A DNA stretch of 64,000 bases, taken from positions 124,001-188,000 of the forward strand of contig NZ_JAHRCU010000001.1 in assembly GCF_019083995.1 (NCBI RefSeq), written 5' to 3'. Numbering within the stretch: the stretch's first letter is position 1; each line of letters begins with the position of its first letter. This stretch comes from Roseococcus sp. SDR. Its GTDB lineage: Bacteria > Pseudomonadota > Alphaproteobacteria > Acetobacterales > Acetobacteraceae. This document shows, piece by piece, positions 1-64,000 of this stretch. The translations under genes and the position numbers were made by a program. The notes beneath the pieces are model-generated. The model did not search any database. It worked only from the letters and a program-made list of their open reading frames with translations, and was not told the origin of the DNA.

Positions 1-955
1 TGCGGAAGAGGATGCCGCCGGCACCGCCTTCGCTGAAGCCGATCAGGCGCTCGATGCCCTTGGCCACGGTCTCGGGGCTGCCCACCAGCGTGGTGCCGGC
101 CTTGAGGCCATCGCCGAGCGGATCTTCGGTGCGGGTGGGCGGGCGGCCCAGCGTCTCGCCGAAATAGGTCTCGGTCTCGAGGCGCTCGCCCACGCGGCAT
201 TCGCGCATCGCGCGCTCGTCATCCTCGGCGCAATGCATGTTGACGACGAGGCGCCAGTTCTTGCGATCCATCGTCTGGCCGTGCTTTGCCGCCTCGGCCT
301 CCGCCATGCGCCATTGCTCGGCGAGCTTCTGCGGGCCGCCGGGCAGGCCGGCCCCGAGCGAGATGAGGCCGAGCCCATGCTTGGCCGCGGCCAGCGCGCC
401 GGAGGGCGTGGTGGAGGAGGCGACGGAGATCGGGAAGCGCGGATATGTGTAGGGTGCCAGGTGCAGCCGCGCCTCGCGCAGTTCGAACCAGTCGGTCTTC
501 ATGGTCACCGGCCCGTCGCAGGCGAGCAGCCGCATGATGGCCTGGAGCGATTCCTCCATGCGCGGGCGCTGGGTGTGGGCCTCGATCCCCATCATATAGG
601 CGTCGCTCACCAGGGCGCCCGGGCCGCAGCCCAGCATGACGCGGCCGCGCGTCATGTGGTCGAGCTGGACGAAGCGCTGCGCCACCAGCAGCGGGTGGTG
701 ATAGGGCAGGCTGGTGACGCCGGAGCCGAGCTTGATGTGCTTCGTGCGCTCGGCGGCGGCCGCGATCATGATCTCGGGGCTCGCGATCGTCTCCCAGCCG
801 GCGGAGTGGTGCTCGCCGATCCAGGCCTCGTCATAGCCCAGCTGGTCGAGCGCCACGAGAAGATCGAGGTCGCGGCCCAGCGCCAGCGTCGGGTTGTCGC
901 CCAGGCGGTGGAAGGGCGCGAGAAAAATACCGAAATTCAAGCCTGCATGGGCCAT
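1..955 (-). CDS. LLM-class flavin-dependent oxidoreductase (3' end cut by window edge)
   Basis: The minus-strand reading frame from the ATG at 955 stays open to base 1, giving 318 codons with no stop, so the gene is partial. The N-terminus reads MAHAGLNFGIFLAPFH, followed by an EAWIGEHH segment and LGSGVTSLPYHHP, which is the pattern of bacterial luciferase-like TIM-barrel monooxygenases that use reduced flavin. A GAGGAACC Shine-Dalgarno lies upstream of the start. It sits 41 bases behind the EamA gene at 997-1890 and is probably the last visible gene of that minus-strand operon. The substrate cannot be told from sequence; this family includes alkanal, alkanesulfonate and coenzyme F420-type enzymes. 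Confidence 0.85.
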   Translation of the reverse strand, partial: MAHAGLNFGIFLAPFHRLGDNPTLALGRDLDLLVALDQLGYDEAWIGEHHSAGWETIASPEIMIAAAAERTKHIKLGSGVTSLPYHHPLLVAQRFVQLDHMTRGRVMLGCGPGALVSDAYMMGIEAHTQRPRMEESLQAIMRLLACDGPVTMKTDWFELREARLHLAPYTYPRFPISVASSTTPSGALAAAKHGLGLISLGAGLPGGPQKLAEQWRMAEAEAAKHGQTMDRKNWRLVVNMHCAEDDERAMRECRVGERLETETYFGETLGRPPTRTEDPLGDGLKAGTTLVGSPETVAKGIERLIGFSEGGAGGILFR

Positions 956-996
956 GGGAGGTTCCTCGATCTTTGCCGGGAAGCGTGGCGCGGCGG

Positions 997-1890
997 TCAG
1001 CGCTTGGCAACCACCAGGGCCACGCCGACCACCGCGACGGCGGTGCCCGCGATGGCCAGCCAGGCCATCTCATCGCCCAGCACCATCCAGGCGATGAAGG
1101 CGGCGAGCGGCGGCACGAGGAAGAACACCGAAGAAGCCCGCGCGGCCTCGCCATGGCGCAGCATGGCAAAGAGGATGGAGAGCGAGATCAGCGAATTGAC
1201 GAAGACCATGTAGCCGAGGCCGATGAAAAGCTCCGGCGCCCAGTCCACCACCATGGTTTCCGTCACCCAGGCGACGGGGATGCTCGCCACCAGCGCCACG
1301 CTGCACATGACGAGATTGGCGGTGACGAGATGGGTGGGCCGGCCCGATTTGCGCTCCAGCAGCGCGCCGCCCGTCATCACCGAGAGCGCCAGCATGGCGA
1401 AGCCAAGGCCGAGCCAGCCGCTCGCCGCGAAGCCCGAGCCGGAGGAGATCACCATGGCCGCGCCGGCCATGCCGAGCAGGAGGCCGATCCAGCCGCGCAG
1501 CCCGACCGGCGGGTCGCCCACCACGGCCGGGGCGAGGATCGCCACCAGCACCGGCTGCAGCCCGATCAGCAGCGCGATGGTGCCCGGCCCCATGCCATTC
1601 GCCATGGCGAGGTTCATGCAGGCGAAATAGGCGAATTGCACGAGGAGCCCCATGCGGATCAGGTGCATGAGTGTCGCGCGATCCGGCCGGGGAGGGCGCA
1701 GCACGGCCCAGAGGGGCAGCAGCACCGCCACCACGGTGGCGTAGCGCATGACCTGGATCGTCATCGGCTCCGCATGGGGCAGGCAGAGCTTGATGGCGGT
1801 GAAGCCGCCGGACCAGAGCGAGACGAAGAGGAAGGGCGCCGCGGTCAGCCAGGCCGGCCGCGGCGCCTTGTCGGGGGTGCCTGGATTCAA
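997..1890 (-). CDS. EamA/DMT-family membrane transporter
   Basis: A 297-residue protein with about ten hydrophobic helices and the two-fold repeated layout of EamA (drug/metabolite) exporters. The N-terminal segment PFLFVSLWSGGFTAIKL is the typical first helix. It would sit in the inner membrane and export or import a small metabolite; the substrate is unknown. The start is a TTG at 1890 that overlaps the stop of the beta-propeller gene in a TTGA junction, so translation is probably coupled. It is one of three EamA proteins in this window; the other two (27392-29148) are closer to each other than to this one. Confidence 0.85.
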   Translation of the reverse strand: MNPGTPDKAPRPAWLTAAPFLFVSLWSGGFTAIKLCLPHAEPMTIQVMRYATVVAVLLPLWAVLRPPRPDRATLMHLIRMGLLVQFAYFACMNLAMANGMGPGTIALLIGLQPVLVAILAPAVVGDPPVGLRGWIGLLLGMAGAAMVISSGSGFAASGWLGLGFAMLALSVMTGGALLERKSGRPTHLVTANLVMCSVALVASIPVAWVTETMVVDWAPELFIGLGYMVFVNSLISLSILFAMLRHGEAARASSVFFLVPPLAAFIAWMVLGDEMAWLAIAGTAVAVVGVALVVAKR

Positions 1891-3035
1891 GGCTGGGCCG
1901 TGCGCAAGGCGGAAGGCCCACCCTCGATGGCGATGCGGCCCGGCAGCGGCGTCAGGCGCTGGCCGTCGAAGCCGAAGCCCTGGATTTCACGCTCGATCAT
2001 GTTCTGAACATAAACCCGCGTGCCGTCGCGGTTGAAGGCCACGCCCTGGCCCCAGCTGCCCATCTCGGCCTCGGCCACGCGAACCAGGCGCCCATCCTCG
2101 ATGCGCAGCATCACCAGCTTGCCGCGGCCATAGAGCGGGTGGTTGTTGGCGCGTGCCGAGCCGTTGATCACCACCACCGCCACATGGCGGTTGTCGGGGC
2201 TGACCTGGATGCCCTCCGGCGTCGGGCCCACGCTGATCGTGTCCGTCACGCGGAAGGGCTCGGCGGTGAGGGAGACGAGGCTGACCGTATCCGCATCGCC
2301 CGAGACGCGGCCGAGATTCGCGACCGCGGCCCAGCGGCCATCGCTGGTGATGCCGAAGCCATAGGGGCGGATGCCCACGGTGATGTCACGCCCGGCCGGC
2401 GTCACGGTCTCGCCCTCTACGCGCAGCACGGTCACCATGAAATCGCCATCACGGCTCACCAGGGCGTGGCGGCCATCCGGGGTGAACTGCACATGGCTGA
2501 CGCCGGACGCCGCCGGGCCCACGGTGACGGTGCCGACCGGGGCGAGGCGGCCGTCCGCGATGCGGAAGACGCTGACCGTCCCGGCATTGCGGTTGGCGAC
2601 CAGCGCGAGCGTGCCCGCGCGGTTCACCGAGACGCCCGAGGCACCGGCCCCGGCCTCCAGCGTCTGCACGACCGCGGGGGGCGTCGCGCGGAGGTCGATC
2701 ACGGAGAGGCGGTTGTCCGGGATGGTGCGGGCCGGATTGGCCGGGTCGATCTTCTGCGCGGAGGCGACGAGGCCGAGCCGCTCATCCGGCGTGAGCGCGA
2801 CCGAGGTGGGCGGGCCCACCACGGAATGCGGCGCCTGCACCGTCGCCACGACGCGCGGCGGATGCTGGCCGAGATCGAGGATGGTGACATTGTCCGCCGG
2901 CGGATTGGGCACGACGCTGACGGTGCCGTTCCGCGACACCGCCTTGTTGTCATTGCCGGAGAGGGCGAGCTGGGCGAGGGCGGGCGGGACCGCGAGCGTC
3001 GCCGCGCAAAGGGCGGCGAGGGTGAGCTGCTTCAT
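1887..3035 (-). CDS. Exported YVTN/YncE-like beta-propeller protein
   Basis: A 382-residue protein beginning MKQLTLAALCAATLAVPPAL, a clear signal peptide, so it acts in the periplasm. The rest is repeated beta-propeller blades with motifs of the kind TPDGRHALVSRDGD, SPDNRHVAVV and NRDGTRVYVQN, each about 45 residues apart. This is the YncE/lactonase-like 40-residue repeat fold. No enzyme residues can be assigned with confidence, so a binding or scaffold role is as likely as lactonase activity. The ATG at 3035 has a GGAGGAAC ribosome site. A much longer frame reading to 4151 exists but is not used because the signal peptide and ribosome site fix this start. It overlaps the EamA gene by four bases. 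Confidence 0.8.
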   Translation of the reverse strand: MKQLTLAALCAATLAVPPALAQLALSGNDNKAVSRNGTVSVVPNPPADNVTILDLGQHPPRVVATVQAPHSVVGPPTSVALTPDERLGLVASAQKIDPANPARTIPDNRLSVIDLRATPPAVVQTLEAGAGASGVSVNRAGTLALVANRNAGTVSVFRIADGRLAPVGTVTVGPAASGVSHVQFTPDGRHALVSRDGDFMVTVLRVEGETVTPAGRDITVGIRPYGFGITSDGRWAAVANLGRVSGDADTVSLVSLTAEPFRVTDTISVGPTPEGIQVSPDNRHVAVVVINGSARANNHPLYGRGKLVMLRIEDGRLVRVAEAEMGSWGQGVAFNRDGTRVYVQNMIEREIQGFGFDGQRLTPLPGRIAIEGGPSALRTAQP

Positions 3036-3137
3036 CTCTGTTCCTCCACGGGGGTCTCTCGCCCCATTCATGGAGCCTAGGGCGGCGCGGGTCGGCGCGC
3101 CAGCGCGCTTGACGCGGCCGCCTTCGTTGGCCGCAGA

Positions 3138-4124
3138 ATGCGATCCATGCTTCGCTCCGCACTCGGCCTCGCCGCGCTTTTCCTCCTCGCCCTCCCGCGT
3201 CCGGCGCCGGCCAATGACAGCATGGCCGCGATCGGCATCGGCGGCCTGGCGCTGGTCCGCAGCGAGGCGGTGCGCCTGGATCGGCAGGAGCTCTTCATCA
3301 GCCGCGAGCGGGTCCGGGTCGAATACCTCTTCACCAACACGACCGACCGCGACATCGACACGCTGGTGGCCTTTCCGCTCCCCGACTTCACGCACAGCCC
3401 GGTGGATCGCGTGCCCGATTTCCGGCGGGAACTGGATTTCCGCACCGTGGTGGAGGGGCGGCCGGTCACCTATGAGCTGGTGCAGCGGGCGCATTTCAAG
3501 GGGCAGGACATCACCGATCGGCTGCGGGCGCTGGGCCTGCCGCTGGTGGGCGGCGATGAGTTCGAGCGCCGCGTGAACGACCTGCCGGAGCCCCAGCGCG
3601 CCGCCCTGCTGCGCGACGGGCTGGTGCTCGGTGCCTTCGAGCAGGGGCGCACGAATATCGACGAGCCGCTCTGGACCGTCAGCACCAGCGTGACGCGCCG
3701 CCAGGTGTTTCCGGCCGGGCGCAGCCTTGCGGTCCAGCACAGCTATGTGCCCTTCGCCGGCGGTTCGGTCGGTGGGCGGCTCTCGCCCGAGCGGCGCGGA
3801 ACGTCCGAGTTTCGGGCCCTGCGTGCCCGCTATTGCATGGAGGACGGGTTCCTCGCCGCCTTCGATCGCCGCATCCAGCGGGCGCGGAGAGGGGCCGATT
3901 ACGGCGAGATCTGGCTGCAATACCGCCTGACGCCCGGCGCCAACTGGGCGGGCCCGATCCGCGAGTTCCGCCTCGTGATCGAGAAGCCCGACCCCTCGAT
4001 GATCCTGAGCTTCTGCGGCGAGGGCGTCCGCCGCCTGGATGACCGCCGCTTCGAGATGCGCCGGACGAATTTCACGCCCGAGCGCGACCTCGACATCCTG
4101 TTCGTGGAGTTCGTCCGGCCCTGA
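3138..4124 (+). CDS. DUF4424-like exported protein
   Basis: A 328-residue protein with an N-terminal signal peptide ending near PRPAPAN. The mature part begins NDSMAAIGIGGLALVRSE and continues with VRVEYLFTNTTDRDI and LVAFPLPDF, which I recognise as the DUF4424 pattern: a periplasmic beta-rich protein that describes its own antagonist-like extensions of a metal or ligand site only poorly in the literature. The function is unknown. It stands alone on the plus strand, divergent from the beta-propeller gene with about 100 bases between them. A second ATG at 3147 would shorten the signal peptide by three residues and is equally plausible. Confidence 0.7.
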   Translation: MRSMLRSALGLAALFLLALPRPAPANDSMAAIGIGGLALVRSEAVRLDRQELFISRERVRVEYLFTNTTDRDIDTLVAFPLPDFTHSPVDRVPDFRRELDFRTVVEGRPVTYELVQRAHFKGQDITDRLRALGLPLVGGDEFERRVNDLPEPQRAALLRDGLVLGAFEQGRTNIDEPLWTVSTSVTRRQVFPAGRSLAVQHSYVPFAGGSVGGRLSPERRGTSEFRALRARYCMEDGFLAAFDRRIQRARRGADYGEIWLQYRLTPGANWAGPIREFRLVIEKPDPSMILSFCGEGVRRLDDRRFEMRRTNFTPERDLDILFVEFVRP

Positions 4125-4222
4125 CGGGCCCCTGGGAAAGCCGCCTTTCAAAGCCCTTGAGCGGGGCGGATGTTCAGGGCAGAAGGTTCGGAGGAAACAA
4201 GCTCCAGGGAGGCCACAAGGCC

Positions 4223-5272
4223 ATGACGACCCGTCGCACCACCTTGCTGGGCGCGCTCGCCGCCCCCGCGCTCATCGCGGCGCCGCGCGCCGGCGCGCAG
4301 ACGCCCGAGATGACGCTCAGGCTGCACCACTTCCTCCCGGCCGTCTCCAACGTGCACCGCCATTTCCTGATGCCCTGGGCGCAGAAGATCAGCACGGAGA
4401 GCCAGGGCCGCCTGCGCGTGCAGATCTTCCCGGCCATGCAGCTGGGTGGCGCGCCGCCGCAGCTCTATGACCAGGCGAAGGACGGTGTCGTGGACATCAT
4501 CTGGACCCTGCCGGGCAATACGCCCGGCCGCTTCCCCTCCATCGAGGTGATCGAGCTGCCCTTCGTCGCGCATAAGCGCGCCAGCGTGAATGCGCGCGTG
4601 GTGCAGCAGCTCTACGAGACCCGCTTCCGCCAGGAATTCGCCGACACGCACATCATCTGCGCCTGGGCGCATGATGCGGGCGTGATCAATTCCCGCCGGG
4701 AGGTGCGCCGGCAGGAAGACCTGGCGGGGATGAAGCTGCGCTTCCCCACGCGCCAGGCGGGCGAGGCGCTGCGCGCGCTGGGGGCGGCGCCGATCGGCCT
4801 GCCCATCCCGCAGGTGCCCGAGGCGCTGGCCCAGGGCGTGATCGATGGCGCCGTGGTGCCCTGGGAGGTCGTGCCCTCCATCCGCCTGCATGAGACGCTG
4901 CGCAACCACACGGAATTCGCCGGCAGCCCGACCTTCTATGTGGCGAGCTTCGTGCTGGCGATGAACAAGGCGAAGTATGACGGCATGGCGCCCGATCTGA
5001 AGCGCGTGCTCGATGCCAATTCCGGGCAGGTCGCCGCCGCCATGGCGGCCCGCGTCTGGGACGAGCAGGGTCCGGTGGTGGAGGAGATGGTCCGCCGCCG
5101 CGGCAATGCCATCATCGAGCTCTCGGCCGAGGAGACGCAGCGCTGGCAGCGCACGACGCAGCCGGTGATCGACAACTGGGTGCGCGCCATGGGTGAGCGC
5201 AACATCCAGGGCGCGGCCCTGCTGGAGGAGACGCGCGCGCTGATCGCCCGCTACGGGCAGGGCGTGACCTGA
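4223..5272 (+). CDS. TRAP transporter substrate-binding protein (DctP type)
   Basis: A 349-residue periplasmic receptor. It starts MTTRRTTLLGALAAPALIAA, a twin-arginine-like or Sec signal, and continues TLRLHHFLPAVSNVHRHF, the usual first strand of DctP receptors. The segment LKLRFPTRQAGEALRALGA-like region with a conserved Arg (near residue 170) is the carboxylate-binding Arg region of this family, so the ligand is expected to be an organic acid. AGGGAGG precedes the ATG at 4223. The two permease genes follow directly and the protocatechuate genes after them, so an aromatic acid is the most likely cargo; that is inferred from context only. Confidence 0.9.
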   Translation: MTTRRTTLLGALAAPALIAAPRAGAQTPEMTLRLHHFLPAVSNVHRHFLMPWAQKISTESQGRLRVQIFPAMQLGGAPPQLYDQAKDGVVDIIWTLPGNTPGRFPSIEVIELPFVAHKRASVNARVVQQLYETRFRQEFADTHIICAWAHDAGVINSRREVRRQEDLAGMKLRFPTRQAGEALRALGAAPIGLPIPQVPEALAQGVIDGAVVPWEVVPSIRLHETLRNHTEFAGSPTFYVASFVLAMNKAKYDGMAPDLKRVLDANSGQVAAAMAARVWDEQGPVVEEMVRRRGNAIIELSAEETQRWQRTTQPVIDNWVRAMGERNIQGAALLEETRALIARYGQGVT

Positions 5273-5751
5273 CCCCGCGCGGACCCGTCGCGCGCCTCGC
5301 CGCCACGCTCGCCATCTGTGGCGGCGTGGTGCTGCTGGCGACCGCGCTGCTCACGGTCGTCTCCGTCACCTCGCGCTGGCTCACCAGCCAGCCGGTGAAG
5401 GGCGATTTCGAGCTGGTCTCGCTGGGCTCGGGCCTCGCGGTGCTGAGCTTTCTCGCCTGGGGCAGCGTGACGCGGGCGAATATCCTGGTGGACAGCTTCA
5501 CCACCTGGCTGCCGGCGCGGGTGAACGGGTTGATCGACGCCTTCTGGTCGCTCGCCTGGGCGGCGGTGACGCTGCTCATCGCTGAGCGGATGTGGCAGGG
5601 CATGCACGACACCTGGCGCAACGGCATGCGGACCATCGGCCTGCTCGCGCTGCCCTATTGGTGGGCCATCGGCATCGGGGCCTTCTGCTTCGCGCTGACC
5701 GGCATCGCGGCCCTGCTCACCATCCCGCGGCTGCTGAGGGGCCAGCGCTGA
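5269..5751 (+). CDS. TRAP transporter small permease (DctQ type), probable CTG start
   Basis: A DctQ-type protein with four transmembrane helices, 160 residues if read from the CTG at 5269. The only conventional start in the frame is GTG at 5326, which would begin in the middle of the first helix and leave 141 residues, short for the family. From CTG the protein reads TPRGPVARLAATLAICGG after the initiator and restores a complete first helix. The CTG forms a CTGA overlap with the stop of the receptor gene, the same geometry as the ATGA and GTGA couplings elsewhere here. The frame is closed by a stop at 5194, and no ATG, GTG or TTG lies between. The small permease pairs with the large subunit that follows. 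Confidence 0.75.
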   Translation: MTPRGPVARLAATLAICGGVVLLATALLTVVSVTSRWLTSQPVKGDFELVSLGSGLAVLSFLAWGSVTRANILVDSFTTWLPARVNGLIDAFWSLAWAAVTLLIAERMWQGMHDTWRNGMRTIGLLALPYWWAIGIGAFCFALTGIAALLTIPRLLRGQR

Positions 5752-7073
5752 TGGCGCCGGAATTCGTGCTGGCGCTGACCGGCTTCGCCGGGCTGATGGC
5801 GCTGATCATCCTGCGGGCGCCGATCGCGCTGGCCATGCTGATCGCCGGTGCGGCGGGCTATGTGCATGTGCTGGATCAGGCGGCGCTGTTCAACTACCTC
5901 AAGACCACGCCCTATCACCTCTTCGCCAACTACACGCTCTCCGTCATCCCCCTCTTCATCCTGATGGGCGCGCTGGCCGAGCGCGGCGGCCTGGCGCGGG
6001 ACCTCTTCGCCGCCGCCAATGCGCTGCTGGGCCGCCGGCCCGGGGGCCTGGCCATGAGCGTGATCGGCGCGAGTGCCGCCTTCGGCGCCGTCTGCGGCAG
6101 CTCGGTCGCCACCACCGCCACCTTCGGCCGCGCGGCGCTGCCCGAGCTTCGGCGCTATGGCTATGCGCCGGGCTTCGCCACCGGGACCATCGCGGTGGGC
6201 GGCACGCTCGGCATTCTCATCCCGCCCTCGGTCATCCTCGTCGTCTACGCGATCAGCACCGAGCAGAACATCGCCAAGCTCTTCATGGCGGCTCTCATCC
6301 CCGGGCTGATGGCGACTGGCTTCTACCTCGCCACCATCTGGCTCTGGATGAAGCTGCGGCCGGAACTGGGCCCGCCTGCGCCGCCGCTGGAGGCGGGTGA
6401 GCGTGCCCGCGCCTTCCGCAACGTGATTCCGGTCCTGTGCATCGCGGTGCTGGTGGTGGGCGGCATCTATGGCGGCGTCTTCACACCGACGGAGAGTGCC
6501 GCGGTCGGCTGCATCGGCGTGCTGGCCGTGGGCCTGGCGCGCGGCAGCCTGCCCTTGCGGGAGATCCGCGCCGCGCTGCTGGCCACCGCCGAGACGAGTG
6601 CGATGATCTTCGCCATCCTGCTGGGGGCCGAGGTGTTCAACGCCTTCCTCGCCCTCACCCAGGCGCCGGATTTGCTCGCCATGTGGGTGACGGACCAGGA
6701 TTTCCCGCCCTATGGCGTGCTGGTGGCGCTGCTGCTGACCTACATCATCCTGGGCGCCGTCATGGATGAGCTGGCGATGATCCTGCTCACGCTGCCGGTC
6801 TTCTTTCCCGTCATCACCGCGCTGGATTTCGGCATGACGACAGAGGAGACGGCGATCTGGTTCGGCATCCTCGTCCTCGTGGTGGTCGGCATCGGGCTGA
6901 CGGCGCCGCCCATCGGGCTGAATGTCTTCGTGATCTCCGCCATCGCGCGCGACATCCCGATCTCGCAGACCTATCGGGGCGTCTTGCCCTACCTGGCCAC
7001 GGATCTGCTGCGCCTCGTCCTCTGCGTGCTCTTCCCCGCCCTCAGTCTTTGGCTGGTGCGACTTCTGACCTAG
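5751..7073 (+). CDS. TRAP transporter large permease (DctM type)
   Basis: A 440-residue integral membrane protein with about twelve helices, the usual DctM length. Segments such as SVIPLFILMGALAERGG and GSSVATTATFGRAALPEL match the conserved loops of this family. It forms the sodium-driven transport channel with the small permease and receives ligand from the upstream receptor. The ATG at 5751 shares its A with the TGA of the small permease gene, so translation is coupled. Ten bases separate its stop from pcaH, supporting one transcript for uptake and ring cleavage. Confidence 0.92.
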   Translation: MAPEFVLALTGFAGLMALIILRAPIALAMLIAGAAGYVHVLDQAALFNYLKTTPYHLFANYTLSVIPLFILMGALAERGGLARDLFAAANALLGRRPGGLAMSVIGASAAFGAVCGSSVATTATFGRAALPELRRYGYAPGFATGTIAVGGTLGILIPPSVILVVYAISTEQNIAKLFMAALIPGLMATGFYLATIWLWMKLRPELGPPAPPLEAGERARAFRNVIPVLCIAVLVVGGIYGGVFTPTESAAVGCIGVLAVGLARGSLPLREIRAALLATAETSAMIFAILLGAEVFNAFLALTQAPDLLAMWVTDQDFPPYGVLVALLLTYIILGAVMDELAMILLTLPVFFPVITALDFGMTTEETAIWFGILVLVVVGIGLTAPPIGLNVFVISAIARDIPISQTYRGVLPYLATDLLRLVLCVLFPALSLWLVRLLT

Positions 7074-7083
7074 GATCAGCGTC

Positions 7084-7797
7084 ATGTCCGACCCCATCCC
7101 CTATGCCCGGCCCGCGCCCGGCACCCAGCCGCCGCTGGACAGCCCCGCCTATCGCAGCACCCAGGGCCGCGCGCCCCTGCTGGCGCCGATCCGCGCGCCC
7201 CACACGCTGACCGAGACCAGCTCGCCGCGCCTTTCGCCGCTGCATTACCCGGCCCAGGCCGACATGTCGGTCCATAACGGCAAGGCCGCGATGGGCGAGC
7301 GCATCATCGTCGCCGGCCGCGTGCTGGATGAGGCGGGGCGGCCGGTCGCGAACAGCATGGTGGAGGTCTGGCAGGCCAATTCGGCCGGGCGCTACCACCA
7401 TGTGCGCGATGATCATGACGCGCCGCTCGACCCGAATTTCGAGGGGCATGCCCGCATCTTCACCGATGCCGAGGGGCGCTACCGCTTCACCACCATCCGC
7501 CCCGGCGCCTATCCCTGGCGCAACCACCACAATGCCTGGCGGCCGGTGCATATCCATTTCGCCCTCTTCGGCCAGGGCTATGCGCAGCGGATGATCACCC
7601 AGATGTATTTCCCGGGCGACCCGCTTCTGGCGCTCGATCCCATCTTCAACACGACGGCGGACGAAGCCGCGCGGCAGCGCCTGATCGCGAGCTTCGACCT
7701 CGGCGTGACGGAGCCCGAATGGGCGCTGGGCTATCGCTTCGACATCACGCTGCGCGGCCCGGCCGCGACACCCTTCGAAGAGGGGGATCACCCCTGA
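7084..7797 (+). CDS. pcaH: Protocatechuate 3,4-dioxygenase beta subunit
   Basis: A 237-residue intradiol dioxygenase subunit that carries the catalytic Fe(III). The four iron ligands known from Pseudomonas PcaH (Y108, Y147, H160, H162) are found at Y104, Y143, H156 and H158, all shifted by the same four residues. The sequence GYP-like loop GAYPWRNHHN and RPVHIHF holds the last three. With PcaG it opens the ring of protocatechuate between the hydroxyl groups to give 3-carboxy-cis,cis-muconate in the cytoplasm. The gene follows the TRAP transporter by ten bases and overlaps pcaG by one base. Confidence 0.95.
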   Translation: MSDPIPYARPAPGTQPPLDSPAYRSTQGRAPLLAPIRAPHTLTETSSPRLSPLHYPAQADMSVHNGKAAMGERIIVAGRVLDEAGRPVANSMVEVWQANSAGRYHHVRDDHDAPLDPNFEGHARIFTDAEGRYRFTTIRPGAYPWRNHHNAWRPVHIHFALFGQGYAQRMITQMYFPGDPLLALDPIFNTTADEAARQRLIASFDLGVTEPEWALGYRFDITLRGPAATPFEEGDHP

Positions 7798-8330
7798 TGG
7801 CGACCGCCCACCAGACCGCCGGTCCCTACTGGCACATGATCGATTTCCCCGCCTGGGCGGATCTGCTGCGGGCGGATGGCCCGAATGCGGGGGCGGAGGG
7901 CGAGCGCATCGTCATCGAGGGCACCATCACCGATGGCGATGGCGCGCTCGTCACCGATGCCATGGTCGAGATCTGGCACGCCGACCCCGCCGGCCGCTAT
8001 GACGCGGCATTCCAGGGCTTCGGCCGCTGCGCCACCAATGCCGAGGGGCGCTTCCGCTTCGTCACGCTCAAGCCCGGCCCCGTGCCCGGCCGCGGCAATA
8101 CGCTGCAGGCGCCGCATGTGCAGATCGCGATCTTCGCGCGTGGATTGCTGAGCCACCTCACCACGCGCCTCTATTTCGCGGGCGAGCCGTTGAACGAGAC
8201 GGACCCGCTGCTCGGCCTCGTGCCCGCCGAGCGCCGCGCGACCCTCATGGCCGAGCCCGTCTCCCCTGGCACCTGGCAGCTCGACATCCGCCTGCGCGGC
8301 GGCGCCGAAACCGTCTTCCTGGACATCTGA
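7797..8330 (+). CDS. pcaG: Protocatechuate 3,4-dioxygenase alpha subunit
   Basis: A 177-residue intradiol dioxygenase subunit. It starts MATAHQTAGPYW, and the TAGPYW signature is typical of PcaG, where the N-terminus lines the active site formed with PcaH. It lacks the full set of iron ligands, as expected for the alpha subunit: the region equivalent to HIHF reads HVQIAIFA. The ATG at 7797 overlaps the pcaH stop (TGATG), which favours balanced synthesis of the two chains. The next gene, pcaB, starts two bases after its stop. Confidence 0.94.
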   Translation: MATAHQTAGPYWHMIDFPAWADLLRADGPNAGAEGERIVIEGTITDGDGALVTDAMVEIWHADPAGRYDAAFQGFGRCATNAEGRFRFVTLKPGPVPGRGNTLQAPHVQIAIFARGLLSHLTTRLYFAGEPLNETDPLLGLVPAERRATLMAEPVSPGTWQLDIRLRGGAETVFLDI

Positions 8331-8331
8331 C

Positions 8332-9699
8332 ATGCCCGTGAACCCCGCCGATTCCCCCGTCCTGGGCGTGCTCTACGGCACGGAGGCGATGCGCGCCGCG
8401 ATGAGCGAACGCGCCTTCCTCCAGCGCATGCTGGATGTGGAGGCCGCACTCGCCCGCGCGCAATCGCGCCTGGGCATCGTACCGGCCGAGGCGGCCTCGG
8501 CCATCACGCTCGCCGCCCAGGTGGACAAGCTCGACCTCCAGGCGCTGGGCGATGCCACGCGCAACACAGGCTATCCGGTGGTGGGCCTGGTGAAGCAGCT
8601 CACGGCACTCGCCGGCCATGACGCCGGGCGCTGGACCCATTGGGGGGCCACCACGCAGGACATCATGGACACCGCCGTGGTGCTGCAGATGCGCCAGGGC
8701 CTCGCCTTGATCCGCGCCGAGCTGATCGCGGTGATCGGCGGCTTCGCGGCCATGGCGCAGCGGCACCGCGGCACGATCATGGCCGGGCGCACGCATCTGC
8801 AGCACGCGCTGCCCGTCACCTTCGGCTACAAGGTGGCCGTCTGGCTGTCGCCGCTCATCACCATGCTGGAGCGGCTGGAGCAGCTGCGCCCGCGCGTGGA
8901 GCGCGTGCAGTTTGGCGGTGCGGCCGGCACGCTCGCCTCGCTGGGCGAGCAGGGCCTCGCCGTGCAGCGGGAACTGGCGGCGGAGCTCGGTCTCGGCTGT
9001 CCCGACATCCCCTGGCATGTGGCGCGGGACGGCTTCACGGAGGCGGTCTCCTTCCTCGGCCTCGTCTGCGGCGCGCTCTCCAAGATCGCGACCGATGTGA
9101 TGCTGCTGATGCAGACGGAAGTCGCCGAGGTGAATGAGCCGCATGTCACCGGGCGCGGCGGCTCCTCCACCATGCCGCAGAAGCGCAACCCCATCGCCTG
9201 CGAGTACATCCTCGCGCAGTCGCGCGGCGTGCATGCGCTGGTGCCGCAGATGATGGCCGCGATGGCGCAGGACCTGGAGCGCGGCACCGGCCCCTGGCAG
9301 GCGGAGGCGCTGGCCATCGGCCAGGCCTTCAACCTCACGCATGGCGCGCTTTCGCAGGCGCGTTTCCTGGCCGAGGGGCTGGTGGTGGACCCCGCGCGGA
9401 TGCTGCGGAACCTGGCCGCCACGGGGGGGCTGATCGCCTCCGAGCAGGTGATGATGGGCCTCGCCCCCGTGCTGGGCCGCGGCGAGGCGCATCACATCGT
9501 CAACCGCGCCTGCGACCTCGCCATCGCGCGCGGCATCCCGCTGGTGACGGCGCTGGAGCAGGATCGCGAGATCGCGGCGCGGGTGGATCCCGCCCGGCTC
9601 AGGGCCCTGTGCAACCCGGAGAATTACCTGGGGAGTGCGACCCAGTTCGTGGATCAGGTGCTGGCCCGGCTGGCGGCCCCGCACGGCGCATCGCGCTGA
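8332..9699 (+). CDS. pcaB: 3-carboxy-cis,cis-muconate cycloisomerase
   Basis: A 455-residue member of the fumarase/aspartase superfamily, the normal length for bacterial PcaB. The superfamily signature GGSSTMPQKRNPIACEY is present, and THWGATTQDIMDTA and GRTHLQHALPVTFG mark the other active-site regions. It converts the PcaHG product to 4-carboxymuconolactone in the beta-ketoadipate pathway. No pcaC, pcaD or pcaL follows, so later steps must be encoded elsewhere. It lies directly behind pcaG and one base ahead of the TauD-like gene. Confidence 0.93.
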   Translation: MPVNPADSPVLGVLYGTEAMRAAMSERAFLQRMLDVEAALARAQSRLGIVPAEAASAITLAAQVDKLDLQALGDATRNTGYPVVGLVKQLTALAGHDAGRWTHWGATTQDIMDTAVVLQMRQGLALIRAELIAVIGGFAAMAQRHRGTIMAGRTHLQHALPVTFGYKVAVWLSPLITMLERLEQLRPRVERVQFGGAAGTLASLGEQGLAVQRELAAELGLGCPDIPWHVARDGFTEAVSFLGLVCGALSKIATDVMLLMQTEVAEVNEPHVTGRGGSSTMPQKRNPIACEYILAQSRGVHALVPQMMAAMAQDLERGTGPWQAEALAIGQAFNLTHGALSQARFLAEGLVVDPARMLRNLAATGGLIASEQVMMGLAPVLGRGEAHHIVNRACDLAIARGIPLVTALEQDREIAARVDPARLRALCNPENYLGSATQFVDQVLARLAAPHGASR

Positions 9700-9700
9700 G

Positions 9701-10729
9701 ATGGTCCGCGCGCCGCTGACCGGTCCGAGCCTCTGGACCGGCGAGGGCTTGGCGGCGCGGAACGACTGGATCTGGCATTGGCGCATTGAGGAACTGGCGG
9801 AGCTGCTGGCCTGCGGCCGCGCCATGCTGGCAAGCGGCCGCCCCGTCGAGGCGTTCCGTCGCGCCGATCTGCCGCTGCCGGTCACGGCGCCGCGGCTGGC
9901 CGCCATCCAGCGCGACCTGGAAGATGGCTCAGGCGTCGTGAACCTGCGCGGCCTGCCGATCGCGGAGACGACGCCCGAGTTGCTGCGCGCCATCCTCTGG
10001 GCCATCGGCCTGCATCTCGGCGTGGCGCTCTCGCAGAGCAAGAACGGCGAATTGCTGGGCGAGGTGCGTGACACGGGCGAGGTGCCGGGCCAGCCGGGAA
10101 GCCGCGGCTACCGCACCGGCGGGGCGCTGCGCTTCCACACCGACCGCTGCGACGTGGTGGCGCTGCTCTGCTGCCGGCAGTCCGAGGGCGGCGGCGACAG
10201 CCTGATCGTCTCCACGCCCGCGATCCACAACGCCATGCTGGCGCAGGCGCCCGATCTGCTGGAACTGCTGTTTCAGCCCTGGCCGATCAGCCGCCAGCAG
10301 GAGCAGCGGCCGGGCGAGGCGCCCTGGTATCGCAACGCGGTCTTCGCGCTGCATGAGGGCCGCTTCACCAGCCAATACAGCCGCGGCTTCATCGAATCCG
10401 CCCAGCGCTTCGAGGATGCGCCGCGATTGACCCCCGATCAGGTGGCGGCGCTGGACCTGCTGGCCGCGCTCTCGCAGGAGCTCGCGCTGCGCACGCGGAT
10501 GGAGCCGGGCGACATCCAGCTGCTCAACAACCACGTCACGCACCATGCCCGGACCGAGCTGGTGGATCCGGAGCGCAAGCGGCTGGTCTATCGGCTCTGG
10601 CTGTCCACGCCCAACAGCCGGGCCCTGCCCGAGGCCGCGCGCGTGCTCTGGGGCGAGACGGCGGCGGGTGCGGTGCGCGGCGGCGTGGTGGCCGCCGCGG
10701 GGTATCGGAGCATCCTCGAACGCGCCTGA
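9701..10729 (+). CDS. TauD/TfdA-family Fe(II)/2-oxoglutarate dioxygenase
   Basis: A 342-residue cytoplasmic oxygenase. The facial triad is visible as H146 and D148 in FHTDRCD and a distal His (H282) in THHART, and R298 in RLVYRLW is placed to hold 2-oxoglutarate. The region NNHVTHHART is characteristic of the TfdA/clavaminate-synthase group. The start at 9701 is one base after the pcaB stop, so it belongs to the same transcript. The substrate is unknown; with pca genes as neighbours it could process an aromatic or ether compound feeding into protocatechuate, but this is inference. It is the last gene of the operon. Confidence 0.85.
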   Translation: MVRAPLTGPSLWTGEGLAARNDWIWHWRIEELAELLACGRAMLASGRPVEAFRRADLPLPVTAPRLAAIQRDLEDGSGVVNLRGLPIAETTPELLRAILWAIGLHLGVALSQSKNGELLGEVRDTGEVPGQPGSRGYRTGGALRFHTDRCDVVALLCCRQSEGGGDSLIVSTPAIHNAMLAQAPDLLELLFQPWPISRQQEQRPGEAPWYRNAVFALHEGRFTSQYSRGFIESAQRFEDAPRLTPDQVAALDLLAALSQELALRTRMEPGDIQLLNNHVTHHARTELVDPERKRLVYRLWLSTPNSRALPEAARVLWGETAAGAVRGGVVAAAGYRSILERA

Positions 10730-10760
10730 GACTGGACCGTGATCCAGCCTTGCTGAGAGG

Positions 10761-10799
10761 ACGACGCACCGCTTCGGTGATGCCAGCTCGGCGGATCAT
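10761..10799 (-). repeat. Diverged single copy of the 39-bp palindromic repeat core
   Basis: Read on the minus strand, this 39-base stretch matches the core of the tandem repeat at 19773-19932 at 30 of 39 positions with no gaps. The centre (GGCATC, CCGAAGCGGTG) is kept, while the outer arms no longer pair well. It lies between the end of the TauD-like gene and the gltA terminator. Presence of the same element in two unrelated intergenic sites suggests a REP-like family dispersed in this genome. Confidence 0.6.
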
Positions 10800-10837
10800 G
10801 CTCTGGTCGCGGATGCGGGGCACCGCACCCCCCCAAG

Positions 10838-10880
10838 AGAAAAGGCCGTGGTCAGCGATGGCTGACCACGGCCTTGTTCG
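10838..10880 (-). terminator. Rho-independent terminator of gltA
   Basis: A perfect 14-base-pair stem (10843-10856 with 10861-10874) encloses the four-base loop at 10857-10860. On the minus strand it starts about 20 bases after the citrate synthase stop and is followed by TTTCTCTT, a short U-rich tail. The convergent TauD-like gene ends 100 bases away, so it may also block read-through from the plus strand. Confidence 0.85.
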
Positions 10881-10895
10881 GGGTGCCTGGCGGCC

Positions 10896-12197
10896 TCAGC
10901 CGCGCTGCGACATCGGCACGTAGTCGCGCGCGCCGGCGCCCGTGTAGATCTGGCGCGGGCGGCCGATGCGCTGGCTCGGATCCTCGATCATCTCCTTCCA
11001 CTGGCTCACCCAGCCCACGGTACGGGCGACCGCGAAGATGACGGTGAACATGGAGGTCGGGATGCCCATCGCCTTGAGGATGATGCCCGAATAGAAATCG
11101 ACGTTCGGATACAGCTTGCGCGAGATGAAGTACTCGTCGGTCAGCGCGATGCGCTCCATCTCCATGGCCATGTCGAGCAGCGGCTCGTCCTTGATGCCGA
11201 GCTCGGCCAGCACCTCGTGGCAGGTCTCCTTCATGATCTTCGCGCGCGGGTCGAAGTTCTTGTAGACCCGGTGGCCGAAGCCCATGAGCTTCACGTCGGA
11301 GTTCTTGTCCTTCACCTTCTCGATGAAGGCCGGAATCTTATCCGGCGTGCCGATCTCGGCCAGCATCTTCAGCACCGCCTCGTTGGCGCCGCCATGGGCG
11401 GGGCCCCACAGCGCCGCGATGCCGGCGGCGATGCAGGCGAAGGGGTTGGCGCCGGTGGAGCCCGCGAGGCGCACCGTCGAGGTCGAGGCGTTCTGCTCAT
11501 GGTCGGCGTGCAGGACCAGGATGCGGTCCATCGCGCGCTCCAGCACGGGCGAGACCTCATAGGGCTCGGCCGGGACGGTGTTGAGCATGTAGAGGAAATT
11601 GGCCGCGTAGCTCAGGCGGTTCTGCGGATACACGAAGGGCTGGCCCAGCGCGTACTTGTAGGCCATGGCGGCGATGGTCGGCACCTTCGCGATGAGCCGG
11701 AAGGCGGCGACCTCGCGCTGGCGCGCGTCATTGATGTCGAGGTTGTCGTGGTAGAAGGCGGCCAGCGCGCCCACCACGCCGCACATGATCGCCATCGGGT
11801 GCGCGTCGCGGCGGAAGCCGTCGAAGAAGCGGCGGATCTGCTCGTGCACCATCGTGTGATAGGTGACGTCCTTGCGGAACTTCTCGAGCTGGGCGGCGTT
11901 CGGCAGCTCGCCATTCATCAGCAGGTAGCAGACCTCGATGAAGTCGGACTTCTCGGCCAGCTGCTCGATCGGGTAGCCGCGATACATCAGCACGCCGGCA
12001 TCGCCGTCGATGTAGGTGATCTTGCTCTCGCAACTCGCGGTCTCGCCGTAGCCGGGGTCGTAGGTGAAGATCCCGAGGCTCGAATAGAGCTTGCGGATAT
12101 CGGCCACCTGCGGGCCGAGCGTGCCACCCAGCAGCGGCAGCGTGGTGCTGCTGTTGCTGCCCTCGATGGAAACGGTGATCGAGCCGGTCGTGCTCAT
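10896..12197 (-). CDS. gltA: Type II citrate synthase
   Basis: A 433-residue enzyme of the hexameric Gram-negative type. It condenses oxaloacetate with acetyl-CoA to citrate, the entry of the TCA cycle. The N-terminal domain with [20 protein letters not shown] and the active-site stretch [15 protein letters not shown] are diagnostic; HADHEQNAS carries another catalytic His. It is a single-gene unit with its own promoter-like sequence about 65-90 bases upstream and a strong terminator downstream. Length and motifs are those of intact gltA. Confidence 0.97.
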
Positions 12198-12261
12198 GAT
12201 GCGACATCCTCAACAGGTTGGAGCGCGGGGCGTGGGCCGCCCCCGCGCGATGTTGCATTGC

Positions 12262-12289
12262 AGTGTAGGCAGGTCAGCGCTGTTGTCTA
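12262..12289 (-). promoter_or_regulatory. Probable sigma-70 promoter of gltA
   Basis: On the minus strand TAGACA (12289-12284) and TACACT (12267-12262) are separated by 16 bases, a good match to the -35 and -10 consensus in a very GC-rich setting. The start point would be near 12255, leaving a leader of about 58 bases before the ATG at 12197. An 11-base direct repeat (CGCTGTTGTCT at 12278-12288 and 12306-12316) overlaps and precedes the -35 box. Confidence 0.5.
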
Positions 12290-12356
12290 TCCGGCTCTCG
12301 CGGGCCGCTGTTGTCTTCCCGCGAAGATGGGCCAAGCCGGGGCCCGGCCGGCGGCG

Positions 12357-12920
12357 TCAGATGCCGCGGCGCCAATGCGCGGGCGGCTCGAAGCCGCCGG
12401 ACCAGAGGCCCCGCTGGGCCTGGCGGGCCGCCGCCTCATGCTGCGCGAGGGCGGGGGCCGCGCCGGAATCGGCCAAGGCCCAGCCGGCCGCGACCATCGT
12501 CGCGTTCAGGTCGATGGTGCCGGCCCGGCAGGCGCCGAGCGCGCGGCCGAAACGATCCCGCCCGGCGACGCGGCAATCAACGCCACGCTCACCCACCAGA
12601 TCGGCGAGGACGGCGGCGGCGGCGGTGCCGCAATCATAGAGGCGGCCCTGCGCGTCGGTGCAGAACTGACCGCGCTCCGGCGCCTCGACGCCGTGCAGGC
12701 GGAGCATGCGGTCACCCAGGCGAAGCGTATCGCCATCCACGATGCGGATCTGCGCGTTGGGGGTGGACCAGTCCTGGCTGCCCGGCGCCGAGCCCATGAG
12801 TTGCCCTGGCAGGCCAAGCGCCACGAGGCCGCCGCCAAGAAGGGCCGTGGCCCCCACCATGGCCGCACGACCCCAACGACGGGGCGAGCGGGCTGGCTTG
12901 TAAATTTTGCGTCGGCGCAT
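12357..12920 (-). CDS. Thermonuclease-family (SNase-like) protein, membrane-anchored
   Basis: A 187-residue protein with a basic N-terminus followed by a hydrophobic segment (residues about 18-42), so it is exported or held in the membrane by its N-terminus. The rest is a staphylococcal-nuclease-like OB fold: IRIVDGDTLRLG, then RLHGVEAPE, where the Glu is the expected general base, and RDRFGR with the catalytic Arg. Members of this family cut DNA or RNA, but many alphaproteobacterial copies have no shown activity. It lies about 56 bases behind the CHAD gene and may share its transcript. Confidence 0.8.
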   Translation of the reverse strand: MRRRKIYKPARSPRRWGRAAMVGATALLGGGLVALGLPGQLMGSAPGSQDWSTPNAQIRIVDGDTLRLGDRMLRLHGVEAPERGQFCTDAQGRLYDCGTAAAAVLADLVGERGVDCRVAGRDRFGRALGACRAGTIDLNATMVAAGWALADSGAAPALAQHEAAARQAQRGLWSGGFEPPAHWRRGI

Positions 12921-12976
12921 GAGTCGTTTGGTTAAACCACGATGAAGGGGGCTGGCAACCCGCTTGTTTCGCCATA

Positions 12977-14155
12977 TTACAAATCGTGGTTTTCCGGTGA
13001 CTTCCAGAAGGGGCCTGCCTTGCGGAGGCGCTTCCAGGCGGCGAGGGCGGCGATTCGGCTCCCCTCCGCCCGCCCGGCGGCGAAGCCCGTGACGGTTCCG
13101 ATGGCGAATCCGCTCGCCCCCCGGCCCACGAGTCGCCGCGCCAGCTGCCCGGCCACGGTCGCGTCATTGGCCAGGCCCAGCGCCTCCTGCAACTCGGCGA
13201 GCCGCTTCGTGAAGCGTTTCGCGGCCCTGCCGGGCCACAGCGCGGCGAAGGGTTCGGCCGCGTAGCGCAGGCGCTTCGCGTCGAGGCGCATCTCGTGCAG
13301 CGCGGTCGCGTCCAGCTCCTGCATCGCGGTGCCGGCCTTTTTCAGGCGCTTCCAGCGCTTGCGCAGCACTGCGGCGGCGAAGGGCGGGAGAGGCGGGTCG
13401 GCCGGCGGCGGGGGATGCAGCAGGCCGAGCCGCATGCCCTCAAAGATGGCGGCGCGGAAGGCGGGCGAGGCGAGGAAGTCGCCCAGCGCCGCATAGGCCG
13501 CGTCGCGCTCGCGCCCGGCGGCGGTGAGCAGGCGCTTGACCCGCGCATCGCCCTCCAGCGCGGCCAGCGTGCCCGGGCCGATTCCCGTCAGGAAGACGTC
13601 CCAGTCGCGCGCGGCGCCCAGCGCCTGGGCGACGTCGCGCAGATGTCCGTCCCAATCGCGCCAGGCCTGGCCGTCCAGCACCGGGCGGAACAGACGCAGC
13701 AGGGAGCGCAGGCGACGCAGCGCCACGCGCGTCTGGTGCACGCCGCGGGGGCCCATGCCCGGACGGCAACCCGGAGCCTCGGCCAGGATCACGTCCAGCA
13801 GATGGGCCAGGGCCGCGCGGAAGGCGGCTTCGGTGGTGGTGGCGCCAGCGAGGCTGGGCGCGCCCTGGCGGCGCGGGTGGGGGGGGCGCCTCTCGGCCAG
13901 CGCCAGCGCCGCCTCGTCCAGGCCATGTGGTGCGGGAAGCAGCGGCAATGTCCCCGCCAACTCGGCGGCGAGCGCCAGCACCTTCGCCGGATCGCCCTGC
14001 AGCACCAGTCGGGCGATGCGATGCGCCTGCCCGCCGGCCTCCAGGCGGCCCTCGATCCAGGTGGCGCCAGGGGCAAGGAGGGTGCTGCGGCCGGTAAAGC
14101 GGGCGATGGGGCGGGCCGTGGGGTCGGGCGGTCGCGCCTCCGGCGGCGGCAGCAT
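12977..14155 (-). CDS. CHAD-domain protein with degenerate CYTH part; start uncertain
   Basis: From the ATG at 14155 the protein has 392 residues. Residues after about 110 form a CHAD domain: HQTRVALRRLRSLLRLFRPVL and HEMRLDAKRLRYAAEPF are its two His-containing, Arg-rich helical repeats, known to bind polyphosphate. The preceding part (GATWIEGRLEAGG, then PAKVLALAAELA) resembles the last strands and helix of a CYTH triphosphatase domain. The frame continues upstream without a stop to a CTG at 14365 that overlaps the sixA stop as CTGA; translation from there adds 70 residues but still shows no ExExK catalytic motif. I take it as a polyphosphate-associated protein with a decayed CYTH domain. 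Confidence 0.75.
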   Translation of the reverse strand: MLPPPEARPPDPTARPIARFTGRSTLLAPGATWIEGRLEAGGQAHRIARLVLQGDPAKVLALAAELAGTLPLLPAPHGLDEAALALAERRPPHPRRQGAPSLAGATTTEAAFRAALAHLLDVILAEAPGCRPGMGPRGVHQTRVALRRLRSLLRLFRPVLDGQAWRDWDGHLRDVAQALGAARDWDVFLTGIGPGTLAALEGDARVKRLLTAAGRERDAAYAALGDFLASPAFRAAIFEGMRLGLLHPPPPADPPLPPFAAAVLRKRWKRLKKAGTAMQELDATALHEMRLDAKRLRYAAEPFAALWPGRAAKRFTKRLAELQEALGLANDATVAGQLARRLVGRGASGFAIGTVTGFAAGRAEGSRIAALAAWKRLRKAGPFWKSPENHDL

Positions 14156-14361
14156 GCCGGGCCAGGCGGTCGTGCCCGTGGGTGGCAGGGGGGTGACCGC
14201 ATGCCACGCACGGTTCCGGCGGGTGAGCAGGGGCGCGTCCTCGCCCTCGCCGCGCAGCCAGGTGACACGGTGCGATCGCCAGCGCGGGGGCGCGAAGCGC
14301 GGATGGGTCGGGCATCGCGGCGGTGGCGCCCCCGGTTCCTGCCAGGGGGCCAGTTCGAGGA

Positions 14362-14895
14362 TCAGGCCGCCACCTCCGGCAGGTCCCGGGGTGCCACGAA
14401 TCGCACCAGCCTCCCCCCGCCATCCTGCAACTGCCCCCAGGGGCCGGCGATGGTGAACTCGGCCAAGGCGCCCGTCGGGTAGCCTTCGGAGAGGCGTCGC
14501 GCATGAACGCCGCCCATGGCCGCGCCCGTCGCGCCCATCAGCGCCAGCCCGAGCTCGTGCAGGCCCGGATTATGGCCAATGAGCAGCACCGAGCGCGCCG
14601 TCTCCGGCATGGTGCGCAGCGTGTCCATCAACCGCTGCCAGGGGGCGAGGTAGAGGTCGTCCATCACCTCGATGAGGGGGGAGCTCTCCATGGGCTGCAG
14701 CGCCTCCAGCGTCTGCAGCGTGCGCCGCGCGGAGGAGACGAGCACGATGTCGGGTGCCAGGCCCAGTTCCTGCATCTGATGGGCCATGGCCGCCGCCGCC
14801 TGGCGCCCGCGCGCGTTGAGCGGGCGGGCGTGGTCTGAGAGCATCGCGTCATCCCAGGAGGATTTGGCGTGCCGGAGCAGCAGGAGCTGACGCAT
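14362..14895 (-). CDS. SixA-type histidine phosphatase
   Basis: A 177-residue protein of the histidine phosphatase branch. The phosphate-binding motif appears at once as LLLLRHAKSSW, where the His is the phospho-acceptor, and the second catalytic His lies in LIGHNPGL. SixA enzymes dephosphorylate phosphohistidine proteins such as the phosphotransferase HPr or NPr; which partner applies here is unknown. It is the first gene of a minus-strand run with the CHAD protein and the nuclease. It faces the SDR gene across 118 bases that hold a G/C hairpin. Confidence 0.85.
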   Translation of the reverse strand: MRQLLLLRHAKSSWDDAMLSDHARPLNARGRQAAAAMAHQMQELGLAPDIVLVSSARRTLQTLEALQPMESSPLIEVMDDLYLAPWQRLMDTLRTMPETARSVLLIGHNPGLHELGLALMGATGAAMGGVHARRLSEGYPTGALAEFTIAGPWGQLQDGGGRLVRFVAPRDLPEVAA

Positions 14896-14930
14896 GGCGG
14901 GCTGATGATGGCACGGCTGCGCGGCGCTGT

Positions 14931-14952
14931 CCCACCCCCTTCAAGGGGTGGG
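14931..14952. other. GC hairpin between divergent genes
   Basis: CCCACCCC at 14931-14938 pairs with GGGGTGGG at 14945-14952 across a six-base loop. Because sixA and the SDR gene point away from each other, this is not a normal terminator position. It resembles the G/C-run hairpins at 40871 and 43277 and may be a dispersed intergenic element or part of the SDR leader. Confidence 0.4.
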
Positions 14953-15013
14953 GCTTTCCGAATGGGCGAGGGACCCCACCTCTGCCGCCTGTTCGGGCGC
15001 ATATGGAGTTTTC

Positions 15014-15736
15014 ATGACGGAGCGGGTGCTGATCCTGGGGGCCACGGGCGGTGTGGGCGCGGCGCTGGCGCGGCGGGTGGCGGCGCGGGGAGCCCGGCCC
15101 GTGCTGCTGGCGCGCGATGCGGGCCGTCTCGCGGCGCTGGCGGCGGAACTGCCCGGTGCGGAGAGCGTGGTGGCGGATGTGACCAATGCCGCGGCGCTGA
15201 AGGCCGCGATCCAGGGTCTGGGCGCGCCGCTTTCGGGCCTTGCCTTCTGCGTGGGCTCCATCCTGCTCAAGCCGGCGCTGCGGACCACCGAATCCGACTT
15301 GCTGGACGCGTTCCGGCTGAACGCGGTGGCGGCCGCACTTGCCGTGCAGGCGGCGGTCCCCGCGCTTTCGGGCGGCAGCGTGGTGCTGTTCAGCAGCGTC
15401 GCGGCGCGAACGGGCTTCGCCAACCACCTCGCCATCGCCGCCGCCAAGGCGGCGGTGGAGGGAATGACGGTGGCACTCGCCGCCGAGCTGGCGCCTGCGA
15501 TCCGGGTGAACTGCATCGCCCCCAGCCTGACGCGGACCGCCATGGCCGAGCCGCTGACGCGCAACCCGGCCATGGCGGAGGCGATCGCCAGGCTGCATCC
15601 GCTGCCCCGGCTGGGCGAGGCGGATGACATTGCGGCCGTGGCGGATATGCTGCTCTCGCCCGCCGCCGGCTGGATCACGGGGCAGGTGATCGCGGTGGAT
15701 GGCGGGCGCTCCACCCTCCGCACCAAGGCCGGATGA
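15014..15736 (+). CDS. SDR-family protein lacking the catalytic tyrosine
   Basis: A 240-residue Rossmann-fold protein of the short-chain dehydrogenase family. The cofactor motif GATGGVGAA is near the N-terminus, and the catalytic Ser is in LFSSVAA. Thirteen residues later, where Tyr of the YxxxK motif should stand, the sequence is IAAAK: Ile replaces Tyr while Lys is kept, with NHLA before it. GGAG precedes the ATG at 15014. A redox reaction by the usual Ser-Tyr-Lys mechanism is therefore doubtful. The stop overlaps the next gene as ATGA, so it is co-translated with the DUF6134 protein and upstream of the photolyase. Confidence 0.82.
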   Translation: MTERVLILGATGGVGAALARRVAARGARPVLLARDAGRLAALAAELPGAESVVADVTNAAALKAAIQGLGAPLSGLAFCVGSILLKPALRTTESDLLDAFRLNAVAAALAVQAAVPALSGGSVVLFSSVAARTGFANHLAIAAAKAAVEGMTVALAAELAPAIRVNCIAPSLTRTAMAEPLTRNPAMAEAIARLHPLPRLGEADDIAAVADMLLSPAAGWITGQVIAVDGGRSTLRTKAG

Positions 15737-16350
15737 CCATGATCGCAAGACGTTCCCTGCCGCTGCTTCTCGCGGCGACCCCGGCTCTGGCCCAAGGGCA
15801 GACGGGGGGCCAGGCGGATTACCGCTGGCGCGTCATGCGCAACGGGACCGCCATCGGCACGCACAACATCACCTTCACCGAGCGCGGCGGCGAGCGGATC
15901 GCGGTTTCGGAGAATCTCGTGACACCGCGGGTGATGGGCGTGGTGGTCTATCGCTATGAACACAGGTTGACGGAGGTGACGCGGGGCGGGCGCTTCGTCT
16001 CGGTCCGCTCCAGCCTGAACCGCAACGGCACCATCACGGAGGTGGAGGCGCAGGCCACGGGTTCCGGCGTGACGCTGCGCGGACCCGAGGGCGCGCTGAA
16101 CCTGCCGGCGCAGGCCGCACCGCTGTCCTGGTGGGAGCCGCAGCGCTTCGGGGGTTCGGTGCCGCTCTTCGGCACGACCACGGGCAAGCCGCTCGATCTG
16201 CGCTGGACGCGCGAGGCGGTGGGGGGCGGCGTGCGCTGGCGGACCGCGGGCGAGATCGAGGCGGTGCTGGAATTCGACGCCTCGGGCCGTTGGACCGCCT
16301 ATCAGGTCAAGGGCGATGACGGCAGCACCGTGATCTATGCCGCAGCCTAG
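15733..16350 (+). CDS. DUF6134-like exported protein
   Basis: A 205-residue protein with a signal peptide (MIARRSLPLLLAATPALAQG). The mature part is rich in beta strands, with YRWRVMRNGTAIGTH and YRYEHRLTEV, the pattern of the DUF6134 family, often found beside SDR and Fe-S photolyase genes. Function is unknown; the fold resembles lipocalin-like or LolA-like barrels, but this is weak. It overlaps the SDR gene by four bases and the photolyase gene by fourteen, which suggests the three proteins are used together. Confidence 0.65.
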   Translation: MTMIARRSLPLLLAATPALAQGQTGGQADYRWRVMRNGTAIGTHNITFTERGGERIAVSENLVTPRVMGVVVYRYEHRLTEVTRGGRFVSVRSSLNRNGTITEVEAQATGSGVTLRGPEGALNLPAQAAPLSWWEPQRFGGSVPLFGTTTGKPLDLRWTREAVGGGVRWRTAGEIEAVLEFDASGRWTAYQVKGDDGSTVIYAAA

Positions 16351-17875
16351 CCTTCGTCTGGTCCTGGGCGACCAGTGCTCCGCCTCGCTCTCGGCGCTGG
16401 AGGATCTCGACCCGGCGCGGGATGTGGTGCTGATGATGGAGGTGCGGGGCGAATGCACCTATGTGCCGCACCATCCGCAGAAGATCGCGCTGATCCTGTC
16501 CGCCATGCGGCATTTCGCGCGCGCGCTGCGGGCGCGGGGCGTGCGGGTGGACCATGTCGCGCTGGATGATCCGGCGAATACGCACAGCTTCTCGGGCGAG
16601 GTCGCGCGCGCCGTCGCGCGGCACAAGCCCGCGCGCATCGTGGCGACCGAGCCCGGCGAATGGCGCGTGCGGCAAGAGATGGAGGGGTGGGAGGCGGCGC
16701 ATGGCCTGCCCGTCGAGATCCGGGACGACACGCGCTTCCTGGCCGATCTCGGATTCTTCCGGCGCTGGGCGCAAGGCAAGAAGCAGCTCCGGATGGAGTT
16801 CTTCTACCGCGAGATGCGCCGCGCCACCGGCTTCCTCATGCAGGGCGACAAGCCCGAGGGCGGCGAATGGAACTACGATGCGGAGAACCGCAAGCCGCTG
16901 CCCAAGGGGCTGGTGCCGCCCACACCGCCGCGCTTCGCGCCGGATGAGATCACGCATGAGGTGATGGCGCTCGTCACCCGCGAATTCCCCGCGCATTTCG
17001 GCAGGCTGGAGGGTTTCAACTGGCCGGTGACGGCGGCGGAGGCGAAGCGGGCGCTGGCATCCTTCATCACCGACCGCCTGCCGCGCTTCGGCGACTACCA
17101 GGACGCGCTGGCGGAGGGCGAGGCGACGCTGTTCCACAGCCTGATCTCCACCAGCCTCAATATCGGCCTGCTGCTGCCGGGCGAGGTCTGCGCGGCGGCG
17201 GAGGAGGCGTATCGCCAGGGCCGCGTGCCGCTGAACGCGGCGGAGGGCTTCATCCGCCAGATCCTGGGCTGGCGCGAATACGTGCGCGGCCTCTACTGGT
17301 TCAAGATGCCTGGCTATGGCGCGACCAATGCGCTCGATGCGCGGCGCCCGCTGCCCGGCTTCTACTGGACGGGCCAGTCGGGCATGCGCTGCATGGATGC
17401 GGCGATCGGCCAGACGCGGGACCTCGCTTACGCGCATCACATCCAGCGGCTCATGGTGACGGGGAATTTCGCGCTGCTGGCGGGGATTGATCCGCTGCAG
17501 GTGCAGGAATGGTACCTCGCCGTCTATGCCGATGCCTTCGAATGGGTGGAACTGCCCAATACCCATGGCATGGCGCTGCATGCCGATGGCGGCATCATGG
17601 CCAGCAAGCCCTATGCGGCAAGCGGCGCCTATATCAACCGGATGGGCAATCATTGCGGCCGTTGCCGGTATGACGTGAAGCGCGCGACGGGCGAGGGCGC
17701 CTGCCCCTTCAACTTCCTCTACTGGGATTTCATCGCCCGGCATGCCGAGGATTTCGCCGGAAATCCGCGCATGGCCATGCCGCTCAACACCTTCCGCAAG
17801 ATGGCGCCGGAGAAGATCGCCGCGATGCGCGCCGAGGCCGCGAAATTCCTGAACGCGACGTCATCCTTGCCTTGA
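16337..17875 (+). CDS. Fe-S bacterial cryptochrome/(6-4) photolyase
   Basis: A 512-residue flavoprotein of the FeS-BCP group, to which Agrobacterium PhrB belongs. The four cysteines that hold the 4Fe-4S cluster in PhrB (350, 438, 441, 454) are found at C352, C440, C443 and C456, all shifted by two. The N-terminal antenna domain starts SLRLVLGDQCSASLSAL; the second half holds FAD. These enzymes repair (6-4) photoproducts with blue light. The gene starts inside the end of the DUF6134 gene, so it is translated from the same mRNA. A class I photolyase is encoded only 3 kb away. Confidence 0.93.
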   Translation: MPQPSLRLVLGDQCSASLSALEDLDPARDVVLMMEVRGECTYVPHHPQKIALILSAMRHFARALRARGVRVDHVALDDPANTHSFSGEVARAVARHKPARIVATEPGEWRVRQEMEGWEAAHGLPVEIRDDTRFLADLGFFRRWAQGKKQLRMEFFYREMRRATGFLMQGDKPEGGEWNYDAENRKPLPKGLVPPTPPRFAPDEITHEVMALVTREFPAHFGRLEGFNWPVTAAEAKRALASFITDRLPRFGDYQDALAEGEATLFHSLISTSLNIGLLLPGEVCAAAEEAYRQGRVPLNAAEGFIRQILGWREYVRGLYWFKMPGYGATNALDARRPLPGFYWTGQSGMRCMDAAIGQTRDLAYAHHIQRLMVTGNFALLAGIDPLQVQEWYLAVYADAFEWVELPNTHGMALHADGGIMASKPYAASGAYINRMGNHCGRCRYDVKRATGEGACPFNFLYWDFIARHAEDFAGNPRMAMPLNTFRKMAPEKIAAMRAEAAKFLNATSSLP

Positions 17876-17926
17876 CCGGAGGCCCCTCGCGCGGTTGAAG
17901 GGCTCCAACGCAGGAGAGTTCCGCAG

Positions 17927-18925
17927 ATGCACCACACCCCCCGCCGCAGCCTCATCCTCGGCGCGCTTGGCGCGCCCCTCCTCGCCGCACCCGCCCTGGC
18001 CCAGGCCTGGATGCCGAGCCGCTCCGTCCGCATCGTCGTTCCCATCGCGCCGGGCGGCGCCAATGACATCATCGCCCGCCTGATGGCCGAGCGGCTGCAG
18101 CCCATCCTGGGCCAGACGGTGGTGGTGGAGAACCGGCCCGGCGCCGGCGGCAATATCGGCGCGCAATCGGTCATCCAGGCGGAGAAGGATGGCCACACCT
18201 GGCTGCTGACCTCGGCCAATGTGCTGACGGCCAACACCTATCTCTACGGCAACCGCATGCCCTTCGTGCCGCTGCGCGACTTCGCGCCCGTCACGCGCGT
18301 GGGCATCGGCACGCTGCTCTGGGTGGTGAATGCCCAGCGCCCCTGGCGCACCTTCCAGGAGCAGATCGAATTCGCCCGCCGCAACCCGGGCCGGGTGACG
18401 ATGGGCAGCAGCGGCACGGGCACGATCAGCCATCTGTTCTTCGAGCGCGTGAAGCGGCAGACCAATGCGGACATGACGCATGTGCCCTATCGCGGCGGCG
18501 GACCGGCCATCCAGGACCTCATCTCGGGCAATATCGACATGATGTTCGATGTGATGCCCGCGCTTCTGCCGCATGTGCGCGAGGGGCGGTTCCGGGCACT
18601 CGCCGTCGGCAGCCAGGCCCGCGTGGACTATGTGCCCGAGATCGCGAATGTGCCGAGCATGGGCGAGTTGCTGCCGGGCTCGGGCATTGATGCGCTGAAC
18701 TGGTGGTGCGTGGTGGCCGCGACCGGCACGCCGGACCCCGCCATCGCCACGATGCATGGCGCGATCGCGCGCGTTCTGGCGATGGAGGAGGTGCGCACGC
18801 GCCTGCTCGGCCTCACCATCCAGCCCATGCCGGATGCGACGCCGGCCGCCTTTGGCGAGTTCTGGCGCGCGCAGGTGCCGGTCTGGCGCGAGCTGGTGGA
18901 AGCCTCGGGCGCCGTCGCGGAATAA
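17927..18925 (+). CDS. Bug-family tripartite tricarboxylate receptor
   Basis: A 332-residue periplasmic binding protein with signal peptide RRSLILGALGAPLLAAPALA. The mature start PSRSVRIVVPIAPGGANDIIARL and VVVENRPGAGGNIGA are the hallmark motifs of Bug (TctC-like) receptors, which bind small carboxylates or amides. AGGAG lies upstream of the ATG at 17927. No TctA or TctB membrane genes are next to it, as is common for orphan Bug proteins. It is followed 82 bases later by a creatininase-family amidohydrolase, so its ligand may be an amide or cyclic amide; this is inference. Confidence 0.93.
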   Translation: MHHTPRRSLILGALGAPLLAAPALAQAWMPSRSVRIVVPIAPGGANDIIARLMAERLQPILGQTVVVENRPGAGGNIGAQSVIQAEKDGHTWLLTSANVLTANTYLYGNRMPFVPLRDFAPVTRVGIGTLLWVVNAQRPWRTFQEQIEFARRNPGRVTMGSSGTGTISHLFFERVKRQTNADMTHVPYRGGGPAIQDLISGNIDMMFDVMPALLPHVREGRFRALAVGSQARVDYVPEIANVPSMGELLPGSGIDALNWWCVVAATGTPDPAIATMHGAIARVLAMEEVRTRLLGLTIQPMPDATPAAFGEFWRAQVPVWRELVEASGAVAE

Positions 18926-19007
18926 GCCTTCCGCCGGGCGGGCGGGGGTTTGACGGAGGGGCGGCGCGGCGGAATGCTGCGCGCCGACCTGTCTGGAGGA
19001 ACGCCCC

Positions 19008-19778
19008 ATGGCCCGCAGTCTTGAATGGATGAAGCTCACCGCCGCCGAGGTGCAGGCGGCGGCCGCGGAGGACGCGCTGCTCATCGTCCCCGTCGCCTCG
19101 CTGGAACAGCACGGGCCGGCGCTGGTGACCGGGACCGACATCATCCTCGGCGGCAACGTCGCGCTGGAGACGGCGCGCAAGCTTGTGGCGGCGGGGCATC
19201 CCGCGCTGGTGACGCCGGTGGTCTGGCACGGGCTCGCCGAGCATCACATGGCCTTTGGCGGCACCGTGACGCTCGATAGCGCGACCTTCCAGGCGGTGCT
19301 GCGCCATGTGGTGAAATCCGCCGCGCGGCATGGCTTCAGGCGCGTCTTCCTGCTGAACGGCCATGGCGGCAATGCGGAGGCGATCGGCACGGCGGCCACC
19401 GACCTCGCGGTGGAATTCGGCATCCATGTCGGCGGAGGCACCTATTGGCACATGGTGCCCGAGGTGATCGCGCCCCTGCTGCAGGATCAACCGACGCTCA
19501 TGCATGCCTGTGAGGCCGAGACCTCCATGGTGTGGAGCCTGCTGCCCGAGGGTGTGCGGCCGGACCGGCTGCCGGAGGCGCATGGCCCGGCCTCCACGCG
19601 CGTGGCCGGGCAGCCACCCGGACTCTTGATGCGCCGAAGCTTCAAGGAACTCACGCCGACCGGCGTGGTCGGCGATGCGCGGCGCGCGAGCCCGGAGAAG
19701 GGGGCCGCGCTGCTCGATGCCATCGCGGCGAAATGCGCGGAATTGCTGGCGAATCCGGCGATCTGGGGCCGAGCCTGA
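19008..19778 (+). CDS. Creatininase-family amidohydrolase
   Basis: A 256-residue metal hydrolase. Metal-binding motifs of the creatininase family are clear: SLEQHGPALVTGTD, HHMAFGGT, NGHGGN and HACEAETS. Family members open cyclic amides (creatinine) or cleave formamide intermediates, as in MftE and the FAPy deformylase ArfB. GGAGGAA precedes the ATG at 19008. The last bases of the gene, including its TGA, form the start of the first palindromic repeat unit. Linked with the Bug receptor upstream it may form an uptake and hydrolysis pair. Confidence 0.88.
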   Translation: MARSLEWMKLTAAEVQAAAAEDALLIVPVASLEQHGPALVTGTDIILGGNVALETARKLVAAGHPALVTPVVWHGLAEHHMAFGGTVTLDSATFQAVLRHVVKSAARHGFRRVFLLNGHGGNAEAIGTAATDLAVEFGIHVGGGTYWHMVPEVIAPLLQDQPTLMHACEAETSMVWSLLPEGVRPDRLPEAHGPASTRVAGQPPGLLMRRSFKELTPTGVVGDARRASPEKGAALLDAIAAKCAELLANPAIWGRA

Positions 19779-19932
19779 TCCGCTGAGGCGGCATCGCCGA
19801 AGCGGTGAATCAGCCTCGCGGAAGTCAGGCCTGATCCGCTGAGGCGGCATCGCCGAAGCGGTGAATCAGCCTCGCGGAAGTCAGGCCTGATCCGCTGAGG
19901 CGGCATCGCCGAAGCGGTGAATCAGCCTCGCA
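19773..19932. repeat. Three tandem 56-bp palindromic repeats
   Basis: Units begin at 19773, 19829 and 19885 with an exact 56-base period; the first two are identical over all 56 bases and the third over its first 47. Each has a 39-base core (19775-19813, 19831-19869, 19887-19925) that folds into a stepped hairpin: CTGAT with ATCAG, CGCT with AGCG, GGCG with CGCC around a GCAT loop, then a 17-base linker. The array lies between two convergent genes and includes the stop codon of the amidohydrolase. It can act as a bidirectional terminator or RNA-stabilising element of REP type. There are no variable spacers, so it is not CRISPR. Confidence 0.92.
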
Positions 19933-19936
19933 AGTT

Positions 19937-20689
19937 CTAAGACACCAAGAACCTCTGCTCGGGCAGCGGCAGATCCACCCAGGAGAGGTGGCCGCCCTTG
20001 CCGGAGCCGGTGTCCATGAAGATGGCCCGCCCGCCCATGCGGCCGCGCGTCTCCCACGGCCGGCCATCGCGCGAGCGCTGGTCGTGCCCGACATAGACGG
20101 TGAGGCCGGGCGGGATCGCATCCACCCAATGCAGCACGCGCTCGGGGTAGCCTTCCTGCGTCGTGCCGCCCGTCACCTGGCCGAAGAGCGCGCGGGAGGT
20201 GAGGGCATCGGGCTTGCGCGCCCCGGCCTCGCGCGGCGGCGCCTGCAGCAGCATGCCCTTGTGAAAGGCGGCATGGACGAAGAAGAGCGGGCCGATGCGC
20301 CACCAGGCCGGGGCCTGCGCGATCTCGGCCACGGCCCGCGCGGCCAGCGCCGGGCCGTCGGGCGCGGCGTGGAGCTGTTCCAGCGTGCGCGGCGTGGCCT
20401 CGGCCGGGCTGCGGACGCGCGCGCCGGTCAGCGCGCGGCGCAGCTTGTGGTCATGGTTGCCAAGCAGGAAGAGGCCCGCCTCGTCATCCAGCAGGTTGAA
20501 GATCAGGCGCAGCACGCCGGGCGAATCCGGGCCGTAATCGGTCAGGTCGCCCAATTGCAGCAGGAACAGCCCTTCCTCCGCCGCGCCACGGATGGCGGTG
20601 GCGAGCGCCGTGGGCTCGCCATGCACATCGCCCACCACGCGCAGCCCGGAAAAGCCGCGGGCACGCAGGCTTGCCGGGTCGAGCTTCAT
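19937..20689 (-). CDS. PPP-type metallophosphoesterase
   Basis: A 250-residue phosphatase of the serine/threonine-phosphatase-like fold. The signature blocks are in order: GDVHGE (residues 20-25), GDLTDYG, GNHDHK, a later VHAAF and GHDQRSRDG, which supply the two-metal site. Bacterial members act on phosphoproteins, diadenosine tetraphosphate or other nucleotides; which one applies here cannot be told. The start overlaps the photolyase stop as ATGA, so it is downstream of and coupled to phrA. Its end lies five bases from the repeat array. Confidence 0.85.
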   Translation of the reverse strand: MKLDPASLRARGFSGLRVVGDVHGEPTALATAIRGAAEEGLFLLQLGDLTDYGPDSPGVLRLIFNLLDDEAGLFLLGNHDHKLRRALTGARVRSPAEATPRTLEQLHAAPDGPALAARAVAEIAQAPAWWRIGPLFFVHAAFHKGMLLQAPPREAGARKPDALTSRALFGQVTGGTTQEGYPERVLHWVDAIPPGLTVYVGHDQRSRDGRPWETRGRMGGRAIFMDTGSGKGGHLSWVDLPLPEQRFLVS

Positions 20690-22104
20690 GGGGCGGCGCC
20701 GCGCATCTCGGCATAGGCGTCGAGCGCCCGGGCGCGGCCCTTGGCGTGGTCCATGATGGGGCGCGGATAATCCACGCCGAGGCGGAGGTTGGCGCCGCGC
20801 AGGAGGATGTCGGGCGCTTCCCAGGGCTTATGGATGTACTTGTCCGGCAGGGCGGCGATCTCGGGCACCCAGCGGCGGACATAGGCGCCATCCGCGTCGA
20901 ATTTCTCGCCCTGGAGGACGGGGGCGAAGACGCGGAAATAGGGCGCGGCATCGGCGCCGCAGCCCGCCACCCACTGCCAGGAGGCGGCGTTGGAGGCGAG
21001 GTCCCCATCCAGCAGCGTGTCCCAGAACCAGGCCTGGCCCGCCCGCCAGGGCTGCAGCAGGTGCTTCACCAGGAAGGAGGCGGTGATCATCCGCACGCGA
21101 TTGTGCATCCAGCCCGTCCGCCAGAGCTGGCGCATGCCGGCATCCACGATGGGATAGCCCGTCATCCCGCGCTGCCAGGCGCGCAGCAGCTTGTCATCGG
21201 GCTGCCAGGGGAAGTTCGCGAAGCTCTCCTGCAGCGGCGCCTCGGGCAGTTCGGGGCGGTGCCAGAGCAGGTGATAGGCGAATTCGCGCCAGAGGATTTC
21301 CTTGAGGAAGGTGGCGTCGCCCGTGACACCCGCCGCCCGCGCCGCGTGCCAGAGCTGGCGCGGGCTGATCTCGCCGAAGCGCAGATGCGGGCTGAGGCCG
21401 GAGGTGCCGGCGATCCCGGGCGTATTGCGCGTGTCGTCGTAGCGCCTGATGGCGGTGAAGGCCTTGATGCGGGCGGCGGCGCCCGCCTCGCCCGGCTGCC
21501 AGTGCGTGGGGAATTCCCGCGCCCAGTCGAGCCTGGGCAGCAGTTCCAGCGCATCGAGCGGCAGACCCGGATGCGTGACGCTGTTCAGGCGCTCCGGCGC
21601 GGGGATGGGCGGCGGCGGTTCGCCCAGGGCGAAGAGCGCGCGGGAGAAGGGCGTGTAGACCGAATAGGGCTTGCCCGTGCCGGTGCGGATGCGGTGCGGC
21701 TCATGCAGCAGGGAGGAGGTGTGCAGGCTGAGCTTGCGGCCCTCGGCTTCCAGCGACTTCGCGATGGCGGCGTCGCGGCTGCGGGCCCAGGGCTCGTAGA
21801 GGCGGCCGGCGATCACCTCGCCTGCGCCGATGGCGGCCGCCAGTTCGGGAATGATGCGGGTGGCCGGCCCGCGCGCCAGGTGCAGCGTGGCGCCGCGCGC
21901 GGCGAGGCCCTCGGCGAGCGAGGCCAGCGAATGATGCAGCCACCAGCGCTGCGCGCCGCCATGGGCCCAGGCGCCGGCGGTTTCGTCATCCAGGATATAG
22001 ACGAAAAGCGCCGGCCGCCCGTCGAGCGCGGCGAGGGCGGGATTGTCGGCGAGGCGAAGATCCTGACGGAACCAGAGCAAAGCGGGGGCGGTCATCGCCC
22101 CCAT
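20686..22104 (-). CDS. phrA: Class I deoxyribodipyrimidine (CPD) photolyase
   Basis: A 472-residue photolyase. The antenna-binding N-terminus reads LLWFRQDLRLADNPAL. The FAD domain has TSGLSPHLRFGEISPRQ, WMHNRVRM and the conserved LLDGDLASNAASWQWVAG stretch, typical of cyclobutane dimer repair enzymes. The start may be the ATG at 22104 or the one at 22095, three codons on. It is followed by the metallophosphatase with a four-base overlap. Together with the Fe-S photolyase at 16337 the organism can repair both main UV lesions. Confidence 0.94.
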   Translation of the reverse strand: MGAMTAPALLWFRQDLRLADNPALAALDGRPALFVYILDDETAGAWAHGGAQRWWLHHSLASLAEGLAARGATLHLARGPATRIIPELAAAIGAGEVIAGRLYEPWARSRDAAIAKSLEAEGRKLSLHTSSLLHEPHRIRTGTGKPYSVYTPFSRALFALGEPPPPIPAPERLNSVTHPGLPLDALELLPRLDWAREFPTHWQPGEAGAAARIKAFTAIRRYDDTRNTPGIAGTSGLSPHLRFGEISPRQLWHAARAAGVTGDATFLKEILWREFAYHLLWHRPELPEAPLQESFANFPWQPDDKLLRAWQRGMTGYPIVDAGMRQLWRTGWMHNRVRMITASFLVKHLLQPWRAGQAWFWDTLLDGDLASNAASWQWVAGCGADAAPYFRVFAPVLQGEKFDADGAYVRRWVPEIAALPDKYIHKPWEAPDILLRGANLRLGVDYPRPIMDHAKGRARALDAYAEMRGAAP

Positions 22105-22132
22105 ATGGACCGGCTCGGCCGGAGCGCAAACA

Positions 22133-22906
22133 TCAGTCCGCGTAGCCGGGATCGGTCCGGTCCAACACGCGCTTCAGCGCGGCGAAATGGTATTCGGGGC
22201 CGCTCATGCTGTGCGTCGGGTCCTGCCAGGCGGCCTGGGCCTTCATCTTCTCCAGCACCTCGGCCTTGACGAAGCGGCGGCGGGCATTGGTCCACATGGA
22301 GAAGAGCTGCGTGCGCGCCGCGCGCTCCAGGAAATAGAGGCGGTGATAGGCCTGGGCCACCGACTTGCCGGTGACGACGACGCCGTGATTGGCCAGCATC
22401 AGGATGGGCTTGCCCTGCATCAGGGCGGCCATGCGCTCGCCCTCCTCATGTTCCAGGGCGAAGCCGTTGTAGTCATAGTCATAGGCGATGCGGTCGTGGA
22501 ATTGCAGCGCGTTCTGGCCGGTCATCTCCAGCGTCATGTCCTCGAGCTGCGACAGCGCGGTGATGTAGGGCATGTGGGTGTGCAGCACGCATTCGGCGCC
22601 GGTGATGGCGTGGATCGGCGCATGGATGCAGATGGCGGTGCGGTCGGCGGGGCCCGTGCCCTCCAGGATCGTGCCGTCGAACGCCACTTCGATCAGGTTG
22701 CTCGCCGTCACCTCGGACCAGTGCAGGCCGAAGGCGTTGAGGTAGAAGCGGCCCGGGCGGCCGGGGACCAGCAGGGTGAAGTGGTTGTCGATCGCCTCGT
22801 GATAATCGTGCATCACGGCCAGGCGATGGGCGGCGGCCATGTCGATCCGGGCCTGGCGGCGCTGCTCGGCGAGAATCTCGGCGGCGGGGTCCTGGGTGGT
22901 GGACAT
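22133..22906 (-). CDS. Class II aldolase/adducin-family protein
   Basis: A 257-residue protein of the aldolase II fold. The zinc-binding HTH motif is present in VLHTHMPYITALS, and ANHGVVVTGKS gives the third His region. Family members include fuculose-phosphate aldolase and non-aldolase decarboxylases and isomerases; the substrate is not evident. CAGGAG lies eight bases before the ATG at 22906, which excludes a longer frame starting near 23030. It lies 29 bases upstream of phrA on the same strand and is probably a separate gene. Confidence 0.85.
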   Translation of the reverse strand: MSTTQDPAAEILAEQRRQARIDMAAAHRLAVMHDYHEAIDNHFTLLVPGRPGRFYLNAFGLHWSEVTASNLIEVAFDGTILEGTGPADRTAICIHAPIHAITGAECVLHTHMPYITALSQLEDMTLEMTGQNALQFHDRIAYDYDYNGFALEHEEGERMAALMQGKPILMLANHGVVVTGKSVAQAYHRLYFLERAARTQLFSMWTNARRRFVKAEVLEKMKAQAAWQDPTHSMSGPEYHFAALKRVLDRTDPGYAD

Positions 22907-22964
22907 GGGCGCAACTCCTGGCTGGGAGACGGCATTTTCCATGCCGGACGCTGCGCCGCAAGCT

Positions 22965-23150
22965 TCACTCGCCGCGGGCGGGGGCGATCTGCGCCACCTG
23001 GCCATCGGCCGGCAGGGCAGGGCGCAGGCCATTGCCCAGCCCGCCCGTCAGCTGCACCGCGCTGGTCTGCGGCGCCGGGATGCGCGAGGCGGCATCGGCC
23101 TGGGCGGTCAGGGCGATCAGGGCGGCGGCGGCGATCAGGATCTGGCGCAT
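22965..23150 (-). CDS. Small exported hypothetical protein
   Basis: A 61-residue protein starting MRQILIAAAALIALTAQADAA, a textbook signal peptide with a cleavage site after ADA. The mature peptide is only about 40 residues, rich in Ala, Gly and Pro, with no Cys. A CGGAG lies upstream. No family is recognised. It faces the bdhA gene, with about 155 bases between them that should hold both promoters. It could be a periplasmic peptide or a chance frame with good coding bias; the signal sequence makes me favour a real gene. Confidence 0.5.
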   Translation of the reverse strand: MRQILIAAAALIALTAQADAASRIPAPQTSAVQLTGGLGNGLRPALPADGQVAQIAPARGE

Positions 23151-23305
23151 GGGATTGTCTCCGAAGGGGTGAAGCTCTGTTGAACGCAGAATGCCCTCCC
23201 TCTGTCGCAGGATGATCCTTGGCTCTGTCTCATCTGTCGCGCGGTTGAGACTTCCGGACCTTTGCGGTATTGCGATGCACAAAGATCAAGGTTGAGGCTC
23301 ATCAC

Positions 23306-24100
23306 ATGGAACGCATCCTGGAGGGGCAGACCGCCCTGATCACCGGCTCGACGAGCGGCATCGGCCTCGGCATCGCCAGGCTTTACGCGGAGGCCGGGGC
23401 AAAGGTGATGCTCAATGGCTTCGGCAAGCCCGAGGAGATCGCGAAGGCCCGGGCCGAGATCGGCGCGCTGATGGGCGTGGCCGAGGCGCCCTATAGCGGC
23501 GCCGACATGTCCAAGCCGGCCGAGGTGCGCGGCATGGTGGCCGCCGCCGAGGCCGAGTTCGGCAAGCTCGACATCCTGGTGAACAATGCGGGCATCCAGT
23601 TCGTCTCGCCCGTGCAGGATTTCCCGCCTGAGAAGTGGGACGCGATCATCGCCATCAACATGAGCAGCAATTTCCACGCGATCGCGGCGGCGCTGCCGGG
23701 GATGCTCTCGCGCAATTACGGCCGCATCATCAATGTGGCGAGTGCGCACGGCCTGGTGGCGAGCCCCTACAAGACGGCCTACGTGGCCGCCAAGCATGGC
23801 GTGGTGGGGCTGACGAAGTCGGTGGCGCTCGAGATCGCGCAGGCGAATGTGACGTGCAACGCGATCTGCCCGGGCTTCGTCCGCACGCCGCTCGCCGAGG
23901 CCCAGGTGCCGCCGCTGGCGGAAAAATTCGGCGTGAGCGAGGAGGTGGCGCTGAAGGATCACCTGCTGGCCAAGCAGCCCTCCAAGCGCTGGATCGAGGT
24001 GGATGAGGTGGCGCAGATGGCGCTCTGGCTCGTCGGCCCCGGTTCGGGCGGGGTGAATGGTTCGGCGCTGTCCATCGACGGCGGCTGGCTCGCGGCCTGA
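23306..24100 (+). CDS. bdhA: 3-hydroxybutyrate dehydrogenase
   Basis: A 264-residue short-chain dehydrogenase. The NAD motif TGSTSGIGLG, the NNAG motif and the catalytic YVAAK are all intact. The C-terminal lid with EAQVPPLAEKFGVSEEVALK and LLAKQPSKRWI is the part that sets 3-hydroxybutyrate dehydrogenases apart from other SDRs. It oxidises D-3-hydroxybutyrate to acetoacetate, linking polyhydroxybutyrate breakdown to central metabolism. The start ATG at 23306 follows an in-frame upstream region without a good ribosome site. The next gene, a patatin, overlaps its stop by one base. Confidence 0.92.
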   Translation: MERILEGQTALITGSTSGIGLGIARLYAEAGAKVMLNGFGKPEEIAKARAEIGALMGVAEAPYSGADMSKPAEVRGMVAAAEAEFGKLDILVNNAGIQFVSPVQDFPPEKWDAIIAINMSSNFHAIAAALPGMLSRNYGRIINVASAHGLVASPYKTAYVAAKHGVVGLTKSVALEIAQANVTCNAICPGFVRTPLAEAQVPPLAEKFGVSEEVALKDHLLAKQPSKRWIEVDEVAQMALWLVGPGSGGVNGSALSIDGGWLAA

Positions 24101-25161
24101 TGGACAGCACCCCCTCCGTCGCCACGCCGGCGGTCGTCCAGAAGACCACGCGCCGCGTGAACCTCGCCTTGCAGGGTGGCGGCACGCATGGCGCCTTCAC
24201 CTGGGGCGCGCTGGAGCGGCTGCTGGAGGAGGAGCGGATCGAGTTCGACGGGCTTTCCGGCACCTCGGCAGGCGCCATCAACGGCGCTGTGCTGGCGTTG
24301 GGCCTGCTGGAAGGCGGGCGGCAGGGGGCGAAGGATGCACTGAACCGCTTCTGGCGCGCGCTCGGGGCCAAATTCGCCGTCTCGCCGCTGAAGGCGACAC
24401 CGATCGAGAAGGCGCTCTGGGGCTGGGATCTGCAATACAGCCTGGCCTGGAATGCCTTCGACACGATGACGCGCGTCATGTCGCCGTACCAGCTGAACCC
24501 CTTCCCGATGGAGTTCAACCCGCTGCGCAAGGCGCTGGACCAGAGCCTGGACCTCGCACGGCTGCGCGCCGACAAGAACGCGATCCGCCTGTTCATCTCG
24601 GCCACCAATGTGCGGACGGGCAAGCCCAAGGTCTTCACGCGCAGCGAGATCACGGTGGATGCGCTGCTGGCCTCGGCCTGCCTGCCCAACGTCTTCAAGG
24701 CGGTGGAGATCGACGGCGAGGCCTATTGGGATGGCGGCTATCTCGGCAATCCGGCGCTCTGGCCGCTCTATCACGAGCGCATGGCGGCGGACATCATCCT
24801 GGTGCAGCTGAACCCGCTGCTGCGGCCCGAATTGCCGACCACGACGTCGGACATCATGAACCGGCTGAACGAGATCAGCTTCAACGCCTCGCTGATGAGC
24901 GAGATGCGCGCCATTGATTTCGTGCAGCGCATGCTGGAGGCGGGGCGGCTGGAGCAGCCGCGCTATCGCCGCATCTTCCTCCATTCCATCGAGGATGAGC
25001 CGCGCATGCGCGCTTTCAAGCTCAGCACCAAGTTCAACGGCGACTGGGATTTTCTCCAGACGCTGCGCGACTATGGCTGGGAGGCGGCGGACCTCTTCAT
25101 CCGCGAGAGCCTGGACAAGGTGGGGCGCGAGAGCACGCTGGACATCCAGCGCTATCTCTGA
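24100..25161 (+). CDS. Patatin-like phospholipase/acyl hydrolase
   Basis: A 353-residue hydrolase. The oxyanion loop LQGGGTHGAF, the nucleophile motif GTSAG with S56, and the catalytic Asp (D211 in WDGGYLGN) are all present, so the Ser-Asp dyad is complete. No signal peptide is seen, so it is cytoplasmic or peripheral to the membrane. The ATG at 24100 overlaps the bdhA stop as TGATG. The tight link to 3-hydroxybutyrate dehydrogenase suggests a role in polyhydroxybutyrate granule or oligomer hydrolysis rather than only membrane lipids; this is inferred from context. Confidence 0.88.
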   Translation: MDSTPSVATPAVVQKTTRRVNLALQGGGTHGAFTWGALERLLEEERIEFDGLSGTSAGAINGAVLALGLLEGGRQGAKDALNRFWRALGAKFAVSPLKATPIEKALWGWDLQYSLAWNAFDTMTRVMSPYQLNPFPMEFNPLRKALDQSLDLARLRADKNAIRLFISATNVRTGKPKVFTRSEITVDALLASACLPNVFKAVEIDGEAYWDGGYLGNPALWPLYHERMAADIILVQLNPLLRPELPTTTSDIMNRLNEISFNASLMSEMRAIDFVQRMLEAGRLEQPRYRRIFLHSIEDEPRMRAFKLSTKFNGDWDFLQTLRDYGWEAADLFIRESLDKVGRESTLDIQRYL

Positions 25162-25190
25162 CGCGCCCCGCAAGCGTTGGGGGGCGGGGC

Positions 25191-25853
25191 GTGTGGTTGC
25201 TGAACCGTATGAAGGCCGTCCTTGTCGCCCGCCGCGACCGGACCTTGCAGGACCGCTTCGCCCGCTTCTACCGCGGCAACCGCTGGGGCGACCCGGAGAC
25301 CCGCTCCGGGCCCGGCTCGCGGCTTGATTCCGGGCAGGTGCGGGACGCGATCGAGGCCCTGCGCGGGACGGTGGAGGGGCATGAGGTGCGCAGCCTCGCC
25401 GACATTCCCTGCGGCGACTTCAACTGGATGCCGCTGTTTCTGGAGAGCGTCCCCGGGCTCGCCTATCTGGGCTTCGACATCGTGCCGGAGATCATCGCAG
25501 ACAACCGCGCCCGTCACCCGGGGCGGCGGTTCGAGCGGCTGGACATCACACGCGAGGTGCCGCCCCGCGTGGACCTGATCTTCTGCAAGGACCTGCTCAA
25601 CCATTTCTGCTTCGCCGATGTGGCGGCCGCGCTCGTGAACATGCGCCGCTCAGGCTCCCGGCTGCTGCTCGCGTCAAACAATGTCGGCCATCCGAATGTC
25701 GAAATGCCGCGTTTCGGCGTCCGGCAATCGCGGCACCGCGACATCATGCTGCCGCCCTTCGGCGCGCCGGAGCCGATTTGGCGCACGCATTACCTCGGGC
25801 TGTGGCGTCTCGCAGATTTTCCACGGGAAGTGTCGGTCATCCCGCAGAGGTGA
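25191..25853 (+). CDS. Class I SAM-dependent methyltransferase
   Basis: A 220-residue protein if read from the GTG at 25191; an ATG at 25209 gives 214 residues and avoids starting in the arm of a hairpin (25164-25171 with 25184-25191). The motif LADIPCGDFNWM is the SAM-binding loop of a methyltransferase subfamily common in alphaproteobacteria, followed by YLGFDIVPEII with the acidic residue of motif II. The substrate is unknown. The end overlaps the convergent DUF3293 gene by 17 bases. Confidence 0.78.
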   Translation: MWLLNRMKAVLVARRDRTLQDRFARFYRGNRWGDPETRSGPGSRLDSGQVRDAIEALRGTVEGHEVRSLADIPCGDFNWMPLFLESVPGLAYLGFDIVPEIIADNRARHPGRRFERLDITREVPPRVDLIFCKDLLNHFCFADVAAALVNMRRSGSRLLLASNNVGHPNVEMPRFGVRQSRHRDIMLPPFGAPEPIWRTHYLGLWRLADFPREVSVIPQR

Positions 25854-26220
25854 AATGCAGCCGGGCCGGACGGCCATGGCGCAGCCAGACGATGGCGGCC
25901 TGGCGATGGCGCCGGGCGAGGCGCAGCAGGTCGCGCCGCGGCAGGGCGGCGAGCCACATCTCCTCCCGCCACCTGTTCAGCGCGCCTTCGCCCATGGCGC
26001 GGGCGGCGCCGCGCAGATCACGCGTGAGGCGCGCCTGGGCCGCCCGGTTCCAGGCGCTTGGCATGGGGCGGCTCATCGGGTTCCAGGCGGTGATGAAGCC
26101 GGCCTCCCGCGCGCCGTGCCGGGCCATCCAGGCATCTGCCGAGGCGCTGCGCCGACCGATGCGCACGCGGACTTCGCCCGCGTGATAGAGCGTGCGCCGA
26201 TAGGCCTCCGCCCGCGTCAC
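25837..26220 (-). CDS. DUF3293 family protein
   Basis: A 127-residue protein with the core FITAWNPMSRPM, the hallmark of DUF3293. The function is unknown in the family. The start is a GTG at 26220 that overlaps the rlmI stop as GTGA, so it is the last gene of the gluQ-EamA-EamA-rlmI operon. The 3' end overlaps the convergent methyltransferase gene by 17 bases. Confidence 0.78.
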   Translation of the reverse strand: MTRAEAYRRTLYHAGEVRVRIGRRSASADAWMARHGAREAGFITAWNPMSRPMPSAWNRAAQARLTRDLRGAARAMGEGALNRWREEMWLAALPRRDLLRLARRHRQAAIVWLRHGRPARLHFTSAG

Positions 26221-27395
26221 GCGAGTTGCAGGAGCTGCCCCTTGAGATAGGCGCTCTCGGGCAGCATGGGGTGCACCGGATGGTCCGGCCCCGCGCCAAC
26301 GCTGGCCAACAGCCGCGCCTCGCGCCGCGCGCGCCAGACGCCCTCTGCCACCGCGGCCGCGAATTCCGGCGGGGAAGCATGGTGCGAGCAGGAGGCGATG
26401 AAGAGGAAGCCGCCCGGGTTCACGAGCTGCGCGCAGATGCGCGCCAGGCGCTGATAGGCGCGCAGCGCCTGCGGAATGTCCTTGCGCGATTTGGCGAAGG
26501 CGGGCGGGTCCGCCACCACCACGTCGAAGCGCTCGCCGGCGCCGATCATGCGCTCCAGCGTCTCCAGCGCCTCGCCGCGGCGGGCGGTGACGCGATCGGC
26601 CAGGCCATTCGCGGCGGCGGAAGCGAGCGCCAGATCAAGCGCGGGCTGGGAACGGTCGAGCAGCGTGACCTGCCGCGCGCCGGCCTTCGCCGCCATGAGG
26701 CCGAAGCCGCCGGTGTGGCAGAAGGCGTCGAGCATGGTGGCGCCCTCCGCCAGGGCGGCGACGCGCGCGCGGTTCTCGCGCTGGTCGAAGAACCAGCCGG
26801 TCTTCTGGCCCGAGAGCAGGTCCACCGCGAAGGCGAGGCCGCCTTCCTCGACGCGCGCCTCGGCCTCGCTGCCGTGCAGCAGCTTCGTCTCGAGCGGCAG
26901 GCCTTCCAGGCCGCGCACGGCGCTGTCATTGCGGGCGAGGATGCTGCGCGGGTTGAGCAAGCTGCGCAGCGCTTCGACGATGAGCGGTGTCGCGGCCTCC
27001 ATGCCGGCGGTATTGGCCTGGATCGCCACCACATCGTCGAAGCGGTCGATGATCAGGCCGGGCAGGCCGTCGGCTTCCGCATGCGCCAGGCGGCAATGGC
27101 GCGCCACGCCCAGCCGCTCACGCAGCGCCAGCGCGCGGCCGATGCGGGCGGTGAACCAGGCGGCGTCGGGCGCGGCGGTGGCGCCTCTGTCCAGCACGCG
27201 GGCGGCAATCAGGCTGTGCGGGTTGAAGTGCCAGATGCCGTGCTTCACGCCGTCATCGCCTTCGAGGCGGACGGCGCTGCCGGGCGGCAGGGCGCGGGCC
27301 GCGGCATCCATCACGATCTCGTTGGAATAGGCCCAGGGGTGGCCGGATTTCACGCGGCGGTCGCGGCCGGGCTGCAGGCGAAGAAGCGGGGTCAT
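26217..27395 (-). CDS. rlmI: RlmI-like 23S rRNA (cytosine-5) methyltransferase
   Basis: A 392-residue enzyme with an N-terminal PUA domain (KSGHPWAYSNEI), a central linker (AEADGLPGLIIDRF) and a C-terminal Rossmann methyltransferase domain with LDAFCHTGGFGL and DPPAFAKS, followed by the catalytic region IASCSHH. This order is that of RlmI, which methylates C1962 of 23S rRNA; the exact target base is inferred from similarity. The ATG at 27395 overlaps the stop of the second EamA gene (ATGA), and its stop overlaps DUF3293. Confidence 0.88.
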   Translation of the reverse strand: MTPLLRLQPGRDRRVKSGHPWAYSNEIVMDAAARALPPGSAVRLEGDDGVKHGIWHFNPHSLIAARVLDRGATAAPDAAWFTARIGRALALRERLGVARHCRLAHAEADGLPGLIIDRFDDVVAIQANTAGMEAATPLIVEALRSLLNPRSILARNDSAVRGLEGLPLETKLLHGSEAEARVEEGGLAFAVDLLSGQKTGWFFDQRENRARVAALAEGATMLDAFCHTGGFGLMAAKAGARQVTLLDRSQPALDLALASAAANGLADRVTARRGEALETLERMIGAGERFDVVVADPPAFAKSRKDIPQALRAYQRLARICAQLVNPGGFLFIASCSHHASPPEFAAAVAEGVWRARREARLLASVGAGPDHPVHPMLPESAYLKGQLLQLA

Positions 27396-28276
27396 GCCGG
27401 CTTATCGCGCACTCCCACCGCCAGCGCCACCGCGGCCAGCGTGCCGCAAAGCGCCAGCGCCTCGCGCCAGCCCAAGGGCTCGCCCAGAAAGACGCCAGCG
27501 CCCATCACGCTGAGAACGGGCGCCAGCAGCGTGCCGATGGCCGCCGTGGAGGCGGGGAGGCGGGCCAGCGCGCCGAACCAGGTGAGGTAGGAGACGCCCA
27601 TGGAGAAGATCATGAACCAGCCGAACCAGAACCAGACGGGCGGCGTGACGAGGGAGGGCTGGAACGTCTCCAGCAGCGGCGCGAGGAGCGCCATGGGCAG
27701 GCAGCCGATCGCCATCTGCCAGGCCAGCGCCGTGATCGGGTGCAGCACCAGCGGGCGCCGCTTCGACAGCACGGCCCCCAGCGCGAAGAGCAGCGCGGAG
27801 GCGAGGATGAAGAGCAGGCCGGGCAGCTTGGCGAGGCCCAGTTCCACGCCGCGCCCGGCAAAAAGGATGAGGATGCTGCCGAAGCCGAGGATGAGCCCCG
27901 CGATGCGGCGCGGCCCCGGCTTCTCGCTGAGGATGGGCCAGGCGAAGAGCGCGGCCCAGACCGGCATGGTGTAGGCGAGGATTGCGGCCTCTGACGCCGT
28001 CAGCCAGCGCAGCGCCAGCGTGCCGAAGGCCATCCAGGCGGTGATGTTGAGCAGCGCGAAGAGGATGAGGCGCGGCCGCTGCTCGCGCGGGACATGCAGC
28101 CTCACGCCGAAGGCCAGCGCGCCGCCCGCCAGCACCAGGGCGAGGATGGCCGTGCCGATGGCGCGCATGGTGAGCGGCGGCAATTCCGTCAGCAGGAATT
28201 TCATGATGGGCCAGGTGGCGCCCCAGTTCACCGCCGTCAGCATCAGCAGCAGGAGCCCGACCTGGCGCTGGTTCAT
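27392..28276 (-). CDS. EamA transporter, downstream paralogue
   Basis: A 294-residue ten-helix exporter of the EamA family. It shares long identical runs with its upstream neighbour, such as LAYTMPVWAAL, WFGALARLPASTA and GALAFGVRL, so the pair arose by tandem duplication. It overlaps that neighbour by four bases at its start (ATGA) and rlmI by four at its end. A small amphipathic metabolite or amino acid is the usual cargo; the sequence does not say which. Confidence 0.88.
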   Translation of the reverse strand: MNQRQVGLLLLMLTAVNWGATWPIMKFLLTELPPLTMRAIGTAILALVLAGGALAFGVRLHVPREQRPRLILFALLNITAWMAFGTLALRWLTASEAAILAYTMPVWAALFAWPILSEKPGPRRIAGLILGFGSILILFAGRGVELGLAKLPGLLFILASALLFALGAVLSKRRPLVLHPITALAWQMAIGCLPMALLAPLLETFQPSLVTPPVWFWFGWFMIFSMGVSYLTWFGALARLPASTAAIGTLLAPVLSVMGAGVFLGEPLGWREALALCGTLAAVALAVGVRDKPA

Positions 28277-29148
28277 GCCGGCCGCCGTGTGGCGAGCAGC
28301 ACGCCCGCCAGCGTGAAGCCGAGCGCCGACCATTCGCGCAGGCCGAGCGGCTCGCCCAGCAGGAGGCCCGTGGCGAGGACGGCGACGATCGGCACCAGCA
28401 ATGTGCCGATGGTGGCCGTCGAGGCCGGCAGCCGCGCCAGCGCGCCGAACCAGGCGAGATAGGCGATGCCGAGTGCCACCACCGCCATCCATGCCATCAG
28501 GAACCAGCCGAGGGGCGAGAGCTCGGAGAGGCGCACCGTCTCCAGGAAGGGCGACAGCAGAAACAGCGGCAGGCAGCCCAGCCCCACCTGCCAGACCATC
28601 GCCGCCACGGGATGCATGGGCAGCGGGTAGCGCTTGGCCAGCACGGCGCCCAACGCGAAGAACATGGCCGAGCCCAGCAGCAGCAGCATCCCCGGCAGCT
28701 TGGCCAGGCCCACATCCAGCCCCCGCCCGGCGAAGAGGATCACGACGCCGCCGATGCCGAGCGCCAGCGCCAGCAGCTTGGTCAGGCTCGGCTTCTCGCC
28801 CAGGATGGGCCAGGCCAGCAGCGCGGCCCAGACCGGCATGGTGTAGGCGAGTGTCGCGGCCTCGGCGGCACTCAGCCAGAGCAGGCCGACGGTCGCGAGG
28901 CCCATCCAGGCCGTGACGTTCAGCGCCGCATAGAGCGCAAGCCGCCCCCAGAGCGGGCGCGGCACGGCCAGCCGCACGCCGAAGGCCAGCGCGCCGAGGC
29001 CGAAGACGAAGGAGGAGGCGAGGCCGGCATAGGAGCGCGCGGCCAGCGGCGGCATCTCGCGCAGCAGAACCTGCAGGGCGGGCCAGTTGGACCCCCAGCC
29101 CAGGCCGGTCAGGACAAGCAGCAACAGGCCGGTGGTTCTTGGGCTCAC
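28273..29148 (-). CDS. EamA transporter, upstream paralogue
   Basis: A 291-residue protein with the same ten-helix layout as its neighbour. It starts MSPRTTGLLLLVLTGLGWGSNW and ends in LLGEPLGLREWSALGFTLAG, both parallel to the sister protein. It begins ten bases after the gluQ stop. EamA proteins can act as dimers, so two coupled paralogues could form a heterodimer as in paired small multidrug transporters; there is no direct evidence for this. Confidence 0.88.
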   Translation of the reverse strand: MSPRTTGLLLLVLTGLGWGSNWPALQVLLREMPPLAARSYAGLASSFVFGLGALAFGVRLAVPRPLWGRLALYAALNVTAWMGLATVGLLWLSAAEAATLAYTMPVWAALLAWPILGEKPSLTKLLALALGIGGVVILFAGRGLDVGLAKLPGMLLLLGSAMFFALGAVLAKRYPLPMHPVAAMVWQVGLGCLPLFLLSPFLETVRLSELSPLGWFLMAWMAVVALGIAYLAWFGALARLPASTATIGTLLVPIVAVLATGLLLGEPLGLREWSALGFTLAGVLLATRRPA

Positions 29149-29158
29149 CCGGACGAGC

Positions 29159-30010
29159 TTAGGGGAAACCCGCGCGGGCGCGCACCTCCGCCGGGCTCAT
29201 GCCACTTGCGCGCAGGGCGCGCAGCGTGGGCGCCTGGTCGCGCTTGGCCAGGCGCTTGCCGGCCTCGTCGGTGATGAGGCCGTGATGGGCGTAGAGCGGC
29301 TCAGGCCAGCCCATCAGCGCCTGGAGGAGGCGGTGGATGTCCGTCGCTTCCAGCAGATCCTCGCCGCGGGTCACCAGGGTCACGCCCTGCTCCGCGTCAT
29401 CCTGCGTGACGCAGAGATGGTAGGAGGCGGGGATGTCCTTGCGGGCCAGCACCACATCGCCCTGCGCCTCGGGCACGCAGCGGCGCGGGCCGTGGATCAG
29501 GTCGGTGAAGTGCAGCGGGCCGGTCTCGGCGAGCGCGCGGGTGACGTCGAGGCGCAGCGCATAGGGGCGGCCGGCGGCGATGCGTGCATCGGCCTCGGCG
29601 GCGGGCAGGTTCCGGCAGGTGCCGGGATAGATCGCGGCCGGCCCATGCGCCGCGGCGATGGCGGCCGCGATGTCGCCGCGCGTGCAGAAGCAGGGGTAGA
29701 GCAGGCCGCGGCCCCGCAGCGAATCCAGCGTGGCGCCGTAATGCGCCATGCGGGCGGATTGCACGCGCACCGGCTCCTCCCAGGCGAGGCCGAGCCAGGC
29801 CAGATCCTCGCAGATCGCCGTGGTGAATTCCGGGCGGCAGCGGGTCGCGTCGATATCCTCGATCCGCAGCAGGAAGCGGCCGCCCGCCTGTTCGGCGAGG
29901 CGTGCGGCGAAGAGCGCCGAATGCGCGTGACCCAGATGCAGGAAGCCGGTGGGCGAGGGCGCGAATCGCGTGACGCTGCCGGGCGGCGGGGTGGGGGGCA
30001 TGGGGCGCAT
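29159..30010 (-). CDS. gluQ: Glutamyl-Q tRNA(Asp) synthetase
   Basis: A 283-residue shortened glutamyl-tRNA synthetase that lacks the anticodon-binding domain. The HIGH-type motif is HLGH in SPTGFLHLGHAHS, and the KMSKS-type motif is KRLAKRD. The zinc-site pattern of YadB is kept: CFC near residue 112 and YPGTC later. The enzyme puts glutamate on the queuosine base of tRNA(Asp). It heads a five-gene minus-strand operon and is divergent from the HNH gene, with about 160 bases of intergenic DNA. Confidence 0.92.
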   Translation of the reverse strand: MRPMPPTPPPGSVTRFAPSPTGFLHLGHAHSALFAARLAEQAGGRFLLRIEDIDATRCRPEFTTAICEDLAWLGLAWEEPVRVQSARMAHYGATLDSLRGRGLLYPCFCTRGDIAAAIAAAHGPAAIYPGTCRNLPAAEADARIAAGRPYALRLDVTRALAETGPLHFTDLIHGPRRCVPEAQGDVVLARKDIPASYHLCVTQDDAEQGVTLVTRGEDLLEATDIHRLLQALMGWPEPLYAHHGLITDEAGKRLAKRDQAPTLRALRASGMSPAEVRARAGFP

Positions 30011-30169
30011 GGTGTGACGTCCGGATGAAAGCCGCCAATCCCGTCTTGCGGCAATGCAGCAAGGGTGCCATGCATTCGGCCCAGTTGTTGGCGGCCCACC
30101 GAATCCGGGAGCCTGGCCGCACCCGGAACCGGTTGAACTCCGCCATCACGGCAGTGAGAGGAGCCTGGT

Positions 30170-30757
30170 TTGCCCGACGGCAGTCTCATCCCTCAGATCA
30201 ACGGCCCCGGCGGGTTTCCCGCCTTGGTGCTGAACGCGGATTTCCGCCCGCTCTCGTATTTCCCGCTCTCGGTCTGGTCCTGGCAGGATGCGGTGAAGGC
30301 GGTGGTTCTGGACCGCGTCTCGGTGCTCAGCGAATACGACACCGAGGTGCATTCCCCCTCCTTCGCGCTGCGCCTGCCTTCCGTCATCGCGCTGCGCGAA
30401 TACATCCCGGCGGCGCGGCGCCCGGCCTTCACCCGCTTCAACGTCTTCCTGCGCGACCGCTTCGAATGTCAGTATTGCGGTGATGGTTTGCCCGCGCAGG
30501 AGCTGACCTTCGACCATGTGATCCCGCGCTCGCGCGGCGGGCGGACGAGCTGGGAGAATGTGGTGGCCGCCTGCGGCCCCTGCAATCTGCGCAAGGGCAG
30601 CGCGCTGCCGCGTGAATGCCACATGCTGCCCCGCCAGGTGCCGCGCCAGCCGACGAGCTGGGAATTGCAGGAAAATGGGCGGAGCTTCCCGCCCAACCAT
30701 CTGCATGAGAGCTGGCGCGACTACCTCTATTGGGACAGCGAGCTGGAGCAGGGCTGA
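30170..30757 (+). CDS. HNH endonuclease
   Basis: A 195-residue protein. The C-terminal half is an HNH nuclease domain with a zinc finger: FECQYCGD, then LTFDHVIPRSRGGRTSWENV and CGPCNLRK, giving two CxxC pairs around the DHV and N residues. The N-terminal part (ALVLNADFRPLSYFPLS) is standard for stand-alone bacterial HNH proteins of this length. The start is TTG at 30170 behind an AGAGGAG ribosome site. Such proteins are common chromosomal genes and not by themselves signs of a mobile element. Confidence 0.88.
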   Translation: MPDGSLIPQINGPGGFPALVLNADFRPLSYFPLSVWSWQDAVKAVVLDRVSVLSEYDTEVHSPSFALRLPSVIALREYIPAARRPAFTRFNVFLRDRFECQYCGDGLPAQELTFDHVIPRSRGGRTSWENVVAACGPCNLRKGSALPRECHMLPRQVPRQPTSWELQENGRSFPPNHLHESWRDYLYWDSELEQG

Positions 30758-30801
30758 GCATTTTCAAGCCGCGCGGTCACGCGCGGCGACTCGGAAAATG
30801 C
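30758..30801. terminator. Two-step hairpin between convergent genes
   Basis: Directly after the HNH stop, GCATTTTC (30758-30765) pairs with GAAAATGC (30794-30801), and inside it GCCGCGCG (30768-30775) pairs with CGCGCGGC (30780-30787) around a four-base loop. The A/T-rich outer arm gives a U-run in either direction, so it can end transcripts of both the HNH gene and the pirin gene. Confidence 0.7.
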
Positions 30802-30833
30802 GACCAGAAAAGCTGAGCCCCGCTCCCTTTGCG

Positions 30834-31541
30834 TTACGCGGCGACTTCGACGAGAACGAGTTCCGCCTCGTCATTCGCCACGATCACCACTTCGCGCTCG
30901 CCCTCGATCGCCGCACCGTCGCGCAGGCCCAGGGGCTTGCCATTGACCGTGGCGCTCCCCTTGGCCGGCACCAGATAGGCGGCGCGGCCCGGGGCGAGGG
31001 TGAGCGTCAGCGACTGGCCCTTGGCCAGCGTCGTCGCCATCACCGCGGCATCGGCGTTGATGGGCAGGGCGCCGGCTTCGGCATCGCCGGGGCGGCCGCC
31101 GGCCAGAACCTCGAACTTCGCCTCACGTGCGGCCTTGGGGAAGGTCTTGGCCCCCCAATTGGGCTTGGCGCCGCGCACATCCGGCAGGATCCAGATCTGG
31201 AAGATCTTCGTCGTGCCGGGCTCGAGGTTGTATTCGCTGTGCACCACGCCCGTACCGGCCGACATGATCTGCACGTCGCCCGCCTCGGTGCGGCCCTCAT
31301 TGCCCATGTTGTCGCGGTGGGTGATGGCGCCCTCACGGACATAGGTGATGATTTCCATGTCGCGGTGCGGGTGCGGGTCGAAGCCCGTGCCGGCGGCGAT
31401 CTCGTCATCATTCCAGACGCGCAGGCGGCCCCAGCCCATGCGGCTGGCGTCGTTGTAATGGCCGAAGGAGAAGTGGTGGCGGGCGTTGAGCCAGCCGAAA
31501 TTGGCATGGCCCAGCGAGTTGAAGGGGCGGATGTCAATCAT
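30834..31541 (-). CDS. Pirin family protein
   Basis: A 235-residue bicupin. The metal ligands of pirin are found as H57, H59 (DPHPHRD), H101 and E103 (VVHSEYN), so an Fe site is expected. Bacterial pirins range from quercetin 2,3-dioxygenase activity to regulation of pyruvate dehydrogenase; which applies here is unknown. The start MIDIRPFNSLG at 31541 is the normal pirin N-terminus, though no strong ribosome site precedes it and a longer frame to 31637 exists. Confidence 0.88.
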   Translation of the reverse strand: MIDIRPFNSLGHANFGWLNARHHFSFGHYNDASRMGWGRLRVWNDDEIAAGTGFDPHPHRDMEIITYVREGAITHRDNMGNEGRTEAGDVQIMSAGTGVVHSEYNLEPGTTKIFQIWILPDVRGAKPNWGAKTFPKAAREAKFEVLAGGRPGDAEAGALPINADAAVMATTLAKGQSLTLTLAPGRAAYLVPAKGSATVNGKPLGLRDGAAIEGEREVVIVANDEAELVLVEVAA

Positions 31542-31659
31542 GGTGAAAATCCCGACGCGCCGGTTTGTGGCTGCGTTCGGGGCCCAGATAGGGGGCGTGG
31601 GGCCGGATTGCCACTCACGCCCGATGATCGGCGTCATTCAGGCCCGTGATGAGCTGCCG

Positions 31660-32538
31660 TCACCGACACATCAGCACGGGCACATCAGCATTCTCCAGCA
31701 CGTGGCGCGTGACACCGCCCAGGATGAGCTGGCGCAGGCGGGAATGGCTGTAGGCCCCCATGCAGAGCAGGTCCGCCTCGAAGTCGCGCACGGCGCCGAG
31801 CAGGCCGGCGCCGACATCCTTGGTGATGGGCTTGAACTGCATCGCCTCGGCCTGGATCTCGTGCCAGTGCAGATAGGCGAGGATGCCCTCCACCTTGGGG
31901 CCGCGGCGCTGGTAGTCATCGGCATAGAGGATGCGGCGCGCATCGGCGCGGTGCAGCCAGGGCAGCGCCGCGGCCATGGCGGCCGCACTCTCGGCCGTGC
32001 CGTTCCAGGCGCAGCAGATGCGCGTGCCGATGGTGGCGGGTGCGACGCGGGGCGCGATCAGCACCGGGCGGCCGGAATCGAACAGCACCGCATGCAGCGC
32101 GTCCGAGCTCGAGACATCCTCGCCCGCCTCAGGGTGGGGGACGACCGCCATGTCGTAGAGGCGCGACTGCTGCGCCACGATATCCTCCTCCCGCCCTGCG
32201 ATGGATTCGAAGGAGAGGGTGGGGCCGCCGGATTTCAGCGCCGTCTCGGCCGAATTGGCGATGGTCACGTCACCGGCCGTCGCCGCGAAACGCTCGAACA
32301 TGGCGCGGACGCGGCCGGCGCGGTCGCCGCTTTCGCGTTCGGTCGCCGCCATCATCTCCTCGATCATGGCGCCCGAGAGGCCCTCGCCGGCCAGCGGCGC
32401 CACATCGCGCGCATCCACGCGCACATGCAGGCAATGCACATGGGCGCCCCAGATGCGCGCCACCATGAGCGCGGTCGCGAGGGCAGCTTCCCCGGCGGCG
32501 GTCCCGGTCATAGGCAGCAGCAGGCGGCGATAGGCCAT
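31660..32538 (-). CDS. Two-domain universal stress protein
   Basis: A 292-residue protein made of two UspA-like halves. The second half ends with LLCMGAYSHSRLRQLILGGVTRHVL, the GxxGS-like nucleotide-loop region seen in tandem Usp proteins; the first half is less conserved and lacks a clear ATP motif. GAGGGA lies upstream of the ATG at 32538. It is expected in the cytoplasm and to respond to stress. It is about 35 bases downstream of the kinase fusion gene and 118 bases upstream of pirin. Confidence 0.85.
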   Translation of the reverse strand: MAYRRLLLPMTGTAAGEAALATALMVARIWGAHVHCLHVRVDARDVAPLAGEGLSGAMIEEMMAATERESGDRAGRVRAMFERFAATAGDVTIANSAETALKSGGPTLSFESIAGREEDIVAQQSRLYDMAVVPHPEAGEDVSSSDALHAVLFDSGRPVLIAPRVAPATIGTRICCAWNGTAESAAAMAAALPWLHRADARRILYADDYQRRGPKVEGILAYLHWHEIQAEAMQFKPITKDVGAGLLGAVRDFEADLLCMGAYSHSRLRQLILGGVTRHVLENADVPVLMCR

Positions 32539-32572
32539 GGTCTTGATCCCTCAACCGGTTGTTGGGGCTACG

Positions 32573-34018
32573 TTATGGCGAAGGCTGAGGGGGCAAGTCC
32601 AGTATCTTGCGGGCAACCTCTTCCGGCGCGCCGGTCGCGTCCAGGCGGTGCCAGGTGATCTCGCCCGCGTCTCGCGCGGCGGTTGTGGCCAGCACCTCGG
32701 GCGTCGCGTCAGAGGCGTCGCCCTTCCGCGCCGTGATGCGCGCCGCAAGGAATTCGAGCGGCGCCTCCAGCCAGAAGCCGGTGAAGCCATGGCCGAGGGT
32801 GGCCAGAGCGTCGCGCTCCGCCGCGCGCTGGAAGACGGCGTCGGCGATGACGGCGTGGCCGGCTGCCAGGGCTTGCGCGGCCAAGGCGTTCAACTCGGCG
32901 AAGACGGCGGCGCTGGCATGGGCGGCATAGGCCTCGGCGGGCAGGCGCGTCTCGGGCGCGACGCCGGCCTGGCGCTTGCGGATCTCGTCGCTGCGCAGGA
33001 TCACCGCACCCGGTGCCGGGCCGAGATCGGGCGCGAGGCGACGGGCGAGATGCGACTTGCCCGTGCCCTGCAAGCCCCCGACGGCCGCGAGGCGCGGGGG
33101 GGCGGGATCGAGATAGGTCCGCGCCGCCGCCAGCAGGGCCGCGCCGTCCTGGCCTGAGCGTGCGGCGACATGCGCGCGGATCAGCGCGCGCAGCGAGAGC
33201 CAGAGCGGCAGGCCGCGCAGCAGCGCCACATCGCCGGTGCGGGCGATATAGCGGTTCAGCAGCCGGTTGGCCGCCGCACGGCTGTCCCGCTGGTCGAGAT
33301 CCATGAGCAGGAAGGCCAGGTCATAGCCGACATCGATGGTGGCCAGCGCCTCGTCGAATTCCAGCGCGTCGAAGGGTATGGGGCGGCCCTCGATCAGGCA
33401 GATGTTGCCCAGGTGCAGGTCGCCATGGCAGCGGCGCAGCAATCCTGCCGCCGCACGCCCCGCGAGCCAGGGGGCGAGGCGGGCCTCGGCGGTGAGCGCG
33501 GCTTCCGCCCAGGCGCGCACCGCTGCCTCGGGCAGGCCGGCGGAAAGGGCGGCCTCGCGGTTGCCGGTGATGACGCGGGCCATCCGGCCATCGCCCTCGC
33601 GCTTCGGCGCGGTGGCGTGCAGGGCGACCACGGCATCGGCGAGCGGGTCCAGCAGCGCGGCGGGCAGGGCGCCCTGGAAAAAGGCCTCGGGCGGCAGGCG
33701 CGTCATGCGCAGGACCCATTCCACCGGCTCGCCTTCGCCGCCCAGGCGGAGCGTGCCATCCGGACCGCGCGTGAGGGGTTCGGCGCCGAGATAAAGCCCC
33801 GGCGCATGCGGCGCGTTCAGCGCGTGCTCGAATTGCGTGAGGCGCGCGCGCTCGGCCAGCGTCGTGAAATCGAGGAAGCCGAAATCCACCGCCTTCTTCA
33901 GCTTGAAGGCCTCCCGCTCACCCAGGAAGACGGCGGAGATGTGGGTCTCCACCGGATCACGGCCGACCAGCTCCCGCAGGAAGGCGGCGGCCTCGGCCTG
34001 GATGGCGGGAATCGCCAT
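32573..34018 (-). CDS. Aminoglycoside-phosphotransferase-like / P-loop kinase fusion
   Basis: A 481-residue two-domain protein. Residues 1-310 form an APH-type kinase fold, with the catalytic loop RCHGDLHLGNICL and the metal motif in FDALEFDE. From about residue 325 a P-loop domain follows, with Walker A GGLQGTGKSHLAR and the layout of AAA_33/Zeta-like kinases. Such fusions are widespread in proteobacteria and uncharacterised; antibiotic resistance should not be assumed. The ATG at 34018 overlaps the pdxH stop as TGATG, so the two are co-translated. Confidence 0.85.
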   Translation of the reverse strand: MAIPAIQAEAAAFLRELVGRDPVETHISAVFLGEREAFKLKKAVDFGFLDFTTLAERARLTQFEHALNAPHAPGLYLGAEPLTRGPDGTLRLGGEGEPVEWVLRMTRLPPEAFFQGALPAALLDPLADAVVALHATAPKREGDGRMARVITGNREAALSAGLPEAAVRAWAEAALTAEARLAPWLAGRAAAGLLRRCHGDLHLGNICLIEGRPIPFDALEFDEALATIDVGYDLAFLLMDLDQRDSRAAANRLLNRYIARTGDVALLRGLPLWLSLRALIRAHVAARSGQDGAALLAAARTYLDPAPPRLAAVGGLQGTGKSHLARRLAPDLGPAPGAVILRSDEIRKRQAGVAPETRLPAEAYAAHASAAVFAELNALAAQALAAGHAVIADAVFQRAAERDALATLGHGFTGFWLEAPLEFLAARITARKGDASDATPEVLATTAARDAGEITWHRLDATGAPEEVARKILDLPPQPSP

Positions 34019-34596
34019 CAGGGGTAGAGCGCCTCGGTGCGCCAGCCGGCCTCGGCTGCCACGAAGACGCGGCGCTCATGCAGGCGGAAGGGCATGTCGC
34101 GCCAGAACTCGATGCGCTCGGGCAGCAGGCGGAAGCCGGACCAGAAGGGCGGGCGCGGGATCTCGCTCACGCCGAACTTCATCGTGTATTCCGCGACGGC
34201 CTTCTCCAGCGCCCAGCGCCCCTCCAGCGGGCGGGACTGGCGCGAGGCCCAGGCGCCGATGCGGCTGCCGCGCGAGCGGGAGGCGTAATAGGCATCGGCC
34301 TCCTCGGCCGTCACCGCCTCGATCCGGCCTTCGACGCGCACGCTGCGGGTCAGCGTCTTCCAGTGGAAGCAGAGTGCGGCGAAGGGGTTGGCCGCAAGCT
34401 CACCGCCCTTGCGCGATTCGAGGTTGGTGTAGAAGACGAAGCCGCGCGCATCATGGCCCTTGAGCAGCACCATGCGGGCCGAAGGGCGGCCCTCGGGCGT
34501 CGCGGTCGCCAGGCACATGGCGTTGGGATCATTCGGTTCGCTCCGCGCGGCTTCCGCCATCCATTCGGCGAAGAGGGCGTAAGGGTCTTCGTTCAT
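34018..34596 (-). CDS. pdxH: Pyridoxamine 5'-phosphate oxidase
   Basis: A 192-residue FMN enzyme that makes pyridoxal phosphate from pyridoxine or pyridoxamine phosphate. FMN-binding stretches [19 protein letters not shown] and [11 protein letters not shown] are intact, and the C-terminal signature [15 protein letters not shown] carries the substrate-binding Arg and His. Length is close to the alphaproteobacterial norm. It is divergent from fabI and overlaps the kinase fusion gene by one base. Confidence 0.94.
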
Positions 34597-34677
34597 TCGC
34601 TTTTCCTATGGGGCCTTGCCCGGTTGTGGGGCATGTGCCACCACCATCTGGCCCCCGCAACCGGATCACGGAACCCC

Positions 34678-35517
34678 ATGAAGGACGAATCTGCACCCTC
34701 CTTGCCCACGGGAACCCTGATGCAGGGTCGCCGCGGCCTGATCATGGGCGTGGCCAATGACCGCTCCATCGCCTGGGCCATCGCGCGCGCCTGCGCGGCG
34801 CAGGGCGCGGAACTGGCCTTCACCTATCAGGGCGAGGCGCTGGAAAAGCGCGTCCGCCCGCTGGCCGCGAGCGTCGGCAGCGATTTCGTCGTGCCCTGCG
34901 ACGTCTCCAGCGATGACGACATGGACGCCGCCTTCGGCGCGGTCGAGGAACGCTGGGGCAAGCTCGATTTCTTCGTCCATGCCGTGGGCTTCGCCGACAA
35001 GCAGTATCTGCGCGGCCGCTTCCTGGACACGCCGCGCGAGGCCTTCCTGCAGGCGCTCGACATCTCCTGCTATTCCTTCGCCGCCACCGGCCGCCGCGCC
35101 GCCGCGCTGATGAGCGAGGGCGGCTCGCTGCTCACGCTGAGCTACCTCGGCGCCGAGAAGTGGGTGCCGCACTACAATGTGATGGGCGTCGCCAAGGCGG
35201 CGCTGGAAGCGAGCGTGCGCTACATGGCGGCCGATCTCGGCCCCGACGGCATTCGCGTGAACGCGATCAGCGCGGGCCCGATCAAGACGCTCGCGGCCTC
35301 GGGCATCGGCGATTTCCGCTACATCCTGAAGTGGAACCAGTACAATGCGCCGATGGAGCGCAATGTGACGCTGGAGGAAGTGGGCGGCGCCGGCCTCTAT
35401 CTGGTGAGCCCGCTCTCCACCGGCGTCTCGGGCGAGGTGCATCACGTGGATTGCGGCTATCACATCGTCGGCATGAAGAATCCCGACGCGCCCGACCTCA
35501 CCATCGAAAAGGGCTGA
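34678..35517 (+). CDS. fabI: Enoyl-ACP reductase (NADH)
   Basis: A 279-residue FabI. The glycine-rich start LIMGVANDRSIAWAIA is diagnostic, and the catalytic residues Y156, Y166 and K173 correspond to E. coli Y146, Y156 and K163, all shifted by ten. It reduces the enoyl-ACP in the last step of fatty acid elongation and is the type of target hit by triclosan. An internal ATG at 34720 would remove a 14-residue leader. The GNAT gene starts one base after its stop. Confidence 0.95.
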   Translation: MKDESAPSLPTGTLMQGRRGLIMGVANDRSIAWAIARACAAQGAELAFTYQGEALEKRVRPLAASVGSDFVVPCDVSSDDDMDAAFGAVEERWGKLDFFVHAVGFADKQYLRGRFLDTPREAFLQALDISCYSFAATGRRAAALMSEGGSLLTLSYLGAEKWVPHYNVMGVAKAALEASVRYMAADLGPDGIRVNAISAGPIKTLAASGIGDFRYILKWNQYNAPMERNVTLEEVGGAGLYLVSPLSTGVSGEVHHVDCGYHIVGMKNPDAPDLTIEKG

Positions 35518-35518
35518 G

Positions 35519-36010
35519 ATGGCGATCCGGCGCCTCGCCCCGCGGGACGCCGACGCCTTTCGCGCGCTGCGTCTCGAGGCGCTGCGGGTGGTGCCTTCCG
35601 CCTTCGGGCGGGCCTTCGAGGAGGAGGCGGGCAAGCCCCTCTCCTGGTTCGGCGAGACGCTGGAACGCTGCGCGATCTTCGCGGCCGCCGATGCGGCGGG
35701 AGGGTTTTGCGGCATGCTCGGCTACCAGCGCGATTCCATGCTCAAGCGCGCGCATATCGGCCATCTGTGGGGGATGTATGTGCGCCACGCGGCGCGCCGG
35801 CAGGGGCTCGGCGCGGCGCTGATCGGCGCTGCCATCGCGCATGCGCGCAGCGAGGTGAGCGTGCTCCAGATCATGGTCGGCGAGGGCAATTCCGCCGCAC
35901 GGCGGCTCTATGAGCGGGCGGGCTTCACCCTCTACGGCACCGAGCTGGCCTCGCTCCGGGTGGAGGGCGTGGAGACTGTGACGCTGCTCATGGCCATGAC
36001 GCTGGACTGA
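35519..36010 (+). CDS. GNAT-family N-acetyltransferase
   Basis: A 163-residue acetyltransferase. The acetyl-CoA loop appears as YVRHAARRQGLGAALIG (R-x-x-G-x-G/A) and the C-terminal motif as GNSAARRLYERAGF, both standard. The acceptor cannot be predicted. It follows fabI by one base and is probably read from the same transcript. It ends four bases before the convergent antiporter gene. Confidence 0.87.
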   Translation: MAIRRLAPRDADAFRALRLEALRVVPSAFGRAFEEEAGKPLSWFGETLERCAIFAAADAAGGFCGMLGYQRDSMLKRAHIGHLWGMYVRHAARRQGLGAALIGAAIAHARSEVSVLQIMVGEGNSAARRLYERAGFTLYGTELASLRVEGVETVTLLMAMTLD

Positions 36011-36013
36011 CGC

Positions 36014-37729
36014 TCACCCGCGGGCTGCGCGCAGCACCTCGAGCGTCGCCTGCGCGCCACTCGCCTCCACTCCGAAATGCCGCAGCGCGAAGCCGGCCAT
36101 GCCGAGGGCGATCTCACGCTCGCCCATCACGACCAGGCCCACGCCGTCGATGCGCTCCAGCAATGCCGCCTCCTCCTCGTCATGGGCGCGGATCGCGGCG
36201 GGCAACGCGGGATTGGCCGCGCGCGCCAGCTCCAGCACACGGCGGCAGCTGAAGGCATCGGGCAGGGCGAGGACGATGAGGCTGGCCGTCTCCGGGCGGG
36301 CGGCGGCCAGCACCTCGGTCTGCACCGCATCGCCCCAGACCACGGAGACGCCCTCGCGGCGGAGCGTCTCGGCACGGGCGTGGTCCGCCTCGATCGCGAC
36401 GACGGGGATGCCATGCGCGGCGAGGCCGCGCGCCACGACGCGGCCCACGCGGCCGAAACCCACGATCACCGCATGGCCGGACAGGCCGGGCGGCGGGGAG
36501 GGGAAGGCGCGGGCGCCGGCGCGGCGGGTCTCCCAGGCGCGATAGCGCCGATCCCCCACCATCCGGGCGGCCAGCCGCTCGGCCAGGCGCAGCGTGAGGG
36601 GTGTGAGGACGATGCTGAGCGTGGCGGCGGCCAGCATCGGGCCGCGCACCGCCTCGGGCAGCAGGCCCTGGCCGATCGCGAGCGCCGCCAGCACGAAGGA
36701 GAATTCGCCGATCTGCGCCATGCTGCCGGCGACGACGGCGGCTGTCGGCAGGGCGACCCGCAGCCCCACCAGCAGGGCCAGGATGGCCAGGCCAGTCCCG
36801 AGCAGGACGACGAGGAAGACGGCGAGCGTGAGGCCGGGCGCGGCGAGCACCGCCAGCGGATCCACCAGCATGCCGACGGAGACGAAGAACAGCGCGACGA
36901 AGACGCGCTGGAGCGGCGCGGTCTCGGCGGCCGCCTGATGGCCGAGCGGGCTTTCGGCCAGCAGCACGCCGGCGAAGAAGGCGCCGAGCGCCGGCGAGAC
37001 GCCGAACAGCGCCGCGCTGCCGAAGGCGGTGCCCAGCGCCACGACCACCACGGCGAGCGTGAACAGCTCCCGCGAGGCGGTGGCGGCGACCAGGCCCAGC
37101 AGGCGCGGCAGCAGCACGCGGCCGGCGAAGGCCATGACCAGCAGGAAGGCCAGGAGTTCGCCCGAGGTGCGGAGCAAGGCAGGCCCGAGGCCCGCGCCAT
37201 CCCCGCCGCGCGCTAGCGCCGGCAGCAGCACAAGGGCGAGCACCACGACCAGGTCCTGCATGACGAGCCAGCCCAGCGCCAGCCGCCCGGCATCACCGCC
37301 AAGGCGCCCACGTTCCTCCAGCGTGCGGGTGGCGACCGCCGTGGAGGAGATGGCGAGCGCCAAGCCCAGCACCATGGCCGAACCGGCGCCCAGGCCGAAG
37401 GCCAGATGCCCGAGAGCCGCGCCAAGCGCCGTGCCGATGGCGATCTGCGCGAGCGCGCCGGGCACCGCCACGCGCCAGACGGCCAGCAGGTCCCGCGGGC
37501 GGAAATGCAGGCCGACGCCGAAGAGGAGCAGCGCCACGCCGATCTCGGCCATGGCGGAGGTGACGCCCGCATCGGCCACGAAGCCCGGCGTATGCGGCCC
37601 GATCACCAGCCCGGCGGCCAGGTAGCCCAGCAATGGCGGCACCCGCAAAAGCCGGGCGGCAAGCCCGAGGGCGAAGGCCAGGGCCAGGGCGACGACGAAG
37701 GTCGCGAGCAGCGGCGCCGTGTGGTGCAT
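36014..37729 (-). CDS. KefB/YbaL-type cation:proton antiporter (CPA2)
   Basis: A 571-residue protein with about twelve membrane helices in residues 1-390 and a cytoplasmic TrkA-N (RCK) domain after about residue 410. The nucleotide motif is VIVGFGRVGRVVARGLAAHG, followed by IEAD, the acidic end of strand 2. Such proteins exchange K+ or Na+ for H+ under control of NAD(H) or glutathione adducts. It stands alone on the minus strand, with its ATG at 37729. Confidence 0.92.
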   Translation of the reverse strand: MHHTAPLLATFVVALALAFALGLAARLLRVPPLLGYLAAGLVIGPHTPGFVADAGVTSAMAEIGVALLLFGVGLHFRPRDLLAVWRVAVPGALAQIAIGTALGAALGHLAFGLGAGSAMVLGLALAISSTAVATRTLEERGRLGGDAGRLALGWLVMQDLVVVLALVLLPALARGGDGAGLGPALLRTSGELLAFLLVMAFAGRVLLPRLLGLVAATASRELFTLAVVVVALGTAFGSAALFGVSPALGAFFAGVLLAESPLGHQAAAETAPLQRVFVALFFVSVGMLVDPLAVLAAPGLTLAVFLVVLLGTGLAILALLVGLRVALPTAAVVAGSMAQIGEFSFVLAALAIGQGLLPEAVRGPMLAAATLSIVLTPLTLRLAERLAARMVGDRRYRAWETRRAGARAFPSPPPGLSGHAVIVGFGRVGRVVARGLAAHGIPVVAIEADHARAETLRREGVSVVWGDAVQTEVLAAARPETASLIVLALPDAFSCRRVLELARAANPALPAAIRAHDEEEAALLERIDGVGLVVMGEREIALGMAGFALRHFGVEASGAQATLEVLRAARG

Positions 37730-37771
37730 GGCGGAAGCGTAACCTGCCTCAGGCCGCGCCGCGATGGGGGG

Positions 37772-38050
37772 TCAGGGCATCCGGCGCCCGCGCTCCCGTT
37801 GCTGGGCGCAGCGCGCGGGGTCGCTCAATTCGCGACGCAGCGCGCGGCAATCGGGCGGGCCCACATCGCTCCAGCGGGCGCAGCGGCCATCGGGCCTGCG
37901 CCAGCCCGGGCCGCCGCACAGCCCGCAACCGGCGTGCTCGCCATCGCGCGGATACAGGCGGCACAGATCCGTCACCTGCGCCGCGGCCGGGGGCGCCGCG
38001 GCCAGGAGCAGGAGGATCAGCGTGGCGCGCAGGCTTGCCGGATGGCGCAT
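37772..38050 (-). CDS. Small Cys-rich exported hypothetical protein
   Basis: A 92-residue protein from the ATG at 38050, beginning MRHPASLRATLILLLLAAAPP, a signal peptide. The mature part has six cysteines, with CGLCGGPGW among them, and is very rich in Arg. A GTG at 38068 would add six residues and lies right behind a GGAG sequence too close to serve as its ribosome site. No family is recognised. The cysteine number suggests disulfides or metal binding in the periplasm. Confidence 0.5.
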   Translation of the reverse strand: MRHPASLRATLILLLLAAAPPAAAQVTDLCRLYPRDGEHAGCGLCGGPGWRRPDGRCARWSDVGPPDCRALRRELSDPARCAQQRERGRRMP

Positions 38051-38133
38051 TGCGCCACAGGCTGCCACCTCCCGGGGGGCGCATCCAGGTGGCTGGCTTC
38101 GCGCGCCGCGCCCCGCCAGGATCGGAGCCCGCC

Positions 38134-38439
38134 ATGCGCCTCGCCCTCCTCGCCTTGCTTGGCCTCCTTCTGCCCTCCGCGTCCCGGGCGCAGCAGGCGC
38201 CCGTCTGCGCGGCCTCGGGCCATGAGCCGCTGCGCAGCGCCGCCGAGGTCATGGCCGATGTGGCGCGCCACCGCTGTATGGCGGGCAGCCGCCTGGACGT
38301 CGCGCTGACCGTTGCCGGGCAGGCGATCACCCTGCAGACGAGCGGCCTCTGCGACGCGGATTCGGTGCGGACCCGCACGGTGCGCCCCACGCCGGAAACA
38401 CGCGCGCTCGGCTTCACCTGCCTCCTCGCCCCGCGCTGA
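38134..38439 (+). CDS. Small exported hypothetical protein
   Basis: A 101-residue protein with signal peptide MRLALLALLGLLLPSASRAQ. The mature domain of about 80 residues has four cysteines (PVCAASG, RHRCMAG, GLCDADS, FTCLLAP), likely two disulfides. No family is recognised. It is divergent from the other small Cys-rich gene, 83 bases apart, and 42 bases upstream of aroC. The pair of small secreted Cys proteins back to back is notable but may be coincidence. Confidence 0.55.
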   Translation: MRLALLALLGLLLPSASRAQQAPVCAASGHEPLRSAAEVMADVARHRCMAGSRLDVALTVAGQAITLQTSGLCDADSVRTRTVRPTPETRALGFTCLLAPR

Positions 38440-38481
38440 GCGTTCCGTCCTTGCGCGATCTGGGGTAACTGGCCAGCCACC

Positions 38482-39588
38482 ATGTCGCACAACAGCTTCG
38501 GCCATCTCTTCCGCGTCACCACCTGGGGCGAGTCCCATGGGCCGGCCATCGGCTGCGTGGTGGATGGCTGCCCGCCCGGCCTGCCGCTGGATGAGGCCTG
38601 GATCCAGCCCTTCCTCGACAAGCGCCGCCCCGGCTCGGGCAGATATGTGACGCAGCGGCAGGAGCCGGACCAGGTCCGCATCCTCTCGGGCGTCTTCGAG
38701 GGGCGCACCACCGGCACGCCCATCGCGCTGGTCATCGAGAACCAGGACCAGCGCAGCAAGGATTACGGCGAGATCGCGAAGAGCTTCCGCCCCGGCCATG
38801 CCGACATCGCCTATGAGTGGAAATACGGGCTGCGCGACTATCGCGGCGGCGGCCGGGCCTCGGCGCGGGAGACGGCGATGCGCGTCGCCGCCGGCGCCAT
38901 CGCCCGGCGCGTGCTGGGCGAGGGCGTGGTGATCCGCGGCGCGCTGACGCAGATCGGGCGGGACCGCGTGGACCGCGCCGCCTGGGATTGGAGCCAGACC
39001 GAGCAGAATGAGTTCTGGTGCCCCGACGCTGCCGCCGCCACGCGCTGGGAGGCGCTGCTGGCCGGCGTGCGCAAGGCGGGCTCTTCCATCGGCGCCGTGA
39101 TCGAGGTGCAGGCCGAGGGCGTGCCGGTGGGCCTGGGGGCGCCGATCTATGGCAAGCTCGATGCCGATATCGCCGCGGCACTCATGTCCATCAACGCGGT
39201 GAAGGGGGTCGAGATCGGCGATGGGTTTGCCGCGGCGGAGCTCTCGGGCGAGGAGAATGCGGACGAGATGCGCATGCGGCAGGATGGCTCGGTCGAGTTC
39301 CTGGCGAATCACGCGGGCGGCATGCTGGGCGGCATCTCCACCGGCCAGCCCATCATCGCGCGCTTCGCGGTGAAGCCCACCTCCTCCATCCTCACGCCGC
39401 GCCAGGCCGTCACGGTGGAAGGCCGGAACACCGACATCCTGACCAAGGGCCGGCATGACCCCTGCGTGGGCATTCGCGCCGTGCCGGTGGGCGAAGCGAT
39501 GCTGGCCTGCGTGCTGGCCGATCATCTGCTGCGCCATCGGGCACAAAATCCGGACGCACCGGCGGTCGGGCGCCTGCCGCGCGGTTGA
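38482..39588 (+). CDS. aroC: Chorismate synthase
   Basis: A 368-residue enzyme that makes chorismate from EPSP with reduced FMN, the last shared step of aromatic amino acid synthesis. All three family signatures are visible: [14 protein letters not shown] near the start, the [19 protein letters not shown] stretch, and RHDPCVG near the C-terminus. The N-terminus [20 protein letters not shown] is normal. The ribosome site is weak. It is followed 81 bases later by an unknown gene on the same strand. Confidence 0.96.
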
Positions 39589-39669
39589 GGCCGGTTGAGA
39601 AACGGCAACGAAACGGCTAAACTTCCGGACATGGCATGCTTCGCCGTCCCCTGAATTCACCGAGAGCCC

Positions 39670-40872
39670 ATGACCCACCCGGATCCCCAGCCCGACCCGG
39701 CCGCTGTCCAGGCCTTCGTCGCCCTCGCGGGCGGGGCGGCCTGGCGCAAACGCCTGGCGGATCTGGGCGCGCGGGTGCAGCCGGGCTCGCTCTCGGGCCG
39801 GGCCATGCAGCAGCGCCATGCGCTGGAGCTGATCCTGGCGCGGCTCTCGCGCCCCGAATTGCTGGCCAAGGCCGGCCGCGCCGAGCGCCGCGTGCTGGCC
39901 TTCGCGCGGGAGGCGGCGGAGCTCGCCAAGTCCCTGCCGGCCGGGCCGCGCGCGCGGCTGCGCGCCCTGGTGGGCGATGGGCTTTCCGGCGATGCCACGC
40001 TGGTGCCGCTGTTCCACCTGATCCGCACCGCGGCCCTGCTGCGCGCGCGCGGTTTCGAGGTGTGCTTCGACGGGCTGCTGCACGGCACGGCGCATGACCT
40101 GCTGATCCGCCGCGACGGCGCCGAGGCCGAGGTGGTGTGCGAGACCGTCTCGGCCGAGGAAGGCCGCCCGCTGCACAAGGGCGACTGGGCGCAGCTGGTG
40201 GACCGGGTGAACCCCGAGCTGCAGACCTGGCTCGCCGCGCATCCCGGCCGCTACATCCTGAAGATGACGCTGCCCGAGGGGGTGACCGACCAGACCCAGC
40301 TCTCCGAGCTGCATGGCCGCATCTCGACCATGCTCGCCACGCAGAAGCGCCAGGATTCGAGCGCCGATGCCATCCTGAAGCTCGACCCGCTGGTGCTGGC
40401 CGGCGCCCAGGCGGCGAGCGACCCGCAGCGTGCCCTGCCGGCCCGCCTGCGCGAGGTGTTCGGCGTGGAGGCGCATCTGGCCGTGACGGCGGACCCTTCC
40501 AGCGGATCGGTGATGGTGATGGCGGCGCGGGCGGGGCGGGAGAATGAAATCTCGCTGGCCGTGAAGCGCCGCGTCTCCGCGGCGGCGACCACGCGCTTCA
40601 CCGGCACGCGGCCGGGGATCGTGGCGGTGTTCCTCGATGACCTCGAAGCCGCCGAATGGCACGCGCTGCGCGACACGCTGGAGCTGGAGGGCGTGATCCG
40701 CCGCTTCCTGACGGAGCCCGAGGCGAAGCTGGTGGTGGCGGTGACCTGCACGACGCGGCAGGAATTCTTCGCGCTGGGCGATTGCGCGCCGGAGGGCGAG
40801 CTGCGCTTCCGCAATCCGGGGCATCCGGCGGCGAAGAGTGTGGGCTTGGCGCCGGCGGTGAGCAGCAACTGA
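39670..40872 (+). CDS. Hypothetical protein of 400 residues
   Basis: No family was recognised. The protein is cytoplasmic by sequence: no signal peptide or membrane helix. The first 110 residues are Arg- and Leu-rich helices. Around residues 125-165 the run GFEVCFDGLLHGTAHDLL, then AEVVCETVSAEEG, resembles the spacing of a restriction-endonuclease-like core (a D followed by ExC-E instead of ExK), so a degenerate PD-(D/E)xK fold is possible but weak. It follows aroC and has normal high-GC codon use, so it is native DNA. GAGAG precedes the ATG at 39670. Confidence 0.65.
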   Translation: MTHPDPQPDPAAVQAFVALAGGAAWRKRLADLGARVQPGSLSGRAMQQRHALELILARLSRPELLAKAGRAERRVLAFAREAAELAKSLPAGPRARLRALVGDGLSGDATLVPLFHLIRTAALLRARGFEVCFDGLLHGTAHDLLIRRDGAEAEVVCETVSAEEGRPLHKGDWAQLVDRVNPELQTWLAAHPGRYILKMTLPEGVTDQTQLSELHGRISTMLATQKRQDSSADAILKLDPLVLAGAQAASDPQRALPARLREVFGVEAHLAVTADPSSGSVMVMAARAGRENEISLAVKRRVSAAATTRFTGTRPGIVAVFLDDLEAAEWHALRDTLELEGVIRRFLTEPEAKLVVAVTCTTRQEFFALGDCAPEGELRFRNPGHPAAKSVGLAPAVSSN

Positions 40873-40886
40873 GGGGGCAGCCCCTC
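40871..40886 (+). terminator. GC hairpin after the 400-residue protein gene
   Basis: GAGGGG (40871-40876) pairs with CCCCTC (40881-40886) across a four-base loop, starting inside the stop codon of the gene at 39670-40872. There is no U-run after it. It shows the same G-run, short loop, C-run form as the hairpin at 43277-43297. Confidence 0.4.
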
Positions 40887-40974
40887 AGGCCCCTCCTGCA
40901 TGGTGGCACTGCGCTCCGCCCAGCTTCAACTTGGATGACGCGACAGGACCGACGCGACGCACATGCTCACGGCG

Positions 40975-41007
40975 CCGCATGCCATGGCGGGTGACCATGG
41001 CATGCGG
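40975..41007. terminator. Perfect 13-bp inverted repeat downstream of the VOC gene
   Basis: Bases 40975-40987 pair perfectly with 40995-41007 over a seven-base loop. The structure lies 13 bases after the stop of the minus-strand VOC gene and about 100 bases after the end of the plus-strand gene, so it is placed to stop transcripts from both sides. It lacks a T-run, so termination would have to be structural or Rho-aided. Confidence 0.5.
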
Positions 41008-41019
41008 TCGCCGGAGATT

Positions 41020-41472
41020 TCACCATGAGCCGGTATTCGGCATGGACGCCCAGGGTTCCGCCCGGGGCAGGGGCTCGCCCCGCTGCAGCAACTCGATGGA
41101 AATGCCGTCCGGGGTCTTCACGAAGGCCATGTGGCCGTCCCGCGGTGGGCGGTTGATCGTCACCCCGGCTGCCATCAGGCGCCCGCATGTCTCGTAGATG
41201 TCGTCGACCCGGTAGGCGAGGTGGCCGAAGTTCCGCCCACCGCTGTAGGTTTCCGGCGCGCTGCCATCCTCCGGCGGCCAGTTCCAGGTGAGCTCGACTT
41301 CCGCCCGACCGCGGCCCTGCGCGTCAATGTCGCCTGGTGCGGCCAGGAAGATCAGCGTGAACCGTCCGGCAGGATTCTCCACCCGGCGCAGTTCGCGGAG
41401 GCCGAGCAGCTCCAGGAAGTGAAGCGTCGCCGCGGGATCGGCCACGCGGATCATCGTGTGCAGGTAGTTCAT
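41020..41472 (-). CDS. Glyoxalase/VOC family protein
   Basis: A 150-residue vicinal-oxygen-chelate protein. It starts MNYLHTMIRVADPAATLHFL, like lactoylglutathione lyase, with a His near the start, and has a later HLAYRVDDIYE and GISIELLQRG, giving the His and Glu ligands of the metal site. It may be a true glyoxalase I (methylglyoxal plus glutathione) or a relative. The ATG at 41472 overlaps the stop of the DJ-1 gene as ATGA, so the two are co-translated, which fits a joint role in removing reactive aldehydes. Confidence 0.85.
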   Translation of the reverse strand: MNYLHTMIRVADPAATLHFLELLGLRELRRVENPAGRFTLIFLAAPGDIDAQGRGRAEVELTWNWPPEDGSAPETYSGGRNFGHLAYRVDDIYETCGRLMAAGVTINRPPRDGHMAFVKTPDGISIELLQRGEPLPRAEPWASMPNTGSW

Positions 41473-42176
41473 CGCGCCGCCTCCTGCAGGAGCGCTTCCA
41501 TCACGAGCGCCGCGGCCGGTCCTGCCGAGGCCGGGTTCTGCCCCGTCACCAGCCGGCCATCGCGCAGGGCGAAGGGCGTGAAGTCCGGCGCGCCTTCATG
41601 CCGGGCGCCGAGTTCGCGCAGGCGCGTCTCCAGCAGGAACGGGACCGCGCGGTCCAGGCCGACGGCCCGTTCCTCGCTGTCCGTGAAGGCGGCGAGGCGA
41701 CGACCGGCGACGAAGGGCGAGCCATCCGCCTTGCGTGCCGCGACCAGGCCGGCCGGGCCGTGGCAGACCGCCCCGACGACCTTGCCCGAACGATCGAAGC
41801 GTTCGACCAGACGGGCTAGCGGCTCGGAGATGGGGTAGTCGAACATCGTGCCATGGCCGCCTGGCAGGAACAGCGCGTCGAAGCCATCCGGGTCCAGCGT
41901 GGTGAAGCTCGGCGTGCCGGCCACGGCCGCGCGCAACGTCGCGTCGCGCAGGTAGCGCTCCACGGAGGCGTCGTTCTCGCCTGCCTCCTTCACGCTGCGC
42001 GGGTCCACGGGAACCGGGCCGCCGGCGATCGAGGCGAGCGTCACCTCGGCACCCGCGTCGCGGAAGGCGTAGTAGGGGGTGGTCAGCTCCTCGAGCCAGA
42101 CGCCGGTCGGCTCGTCCGTGCGGCCCATCCTGGCGGCAGAGGTGGCGATCATCAGGATCTTCGGATTGCGTGCCAT
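41469..42176 (-). CDS. DJ-1/PfpI-superfamily (Hsp31-like) protein
   Basis: A 235-residue protein of the class I glutamine-amidotransferase-like fold. The nucleophile is C138 in GAVCHGPAGLV; GGHGTMFD supplies the oxyanion region, and GVWLEE carries the acidic residue typical of Hsp31-type glyoxalase III/chaperones. AGGAGG lies eight bases before the ATG at 42176. With the VOC gene it makes a likely methylglyoxal-handling pair, divergent from a LysR regulator that probably controls it. Confidence 0.87.
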   Translation of the reverse strand: MARNPKILMIATSAARMGRTDEPTGVWLEELTTPYYAFRDAGAEVTLASIAGGPVPVDPRSVKEAGENDASVERYLRDATLRAAVAGTPSFTTLDPDGFDALFLPGGHGTMFDYPISEPLARLVERFDRSGKVVGAVCHGPAGLVAARKADGSPFVAGRRLAAFTDSEERAVGLDRAVPFLLETRLRELGARHEGAPDFTPFALRDGRLVTGQNPASAGPAAALVMEALLQEAAR

Positions 42177-42243
42177 GTCATGGCCTCCTTTGGTGGTGGG
42201 CCCGGGTTTAGCGGCACCAACCCATCAGAACATCAAAGGGGAA

Positions 42244-42272
42244 ATGACAGGACCCATAAGAAGTTTTATTTG
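42244..42272 (+). promoter_or_regulatory. Candidate promoter of the LysR gene, leaderless layout
   Basis: In the 102-base gap between the divergent genes, ATGACA (42244-42249) and TATTTG (42267-42272) are 17 bases apart; the start point would fall about seven bases on, at or next to the ATG at 42279. The region is strikingly A/T-rich for this genome. LysR boxes are expected here, but I cannot single out a convincing T-N11-A operator. Confidence 0.35.
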
Positions 42273-42278
42273 TAGGGG

Positions 42279-43172
42279 ATGTCCCTGTCGCATCTGCGGA
42301 CCTTCGTCGAGGTCTATCGCCGCCGTTCCCTGACCGTTGCGGCGCGAATGCTCGATCTCACGCAGCCCGCCGTGTCGCAGCAGATCGCATCCTTGGAGTC
42401 GCTGTTGGGACGGCCGCTCTTCGAGCGCCATGCGCGGGGTGTGCGGCCAACCGCGGTTGCCGATGATCTGGCGGCGAGCCTTGGAGACAGGCTTGATCAG
42501 GCTGAGGCCGCTCTGGCCTCGGTCCGGGCGCGGTCGAGCCGCCTGTCAGGCACCGTCCACCTTGCCGCGCCCTCGGAGTACCTGGCCGAACAGGTGGCTG
42601 GTCGGCTGAAGCCGCTTCTCGCTGCTGGGCTGGAACTCCGTCTGCATGTCGGGGGCAAGGAGGCGCTGTACGCCATGCTCCTGGACGACAGGGTCCACCT
42701 TGCTCTGACCGCATCGCGCATCGAGGACCCCAGGCTGGCCTACGAGCAGGTCGGCACGGAGCGGCTGCTCGCCGTCGCCGCGCCCACCGAGGCGCGCCGG
42801 ATCCTGGCGGGACCTACCCTGGCCGATGGTCTGAACCTGTGCCCGCATCTGGCCTATGATCTCGAACGGCCGCTCATCCGGACCTGGCTCGACGCCAACG
42901 CGCTTGATGCGCCTGCCCATCTCCCAGGCGCTACCGCACCTGACCTGCGTGTGATCCGCGCCATGCTGCGCGCCGGGCTCGGCTGGTCGGTCATGCCGGA
43001 CTACCTTCTCACCCAGGACCTGCGTGATGGCGTGCTGGTCGAGATCCCGGCACCCATCGCGACGCCGGAGAATGCCTTCTACCTCGCATGGGTGCGCTCC
43101 GCCCTGCGCCATCCCCGCGTCGCGGCGGCGCGAGACGCGTTGGTCCGGGTCCTCCGGGCTGGGGCGGGATGA
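42279..43172 (+). CDS. LysR-family transcriptional regulator
   Basis: A 297-residue regulator with the usual winged helix-turn-helix in residues 1-60 (LTVAARMLDLTQPAVSQQIASLE) and a periplasmic-binding-protein-like effector domain after it. It is divergent from the DJ-1 and VOC genes, the classic LysR arrangement, so it likely regulates them and itself in response to a small molecule, perhaps an electrophile. The ATG at 42279 directly follows TAGGGG with no spacer, too close for a normal Shine-Dalgarno, which suggests a leaderless mRNA. Confidence 0.92.
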   Translation: MSLSHLRTFVEVYRRRSLTVAARMLDLTQPAVSQQIASLESLLGRPLFERHARGVRPTAVADDLAASLGDRLDQAEAALASVRARSSRLSGTVHLAAPSEYLAEQVAGRLKPLLAAGLELRLHVGGKEALYAMLLDDRVHLALTASRIEDPRLAYEQVGTERLLAVAAPTEARRILAGPTLADGLNLCPHLAYDLERPLIRTWLDANALDAPAHLPGATAPDLRVIRAMLRAGLGWSVMPDYLLTQDLRDGVLVEIPAPIATPENAFYLAWVRSALRHPRVAAARDALVRVLRAGAG

Positions 43173-43226
43173 ATGGGCGCTTGGGAAGGCCGAGAACGAC
43201 GCTTCAGTCATGGGCGACGGCTTATG

Positions 43227-43297
43227 TCCCCCAGCACCTGAGAAAGGGTGCAGGGAACTGGTTCCCTGCTGGGGGTCGAGGGGGCAAAGCCCCCTCG
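43227..43297. terminator. Compound hairpin between LysR and binding-protein genes
   Basis: Two strong stems lie between convergent genes. CAGGGAAC (43251-43258) pairs with GTTCCCTG (43261-43268), with flanking CCCCCAGCA and TGCTGGGGG able to extend it; then CGAGGGGGC (43277-43285) pairs with GCCCCCTCG (43289-43297) around AAA. The second has the G-run/C-run form of dispersed intergenic hairpins that I associate with Acetobacteraceae. It should end transcription from both sides. Confidence 0.65.
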
Positions 43298-43304
43298 CGG
43301 TAAC

Positions 43305-44948
43305 TCAAGACAGCGTCGTCAGATCCTGGAACCAGTGCTGCGCCGGCACATAGCCGCGCACCGCGCGCCCCGCCGCCTTCGGGTTGGTGTCATGCACCAC
43401 GAAGACCCAGAGCGCCTCGTTCACCGCCTTCTCATGCGCGCGCTGCATCAGGCGGTTCTGCTCCTGCTCGTCGAAGCTGTTCATCGCGGCATTCAGGATC
43501 TGGTCCATCTCCGCGTCGCGGTAATGGCCGTAATTCACACCGCGCGGCGCGATCTGGTCCGAGTGGAAGAAGCGGATGAAGGCGTAGAGCGGGTCGCTCG
43601 TCAGATACGCCACGTTGTTCGCCGTGATGTTGCCGGCGCGGCTGATCTCGCCGAGCGCGCCCTGGCGCCAGGCGGTGTAGAGCACTTCCAGCTCCACCAC
43701 CTGGAACTCCACCTGGATGCCCACCTCGCGCCAGGCCGACTGGATATATTCGTTCATCGGCATGGAGAGCATCTGGCCCGAGCCGCCCGAGGGCACGATG
43801 AAGCGCGTGCGCAACGGGTTGCGGGGCGAGAATCCGGCCTCGGCCAGCAGGCGGCGCGCCTCGGCCGGATCATGGCGGATGCGGAAGGTCGGGTTGCCGA
43901 ACCAGGGCGAGGTCGGGTCCACCACGCCGACCGCGGGCTTGGCGAGGCCGCCCAGCAGGGCCACCACCTCGTCGCGGTTGATGGCGAGGTTGGCGGCCTG
44001 GCGCAGGCGGAGATCCCGCCAGGGCGAACCCTCGGCGAGGCTGAGGTGGTAGTTCCAGACATGGGGCGTCACATTCTCGATGATGCGCGCGCCGGATTGG
44101 CGCAGGCGCGGCAGCAGGTCCGGCGCCGGGCTCTCGATGATGTCCACCTGGTTGGTCAGGATGGCGTTGGTGCGCGTGACCGTCTCGGGTGCCACGATCA
44201 GGATGATGCGATCCACCTTCGGCGCGCGGGCCGGGTTCCAGTAGGTGGGATTGCGCACCAGCTCCGCGCGCTCGCGCGGGACGAGGCGGGCGAGGCGGAA
44301 GGGCCCGGTGCCCGAGGGCTCCTGCGCGAAGCGCTCCCAGGAACGGCCCAGGCGCTCATATTGCGCGGGCGAGGAGATGAGGAACCAGAGCATCTGGTAG
44401 GGGAAGAAGCTGTCCACCGTGCGGGTGGTCACTTCCACCGTCATGTCGTCCAGCTTGCGATAGCTGGCGACGGAGGGCAGGCGGGGGCGGACCTGGGCGG
44501 CCTGGCGGTTGTCGAAATGCGGCGCCTGGGCGTTCAGCACCTTCTCGAAATTCCAGATCACGGCATCCGCGTTGAAGGGCGAGCCGTCATGGAAGGTGAC
44601 GCCGGGGCGCAGGCGGAAGATCCACTTGGTGCGATCGGACGGCATGGCCTCCCAGGAGGTGGCGAGGCCGGGCATCAGCTTCCCGGGGCGGTCGGCGACG
44701 TCCATCTCCCAGGCGACCAGCGGGTCATAGAGGGTATGGCCGGTGAACTGATAGGCGCCGGCGCCGCGATCGGGCTGGCCGGTGGTCTGGGGGATATCGG
44801 CCATGGAGATGCCGTAGCGCAGCACCCGCTCACCGCCCACAGTTTGGGCATGCGCCTCCATCTCCGCCCAGGAGAAGGGCAGGGTGACTGTGGATGCGGC
44901 ACCCGTCAGGGCCAGAAGATCGCGACGGGAGAAGGAATTCGATGACAT
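43305..44948 (-). CDS. ABC transporter substrate-binding protein, peptide/nickel family 5
   Basis: A 547-residue periplasmic receptor of the DppA/OppA type. The N-terminus FSRRDLLALTGAAS is a twin-arginine signal. Family features include a WIFRLRPGVTFHDGSPFNADAV stretch and the C-terminal YPA-like region. The ligand could be a peptide, opine or other small molecule. No permease or ATPase gene is next to it, so it is an orphan receptor here. It is followed by the terminator-like region and precedes, in its own direction, the LysR gene end. Confidence 0.9.
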   Translation of the reverse strand: MSSNSFSRRDLLALTGAASTVTLPFSWAEMEAHAQTVGGERVLRYGISMADIPQTTGQPDRGAGAYQFTGHTLYDPLVAWEMDVADRPGKLMPGLATSWEAMPSDRTKWIFRLRPGVTFHDGSPFNADAVIWNFEKVLNAQAPHFDNRQAAQVRPRLPSVASYRKLDDMTVEVTTRTVDSFFPYQMLWFLISSPAQYERLGRSWERFAQEPSGTGPFRLARLVPRERAELVRNPTYWNPARAPKVDRIILIVAPETVTRTNAILTNQVDIIESPAPDLLPRLRQSGARIIENVTPHVWNYHLSLAEGSPWRDLRLRQAANLAINRDEVVALLGGLAKPAVGVVDPTSPWFGNPTFRIRHDPAEARRLLAEAGFSPRNPLRTRFIVPSGGSGQMLSMPMNEYIQSAWREVGIQVEFQVVELEVLYTAWRQGALGEISRAGNITANNVAYLTSDPLYAFIRFFHSDQIAPRGVNYGHYRDAEMDQILNAAMNSFDEQEQNRLMQRAHEKAVNEALWVFVVHDTNPKAAGRAVRGYVPAQHWFQDLTTLS

Positions 44949-45013
44949 TCAGGAAAGACCCCGGTTGTTGCCTGCGGGGCGCAGAGCAAGACCGGGGCCA
45001 GACGGGCGGCGAT

Positions 45014-45673
45014 TCAGCCGAAGCGGGAGATCCAGTTCACGAGGCCGGCGCTGGCAGCGAGCAGCGCCAGGGCCAGGGCCGGGTGGCCCATCTTCGGCGC
45101 GCGGGTGCCCTCGGGCATGGGCTTGCTGCCGATCATCATGGCCTGGACCAGGTCATGCCCCAGGCTCACGCGGTACCAGACCACGGCGGCGATGTGCAGG
45201 ACGATCACGATCCCGATCACGTTGATCAGGCGGATATGGATCCAGCCCGCCCAGTCGCTGGTGGCGCCGCTGACCTGCTGCGCGAGCGGCCCGCGGGTGA
45301 AGATCTGGTCGTCGGTGAAGAGGCCGGTGACGGCCTGGGTGAGCAGCAGCGAGAGGATCACCACCACCATCCAGCCGCCGGCCGGGTTGTGGGTGAGTTC
45401 GCGGTCCGGCCCCGGATCGCCCTTCATGTGCCGCAGATGGGCCAGCGCCGCGAAGGGCGAGCGCAGGAAGGTCAGGAAGCGCGCGGGCTCGGAGCCGACC
45501 AGGCCCCAGAGGATGCGGAAGATCACCAGCGTCAGCAGCGTGTAGCCGCTGAGCATATGGAGATCCATCTTGTGCGCCCGGGCGGTGAGGTAGGAGGTCG
45601 GGATCAGGATGACGATGGACCAGTGGACCAGCCGCACCCAGCCATCCCAGACTTTTACGCGGGTCTCGTTCAT
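45014..45673 (-). CDS. Cytochrome b561-like membrane protein
   Basis: A 219-residue protein with four or five membrane helices. It begins VKVWDGWVRLVHWSIVIL, where the HW motif carries a haem ligand, then has DLHMLSGYTLL and later IHIRLINVIGIVIVLHIAAVVWY with further His ligands. This is the pattern of diheme b-type cytochromes (b561/Ni-hydrogenase b subunit family), which pass electrons to a soluble partner such as cytochrome c. No partner gene is adjacent. AAGGAT precedes the ATG at 45673. Confidence 0.88.
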   Translation of the reverse strand: MNETRVKVWDGWVRLVHWSIVILIPTSYLTARAHKMDLHMLSGYTLLTLVIFRILWGLVGSEPARFLTFLRSPFAALAHLRHMKGDPGPDRELTHNPAGGWMVVVILSLLLTQAVTGLFTDDQIFTRGPLAQQVSGATSDWAGWIHIRLINVIGIVIVLHIAAVVWYRVSLGHDLVQAMMIGSKPMPEGTRAPKMGHPALALALLAASAGLVNWISRFG

Positions 45674-45739
45674 CTCGCATCCTTTTCGCTTCGCGATGCA
45701 GCATAGCTTCCCACCGGGGGAGTGAGGCAAGTTGGCCGC

Positions 45740-46516
45740 ATGCTTCCCGATTCGATGACCGAGGCCGCCGCACCGCTCGCGGCGCTGATGCTGGCGCTGG
45801 CCTGGGCGGGGCTGCTCCGCTGGCGGCGGCGGCCGATGACGGCGGGGCTGGGCCTCGGGCTCGCCGCCGCCTTCGCGGTCTTGCTGCTTCTGGGGGTCAT
45901 GCTGGCCTCGCCCCGGCAATTGGCCGAGCGGCTGCCGGTGCTGTCATTGGTGGCGCTGGGCCTCACCCTGCCGCTGGCCTGGGGGAGGCGGGGCTGGCTC
46001 GCGGCGTTGCTCGGGCTGTCGGGCGCTGTCTTCACCGGTTGGTGGATGGCGGGCGGGCCGCTGACCGAGGCGGATCTGCTGCGCGCGGCACCCGCGGGGC
46101 TGGCGCTGATGCTGCTGGTGCCGCTGGTGCAGATCGAGGCCGCGCCGCCCTGGCGGGGGGTGCTGGCGGCGGTGGCGCTGGTCGCCGGGCTGCTGGCCTC
46201 GGGGGTGCCCGGACCCTGGGTGATGCTGGGGCTGATCCTGCTCTCGGCCGCCTTCGGACAGCAGGTGGCGGGCGGCGGCGCGATGGCGGATACGGCGCGG
46301 CTGCCCTTCGCCATGCTGTTGGCGGCGCTGGTCGCCGGGCCCTTGCTGGCACGCGGGGCGGCGGCGGATTGGGCGGCGGCGATCGCGCCCCTGGCCCCCT
46401 TGCTGCTGGGCCCGCGCCTCTCCGGGCGGCTCAAGGGCTGGCGGGCCAGCCTCATCATCGTCCTTCTGGCGGCGGTTCCGGTGGCCGCCGCCTGGGGTCT
46501 CGCGCGGCTCGGGTGA
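45740..46516 (+). CDS. Hypothetical polytopic membrane protein
   Basis: A 258-residue protein made almost entirely of Leu/Ala/Gly-rich hydrophobic segments, eight or nine likely helices, with no polar motif that would reveal a function. The start could be the ATG at 45740, the one at 45755, or a GTG at 45722. It is divergent from the cytochrome gene, with 66 bases between. No family is recognised. Coding bias supports a real gene, although low complexity makes homology hard to judge. Confidence 0.6.
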   Translation: MLPDSMTEAAAPLAALMLALAWAGLLRWRRRPMTAGLGLGLAAAFAVLLLLGVMLASPRQLAERLPVLSLVALGLTLPLAWGRRGWLAALLGLSGAVFTGWWMAGGPLTEADLLRAAPAGLALMLLVPLVQIEAAPPWRGVLAAVALVAGLLASGVPGPWVMLGLILLSAAFGQQVAGGGAMADTARLPFAMLLAALVAGPLLARGAAADWAAAIAPLAPLLLGPRLSGRLKGWRASLIIVLLAAVPVAAAWGLARLG

Positions 46517-46580
46517 ACCCCTCGTCACCCGGCGCAACCGGCTGCTAGGCTCCAGGCTTCCCAAAGCCAGGAGCCAGACC

Positions 46581-48908
46581 ATGCCCGATGGAAACACCCC
46601 GCAGATCGGCCGCTTCGGCAGCGGCCAGGCGGTGCGCCGGATCGAGGATCGCGCGCTGCTGGCGGGGCAGGGGCAGTTCACCGATGATTTCGCGCCGGCC
46701 GGCGTCACGCAGATGGTCTTCCTGCGCTCGCCCCACGCGCATGCGAAGCTGGTGTCCATCGACACGACCGCCGCCCGCGCCCTGCCGGGGGTGGTGGCCA
46801 TCCTGACCGGGGCCGATCTCGTCGCCGCCGGCGTGAAGCCCATGTATGTGGCGCTGCCCTTCAAGCGGCCCGACGGCTCGGCCCTGACGGCCCCGCCGCG
46901 CCACTGCCTGGCCGTGGAGGAAGTGCGCTTCGTGGGCGAGCCGGTGGCCGCCATCATCGCGGAAACCCTGGGCCAGGCGCGCGACGCGGCCGAGGCGATC
47001 GAGGTGGAATACGAAGAGCTCGCGCCCGCGATCGGCCCGGGCCGTGCCGCCGCCCCCGGCGCGCCGCTGGTCTGGGAAGGCGCGCCCGGCAACCTCGTGG
47101 CCGAGAGCCGCTATGGCGACGCCGCTGCCGCCGAGGCTGCCTTCGCGAAGGCCGCGCATGTGGTGGGCCTGGATATCGAGAATCAGCGCCTCGCCCCCGT
47201 CTCGATGGAGCCGCGCGTGGCGCTCGGCGAGTATGACGCGGCCAGCGGGCGCATCACGCTGCGCCTTTCGAGTCAGATGCCGTCCGGCGTGCGGGACGCG
47301 ATCTGCAAGGAATTGCTCGACATCCCGACCGACAAGCTGCGCGTGCTGGTGGGCGATGTGGGCGGCGGCTTTGGCATGAAGACGGGCCTGAACCCGGAGG
47401 AGGGCGTGGTCGCCTTCGCCGCGCGCATGCTGGGCCGGCCGGTGAAATGGGCCTCGACGCGGATGGAGGATTTCCTCTCCGCCCTGCATGGCCGTGCCAC
47501 CGAGAGCCGGGCCGAGATGGCGCTGGACGCCAATGGCCGCGTCCTGGCGCTGCGGGTGCGGACGCTGGCCGATATGGGCGCCTATCCGCGCAATGCGAGT
47601 GTGGCGATCCAGCTGCTGGTCGGCCCCTGGGTCTCGACCAGCATCTACGACATTACCCTGGTGGATTTCACCTTCCAGGCGCTGCTGACCAACACGGCGC
47701 CGACCGGCCCCTATCGCGGCGCCGGCCGCCCCGAGGCGATCTATCTGGTGGAGCGCCTCTTCGACACGGCGGCGCGCAAGATGGGCCTGGACCCCGCGGA
47801 ACTGCGCCGCCGCAACATGATCGCCCCCAGCGCCATGCCCTACAAGAACGCCATGGCGATGACCTATGACAGCGGCTCCTTCGAGCGCATCCTCGACCAG
47901 GGGCTCGCTCTCGCCGACTGGAGCGGCTTCGCCGCGCGCGAGGCGGCCTCCAAGGCGGCCGGGCGCCTGCGCGGGCGCGGCATCGCGACCTTCCTGGAAT
48001 GGACCGGCGGCAATGTCTTCGAGGAGCGCGTGACCATCGCGGTGAAGGGCGATGGCAGCATCGAGATCTACGCCACCACCCAGGGCATGGGGCAGGGCAT
48101 CGCCACCAGCTATGCGCAGCTCGCGGTGGATGTGTTTGGCGTGGAGCTGGAGCGCATCCAGGTGGTGTTCGGCGACAGCGATCGCGGCAGCGGCTTCGGC
48201 TCGGCGGGTTCGCGTTCGCTGTTTACCGCGGGCTCGGCCGTGAAGCTCGCCGCCGACAAGACGGTGGATGAGGCCCGCGACCTCGCCGCCGAGGCGCTGG
48301 AGACGGCGGCGGCCGATATCGAATACCGGGCCGGCGCCTTCACCGTGGCGGGCACCGACCGCGCCATCGGCCTCTTCGAACTGGCGGCGCGCCAGCCCGA
48401 GGGGCGGATCTTCATCGACCACACCAGCAGCGTCTCGGGCCCCACCTGGCCCAATGGCTGCCATATCTGCGAGGTGGAACTCCTCCCCGAGACGGGCGAG
48501 GTGGTGATCGCCTCCTATGCCTCGGTGAATGACGCCGGCCGCGTGGTGAACCCGATGATCGTGGAGGGCCAGGTGGTGGGCGGCGCGCTGCAGGGCATCG
48601 GCCAGGCCATGTGCGAGCACGTCATCTATGACGCCGAGACCGGCCAGCCGCTGACGGCGAGCTTCATGGATTACTGCCTGCCGCGGGCCGACATGGTGGC
48701 CGATTACGCGACGAAGCTCGACACCGGCATCCCCTGCCTGACCAATCCGCTCGGCGTGAAGGGCGTGGGCGAATTGGGCACCATCGGGGCGACGCCGGCC
48801 GTGATGAATGCGGTGGCCGATGCGCTGGCCCGCGCCGGCCGGGCTGGGGCGGCGGACAGGCTCAGGATGCCGCTGACGGCGGAGCAGGTCTGGTCGCTGC
48901 TGGCGTAA
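46581..48908 (+). CDS. Xanthine dehydrogenase-family molybdopterin subunit (CoxL-like)
   Basis: A 775-residue molybdoenzyme large subunit. GDVGGGFGMK binds the molybdenum cofactor, GPYRGAGRPEA is the active-site loop of the form II type (the CO dehydrogenase form I loop AYxCSFR is absent), and E731 in GVGELG is the catalytic Glu. It hydroxylates an aromatic or aldehyde substrate with water as oxygen source. The FAD and Fe-S subunits that normally accompany it are missing on both sides, so they must lie elsewhere. It stands alone between a membrane protein and a short antisense gene. Confidence 0.92.
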   Translation: MPDGNTPQIGRFGSGQAVRRIEDRALLAGQGQFTDDFAPAGVTQMVFLRSPHAHAKLVSIDTTAARALPGVVAILTGADLVAAGVKPMYVALPFKRPDGSALTAPPRHCLAVEEVRFVGEPVAAIIAETLGQARDAAEAIEVEYEELAPAIGPGRAAAPGAPLVWEGAPGNLVAESRYGDAAAAEAAFAKAAHVVGLDIENQRLAPVSMEPRVALGEYDAASGRITLRLSSQMPSGVRDAICKELLDIPTDKLRVLVGDVGGGFGMKTGLNPEEGVVAFAARMLGRPVKWASTRMEDFLSALHGRATESRAEMALDANGRVLALRVRTLADMGAYPRNASVAIQLLVGPWVSTSIYDITLVDFTFQALLTNTAPTGPYRGAGRPEAIYLVERLFDTAARKMGLDPAELRRRNMIAPSAMPYKNAMAMTYDSGSFERILDQGLALADWSGFAAREAASKAAGRLRGRGIATFLEWTGGNVFEERVTIAVKGDGSIEIYATTQGMGQGIATSYAQLAVDVFGVELERIQVVFGDSDRGSGFGSAGSRSLFTAGSAVKLAADKTVDEARDLAAEALETAAADIEYRAGAFTVAGTDRAIGLFELAARQPEGRIFIDHTSSVSGPTWPNGCHICEVELLPETGEVVIASYASVNDAGRVVNPMIVEGQVVGGALQGIGQAMCEHVIYDAETGQPLTASFMDYCLPRADMVADYATKLDTGIPCLTNPLGVKGVGELGTIGATPAVMNAVADALARAGRAGAADRLRMPLTAEQVWSLLA

Positions 48909-48912
48909 GCCG

Positions 48913-49335
48913 TCAGCGCGCGCCCACGCCCTCCAGCCTGTCGAGATGCGGGTCGAGGGCCAGGGCGAAGCGCACCATCTCGGTCAGGAGGGCGACGGCC
49001 GTGGCGCGCGGGGTCACCTGGTGCTCCAGCGCCACGCGGTGGTCGGCGGTGAGCCGCAACAGCCAGCCGGGCGGCATGGCGGCTGGGAGTTCGGCGACCG
49101 CGCGGGCGGTGAAATGGCGGTCCGCGCCCGGTTCGGCTGTGGAGGGGATGCGCCCGGCAATGGCGCGCAGGCGCAATGCGCCCTCCTGCACCAGTGCCTC
49201 GCAGGCGCGGCCACGCCAGATGAAGCGGATGGCCGGGCTGAGGCCGGGGGCGCGGGCCGAGAGCGTCCCGTCCGCCGCGACGGCGAAGGGGCCGAGCGTC
49301 AGCCTGGGGAGGGCAGGAGGGGGCTGCGTGTTCAT
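48913..49335 (-). CDS. Hypothetical protein of 140 residues
   Basis: A 140-residue protein from the ATG at 49335, which has a GGGAG ribosome site. It has no signal peptide and no recognised domain; the middle stretch is an Arg- and Ala-rich mixed alpha/beta sequence. It is convergent with the molybdoenzyme gene (four bases apart) and divergent from psd (48 bases). The ribosome site and position support a real gene, but the family is unknown. Confidence 0.5.
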   Translation of the reverse strand: MNTQPPPALPRLTLGPFAVAADGTLSARAPGLSPAIRFIWRGRACEALVQEGALRLRAIAGRIPSTAEPGADRHFTARAVAELPAAMPPGWLLRLTADHRVALEHQVTPRATAVALLTEMVRFALALDPHLDRLEGVGAR

Positions 49336-49383
49336 GCAACTCCCAACTTGCCGCGAAAGGGTGAAGGGAGGATAAACCGGCCG

Positions 49384-50055
49384 ATGTCTCTCGCGAACAG
49401 CCTCTCCCTCGTCCTCGCCCCGCCGCACCCGGCCGGGCGTCCCTTCATCTATGCGGGCGCGGGTGTCGCGCTGCTGGGCGGGCTCGTGCTCGGCTCCTGG
49501 CTGTTCTGGCTGGGCACGGCCTTCACGCTCTTCTGCCTCTATTTCTTCCGCGACCCGAAGCGCGTGCCGCCGGCGCGGCATGACCTCGTCCTCGCCCCTG
49601 CCGATGGCAAGGTGGTGCTGGTCGGCCCCGCCATCCCGCCGGCCGAGCTCGAGATGGGCGATCAGCCGCGCTGGCGCGTGGCCATCTTCCTCTCGGTGCT
49701 GGACGTGCATGTGAACCGCAGCCCGGTGCAGGGGCGCATCTCCCGCATCTCCTACCGGCACGGCAAGTTCATGGATGCGAGCCTGGAGAAGGCGTCGGAG
49801 GAGAATGAGCGCAATGCGCTCCGCTTCGACCTGCCCGATGGCCGGGACCTCGCCTGCGTGCAGATCGCGGGCCTGGTCGCGCGGCGCATCGTCTGCACTG
49901 TTCATGAGGGCGATCGCCTGATGGCGGGCGAGCGCTTCGGCATCATCCGCTTCGGCAGCCGCACCGATGTCTATCTCCCGGTCGGCGTGAAGCCCCTCGT
50001 CCTGGTCGGCCAGACCATGATCGGCGGCGAGAGCATCCTGGCGGAGCTGGCGTGA
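49384..50055 (+). CDS. psd: Phosphatidylserine decarboxylase
   Basis: A 223-residue proenzyme of the short PSD type. The self-cleavage site is G-S192 in IRFGSRTDVYLP; cleavage makes the pyruvoyl group on the 32-residue alpha chain. The motif FLSVLDVHVNRSPVQG carries the catalytic His and Asp region, and the N-terminus has two membrane helices. It converts phosphatidylserine to phosphatidylethanolamine in the inner membrane. It overlaps pssA by four bases (GTGA), so synthesis and decarboxylation of phosphatidylserine are coupled. Confidence 0.95.
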   Translation: MSLANSLSLVLAPPHPAGRPFIYAGAGVALLGGLVLGSWLFWLGTAFTLFCLYFFRDPKRVPPARHDLVLAPADGKVVLVGPAIPPAELEMGDQPRWRVAIFLSVLDVHVNRSPVQGRISRISYRHGKFMDASLEKASEENERNALRFDLPDGRDLACVQIAGLVARRIVCTVHEGDRLMAGERFGIIRFGSRTDVYLPVGVKPLVLVGQTMIGGESILAELA

Positions 50056-50930
50056 CGCGCGCGGGGCTGCGCACCCGGCTGGGGCGCTTCCAGACGCGCG
50101 CGCGGCCGCGCTATCGCGGGCCTTCCTTCAACCGGCTGATCCCCAATCTGTTGACCATGATGGGGCTCTGCGCGGGCCTCGTGGCCATCCGCTTCGGGCT
50201 GGAGGGGCGTTTCGCCCAGGCCGCGGCCTTCATCGTGGCGGCGGGCGTGATCGACGGGCTGGATGGCCGCATCGCGCGGCTGCTCAAGGGCACGTCGCGC
50301 TTCGGGGCCGAGTTCGACAGCCTGAGCGACTTCCTCTGCTTCGGCGTGGCGCCGGGGCTGATCCTCTATCTCTGGACGCTGAACGAGGCGGGGCCGATGG
50401 GCTTCATCCCGGGCATGATGTTCGCGGTGTGCAGCGCGCTGCGCCTCGCGCGCTTCAACGCAGCCAGCATCGCCGAGCCGGGCGCCATTCCCATCGTGAA
50501 GCCGGCCTATGCCTACAACTTCTTCACGGGCGTGCCGGCGCCCGCCGGGGCGGGCCTCGCGCTGCTGCCCCTCTTCGCTTCGCTCGGCTTCGCCGAATGG
50601 GGCTGGTCCGGCATGGCGGAGGCGGTGCGCCACCCGATGTTCAGCGCCGTGATGCTCTTCCTGGTGGGCGGGCTGATGGTGAGCACGCTGCCCTCCTGGT
50701 CCTTCAAGAATTTCAAGGTGCCGGCCAATATGGTGCTGCCGCTGCTGCTGGGCACCGGGGCCTATATCGCCGTGCTGGTGACGGAGCCCTGGGCGGCGCT
50801 CTCGCTCGGCGGGCTGATGTATTTCGGCATGCTGTATTTCTCCGCCCGTTCCTATGCGCGGCTGAAGCGCGAGGCGGAGGCGATGCGCGACGGCACGGAG
50901 GCTGAGCCCGCCAAGGCGCCCGTCGCGTGA
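50052..50930 (+). CDS. pssA: CDP-diacylglycerol-serine O-phosphatidyltransferase
   Basis: A 292-residue membrane enzyme with about eight helices. The CDP-alcohol phosphotransferase motif is complete: DGLDGRIARLLKGTSRFGAE followed by FDSLSDF, giving the DxxDGxxAR, GxxxDxxxD pattern. It makes phosphatidylserine from CDP-diacylglycerol and serine. The GTG start at 50052 overlaps the psd stop. The third gene of the run, a tyrosine-phosphatase-like protein, follows 13 bases later. Confidence 0.94.
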   Translation: MTRAGLRTRLGRFQTRARPRYRGPSFNRLIPNLLTMMGLCAGLVAIRFGLEGRFAQAAAFIVAAGVIDGLDGRIARLLKGTSRFGAEFDSLSDFLCFGVAPGLILYLWTLNEAGPMGFIPGMMFAVCSALRLARFNAASIAEPGAIPIVKPAYAYNFFTGVPAPAGAGLALLPLFASLGFAEWGWSGMAEAVRHPMFSAVMLFLVGGLMVSTLPSWSFKNFKVPANMVLPLLLGTGAYIAVLVTEPWAALSLGGLMYFGMLYFSARSYARLKREAEAMRDGTEAEPAKAPVA

Positions 50931-50943
50931 AGAGCCCGACATC

Positions 50944-51333
50944 GTGAAGATCCTGGGCGTCGAAATCGCGGCCGGCCCCTTCCGCAACCTGCCCGAGGGC
51001 GCCTTCGGCCTCTGCCTGGACCCCGAGGCGCCCAACCGGGCCGAGGCGAGCCTGACGCTCGACATCGTGGATTACGGCCTGCCCGACCCCGCCGCCCTGC
51101 GTGCCACGCTCGACGCCCTGCGCGCCGCCATGGCGGCGGAGCCGGAGCGCCTGTTCTATGTGGGCTGCCGGGCGGGGCTGGGGCGCACCGGCACGGTGCT
51201 GGCCTGCCTCGCGGCCGAGGCGGGCATCGAGGGCGACCCGGTCGCCTGGGTGCGCGCGCAGCACGACCCGCGCGCGGTGGAGACGCCCGCGCAGGAAGGC
51301 TTCGCCCGCGCCTGGCTCAGTTGTGGCAGGTGA
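50944..51333 (+). CDS. Small tyrosine-phosphatase-like protein beside psd-pssA
   Basis: A 129-residue protein with a GTG start. The P-loop CRAGLGRT (C75 to R81, CX5R) is the active site of dual-specificity phosphatases, and the general-acid region may be DYGLPD. In cells such phosphatases act on phosphotyrosine, RNA or lipids; PTPMT1-type members dephosphorylate phosphatidylglycerophosphate. Since it follows psd and pssA by 13 bases, a phospholipid substrate is possible, but this is inference only. The 3' end overlaps a convergent gene by 17 bases. Confidence 0.78.
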   Translation: MKILGVEIAAGPFRNLPEGAFGLCLDPEAPNRAEASLTLDIVDYGLPDPAALRATLDALRAAMAAEPERLFYVGCRAGLGRTGTVLACLAAEAGIEGDPVAWVRAQHDPRAVETPAQEGFARAWLSCGR

Positions 51334-51661
51334 TCCGGAGCGCGTCGCGCAGCGCCGCCTCTGACGCGCGCTGCTGCGTGGTGCCGAGTTCGATGCGGAC
51401 GGTCTGGCGCTGCTGGATCTGGAAGGCATAGACCGCGCCCGGCGGCGGCATGAGCAGCGGCAGTGGGAAGTGGTAGGAGAAGCTGCGCGTCCGGGCGCCG
51501 GCATTGTAGACCATCAGCCGGTAGCTGAAGCCCGTCGCCTCGGGCACCACCACGATGGGCTGAAGCTGGAGGGCACCGGTGCCGACGCAGTTGCGGTTGG
51601 GCTGCGCCAGGGCCAGGCCGGGCGCCAGCAGCACCGCGAGGAGGAGAAGGAGGCGCCCCAC
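51317..51661 (-). CDS. Small exported hypothetical protein
   Basis: A 114-residue protein from the GTG at 51661, reading GRLLLLLAVLLAPGLALAQP as signal peptide. The mature part has two cysteines (NRNCVG and the C-terminal ITCHN) that could form one disulfide, and a beta-rich centre with GFSYRLMVYNAGARTRSF. It follows the DehI-like gene by eight bases. No family is recognised. It overlaps the phosphatase-like gene on the other strand by 17 bases. Confidence 0.6.
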   Translation of the reverse strand: MGRLLLLLAVLLAPGLALAQPNRNCVGTGALQLQPIVVVPEATGFSYRLMVYNAGARTRSFSYHFPLPLLMPPPGAVYAFQIQQRQTVRIELGTTQQRASEAALRDALRITCHN

Positions 51662-51669
51662 CGCTTCGC

Positions 51670-52416
51670 CTAGCGCCCGAGCATCAGCCCGATGGGCACC
51701 ATGTCCGCGATCACCTGGCCGGTGAAGGGTGTCAGCACGGCACGCGCCGCCGCCAGCGCCTCGGGCGGGGGCGGCGGCGGAGCGGCGAGGTGGGGGCGCA
51801 TCGCCTCCGCCTCCAGGCTTGCCGCCGCCAGCGCCTTCTGGCGGAGTGCCGTGACCTTGCCCATGCCGAAGAGCGGCGAGAGCGCCATGTAGAGTGGCGT
51901 CAGCAGCGCGGGCCAATGCGCGAGATGCAGGTAGAGCGTCGGGATGATGCCCTCCGCATGGCAATGCAGCCGGGCGAGCGCCAGCACGCCGCGCTGCGCC
52001 TCGGGCGTGAGGGCCTCGAAGCGCGGCAGGGGCGGGGGCTTGGGCAGCATGGCGGGCGGCGCGGCGGCGGGCACCGGGCCGGCCGCGCTGCCGGTGGGGC
52101 CGCGCAGCAGCGCGGTCAGCATGATGAGGTTGCTGAGGTTGCCGCGGTTGTAGAGGGCGGCGATGCCGGCCGCGTCCGGCCCCATGGCGAGGCGGGGCAG
52201 GGGCTCCAGCGCCGCCATGAGACGGGCCGTCGCCGCCGGCAGGAGCGGCGTGGCCGGCGCGATGCTCTCCCAGGCCCAGGGCAGCACGCCAGGCAGGGTC
52301 GCGAAATGCCGCCAGATCAGGTTGACCATGGGCAGGCCATAGGCCGTGCGCAGCCGGCCGTAGATGGCATCCACCTCGGGCGGCGCGTCGGCCTCCCTGA
52401 TCTCCGTCAGCATCAT
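51670..52416 (-). CDS. DehI-like (2-haloacid dehalogenase I superfamily) protein
   Basis: A 248-residue all-helical protein. AIYGRLRTAYGLPMVNLIWR at the start and LHCHAEGIIPTLYLHLAHWP in the second half recall the two DehI/PF10778 repeats. DehI enzymes release halide from 2-haloacids, but relatives may do other chemistry and I cannot place the catalytic Asp and Asn with certainty. The start is one of two adjacent ATGs at 52416 and 52413. It lies ten bases after the CaiB gene, in a catabolic-looking run. Confidence 0.55.
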   Translation of the reverse strand: MMLTEIREADAPPEVDAIYGRLRTAYGLPMVNLIWRHFATLPGVLPWAWESIAPATPLLPAATARLMAALEPLPRLAMGPDAAGIAALYNRGNLSNLIMLTALLRGPTGSAAGPVPAAAPPAMLPKPPPLPRFEALTPEAQRGVLALARLHCHAEGIIPTLYLHLAHWPALLTPLYMALSPLFGMGKVTALRQKALAAASLEAEAMRPHLAAPPPPPPEALAAARAVLTPFTGQVIADMVPIGLMLGR

Positions 52417-52426
52417 GGGGCGGGCA

Positions 52427-53668
52427 TCACTTGCGGCGCTTCTCCACCAGCACGCCCGCATCATGCAGCTTCGCGATCTCCTCCTCGGAGAAGCCGAGGC
52501 GCGCCAGCACCTCCTGCGTGTGCTGGCCGAAGCGGGGCGGGGCGGCGCGCGTGCCGCCCGGCGTGCGGCTCAGCTTGATGGGCGTGCCGAGGCCGACGAA
52601 GCCGTCCTTCTCGGTCACCATCTGGCGATGCGCGGTGTGGGCGGCGGCCATCGCCTCGTCCACGCCGAGCACGGGGCCGGCGGGGAGGCCCGCGGCCAGC
52701 ATGCGCTGGCAGAGGTCATGCCCGTCCTCCTCGGCGAAGCGCGCGTTCAGGATCTCGGTCAGGGCCGCCTTGTTGATGACGCGCTGGCCGTTGGTGGCGA
52801 AGCGCGGATCGGTGCCGAGGCCGTCGAGGCCGAGGAAGGCGCAGAACTTCCGGAAGGTCGGGTCATTGCCGCAGCCCACGAAGATCTCGCAGGTCCGCGT
52901 CGTGAACTTGGCGTAGGGCGCGAGGTTCGGGTGCGGGTTGCCGGTGGCGACGGGCCGCTTGCCGTTCAGGAAATAATTGGCGGCATGCGGGTGCAGCAGC
53001 GCCATGCCGCAATCATGCAGCGTCATGTCGCAATACTGGCCGCGGCCCGATTTCTCGCGCTCGACGACGGCCATCAGGATGGCGATGGCGCTGAACAGCC
53101 CGGTCGCGATGTCCACGATCGGTGTGCCAAGGCGCGTCGGGCCTGAATTCTCCGTGCCGTTGATGGACATGAGGCCCACCATCGCCTGCAGGATGGCGTC
53201 ATAGCCCGGGAAGCCGCCGAGCGGCCCCGTGGCGCCGAAGCCCGAGACGCGGCAATGGATCAGGCGCGGGAAGCGCTTGGAGAGTACCTCCTCATAGCCC
53301 AGGCCCCATTTCTCCATGCTGCCCGGCTTGAAGTTCTCGACCAGGATGTCCGCGCCTTCCAGCAGGCGCAGCAGCACCTCGCGCCCCTCGGGCTTGCTGA
53401 GGTCGAGGCCGACGGAACGCTTGTTGCGGTTCACGCCGATGAAGTAGCTGGCGTCACCATCGGCGTTGAAGGGCGGGCCCCAGTCGCGCACCTCGTCGCC
53501 CTGGGGTGGTTCGAGCTTGATGACCTCGGCGCCGTGGTCGCTCAGGATCATCGTGCAATAGGGGCCGCCCAGCACGCGCGTCAGGTCCACCACGCGCAGG
53601 CCGGAGAGCGCGCCGGGACCCGGCGCATTCCCCGCGCCGGTCGGCGCGACGGGGGTGGGCATGTCCAT
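52427..53668 (-). CDS. CaiB/BaiF-family CoA transferase (class III)
   Basis: A 413-residue enzyme. The N-terminal LSGLRVVDLTRVLGGPYCTM, the LEPPQGDEVRDWGPPF stretch and the nucleophile Asp (D157 in GFPGYDAILQA) are standard for class III CoA transferases, which move CoA between carboxylic acids. GAGGAG precedes the ATG at 53668. The region upstream of it is taken up by the MITE-like element, so its expression may differ from that of the upstream nitroreductase and CoA transferase genes. Confidence 0.92.
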   Translation of the reverse strand: MDMPTPVAPTGAGNAPGPGALSGLRVVDLTRVLGGPYCTMILSDHGAEVIKLEPPQGDEVRDWGPPFNADGDASYFIGVNRNKRSVGLDLSKPEGREVLLRLLEGADILVENFKPGSMEKWGLGYEEVLSKRFPRLIHCRVSGFGATGPLGGFPGYDAILQAMVGLMSINGTENSGPTRLGTPIVDIATGLFSAIAILMAVVEREKSGRGQYCDMTLHDCGMALLHPHAANYFLNGKRPVATGNPHPNLAPYAKFTTRTCEIFVGCGNDPTFRKFCAFLGLDGLGTDPRFATNGQRVINKAALTEILNARFAEEDGHDLCQRMLAAGLPAGPVLGVDEAMAAAHTAHRQMVTEKDGFVGLGTPIKLSRTPGGTRAAPPRFGQHTQEVLARLGFSEEEIAKLHDAGVLVEKRRK

Positions 53669-53749
53669 GGCGGATCTCCTCGGGGTCGTTTCGTATGGCG
53701 GCGGAAGATGCGCCAAAGGCGGCGTTTTGTCGAACCGTGGGAGGCCTAA

Positions 53750-53943
53750 CAGGCTGCTGAAAAACTCCGCTGTGGGACCGAGGGGCCAGCCCCTCGGACA
53801 CCCCGGCAAGAACCTCAGCTTCTTGCATCTCCGATAAGTATTTGATTTAATTTAACAATTGAAGATCCAAGAAACTGAGTTTCTTGGCGGGAGAGTACGA
53901 GAGGGCGGAGCCCTTTCGTCTTTTGGCCTTCTTCAGCAGCCTG
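53750..53943. mobile_element. MITE-like palindromic element with 4-bp target duplication
   Basis: A 194-base insert bounded by inverted repeats: CAGGCTGCTGAAAAA at 53750-53764 and its partner at 53929-53943 (14 of 15 match). CTAA flanks both ends (53746-53749 and 53944-53947), a probable target duplication. The whole element is one long imperfect palindrome; a G/C hairpin (53779-53799 region) and CAAGAA/TTCTTG hairpins recur in both halves, around an A/T-rich core near 53833-53870. There is no coding frame. The end motif resembles insertion-sequence termini. The right-hand CTAA supplies the stop codon of the nitroreductase gene. Confidence 0.72.
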
Positions 53944-54621
53944 CTAATCCTCGAAGCCGACGAAGCGCACGAAATTTGCGTTCGGCTCGCGGTCGGAGGT
54001 CACGCCGTTGGCGGCGAAACTCTCCTCCGGCCAGCCCAGCGCGATGCAGGTCATGATCACCTGGTCCTCGGGGATCTGCGCCTCCTCGCGCACGATCTCC
54101 GAGCGCATGATGCCCTGGCCGTTCACCACCGTGCCCAGGCCGCGGTCCCAGGCGGCGAGGCAGATGCCATAGCTCAGCGCGCCCAGGTCGAAATGCACCA
54201 CCGCGCCGGGATCGAGCACGCGGTCATAGGTCAGCACGAGGGAGACCGGCGCGTCGAATTGGCGGAAGCCGCGCATCACCCAGTCCTGCCGCATCGGCTT
54301 GTCGTCGCGCGCGATGCCCATGGCGCCGAAGAGCTTCACCGCGATCGCCACCTGGCGGGCGCGGTGCACGCCCTCATATTCGCCGTGGCTGATGATGTCG
54401 CGGTTCGCCTTGGCGCCGCCCGCCATGGTCTGCATGTTGCGCTGGCGGACGCGCTCGAGCGGCGCGCCGGTCAGCACATGGACGTGCCAGGGCTGGGTGT
54501 TCATGGAGGAGGGGGCGCGCTTGGCCACCTCGATGATCTCCTCGATCAGCGCGCGCGGCACCGGGTCGGGCTTGTAGCCCCGCACGCTGCGGCGCGTGCG
54601 GGCGAGGGTCTCGAAATCCAC
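53944..54621 (-). CDS. Nitroreductase-family protein
   Basis: A 225-residue flavoprotein from the GTG at 54621, four bases after the CoA transferase beta stop. It starts VDFETLARTRRSVRGYKPDPV, with the FMN-binding RRSVR motif, and has APSSMNTQPWHVHVL and GIMRSEIVREEAQIPEDQ in the usual order. It reduces nitro groups, quinones or enones with NAD(P)H; the true substrate is unknown. Its stop codon (53944-53946) is made from the target duplication of the MITE-like element, so the insertion may have changed the C-terminus or the downstream transcript. Confidence 0.88.
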   Translation of the reverse strand: MDFETLARTRRSVRGYKPDPVPRALIEEIIEVAKRAPSSMNTQPWHVHVLTGAPLERVRQRNMQTMAGGAKANRDIISHGEYEGVHRARQVAIAVKLFGAMGIARDDKPMRQDWVMRGFRQFDAPVSLVLTYDRVLDPGAVVHFDLGALSYGICLAAWDRGLGTVVNGQGIMRSEIVREEAQIPEDQVIMTCIALGWPEESFAANGVTSDREPNANFVRFVGFED

Positions 54622-54625
54622 CCGC

Positions 54626-55366
54626 TCAGGCCGCGCGCTGGCGGCCGAAGACTCGGGCGCAGAAATCCGGATAGGTCTCCAGCATCTCGTCGCAGACCGC
54701 GCCGCGCAGCAAAGCGAGCTCCTCCTCCGTCGGCGCCGGCGTTTCGCCCACATCATCGGCCACGTCGAAATCGAAGCCGGTCATGGCGCGGATGCTCTCC
54801 AGCGTCTCGCCCGCATGGATGGAGGCGAGCGAGAAGCGGCCGCGGTCCGGGTGGAAATGGAAGACGCAGCGGCCGGTGACCAGCGCCTGGGCGTGGCCGC
54901 GGCGATAGACGCCGGGCTCGGACACGCCGGGGGCGGAGATATGCGCCACGCGGTCCACCAGCACGCGCGGGCTGTGCTCTTCGCGGAAGAGGATCGTGCG
55001 GCCGGCCATGAAATACATGAAGGCCGAGCCGAAGCTGCCGGGGAAGCGCACTTCCATGCCGGGCCAGTCACCCGTGCCGATGAGGTTGAGGTTCGCCTGG
55101 CCGTCGATTTCGCCGCCGCCCAGGAAGAAGAGGTCCACGCGGCCCTGGCCCGTCAGGTCGAAGAGCTCGCGCGAGCCATCGGTGAAGGGGTTGCCCGTGC
55201 GCTTGTGCAGCAGCGAGAGCCGCAGCGGCACGCCCTGCTTCACACAGAGCCAGCAGGCGGCGGCCGGGATGGGCGAGGCGGCGCCGACGGCGATATGCGA
55301 GGTCGGCACCGCGCGGATCAGGCGCGCGATGCAGACGGCCAATAATTCTTCCGAACGGTAGCTCAT
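54626..55366 (-). CDS. CoA transferase family I, beta subunit
   Basis: A 246-residue protein of the glutaconate CoA-transferase-like fold. It starts SYRSEELLAVCIARLI and continues IAVGAASPIPAAACWL. In true class I CoA transferases the catalytic Glu lies in a SENG-like loop at about this place; here GAAS is found, as in the IpdB type, where the pair acts as a hydrolase on a ring-opened CoA ester. DLFFLGGGEIDGQANLN is also conserved. It overlaps the alpha gene by four bases. Confidence 0.85.
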   Translation of the reverse strand: MSYRSEELLAVCIARLIRAVPTSHIAVGAASPIPAAACWLCVKQGVPLRLSLLHKRTGNPFTDGSRELFDLTGQGRVDLFFLGGGEIDGQANLNLIGTGDWPGMEVRFPGSFGSAFMYFMAGRTILFREEHSPRVLVDRVAHISAPGVSEPGVYRRGHAQALVTGRCVFHFHPDRGRFSLASIHAGETLESIRAMTGFDFDVADDVGETPAPTEEELALLRGAVCDEMLETYPDFCARVFGRQRAA

Positions 55367-56184
55367 TCCGCGGCCACCGCCTGATTGCCGAAGACATGTT
55401 CCGCGCACCAGGCGGCGAAGCCGGCCTCGGTCTTGGCCGCGCGGGCGTAGTCCATGACGTACTGCGTGTCGAAGCCGTATTCGTCGAGCAGGGCGGAGGG
55501 ATGCGCGCCGCGCTCGGCGATGGCGTAGCCCGAGATGTAGGTGGCGTTGATCGCACCCGGGCAGAGGCGCTCATCCTCCAGGAAATTGCCCTCCACCACG
55601 CGCTCGACGGTGACGAGCGCGCGCTTGCTGGCATGGGCGACCGTCGCGCATTCGCGGCGCCGCCCGACCCAGACATTGCCGGCGCTGTCGGCCATCACGG
55701 CGTGGAAGACGGCGACATCGGGGTTGAGGGCGGGGAGAAGGGTGATCTTTTCCCCCGTGCCGAAGGGGCTCTCGATCACCTTCCAATCGGGGCGGTTGGC
55801 CAGGATGTCGCTGCCGATCAGGCCACGCAGGGGCATGAAGGGCACGCCCTTCTCGGTCGCCTGCAGCATGGTGTGCATGGCGGGGCAGGTGGCATCCAGG
55901 ATGCGCAGCTTCCCGGCCTTGAGCGCCGCCGAGAAGCGCGGCGCGAAGCCGGCTTCGCCCAGCGTCACGGCGCTGGTCTCCACCTGCTCGACGCAGCCGG
56001 CGCCGATCAGGATGTCGGTCGCGAAGCCGGAGATCGGCACGCCCACCAGGCGCAGGCGCTTGGCACCGCGGCGGATCAGCGCCTTGGCCAAGGCGACGGA
56101 GGGCAGGGAGTTGTCGGGCGGCAGCGCGATCATCGCCCCATCGGGGATGCTCGCCGCCATCGCGTCCAGGCTCATCAGGGTCAT
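55363..56184 (-). CDS. CoA transferase family I, alpha subunit
   Basis: A 273-residue partner of the beta subunit. GAMIALPPDNSLPSVALA and VVEGNFLEDERLCPGAINAT are typical. TLGEAGFAPRF holds E77, placed about where IpdA-type hydrolases have their active Glu, so the pair may be IpdAB-like rather than a classic transferase; this is a judgement from pattern memory. AAGGA lies seven bases before the ATG at 56184. It is 40 bases downstream of the alpha/beta hydrolase gene and overlaps the beta gene by four. Confidence 0.85.
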   Translation of the reverse strand: MTLMSLDAMAASIPDGAMIALPPDNSLPSVALAKALIRRGAKRLRLVGVPISGFATDILIGAGCVEQVETSAVTLGEAGFAPRFSAALKAGKLRILDATCPAMHTMLQATEKGVPFMPLRGLIGSDILANRPDWKVIESPFGTGEKITLLPALNPDVAVFHAVMADSAGNVWVGRRRECATVAHASKRALVTVERVVEGNFLEDERLCPGAINATYISGYAIAERGAHPSALLDEYGFDTQYVMDYARAAKTEAGFAAWCAEHVFGNQAVAAE

Positions 56185-56224
56185 CGGGCGTTCCTTCCGG
56201 GGGAGGAGGCTAGACCGGTTGGGT

Positions 56225-57232
56225 TCAGGCTTCCAGCCAGGCACGTGTCGCGGATTTCAGGAATGCCGTGTCCTCGGCGAAGCCCAGCGGATTGCCGGCG
56301 CGGTGGCCATTGATGCTGGGGATGACGCGCATCTCGGCCTGGCGCAGATGCGGCAGTTCGGCGGCATTGTCGGCCACGCGGAAATAGAGGTCCGTCTCGC
56401 CCGGCATCAGCAGCACGCGCGCCTGGATGGCGGCCAGCGCGCGGGTCAGGTCCCCGCCGTAGATCGGGTTGGCGGCGATGTCCCCCGCATCCCAGCAGCG
56501 CGCCTGGGCGTAGAGGTTCGCGGCGTCGCGCGCCGTCCAGCGCGCCTCCCACTGGTTCACCAGGAAGGCTTCGAGGCTGGGTTCGCTGACCAGGTGGCGG
56601 CCGGCGCGATAGAAATCCTGGCTCAGCGCCCAGCTTGCGTAGATGCGGCCATAGGCGCGGAGTGCGGCCATGGGCGGGGCGGAAAAGCGCCCGCCGCCGA
56701 TGTGTTCCGGGGCGGCTTCCAGCACCGCCATCAGGCTGCGGAGAAACACCTGGTTGTGCACCGCGGTGCGCGCGCTGCCGCAGATGGCGATGATGCGCTC
56801 CACCGCCTCGGGGAAGATCGCGGCCCAGTGATAGGCCTGCTGCGCGCCCATGGACCAGCCATAGACGCAGGCGAGCCGCTCCACGCCGAACTGCTCCAGG
56901 AGCAGCCGACGCTGCGCCTGGACATTGTCCCAGGAGGTGACGAGCGCGGGGTAGTCCGGGTCGTTGGACGGGCTGGAGGAGAGGCCATTGGCGAACATGT
57001 CGGGCTGGAGGATGAACCAGCGCGTCGGGTCCAGGATGCCCTCCGGCCCGATCAGCCATTCCAGTTCCTGGTGCTGGGCGGAATAGCTGGTGGGGTAGAG
57101 GATGACGTTGTCCCGCGCGGGGGAGAGCGTGCCATGGGTCTTCCAGCTCAGCTTCGCGTCGCGGATCACCTCGCCCGAGAGGGTGGTCACGTCGCCCAGC
57201 GAAGTGAGGCCCGTCCGCGTCGGCCAGCCCAT
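56225..57232 (-). CDS. Alpha/beta-fold hydrolase, homoserine O-acetyltransferase-like
   Basis: A 335-residue protein. The nucleophile elbow is GWSMGA in VYGWSMGAQQAYHW, the Asp of the triad is in MPGETDLYF, and the His in SINGHRAGNP. LSWKTHGTLSPARDNVILYPTSY and FILQPDMFANGLSSSP are family segments shared with MetX. Because MetX normally has a conserved GGSMGG motif, this is more likely a paralogue that works on a CoA ester or other ester. AGGAGAG precedes the ATG at 57232. It opens the minus-strand catabolic run. Confidence 0.85.
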   Translation of the reverse strand: MGWPTRTGLTSLGDVTTLSGEVIRDAKLSWKTHGTLSPARDNVILYPTSYSAQHQELEWLIGPEGILDPTRWFILQPDMFANGLSSSPSNDPDYPALVTSWDNVQAQRRLLLEQFGVERLACVYGWSMGAQQAYHWAAIFPEAVERIIAICGSARTAVHNQVFLRSLMAVLEAAPEHIGGGRFSAPPMAALRAYGRIYASWALSQDFYRAGRHLVSEPSLEAFLVNQWEARWTARDAANLYAQARCWDAGDIAANPIYGGDLTRALAAIQARVLLMPGETDLYFRVADNAAELPHLRQAEMRVIPSINGHRAGNPLGFAEDTAFLKSATRAWLEA

Positions 57233-57299
57233 CGCACTCTCCTGTTTTTGAGACTGGCTTGGTGTAGCCGAGGCGGCGCCCGGGCGGATAGGGTCAGGC

Positions 57300-57851
57300 A
57301 TGGCTGCCATCCTTCACACCAACCGCCTGGTCCTGCGGCCACCGGTCGCGGCCGATGGCCCTGCACTCGCCGCCATCAACGGCGATGCGGCGGTGATGCG
57401 GCATTTTCCGAAGCCGCTGGACGTGACGGAGAGCGAGGCCTTCCGCGAACGCATCGCGCGGCATTTCGCGGAGCATGGATACGGCTTCTGGGTGGTGGAG
57501 CGGCAGGGGGCGGTGGTCGGTCTGGTGGGGTTGCTCAACATCCCCTGGACGGCGTGGTTCACGCCCGCCGTCGAGATCGGCTGGCGCATCGCGGCCGCGC
57601 ATCAGCGCCAGGGCTATGCGGAGGAGGCGGCGCGGGCCGCTTTGGCCCATGGCTTCGATGTTCTGGGGCTGGATGAGATCGTGGCCTTCACGATCCCGGC
57701 CAATGCCCCCTCCTGGGCGCTGATGGAGAAGCTTGGCATGGCGCGGGATGGCGGGTTCGATCACCCGAACCTGCCCGAGGGGCACCCCATGCGGAGGCAC
57801 CTTCTCTATCGCCTGCGTGCGGGGGAGAGAAATTCTGTTCGGGCGGCGTAA
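57300..57851 (+). CDS. RimJ/RimL-type GNAT acetyltransferase
   Basis: A 183-residue acetyltransferase starting LHTNRLVLRPPVAADGPALA, the standard N-terminus of the ribosomal-protein acetyltransferase-like GNAT group. The CoA loop is HQRQGYAEEAARAALAHGF, and ANAPSWALMEKLGM is the usual C-terminal helix. The substrate may be an amino acid, antibiotic or protein N-terminus. It is divergent from the hydrolase gene and its TAA stop overlaps the GTAACC motif ahead of sigF. Confidence 0.88.
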   Translation: MAAILHTNRLVLRPPVAADGPALAAINGDAAVMRHFPKPLDVTESEAFRERIARHFAEHGYGFWVVERQGAVVGLVGLLNIPWTAWFTPAVEIGWRIAAAHQRQGYAEEAARAALAHGFDVLGLDEIVAFTIPANAPSWALMEKLGMARDGGFDHPNLPEGHPMRRHLLYRLRAGERNSVRAA

Positions 57852-57873
57852 CCCTGTGCCCACCCCGCCCGTA
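57848..57873 (+). promoter_or_regulatory. Candidate SigF-type promoter of the sigF operon
   Basis: GTAACC (57848-57853) is followed after exactly 16 bases by CGTA (57870-57873). The SigF consensus of Caulobacter, as I remember it, is GTAACC-N16-CGAA, so this is one base off. It overlaps the end of the GNAT gene and lies about 97 bases before the sigF ATG, a position fitting autoregulation. A second GTAACC at 57871 has no -10 partner. Confidence 0.55.
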
Positions 57874-57969
57874 ACCGGGCAGGCGCTTTCGGGCCCGGCA
57901 TCGGGCCGGGCGGGCGCGGCCGAGGATGACCGTGTCACGTCCGACCTTGTCTGGGATGGCCTCGCCGGC

Positions 57970-58530
57970 ATGAGCGAGGCCGAGGAGCGGCCCGCGCGCG
58001 ATGCCCGCTGGTCGCAGATGATGGCGCGCGCGCAGGCCGGCGATGCGCGCGCCTATGACGCGCTGCTGCGCGAATGCCTGCCGCTGCTGCGCGCCATCTG
58101 CCGGCGGCGGCTGAGCGACCCCGCCGAGGCCGAGGACGCCGTGCAGGACACGCTGCTGACGCTGCACCGGGTGCGCGCCACCTATGACCCGGCGCGGCCC
58201 TTCCGCCCCTGGATCGCCGCGATCGCCGAGCGGCGGGCGCTGGACCGGGGGCGGGGCGTGGCGCGTGGCCTGTCGCGCCACACGGTGCTGGAGGCGGCCG
58301 AGCATGTCGGCGCCGAGGGCGATGCCGAGCGGCGGCTGGACGCGGCCGAACTGCGTGCCGCGGTCGGCGAATTGCCGGCCTCGCAGCGCACCGCGCTGCA
58401 ATTGACGAAGATCGAGGCCCTGTCGCTCGCCGAGGCCAGCGCGCGTTCGGGCATGTCGATGGGGGCGCTCAAGGTCGCCACCCATCGCGCCATCCAGACC
58501 TTGCGCCGCAAAATCGGCAAGGAGCCATGA
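57970..58530 (+). CDS. sigF: ECF RNA polymerase sigma factor, SigF type
   Basis: A 186-residue sigma factor with region 2 (AEDAVQDTLLTLHRVRATYDP) and region 4 (LPASQRTALQLTKIEALSLAEA plus GMSMGALKVATHRAIQTLR). The next gene is a DUF1109 membrane anti-sigma factor of NrsF type, overlapping by four bases, which identifies the sigma factor as SigF-like. It should be held at the membrane until a stress signal frees it. The start MSEAEE at 57970 lacks a strong ribosome site, and a longer in-frame region upstream is open but has no better start. Two likely target promoters lie at 57848 and 59864. Confidence 0.88.
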   Translation: MSEAEERPARDARWSQMMARAQAGDARAYDALLRECLPLLRAICRRRLSDPAEAEDAVQDTLLTLHRVRATYDPARPFRPWIAAIAERRALDRGRGVARGLSRHTVLEAAEHVGAEGDAERRLDAAELRAAVGELPASQRTALQLTKIEALSLAEASARSGMSMGALKVATHRAIQTLRRKIGKEP

Positions 58531-59180
58531 CCATGCGGACCGAAGAGCTCATCACCCAGTTGAGCCGCGGCTTGAAGCCGGTGCACCGGCTGCCTTCGCC
58601 GCTCGCGATGCTCGGGCTCTGGTGCCTGTTCTGCGCGGGCGTGATCGGCGCGGCCCTGCTCGTCTCTGGCCTGCGCGCCGATTTCGCCGCCTGGCTGATG
58701 GACGGGTTCGACCTCTATCACCTGATGTCCGCCGCGCTGGTGGCGCTGACGGCCGGCTATGCCGCCTTCCAGCTCGCCCTGCCCGACCGGGACCAGCGCT
58801 GGGCGCTGCTGCCGGTGCCGGCCGTGGTGGGGTGGCTCGTCACCATGGGCTGGGGCTGCCTCGAGGATCTGGCGCGGCTGGGGCCGGAGGCGCTGCAACT
58901 CGGCATCAGCCTGCCCTGTCTTGGCTTCATCATCGGGCTCGGCGTTCCGATGACGGTCGCCATCGTCTTTCTCACGCGGCATGCGGCGCTGCTGCGCCCG
59001 GTGCCGGTCGCGGCGCTGGGCGGGCTTTCGGCGGCGGCCTTCGCGAGCCTGGGCCTGACCTTGGTGCATGAGCTGAACGCGGCGGTGATGGTGCTGGTCT
59101 GGCATGGGATCGCGGTGCTGGTGGTGACGGCGCTGGGCGCCTTGGCCGGGCCGCTCCTGATGCAGCGCGCCGCGGTTTGA
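58527..59180 (+). CDS. nrsF: NrsF-like anti-sigma factor (DUF1109)
   Basis: A 217-residue inner membrane protein with about six helices and a short cytoplasmic N-terminus (RTEELITQLSRGLKPVHRL) that should bind the sigma factor. Caulobacter NrsF senses heavy metals through C131 and C181, as I recall. Here C131 is present (SLPCLGF), but residue 181 is His (TLVHELNAAVMV); other cysteines are C33, C36 and C111. The sensing chemistry may therefore differ. It is coupled to sigF by ATGA and to the DUF3047 gene by TTGA. Confidence 0.88.
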   Translation: MTMRTEELITQLSRGLKPVHRLPSPLAMLGLWCLFCAGVIGAALLVSGLRADFAAWLMDGFDLYHLMSAALVALTAGYAAFQLALPDRDQRWALLPVPAVVGWLVTMGWGCLEDLARLGPEALQLGISLPCLGFIIGLGVPMTVAIVFLTRHAALLRPVPVAALGGLSAAAFASLGLTLVHELNAAVMVLVWHGIAVLVVTALGALAGPLLMQRAAV

Positions 59181-59833
59181 CGAGCCGGCGCGGCGCGCTC
59201 GGCCTGCCGCTTGCGGCCCTGCTGGCCAGGCCTCGCACCGCCGCGGCCGAACCGCTGGACCCGCGCCTCAGCGGCGCGGGCTGGCGGCTGCAGCCGGTGC
59301 GTGGCCGCGCGGTCGCGCATTTCGCCTGGGATGAGGCGGGCTCCATCACCGTCACGGCGCGGGATGCCGTGGGCTTCCTGCTGCGCCCCTTTCCCGGCCC
59401 GCCCGGGCGCCTCGCCTGGCGCTGGCGGGTGGAGAGCGCGGCCCCGCCGAGCGATGCGGCGATCCGTGGCGCCGATGATCGCTCCGCCGCCGTGCATGTG
59501 CTCTTCGCCGCGAGCGGCCCGCTCTCCTTCATGCGCCGTGGCTTGACGCCCGAGGGCATGGCCGGGCGCGGCCTGACCTATTGCTGGGGCGGCGGGCCGC
59601 CCGGCCGGCGGCTGCCCAACCCCTATGCGCCGCGCGATGGCGCGGTGATCATCCTGCGGGGCACGGAGGCGCCGCTGGCGACCTGGCTGGAGGAGGTGGT
59701 GGATGTCGCCGCCGATCACCGGCTGGCCTTCGGCGAGGAGGCGCCGGCCGTGACGCATATCGCGCTCTCGGCCGATACGGATGATCGTGGGGGCCTCGCG
59801 GTGGCGCGCATCATGCCGCCGCGCTGGCTGTGA
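59177..59833 (+). CDS. DUF3047 family exported protein
   Basis: A 218-residue protein with a short signal sequence (RRGALGLPLAALLARPRTAAA). The rest is a beta-rich DUF3047 domain with GRLAWRWRVESA, GRGLTYCWGGG and FGEEAPAVTHIALSADTDD, a carbohydrate-binding-module-like fold. Function is unknown. The start is a TTG at 59177 overlapping the nrsF stop, so it is the third gene of the sigF operon and probably a periplasmic partner in the same response. Confidence 0.8.
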   Translation: MTSRRGALGLPLAALLARPRTAAAEPLDPRLSGAGWRLQPVRGRAVAHFAWDEAGSITVTARDAVGFLLRPFPGPPGRLAWRWRVESAAPPSDAAIRGADDRSAAVHVLFAASGPLSFMRRGLTPEGMAGRGLTYCWGGGPPGRRLPNPYAPRDGAVIILRGTEAPLATWLEEVVDVAADHRLAFGEEAPAVTHIALSADTDDRGGLAVARIMPPRWL

Positions 59834-59863
59834 CGATCGTGCTGCGATGCCCGCCGAAGGCGC

Positions 59864-59889
59864 GTAACCTTGCCGCCGGAGCCGGCGAA
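59864..59889 (+). promoter_or_regulatory. SigF-type promoter, perfect GTAACC-N16-CGAA
   Basis: GTAACC (59864-59869) and CGAA (59886-59889) are separated by exactly 16 bases, the full Caulobacter SigF consensus as I remember it. The start point would fall near 59896, giving a leader of about 22 bases before the ATG at 59918, with an ACAGG ribosome site between. It sits in the 84-base gap after DUF3047, so the second block of genes has its own entry for the sigma factor encoded just upstream. Confidence 0.75.
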
Positions 59890-59917
59890 CCCGGCACAGC
59901 GCAGCGACAGGCCCCGC

Positions 59918-61375
59918 ATGACCCATGATGACATTCCGCCGGCGGCAGCCCGCCGGCCGCGCCTGAAGGGCGACGTGCTGCACGCCGATCTCTGCGTGAT
60001 CGGCGCGGGCTCGGCCGGGCTCTCGCTGGCGGCGGGCGCGGTGCAGATGGGCGCCTCGGTCGTGCTGATCGAGAAGCACCGCATGGGGGGCGATTGCCTG
60101 AACACGGGCTGCGTCCCCTCCAAGGCGCTGCTGGCGGCGGCGCATGCGGCGGAGGCGGCGCGTGGAGCGGCGCGCTTCGGCGTGGATGTGGCCGCGCCCG
60201 TGGTGGATTTCGCCCGCGTGCATGCGCATGTGCAGGGGGTCATCGCGGCCATCGCCCCGCATGACAGCGTGGAGCGCTTCGAGGGGCTGGGCTGCACCGT
60301 GATCCGCGCCGCGGCGCGCTTCACCGGCCCGGCCGAGGTGGCGGCGGATGGCCAGCGCATCCGCGCGCGGCGCTTCGTGGTGGCGACGGGTTCGAGCCCC
60401 GCCATCCCGCCCGTGCCGGGCCTCTCCGAGACGCCCTATCTGACGAACGAGACGATCTTCGAGCTGACCGAGCGGCCGGAGCACCTGCTGGTGCTGGGCG
60501 GTGGCCCCATCGGCATCGAGATGGCGCAGGCGTTTCGCGGCCTCGGTTCCGAAGTCACCGTGATCCAGCGCGGCCCCATCCTGCCGCGCGATGAGCCCGA
60601 GGCGGTGGCGATCCTGCGCGAGGGCCTGACGCGCCAGGGCATCACGCTGATCGAGGGTGCGGAGGTGGCGCGCATCGCGCCCGGCCTGCGGGTGACGCTG
60701 GCCGATGGCACGGAGATCGCCGGCTCGCATCTGCTGGTGGCGGCGGGGCGCAAGCCGCATCTGGATGGGCTGGACCTGCCGCTCGCGGGCGTCGAGACCA
60801 CGGCGCGGGGCATCACGGTGGATGCGCGGCTGCGCTCCAGCAACAGGCGCGTCTTCGCGGCGGGCGATGTGGCGGGCGGGCCGCAATTCACCCATGTGGC
60901 GGGCTATCACGCGGGCGTGCTGATCCGGAACATCCTCTTCGGCCTGCCCGCGAAGGTGGATTACGCGGCCCTGCCCTGGGTGACCTATTGCGACCCCGAG
61001 CTCGCGCATGTGGGCCTGACCGAGGCCGAGGCGCGGCTGGCGAGCCACCCGGTGCAGGTGCTGCTGCAGCCGCTCGCCGGCAATGACCGCGCGGTGGCCG
61101 AGCGCAGCACGGAGGGGCTGGCCAAGATCATCCTGGGCGGCGGCGGGCGCATCCTGGGTGCGACGATCCTCGCACCCCGCGCGGGCGAGATGATCGGCCT
61201 CTGGGGCCTCGCCATCCAGCAGCGGCTGAAGATCGGCGCGGTCGCGCAGATGATGGCGCCCTATCCGACGATGTCGGAGCTTTCGAAGCGCGCGGCGGGC
61301 GGCTTCTACACGCCCTCGCTGTTCTCGGCGCGGACGCGGCGCATCGTGGGCTGGATCCAGAGGCTGCTGCCATGA
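59918..61375 (+). CDS. MerA-like pyridine nucleotide-disulfide oxidoreductase
   Basis: A 485-residue FAD enzyme. The FAD loop is VIGAGSAGLSLAAG, the redox disulfide is C60/C65 in GGDCLNTGCVPSK, and the NAD(P) loop is VLGGGPIGIEMA. Near the C-terminus PYPTMSELSKRAAGGF has Tyr where dihydrolipoamide dehydrogenase has its catalytic His, as in mercuric reductase, but there is no C-terminal vicinal Cys pair and no N-terminal metal-binding domain. It is therefore not a proven mercuric reductase; it may reduce a disulfide, metal or thiol adduct. It is the first gene behind the SigF promoter. Confidence 0.9.
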   Translation: MTHDDIPPAAARRPRLKGDVLHADLCVIGAGSAGLSLAAGAVQMGASVVLIEKHRMGGDCLNTGCVPSKALLAAAHAAEAARGAARFGVDVAAPVVDFARVHAHVQGVIAAIAPHDSVERFEGLGCTVIRAAARFTGPAEVAADGQRIRARRFVVATGSSPAIPPVPGLSETPYLTNETIFELTERPEHLLVLGGGPIGIEMAQAFRGLGSEVTVIQRGPILPRDEPEAVAILREGLTRQGITLIEGAEVARIAPGLRVTLADGTEIAGSHLLVAAGRKPHLDGLDLPLAGVETTARGITVDARLRSSNRRVFAAGDVAGGPQFTHVAGYHAGVLIRNILFGLPAKVDYAALPWVTYCDPELAHVGLTEAEARLASHPVQVLLQPLAGNDRAVAERSTEGLAKIILGGGGRILGATILAPRAGEMIGLWGLAIQQRLKIGAVAQMMAPYPTMSELSKRAAGGFYTPSLFSARTRRIVGWIQRLLP

Positions 61376-62073
61376 GGCTCCTGCGGGACAAGCGGCTCTG
61401 GCTGGCGCTGGGCGTGCTGGCCCTGCTCCTCGCGTTGCGCGCGGCGGGCCTTGGCGAGCTGCTCTCGCTCGATACGCTGGCGCGGCACCGGGAGGCGCTG
61501 GCGGGATTCGTCGCGCGCAACGCGCTGCTGGCGGCGGGCGGCTTCGTGCTGGTCTATGCGGCGGCGGTGGCGCTCTCCGTCCCGGGGGCGATCATCCTGA
61601 CGCTCGCGGGCGGCTTTCTCTTCGGCGCGGTGCTGGGCACGCTGCTCACGGTGCTGGGCGCCACCATCGGCGCCACGCTCGTCTTTCTCTTCGCGCGCAC
61701 CATCTTCGGCGAGAACGCGCTGGACCGCTTCGGCGCGCCGGCGCAGCGCCTGGCCGAGGGCATCCGCCGCAACGCCGCCTCCTACCTGCTGGTGCTGCGC
61801 CTCGTGCCGCTGTTTCCCTTCTTCCTCGTCAATCTCGTGCCGGCCTTCGTCGGCGTGCGGTTGCCGATCTACGTGCTCACCACCTTCTTCGGCATCATGC
61901 CCGGCACCTTCGTCTTCAGCCTCAGCGGCGCGGGGCTGGGCTCCATCCTGGATGCGGGCGGCACGCTCGACCTCGGTTCCGTGCTCACGCCGCAGATCCT
62001 GGGCGCGCTGTTGGGGCTGGCCGCGCTCTCGCTCGCCGCCATCCCGCTGAAGAACAGGTTTGCCGCCAAATGA
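61372..62073 (+). CDS. TVP38/TMEM64 (DedA-like) membrane protein
   Basis: A 233-residue protein with five or six helices. The SNARE-associated core shows as LSVPGAIILTLAGGFLFGAVLGT, then LRLVPLFPFFLVNLVPAFVGV, both diagnostic. Homologues act as lipid scramblases or transporters in the inner membrane. It overlaps the flavoprotein gene by four bases and DUF547 by four, so it is translated together with them. Confidence 0.9.
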   Translation: MRLLRDKRLWLALGVLALLLALRAAGLGELLSLDTLARHREALAGFVARNALLAAGGFVLVYAAAVALSVPGAIILTLAGGFLFGAVLGTLLTVLGATIGATLVFLFARTIFGENALDRFGAPAQRLAEGIRRNAASYLLVLRLVPLFPFFLVNLVPAFVGVRLPIYVLTTFFGIMPGTFVFSLSGAGLGSILDAGGTLDLGSVLTPQILGALLGLAALSLAAIPLKNRFAAK

Positions 62074-62849
62074 TCCGCCGTCGCAGCCTGGCCGCCGCGC
62101 TGCTGATCCCGGCCGCGGCCGGCGCCGCCGAGCCGGGGCTCGACGCGCTGCTCGCCCGCTACGCCGCCACGCCGGCCGATGGCGTGACGCGCGTCGCCTA
62201 TGCGCGCTGGAAGGCAAATGCGGCGGATATGGCGGCCCTCGATGCCTGGATCGCCGAGGCGGCCACGCGCCGCCCCTCCGCCATGCCGCGCCAGGAGGCC
62301 TTCGCCTTCTGGGCCAATCTCTACAATGCGCTGACGCTCAAGGTCGTGCTGGAGCGCTATCCCGTGCGCTCGATCAAGGAGATCCGCTCGACCGGCGTGG
62401 GCCTCGATCCGCGCCAGTTCCTCGGGCCCTGGCGCACGCGCCTCGTCACCATCGAGGGGGCGCGGCTATCGCTCGACGATATCGAGCATGGCACGATGCG
62501 CCCGACCTTCCGGGACCCGCGCGTGCATTACGCGGTGAACTGCGCCTCCATCGGCTGCCCCAACCTGCCGCTGCGCGCCTGGCGCGCGGCGAGCCTGGAG
62601 GCGGATCTGGACGCCGCCGCCCGCGCCTTCGTGAACCATCCGCGTGGGGCCGCGTTGCTCCCTGGCGGGGGGTTGCGCGTCTCCTCCATCTATCGCTGGT
62701 TCCGCGAGGATTTCGGCGGCGATGATGCGGGGGTGATCACGCATCTCGCACGCTACGCCGCGCCGCCACTGGCCGGCGCGCTGCGAAATCTCACCCGCGT
62801 CACGGAAGATGCCTATGATTGGGCGTTGAACGACGCGACACCGAACTGA
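62070..62849 (+). CDS. DUF547 family exported protein
   Basis: A 259-residue protein with signal sequence IRRRSLAAALLIPAAAGAAE. The DUF547 core is clear: FAFWANLYNALTLKVVLER, then VHYAVNCASIGCPNLPLRAW with two conserved Cys, and a C-terminal SSIYRWFREDFGG. The fold and the conserved Asn, His and Cys recall transglutaminase-like cysteine enzymes, but no activity is known. It overlaps the TVP38 gene by four bases and lies 18 bases before the radical SAM gene. Confidence 0.88.
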   Translation: MIRRRSLAAALLIPAAAGAAEPGLDALLARYAATPADGVTRVAYARWKANAADMAALDAWIAEAATRRPSAMPRQEAFAFWANLYNALTLKVVLERYPVRSIKEIRSTGVGLDPRQFLGPWRTRLVTIEGARLSLDDIEHGTMRPTFRDPRVHYAVNCASIGCPNLPLRAWRAASLEADLDAAARAFVNHPRGAALLPGGGLRVSSIYRWFREDFGGDDAGVITHLARYAAPPLAGALRNLTRVTEDAYDWALNDATPN

Positions 62850-62867
62850 TTCCCGGAGAGCACCGCC

Positions 62868-63821
62868 TTGTCCCTTCGCAGCCAGACCACGACGCCGCTC
62901 CTGCCCGGCAAGTTCCAGGACCCGGTGCTGACGCTGAAGGGCGAGCGGCGCGCGACGGTCGCGCTCACTGCGTTGGAGACGCTCTGGTTCAACACCGGCA
63001 CGCTCTGCAACATCACCTGCGCCAATTGCTACATCGAGAGCAGCCCGCGCAATGATGCGCTGGTCTATCTGAGCGCTGCCGAGGTGCGGGCGTATCTGGA
63101 CGAGGCCGCGGATTTTCCGGTGCGCGAGGTGGGCTTCACCGGCGGCGAGCCCTTCATGAACCCCGACCTCGTGCCGATGCTGGACGATGTGCTCTCGCGC
63201 GGGCTGAGGGCCCTGGTGCTGACCAATGCGATGCAGCCCATGCGGCGCTATGCCGCCCAGCTCCTGGCGCTGCGCGCGAAGCATGGCACGGACAACCTCA
63301 TCCTGCGCGTCAGCCTCGATCATCACGACGCCGCCATCCATGACCTCGAGCGCGGCGCGGGCAGCTTCGCGCGCACCATGGAGGGGCTGGTCTGGCTGGC
63401 GCGCGAGGGGTTCCAGCTGCACGTCGCGGGCCGCGCGGGCTTCGGCGCGGAGGATGAGGCGGCGATGCGCGCGGGCTTCGCGGGCCTCTTCGCCGAATGG
63501 GGCATCCCCGTGGACGCGCATGATCCCGTGGCGCTGATGCTCTTCCCCGAGATGGATGCGGGGCGCGACGTGCCCGAGATCACCGAGGCCTGCTGGGGCA
63601 TCCTCAAGAAATCTCCGGATTCGATGATGTGCGCCTCCTCCCGCATGGTGGTGAAGCGCAAGGGCGCCGCGCGCCCCGCCGTTCTGGCCTGCACGCTGCT
63701 CGCTTATGACGAGCGCTTCGAACTGGGCGCGACCCTGACCGAAGCGGCGCGGCCCGTCTCGCTGAACCATCCGCATTGCGCCACCTTCTGCGTGCTGGGC
63801 GGGGCGGCCTGCAGCCGGTGA
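62868..63821 (+). CDS. Radical SAM protein with Cys-rich C-terminus
   Basis: A 317-residue radical SAM enzyme from a TTG start behind GGAGAG. The cluster motif is C47, C51, C54 in CNITCANC (CX3CX2C), and the SAM-binding GGE is in FTGGEPFMNPD. Six more cysteines follow in the C-terminal quarter (C242, C255, C275, C304, C308, C315), enough for an auxiliary Fe-S cluster of SPASM or Twitch kind. The substrate is unknown. No small precursor peptide gene is visible in the window, so a peptide-modifying role is only a possibility. It is the fourth gene in the SigF-promoter block. Confidence 0.85.
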   Translation: MSLRSQTTTPLLPGKFQDPVLTLKGERRATVALTALETLWFNTGTLCNITCANCYIESSPRNDALVYLSAAEVRAYLDEAADFPVREVGFTGGEPFMNPDLVPMLDDVLSRGLRALVLTNAMQPMRRYAAQLLALRAKHGTDNLILRVSLDHHDAAIHDLERGAGSFARTMEGLVWLAREGFQLHVAGRAGFGAEDEAAMRAGFAGLFAEWGIPVDAHDPVALMLFPEMDAGRDVPEITEACWGILKKSPDSMMCASSRMVVKRKGAARPAVLACTLLAYDERFELGATLTEAARPVSLNHPHCATFCVLGGAACSR

Positions 63822-64000
63822 TGCTGGACTTCGTGCCGCTCAGCGCGCGGCCGGACCTGGCCGATGCGCTGGACACGCCGGAATTCCGCGCGCTCTGGCC
63901 GGAATTCATGATGCATGACCCGGCGGCCGATCTGCGCTTCAGCGAGGCGGCCTTCGCGCGCTGGCTCGACTTCAGCTTCGCCATCCTCGATCCGGCCGCG
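63821..64000 (+). CDS. Partial protein, possibly a GNAT-like enzyme (cut by window edge)
   Basis: Sixty residues are visible from the ATG at 63821, which overlaps the radical SAM stop as TGATG. The sequence starts MLDFVPLSARPDLADAL and goes on with FRALWPEFMMHDPAADL, similar to the N-terminus of some acetyltransferase-like proteins, but too little is present for a firm call. It belongs to the same operon and could be decisive for the function of the cluster. Confidence 0.5.
   Translation, partial: MLDFVPLSARPDLADALDTPEFRALWPEFMMHDPAADLRFSEAAFARWLDFSFAILDPAA

Follow-up and report, generated by a model that had tools for sequence, protein, structure and literature searches.

At the end of the window, by which we mean the whole 64,000-nt stretch of Roseococcus sp. 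SDR DNA that was analysed, lies a run of genes that all read on the forward strand. It opens with a sigF-like ECF sigma factor gene (57970..58530), whose product passes the cut-offs of Sigma70_r2 and r4_2; the ATG at 57970 is probably its start, because the longest open frame crosses a promoter site. Among the 25 of 64 NCBIfam sigma-factor models listed, the specific ones all stay below cut-off and only the general sigma70-ECF superfamily model passes. The gene overlaps by 4 bp (58527-58530) with nrsF (58527..59180; PF06532, 89.8 bits against a cut-off of 26.8), so that an ECF sigma factor is paired with an NrsF (DUF1109) anti-sigma factor, and a DUF3047 gene (59177..59833; PF11249, 90.2 bits) overlaps nrsF by 4 bp in turn. 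Behind these follow a MerA-like FAD disulfide oxidoreductase (59918..61375) with a CxxxxC active site, a TVP38/VTT membrane protein (61372..62073; PF09335, 71.9 bits), a DUF547 protein (62070..62849; PF04784, 84.6 bits) and a radical SAM enzyme (62868..63821; PF04055, 55.2 bits) carrying CxxxCxxC and further conserved C-terminal cysteines (alignments A1 and A2). The DUF547 protein has a start that by eye resembles a signal peptide, and an NCAS-xx-CPN stretch that is invariant in alignment A4 (11 sequences); its predicted structure (pLDDT 82, 11 sequences) has no structural match at E 0.001. The ten proteins scanned in the neighbourhood of sigF include no DUF2282 or DUF692 protein.

Two putative ECF16-type promoter sites, predicted from sequence and conservation, stand on the forward strand of this locus: P1, GTAACC-N16-CGTA, before sigF (57848..57873), and P2, GTAACC-N16-CGAA, before the MerA-like gene (59864..59889). 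The first-pass annotation had placed both sites correctly, and family-model gene calls agree with it that P2 heads the co-directional MerA-like, TVP38, DUF547 and radical SAM genes. It had missed the DUF3047 gene (59177-59833), which separates P2 from the sigma/anti-sigma pair that it was said to follow directly, and it ended the operon too early, at 63821. The operon runs on through a 252-aa protein without family match, of which only the start (63821..64000) lies within the window, and then through PhnD, PhnE and a metallophosphatase, up to 191003 (genome coordinates, C1). By eye the 252-aa protein had looked GNAT-like, an impression that was dropped as no model matched.

P1 and P2 are the only matches to GTAACC-N15-17-CGWA in the window; in 100 shuffled windows the mean was 0.01 and two matches were never reached (0/100). 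Over the whole genome the motif is not enriched, since a scan gave 16 matches in 5.0 Mb and the reversed control 62, and the evidence therefore rests on position and conservation and not on counts. Taken alone, the genome-wide count would mislead. P1 and P2 are two of the 16 genome sites; conservation was tested for three more, chosen because their genes resembled known ECF16 or oxidative-stress targets, and eleven were left out.

In relatives the sites recur at the expected positions. Within 300 bp upstream, the motif was found before sigF in 9/13 loci, before the MerA-like gene in 12/27 (matches that may include paralogues) and before the radical SAM gene in 22/137, and the reversed pattern was found before none of them; random 300-bp windows from the same loci held it in 95/27400 cases, true sites included. 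These counts cover 137 of 148 loci, after removal of duplicates and of any locus with less than 100 bp upstream. A scan for a 5-mer and a 3-mer separated by a gap of 15-19 in 246 upstream regions, unselected for only 223 of them because the catalase-like and DoxX-like families had been picked for having sites, ranked GTAAC-N18-GAA first and GTAAC-N17-CGA second. Conservation in relatives and this word scan led us to reject a chance motif. Where the cassette is split into several units, as among relatives from Roseomonas, Caulobacter, Rhabdaerophilum and Methylobacterium, the sites follow the genes: three occur in one cluster of a Caulobacter MAG (locus L125) and five in a Roseomonas MAG (L097). 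It counts against SigF control that several loci with sites (e.g., L095, L096, L157, L160, L167) show no sigF in the fetched stretch, the only part of those genomes covered.

One could still suppose that P2 is fortuitous and that transcription of the operon begins at another promoter or runs on into it from sigF; it does lie in the same direction behind sigF, nrsF and DUF3047. The failure of the motif to exceed its reversed control genome-wide would fit such a view, and so would a congener (L066) that has sigF and the operon but lacks an exact site ahead of the MerA-like gene; L068, L072 and L073 lack such a site as well. Against this, the position is kept, with differing spacers, in 7 of the 11 loci of close relatives in which the start of the MerA-like gene is intact (L063, L064, L065, L067, L069, L070, L071), sites track genes that are split from sigF, and no sigma-70-like promoter was found within 57700-64000, a weak test at the given G+C. 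We consider a fortuitous P2 highly improbable. The comparisons show that SigF-type sites, as recognized from their sequence, precede the operon genes and are conserved in relatives. The proposal that the sigma factor is wired to this gene set gains from the close loci and from the split units, and SigF control of the operon is well supported in silico; that SigF itself drives the genes is what we infer.

The predicted regulon appears to extend beyond this locus. Putative promoters of the GTAACC-N16-CGAA type are found before sigF and before predicted targets, and within the genus a site precedes a DoxX-like gene in 8/11 loci (with L318 and L319 having identical sites) and a catalase-like gene in 8/12 (two of the loci coming from one genome), the window genome being included in both counts and the reversed pattern absent from both. 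The DoxX-like protein of the window genome falls below the Pfam cut-off, and a site before msrA is weakly conserved (2/17).

The wiring is lineage-specific and found in some lineages only. In a class sample of 385 alphaproteobacterial genomes, NrsF is present in 76 and the radical SAM protein in 115, and they occur together in 15 genomes where 22.7 would be expected (Fisher p 0.036). This weak negative association speaks against a class-wide link between SigF and the cassette and points, if anything, to mutual avoidance, so that the wiring is claimed for particular lineages only. In 40 class-sample loci, the 300 bp upstream of the radical SAM gene never contain a site. Among the 15 of these loci that come from NrsF genomes, sites occur only in L255, one of them before the metallophosphatase, and among the 25 from other genomes the only site, in L289, lies 2.5 kb downstream.

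The radical SAM enzyme invites comparison with ArsS (TIGR04167), and its score of 57.8 bits, where the cut-off is 300, rules it out as a member of that family. It scores higher on the Rv1681 and StsB models than on the ArsS model, and only 1 of 60 relatives passes the ArsS cut-off; the relatives in alignment A1 are 56-93% identical to the window protein. The HCxxCTAGxGSSC motif at the ArsS C-terminus is replaced in the window family by an HCxxFCVLGGxxCS-like ending. By hhalign the family matches ArsS at 98.7% over 214 columns, as expected of a homologous core, which is weak support, given that the comparison included no control family and that further radical SAM models score too. For the predicted structure (pLDDT 88.4), the fold matches are to BlsE and to radical SAM enzymes that modify peptides.

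The gene combination had been put forward as one without an assigned pathway. We found no published description of the combination itself in one open literature library, but it does have a precedent, because ArsS is repeatedly accompanied by TVP38, MerA-like, DUF3047, DUF547 and TIGR04282/TIGR04283-type genes. Near 21 ArsS loci (those retrieved, roughly one for each family, out of the 118 genomes that gave a match) we counted MerA-like genes 11 times, TVP38 10, TIGR04282-type 9, TIGR04283-type 8, DUF3047 4 and DUF547 2, in a census that was not deduplicated (e.g., L065 is L092); 20 control windows, placed by hand at round coordinates within 10 genomes from each set, gave MerA-like genes twice and the other partner families not at all. 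The window shares the TVP38, MerA-like, DUF3047 and DUF547 partners with ArsS cassettes, in which TIGR04282/04283-type genes are also found, and its radical SAM core is related to that of ArsS, with a likewise cysteine-rich C-terminus; it differs from them in the C-terminal motif of its radical SAM enzyme and in that its operon contains neither the glycosyltransferases nor the phosphorylase. The operon also has no PhnC. Over threshold, none of 21 genus and family loci has a TIGR04282/04283-type gene (L074 has a weaker match), the TIGR04283 member of the window genome lies on another contig, and DUF3047 adjoins nrsF in only 2 of these 21 loci. True ArsS occurs in 2 of the 385 sampled Alphaproteobacteria, two genomes of one genus (G049 and G182). 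Their cassettes carry PhnD, PhnE, PhnC, a metallophosphatase and TVP38-MerA, with SigF-type sites before PhnD and before a TIGR04282-like gene, and NrsF is present elsewhere in both genomes.

The window NrsF has cysteines at 33, 36, 111 and 131. In an alignment of 19 NrsF sequences the C131 position is Cys in all 19 and the C111 position in 18, including plasmid-borne NrsFs adjoining DUF692 genes, and DUF2282/DUF692 genes have related NrsF genes as neighbours on plasmids. The C131/C181 pair of Caulobacter is not found as such, the window protein having HE where L125 has an HC that, from the L125 sequence alone, we take to be C181. The window protein has the C131 position and C111 and apparently lacks the C181 partner. 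A cysteine pair in NrsF (14/15) was considered as a mark of the cassette and then abandoned, since it also occurs in plasmid NrsFs next to DUF692 genes.

Caulobacter crescentus SigF/NrsF resembles the window in its ECF sigma factor and NrsF pair, in GTAACC-N16-CGAA and in a DoxX-type target, and its main targets are DUF2282/DUF692/DUF2063 operons (PMC3511200), so that the first-pass annotation named the metal-peptide genes of this regulon correctly; the main predicted target in the window is instead the MerA-like/TVP38/DUF547/radical SAM/PhnDE operon. The group-16 systems EcfF/OsrA of Bradyrhizobium (PMC3420878) and BcrS/AbcS of Brucella (PMC8315932) share with the window an NrsF-family anti-sigma factor and GTAAC-type sites. 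Methionine sulfoxide reductase targets are a further likeness, given the weakly conserved site before msrA in the window genome; an operon of the window type is not among their targets as given in Table 3 of PMC3420878 and in passages of PMC8315932. As the former is described as answering to H2O2 and the latter to hypochlorous acid, SigF might drive an operon for the repair of oxidant, chlorine or thiol stress, with the radical SAM enzyme maturing a stress enzyme or peptide and no role for arsenic. The catalase-like, DoxX-like and msrA genes among the other predicted targets agree with such a role, as does the likeness of the radical SAM fold to peptide-modifying enzymes and BlsE. It would leave unexplained why PhnD/PhnE are present, why relatives have TIGR04282/04283-type partners and why the neighbourhood is shared with ArsS; the Caulobacter regulon was not induced by agents generating reactive oxygen (PMC3511200), and no precursor-peptide gene was noticed, outside any dedicated search. 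We consider this explanation doubtful.

The MerA-like protein shares with MerA its fold and the CxxxxC redox pair, and its nearest solved structures are mercuric reductases. Mercuric reductase requires a C-terminal Cys pair, which the window protein, with cysteines only at 26, 60, 65, 126 and 358, does not have; it also lacks the metal-binding N-terminal domain. This, together with a score of 372.1 bits against 454.45 on the mercuric reductase model, rules it out as a true mercuric reductase.

Downstream, a binding protein and a permease are encoded: PhnD scores 156.4 on TIGR01098 (cut-off 112.05) and PhnE 242.9 on TIGR01097 (cut-off 216.7), while on TIGR03431, a narrower PhnD model, the score of 167.5 stays under the 261.1 required. 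Among the HtxB/PtxB/PhnD oxyanion-binding proteins, HtxB comes closest to the PhnD of the operon (E 7.5e-76; the alignment spans residues 23-281 of 284), and Trp52 of the HtxB binding pocket aligns, by hand count, with Trp67 of this PhnD. HtxB is described as binding hypophosphite at 0.56 uM (PMC5700983). Together with a PhnE above its cut-off, this might suggest that the operon takes up and processes a reduced phosphorus compound (such as hypophosphite, phosphite or a phosphonate) and that the sigma factor was recruited for some other reason. Several points speak against it: no phosphite/hypophosphite oxidase or C-P lyase match was found among the operon proteins, and the 252-aa protein matches nothing; unlike the known systems, the operon has no ATPase gene between PhnE and the metallophosphatase, a PhnC-like gene being present in L097, L157 and others; and the same PhnD, PhnE, PhnC and metallophosphatase genes stand beside genuine ArsS in two genomes. 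A dedicated reduced-phosphorus operon is in our judgement unlikely.

We favor, by a modest lean, a SigF/NrsF (ECF16) regulon among whose main targets is a cassette of the ArsS type that contains a divergent radical SAM enzyme. The locus would encode a group-16 ECF sigma factor, SigF, and its membrane anti-sigma factor, NrsF, and, by analogy with relatives, stress reaching the NrsF cysteines would release SigF. SigF would then transcribe sigF-nrsF-DUF3047 from P1, eight genes (MerA-like, TVP38, DUF547, radical SAM, the 252-aa protein, PhnD, PhnE and metallophosphatase) from P2, and the DoxX-like and catalase-like genes elsewhere in the genome. The P2 operon would correspond, in Alphaproteobacteria, to the ArsS arsenosugar cassette, with the divergent radical SAM enzyme in the place of ArsS. 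It may import a small oxyanion, which the flavoprotein might reduce, unless it protects thiols, and to which the radical SAM enzyme may attach a SAM-derived group in a route of detoxification or biosynthesis; arsenic and hypophosphite-like oxyanions are candidate substrates. Only tentatively do we suggest, further, that the radical SAM family found in 115 of the 385 genomes stands in for ArsS and forms a carbon-to-metalloid or carbon-to-phosphorus bond, and that a group-16 sigma factor took over the cassette in several lineages, in place of or beside the metal-binding-peptide operon.

If this reading holds, the SigF/NrsF switch would have exchanged control of metal-chelating peptides for that of an organo-element pathway, and there would be a first functional hypothesis for a widespread radical SAM family that has no curated model of its own. 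It would also explain arsenosugar-type partner genes in Alphaproteobacteria that lack ArsS, and the promoter set, with several transcription units per genome under one motif, would offer a route to the inducing stress and the substrate.

The genome is 5.0 Mb in size, and the window covers positions 124001-188000 of its contig C1. The locus begins with P1 (GTAACC-N16-CGTA, window 57848) and continues with sigF, nrsF, DUF3047, P2 (GTAACC-N16-CGAA, 59864), a MerA-like gene, TVP38, DUF547 and a radical SAM gene; beyond the window end follow a gene for a 252-aa protein without family match, PhnD, PhnE and a metallophosphatase gene. We refer to the genes from MerA-like to metallophosphatase as the cassette. 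Both GTAACC sites of the first-pass annotation are present and P2 does precede the MerA-like gene, but it does not lie directly behind the sigma and anti-sigma genes as had been claimed, DUF3047 being in between. Neighboring genes overlap by a few bases or have 18 bp between them. The exception is the 84-bp gap at P2, between DUF3047 and the MerA-like gene; this spacing suggests two operons. Upstream of sigF (window 56225-57851) are a MetX-like hydrolase gene and a GNAT gene, in an order kept in two close congeners (L063, L065).

The pattern GTAACC-N15-17-CGWA matches the window only at P1 and P2 (mean in shuffles 0.01). Genome-wide it has 16 matches against 62 for the reversed pattern, so that counts alone are uninformative, and the evidence for these predicted sites is their conservation. 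Among the 11 close loci with an intact MerA-like gene start, the site before this gene is kept in seven, with differing spacers, and absent from four. A wider count, which retained 137 of 148 loci and scored sites at most 300 bp upstream, found the site before the radical SAM gene in 22/137 loci, the MerA-like gene in 12/27 and sigF in 9/13, with no match of the reversed pattern for any of them. Values were 3/28 for the metallophosphatase gene (reversed pattern, 1) and 1/18 and 1/17 for DUF547 and PhnD (reversed pattern, 0 for each); as background, 95 of 27400 random 300-bp windows from the same loci carry a site, true sites included. The 22 radical SAM loci are mostly from Acetobacteraceae, and also include Rhabdaerophilum and MAGs of Caulobacter, Devosia and Methylobacterium. 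Scanning 246 upstream regions (23 of them from two families picked for having sites in the window genome) for a 5-mer and a 3-mer separated by 15-19 nt gave GTAAC-N18-GAA as the top word, in 40 regions versus 0.17 expected from base composition, followed by GTAAC-N17-CGA (39 versus 0.32).

Where the cassette is split, the predicted site follows the genes. A Caulobacter MAG (L125) has one site at each of three units, namely sigF, radical SAM and DUF547-TVP38-MerA-like, and a Roseomonas MAG (L097) has five, at sigF, MerA-like, radical SAM, a rhodanese gene and a TIGR04282-related gene (32% identity to the TIGR04282 member of L125). The fetched stretches of both include sigF/nrsF. GTAACG variants occur at the radical SAM, MerA-like and metallophosphatase units of Methylobacterium (L167) and Rhabdaerophilum (L157), in whose fetched stretches sigF/nrsF was not found. 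One congener (G015) has two cassettes (L063, L074), each with a sigF/nrsF pair and sites.

The window genome also has sites upstream of a DoxX-like gene (22.9 bits, below the cut-off of 26.3), a catalase-family gene and msrA. Within the genus, window genome included, these are found in 8/11, 8/12 and 2/17 loci, respectively, and the reversed pattern in none. Known ECF16 targets include DoxX and methionine sulfoxide repair genes (PMC3511200, Table 1; PMC3420878, Table 3). A match at C15:24080 (L010) lies shortly upstream of a patatin-like phospholipase gene, and one at C25:56489 (L016) shortly upstream of a gene whose small product matches no Pfam family.

Caulobacter NrsF works through C131 and C181 (PMC3511200, section 9). 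The C131 position is Cys in all 19 aligned NrsFs, and C111 of the window NrsF is Cys in 18 of them. As the window NrsF has HE where that of the Caulobacter MAG has HC, and has C111, its sensing cysteines may differ from those of Caulobacter; the difference is not peculiar to the cassette, since aligned NrsFs beside DUF692 genes have C111 too. Two cysteine types are seen, C111 plus C131 positions (window 58527-59180, L353-L356) and C131 plus a later HC (L125). Reports on inducers differ among relatives: chromate, cadmium and copper, and not reactive oxygen (PMC3511200), are given for Caulobacter, H2O2 for Bradyrhizobium (PMC3420878) and hypochlorous acid for Brucella (PMC8315932), and Sinorhizobium reporters are described as not induced by H2O2, cadmium or chromate (PMC6180224).

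The radical SAM family conserves CxxxCxxC and further C-terminal cysteines in alignments. Foldseek with the predicted model (pLDDT 88.4) is led by BlsE, SuiB, SkfB and EpeE at TM-scores of at most 0.6, and profile scores for Rv1681, StsB and ArsS, the arsenosugar radical SAM enzyme (TIGR04167), are 100.7, 63.3 and 57.8 bits, all far under cut-off. Profile-profile alignment with ArsS, the sole family compared, gave 98.7% probability over 214 columns. In arsenosugar biosynthesis, a radical SAM enzyme cited as ArsS is stated to adenosylate arsenic (PMC12159101).

Genome context points to ArsS for the cassette. L125 has genes above the cut-offs of TIGR04283 and TIGR04282, models named for arsenosugar biosynthesis glycosyltransferases, and TIGR04283- and TIGR04282-like genes lie close to the radical SAM gene at 19 and 20 of 80 named loci, 9 and 10 of 40 class-sample loci and none of 21 genus/family loci. 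ArsS itself (E 1e-50 or better) occurs in 2/385 Alphaproteobacteria and 116/398 Pseudomonadota. Neighbors at 21 ArsS loci are MerA-like (11), TVP38 (10), TIGR04282-type (9), TIGR04283-type (8), phosphorylase (5), DUF3047 (4), DUF547 (2) and PhnD plus metallophosphatase (2); of 20 control windows of 19.9 kb, two contained MerA-like and none contained the remaining partners. Of these ArsS loci, the two alphaproteobacterial ones belong to a single genus and have PhnE and PhnC in addition to PhnD and metallophosphatase. Both carry GTAAC[CG]-N15-CGAA before PhnD, with flanks alike across the two genomes, and before a TIGR04282-like gene, with unlike flanks; both genomes have NrsF away from the cassette, and the remaining 19 loci have one site in total. 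A 710-aa TVP38-MerA-like flavoprotein fusion beside ArsS (L200:7751-9883) suggests that these two proteins work together. Metallophosphatase Cys 84, 86 and 94 (DCGCGFEE...C) are common to the window cassette (L017:3168-4004) and the G049 ArsS cassette (L200:12284-13117).

In the MerA-like protein the CxxxxC pair is conserved, but the C-terminal Cys pair that mercuric reductase requires is missing. DUF547 has an NCAS-xx-CPN stretch invariant across 11 sequences, and a structure search matched it to no solved fold. The cassette PhnD is most similar to HtxB, which, according to PMC5700983, binds hypophosphite at 0.56 uM but phosphite only at more than 10 mM; no binding was seen there with either phosphate or methylphosphonate.

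Among 385 Alphaproteobacteria, NrsF occurs in 76 and the cassette radical SAM in 115 (in G151 with a much weaker match than in the others), and the two co-occur in 15 genomes versus 22.7 expected (odds ratio 0.51). Sites were found in 1/15 loci (L255) from 14 of the genomes with both, the window genome left out, and in 1/25 loci of NrsF-less genomes (L289, 2.5 kb downstream); in none of these 40 loci do the 300 bp ahead of the radical SAM gene contain a site. The plasmid-borne cassette of Roseomonas haemaphysalidis had no SigF-type site. This cassette (p546-1, L352:6034-17130) has two adjacent radical SAM genes and two DUF547 genes.

Gene order, sites, their conservation and family assignments are read from sequence. 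By analogy with relatives, reaction of NrsF cysteines would release SigF, which would read P1 and P2; a small oxyanion may be handled by PhnD/PhnE and then modified by the radical SAM enzyme in the manner of ArsS, and the flavoprotein could provide reduction or thiol protection. We lean slightly towards this ArsS-type reading, and suggest arsenic as the element handled only tentatively, as a rather doubtful candidate. The operon is very probably controlled by SigF, and the wiring of the cassette to SigF is a trait of certain lineages.
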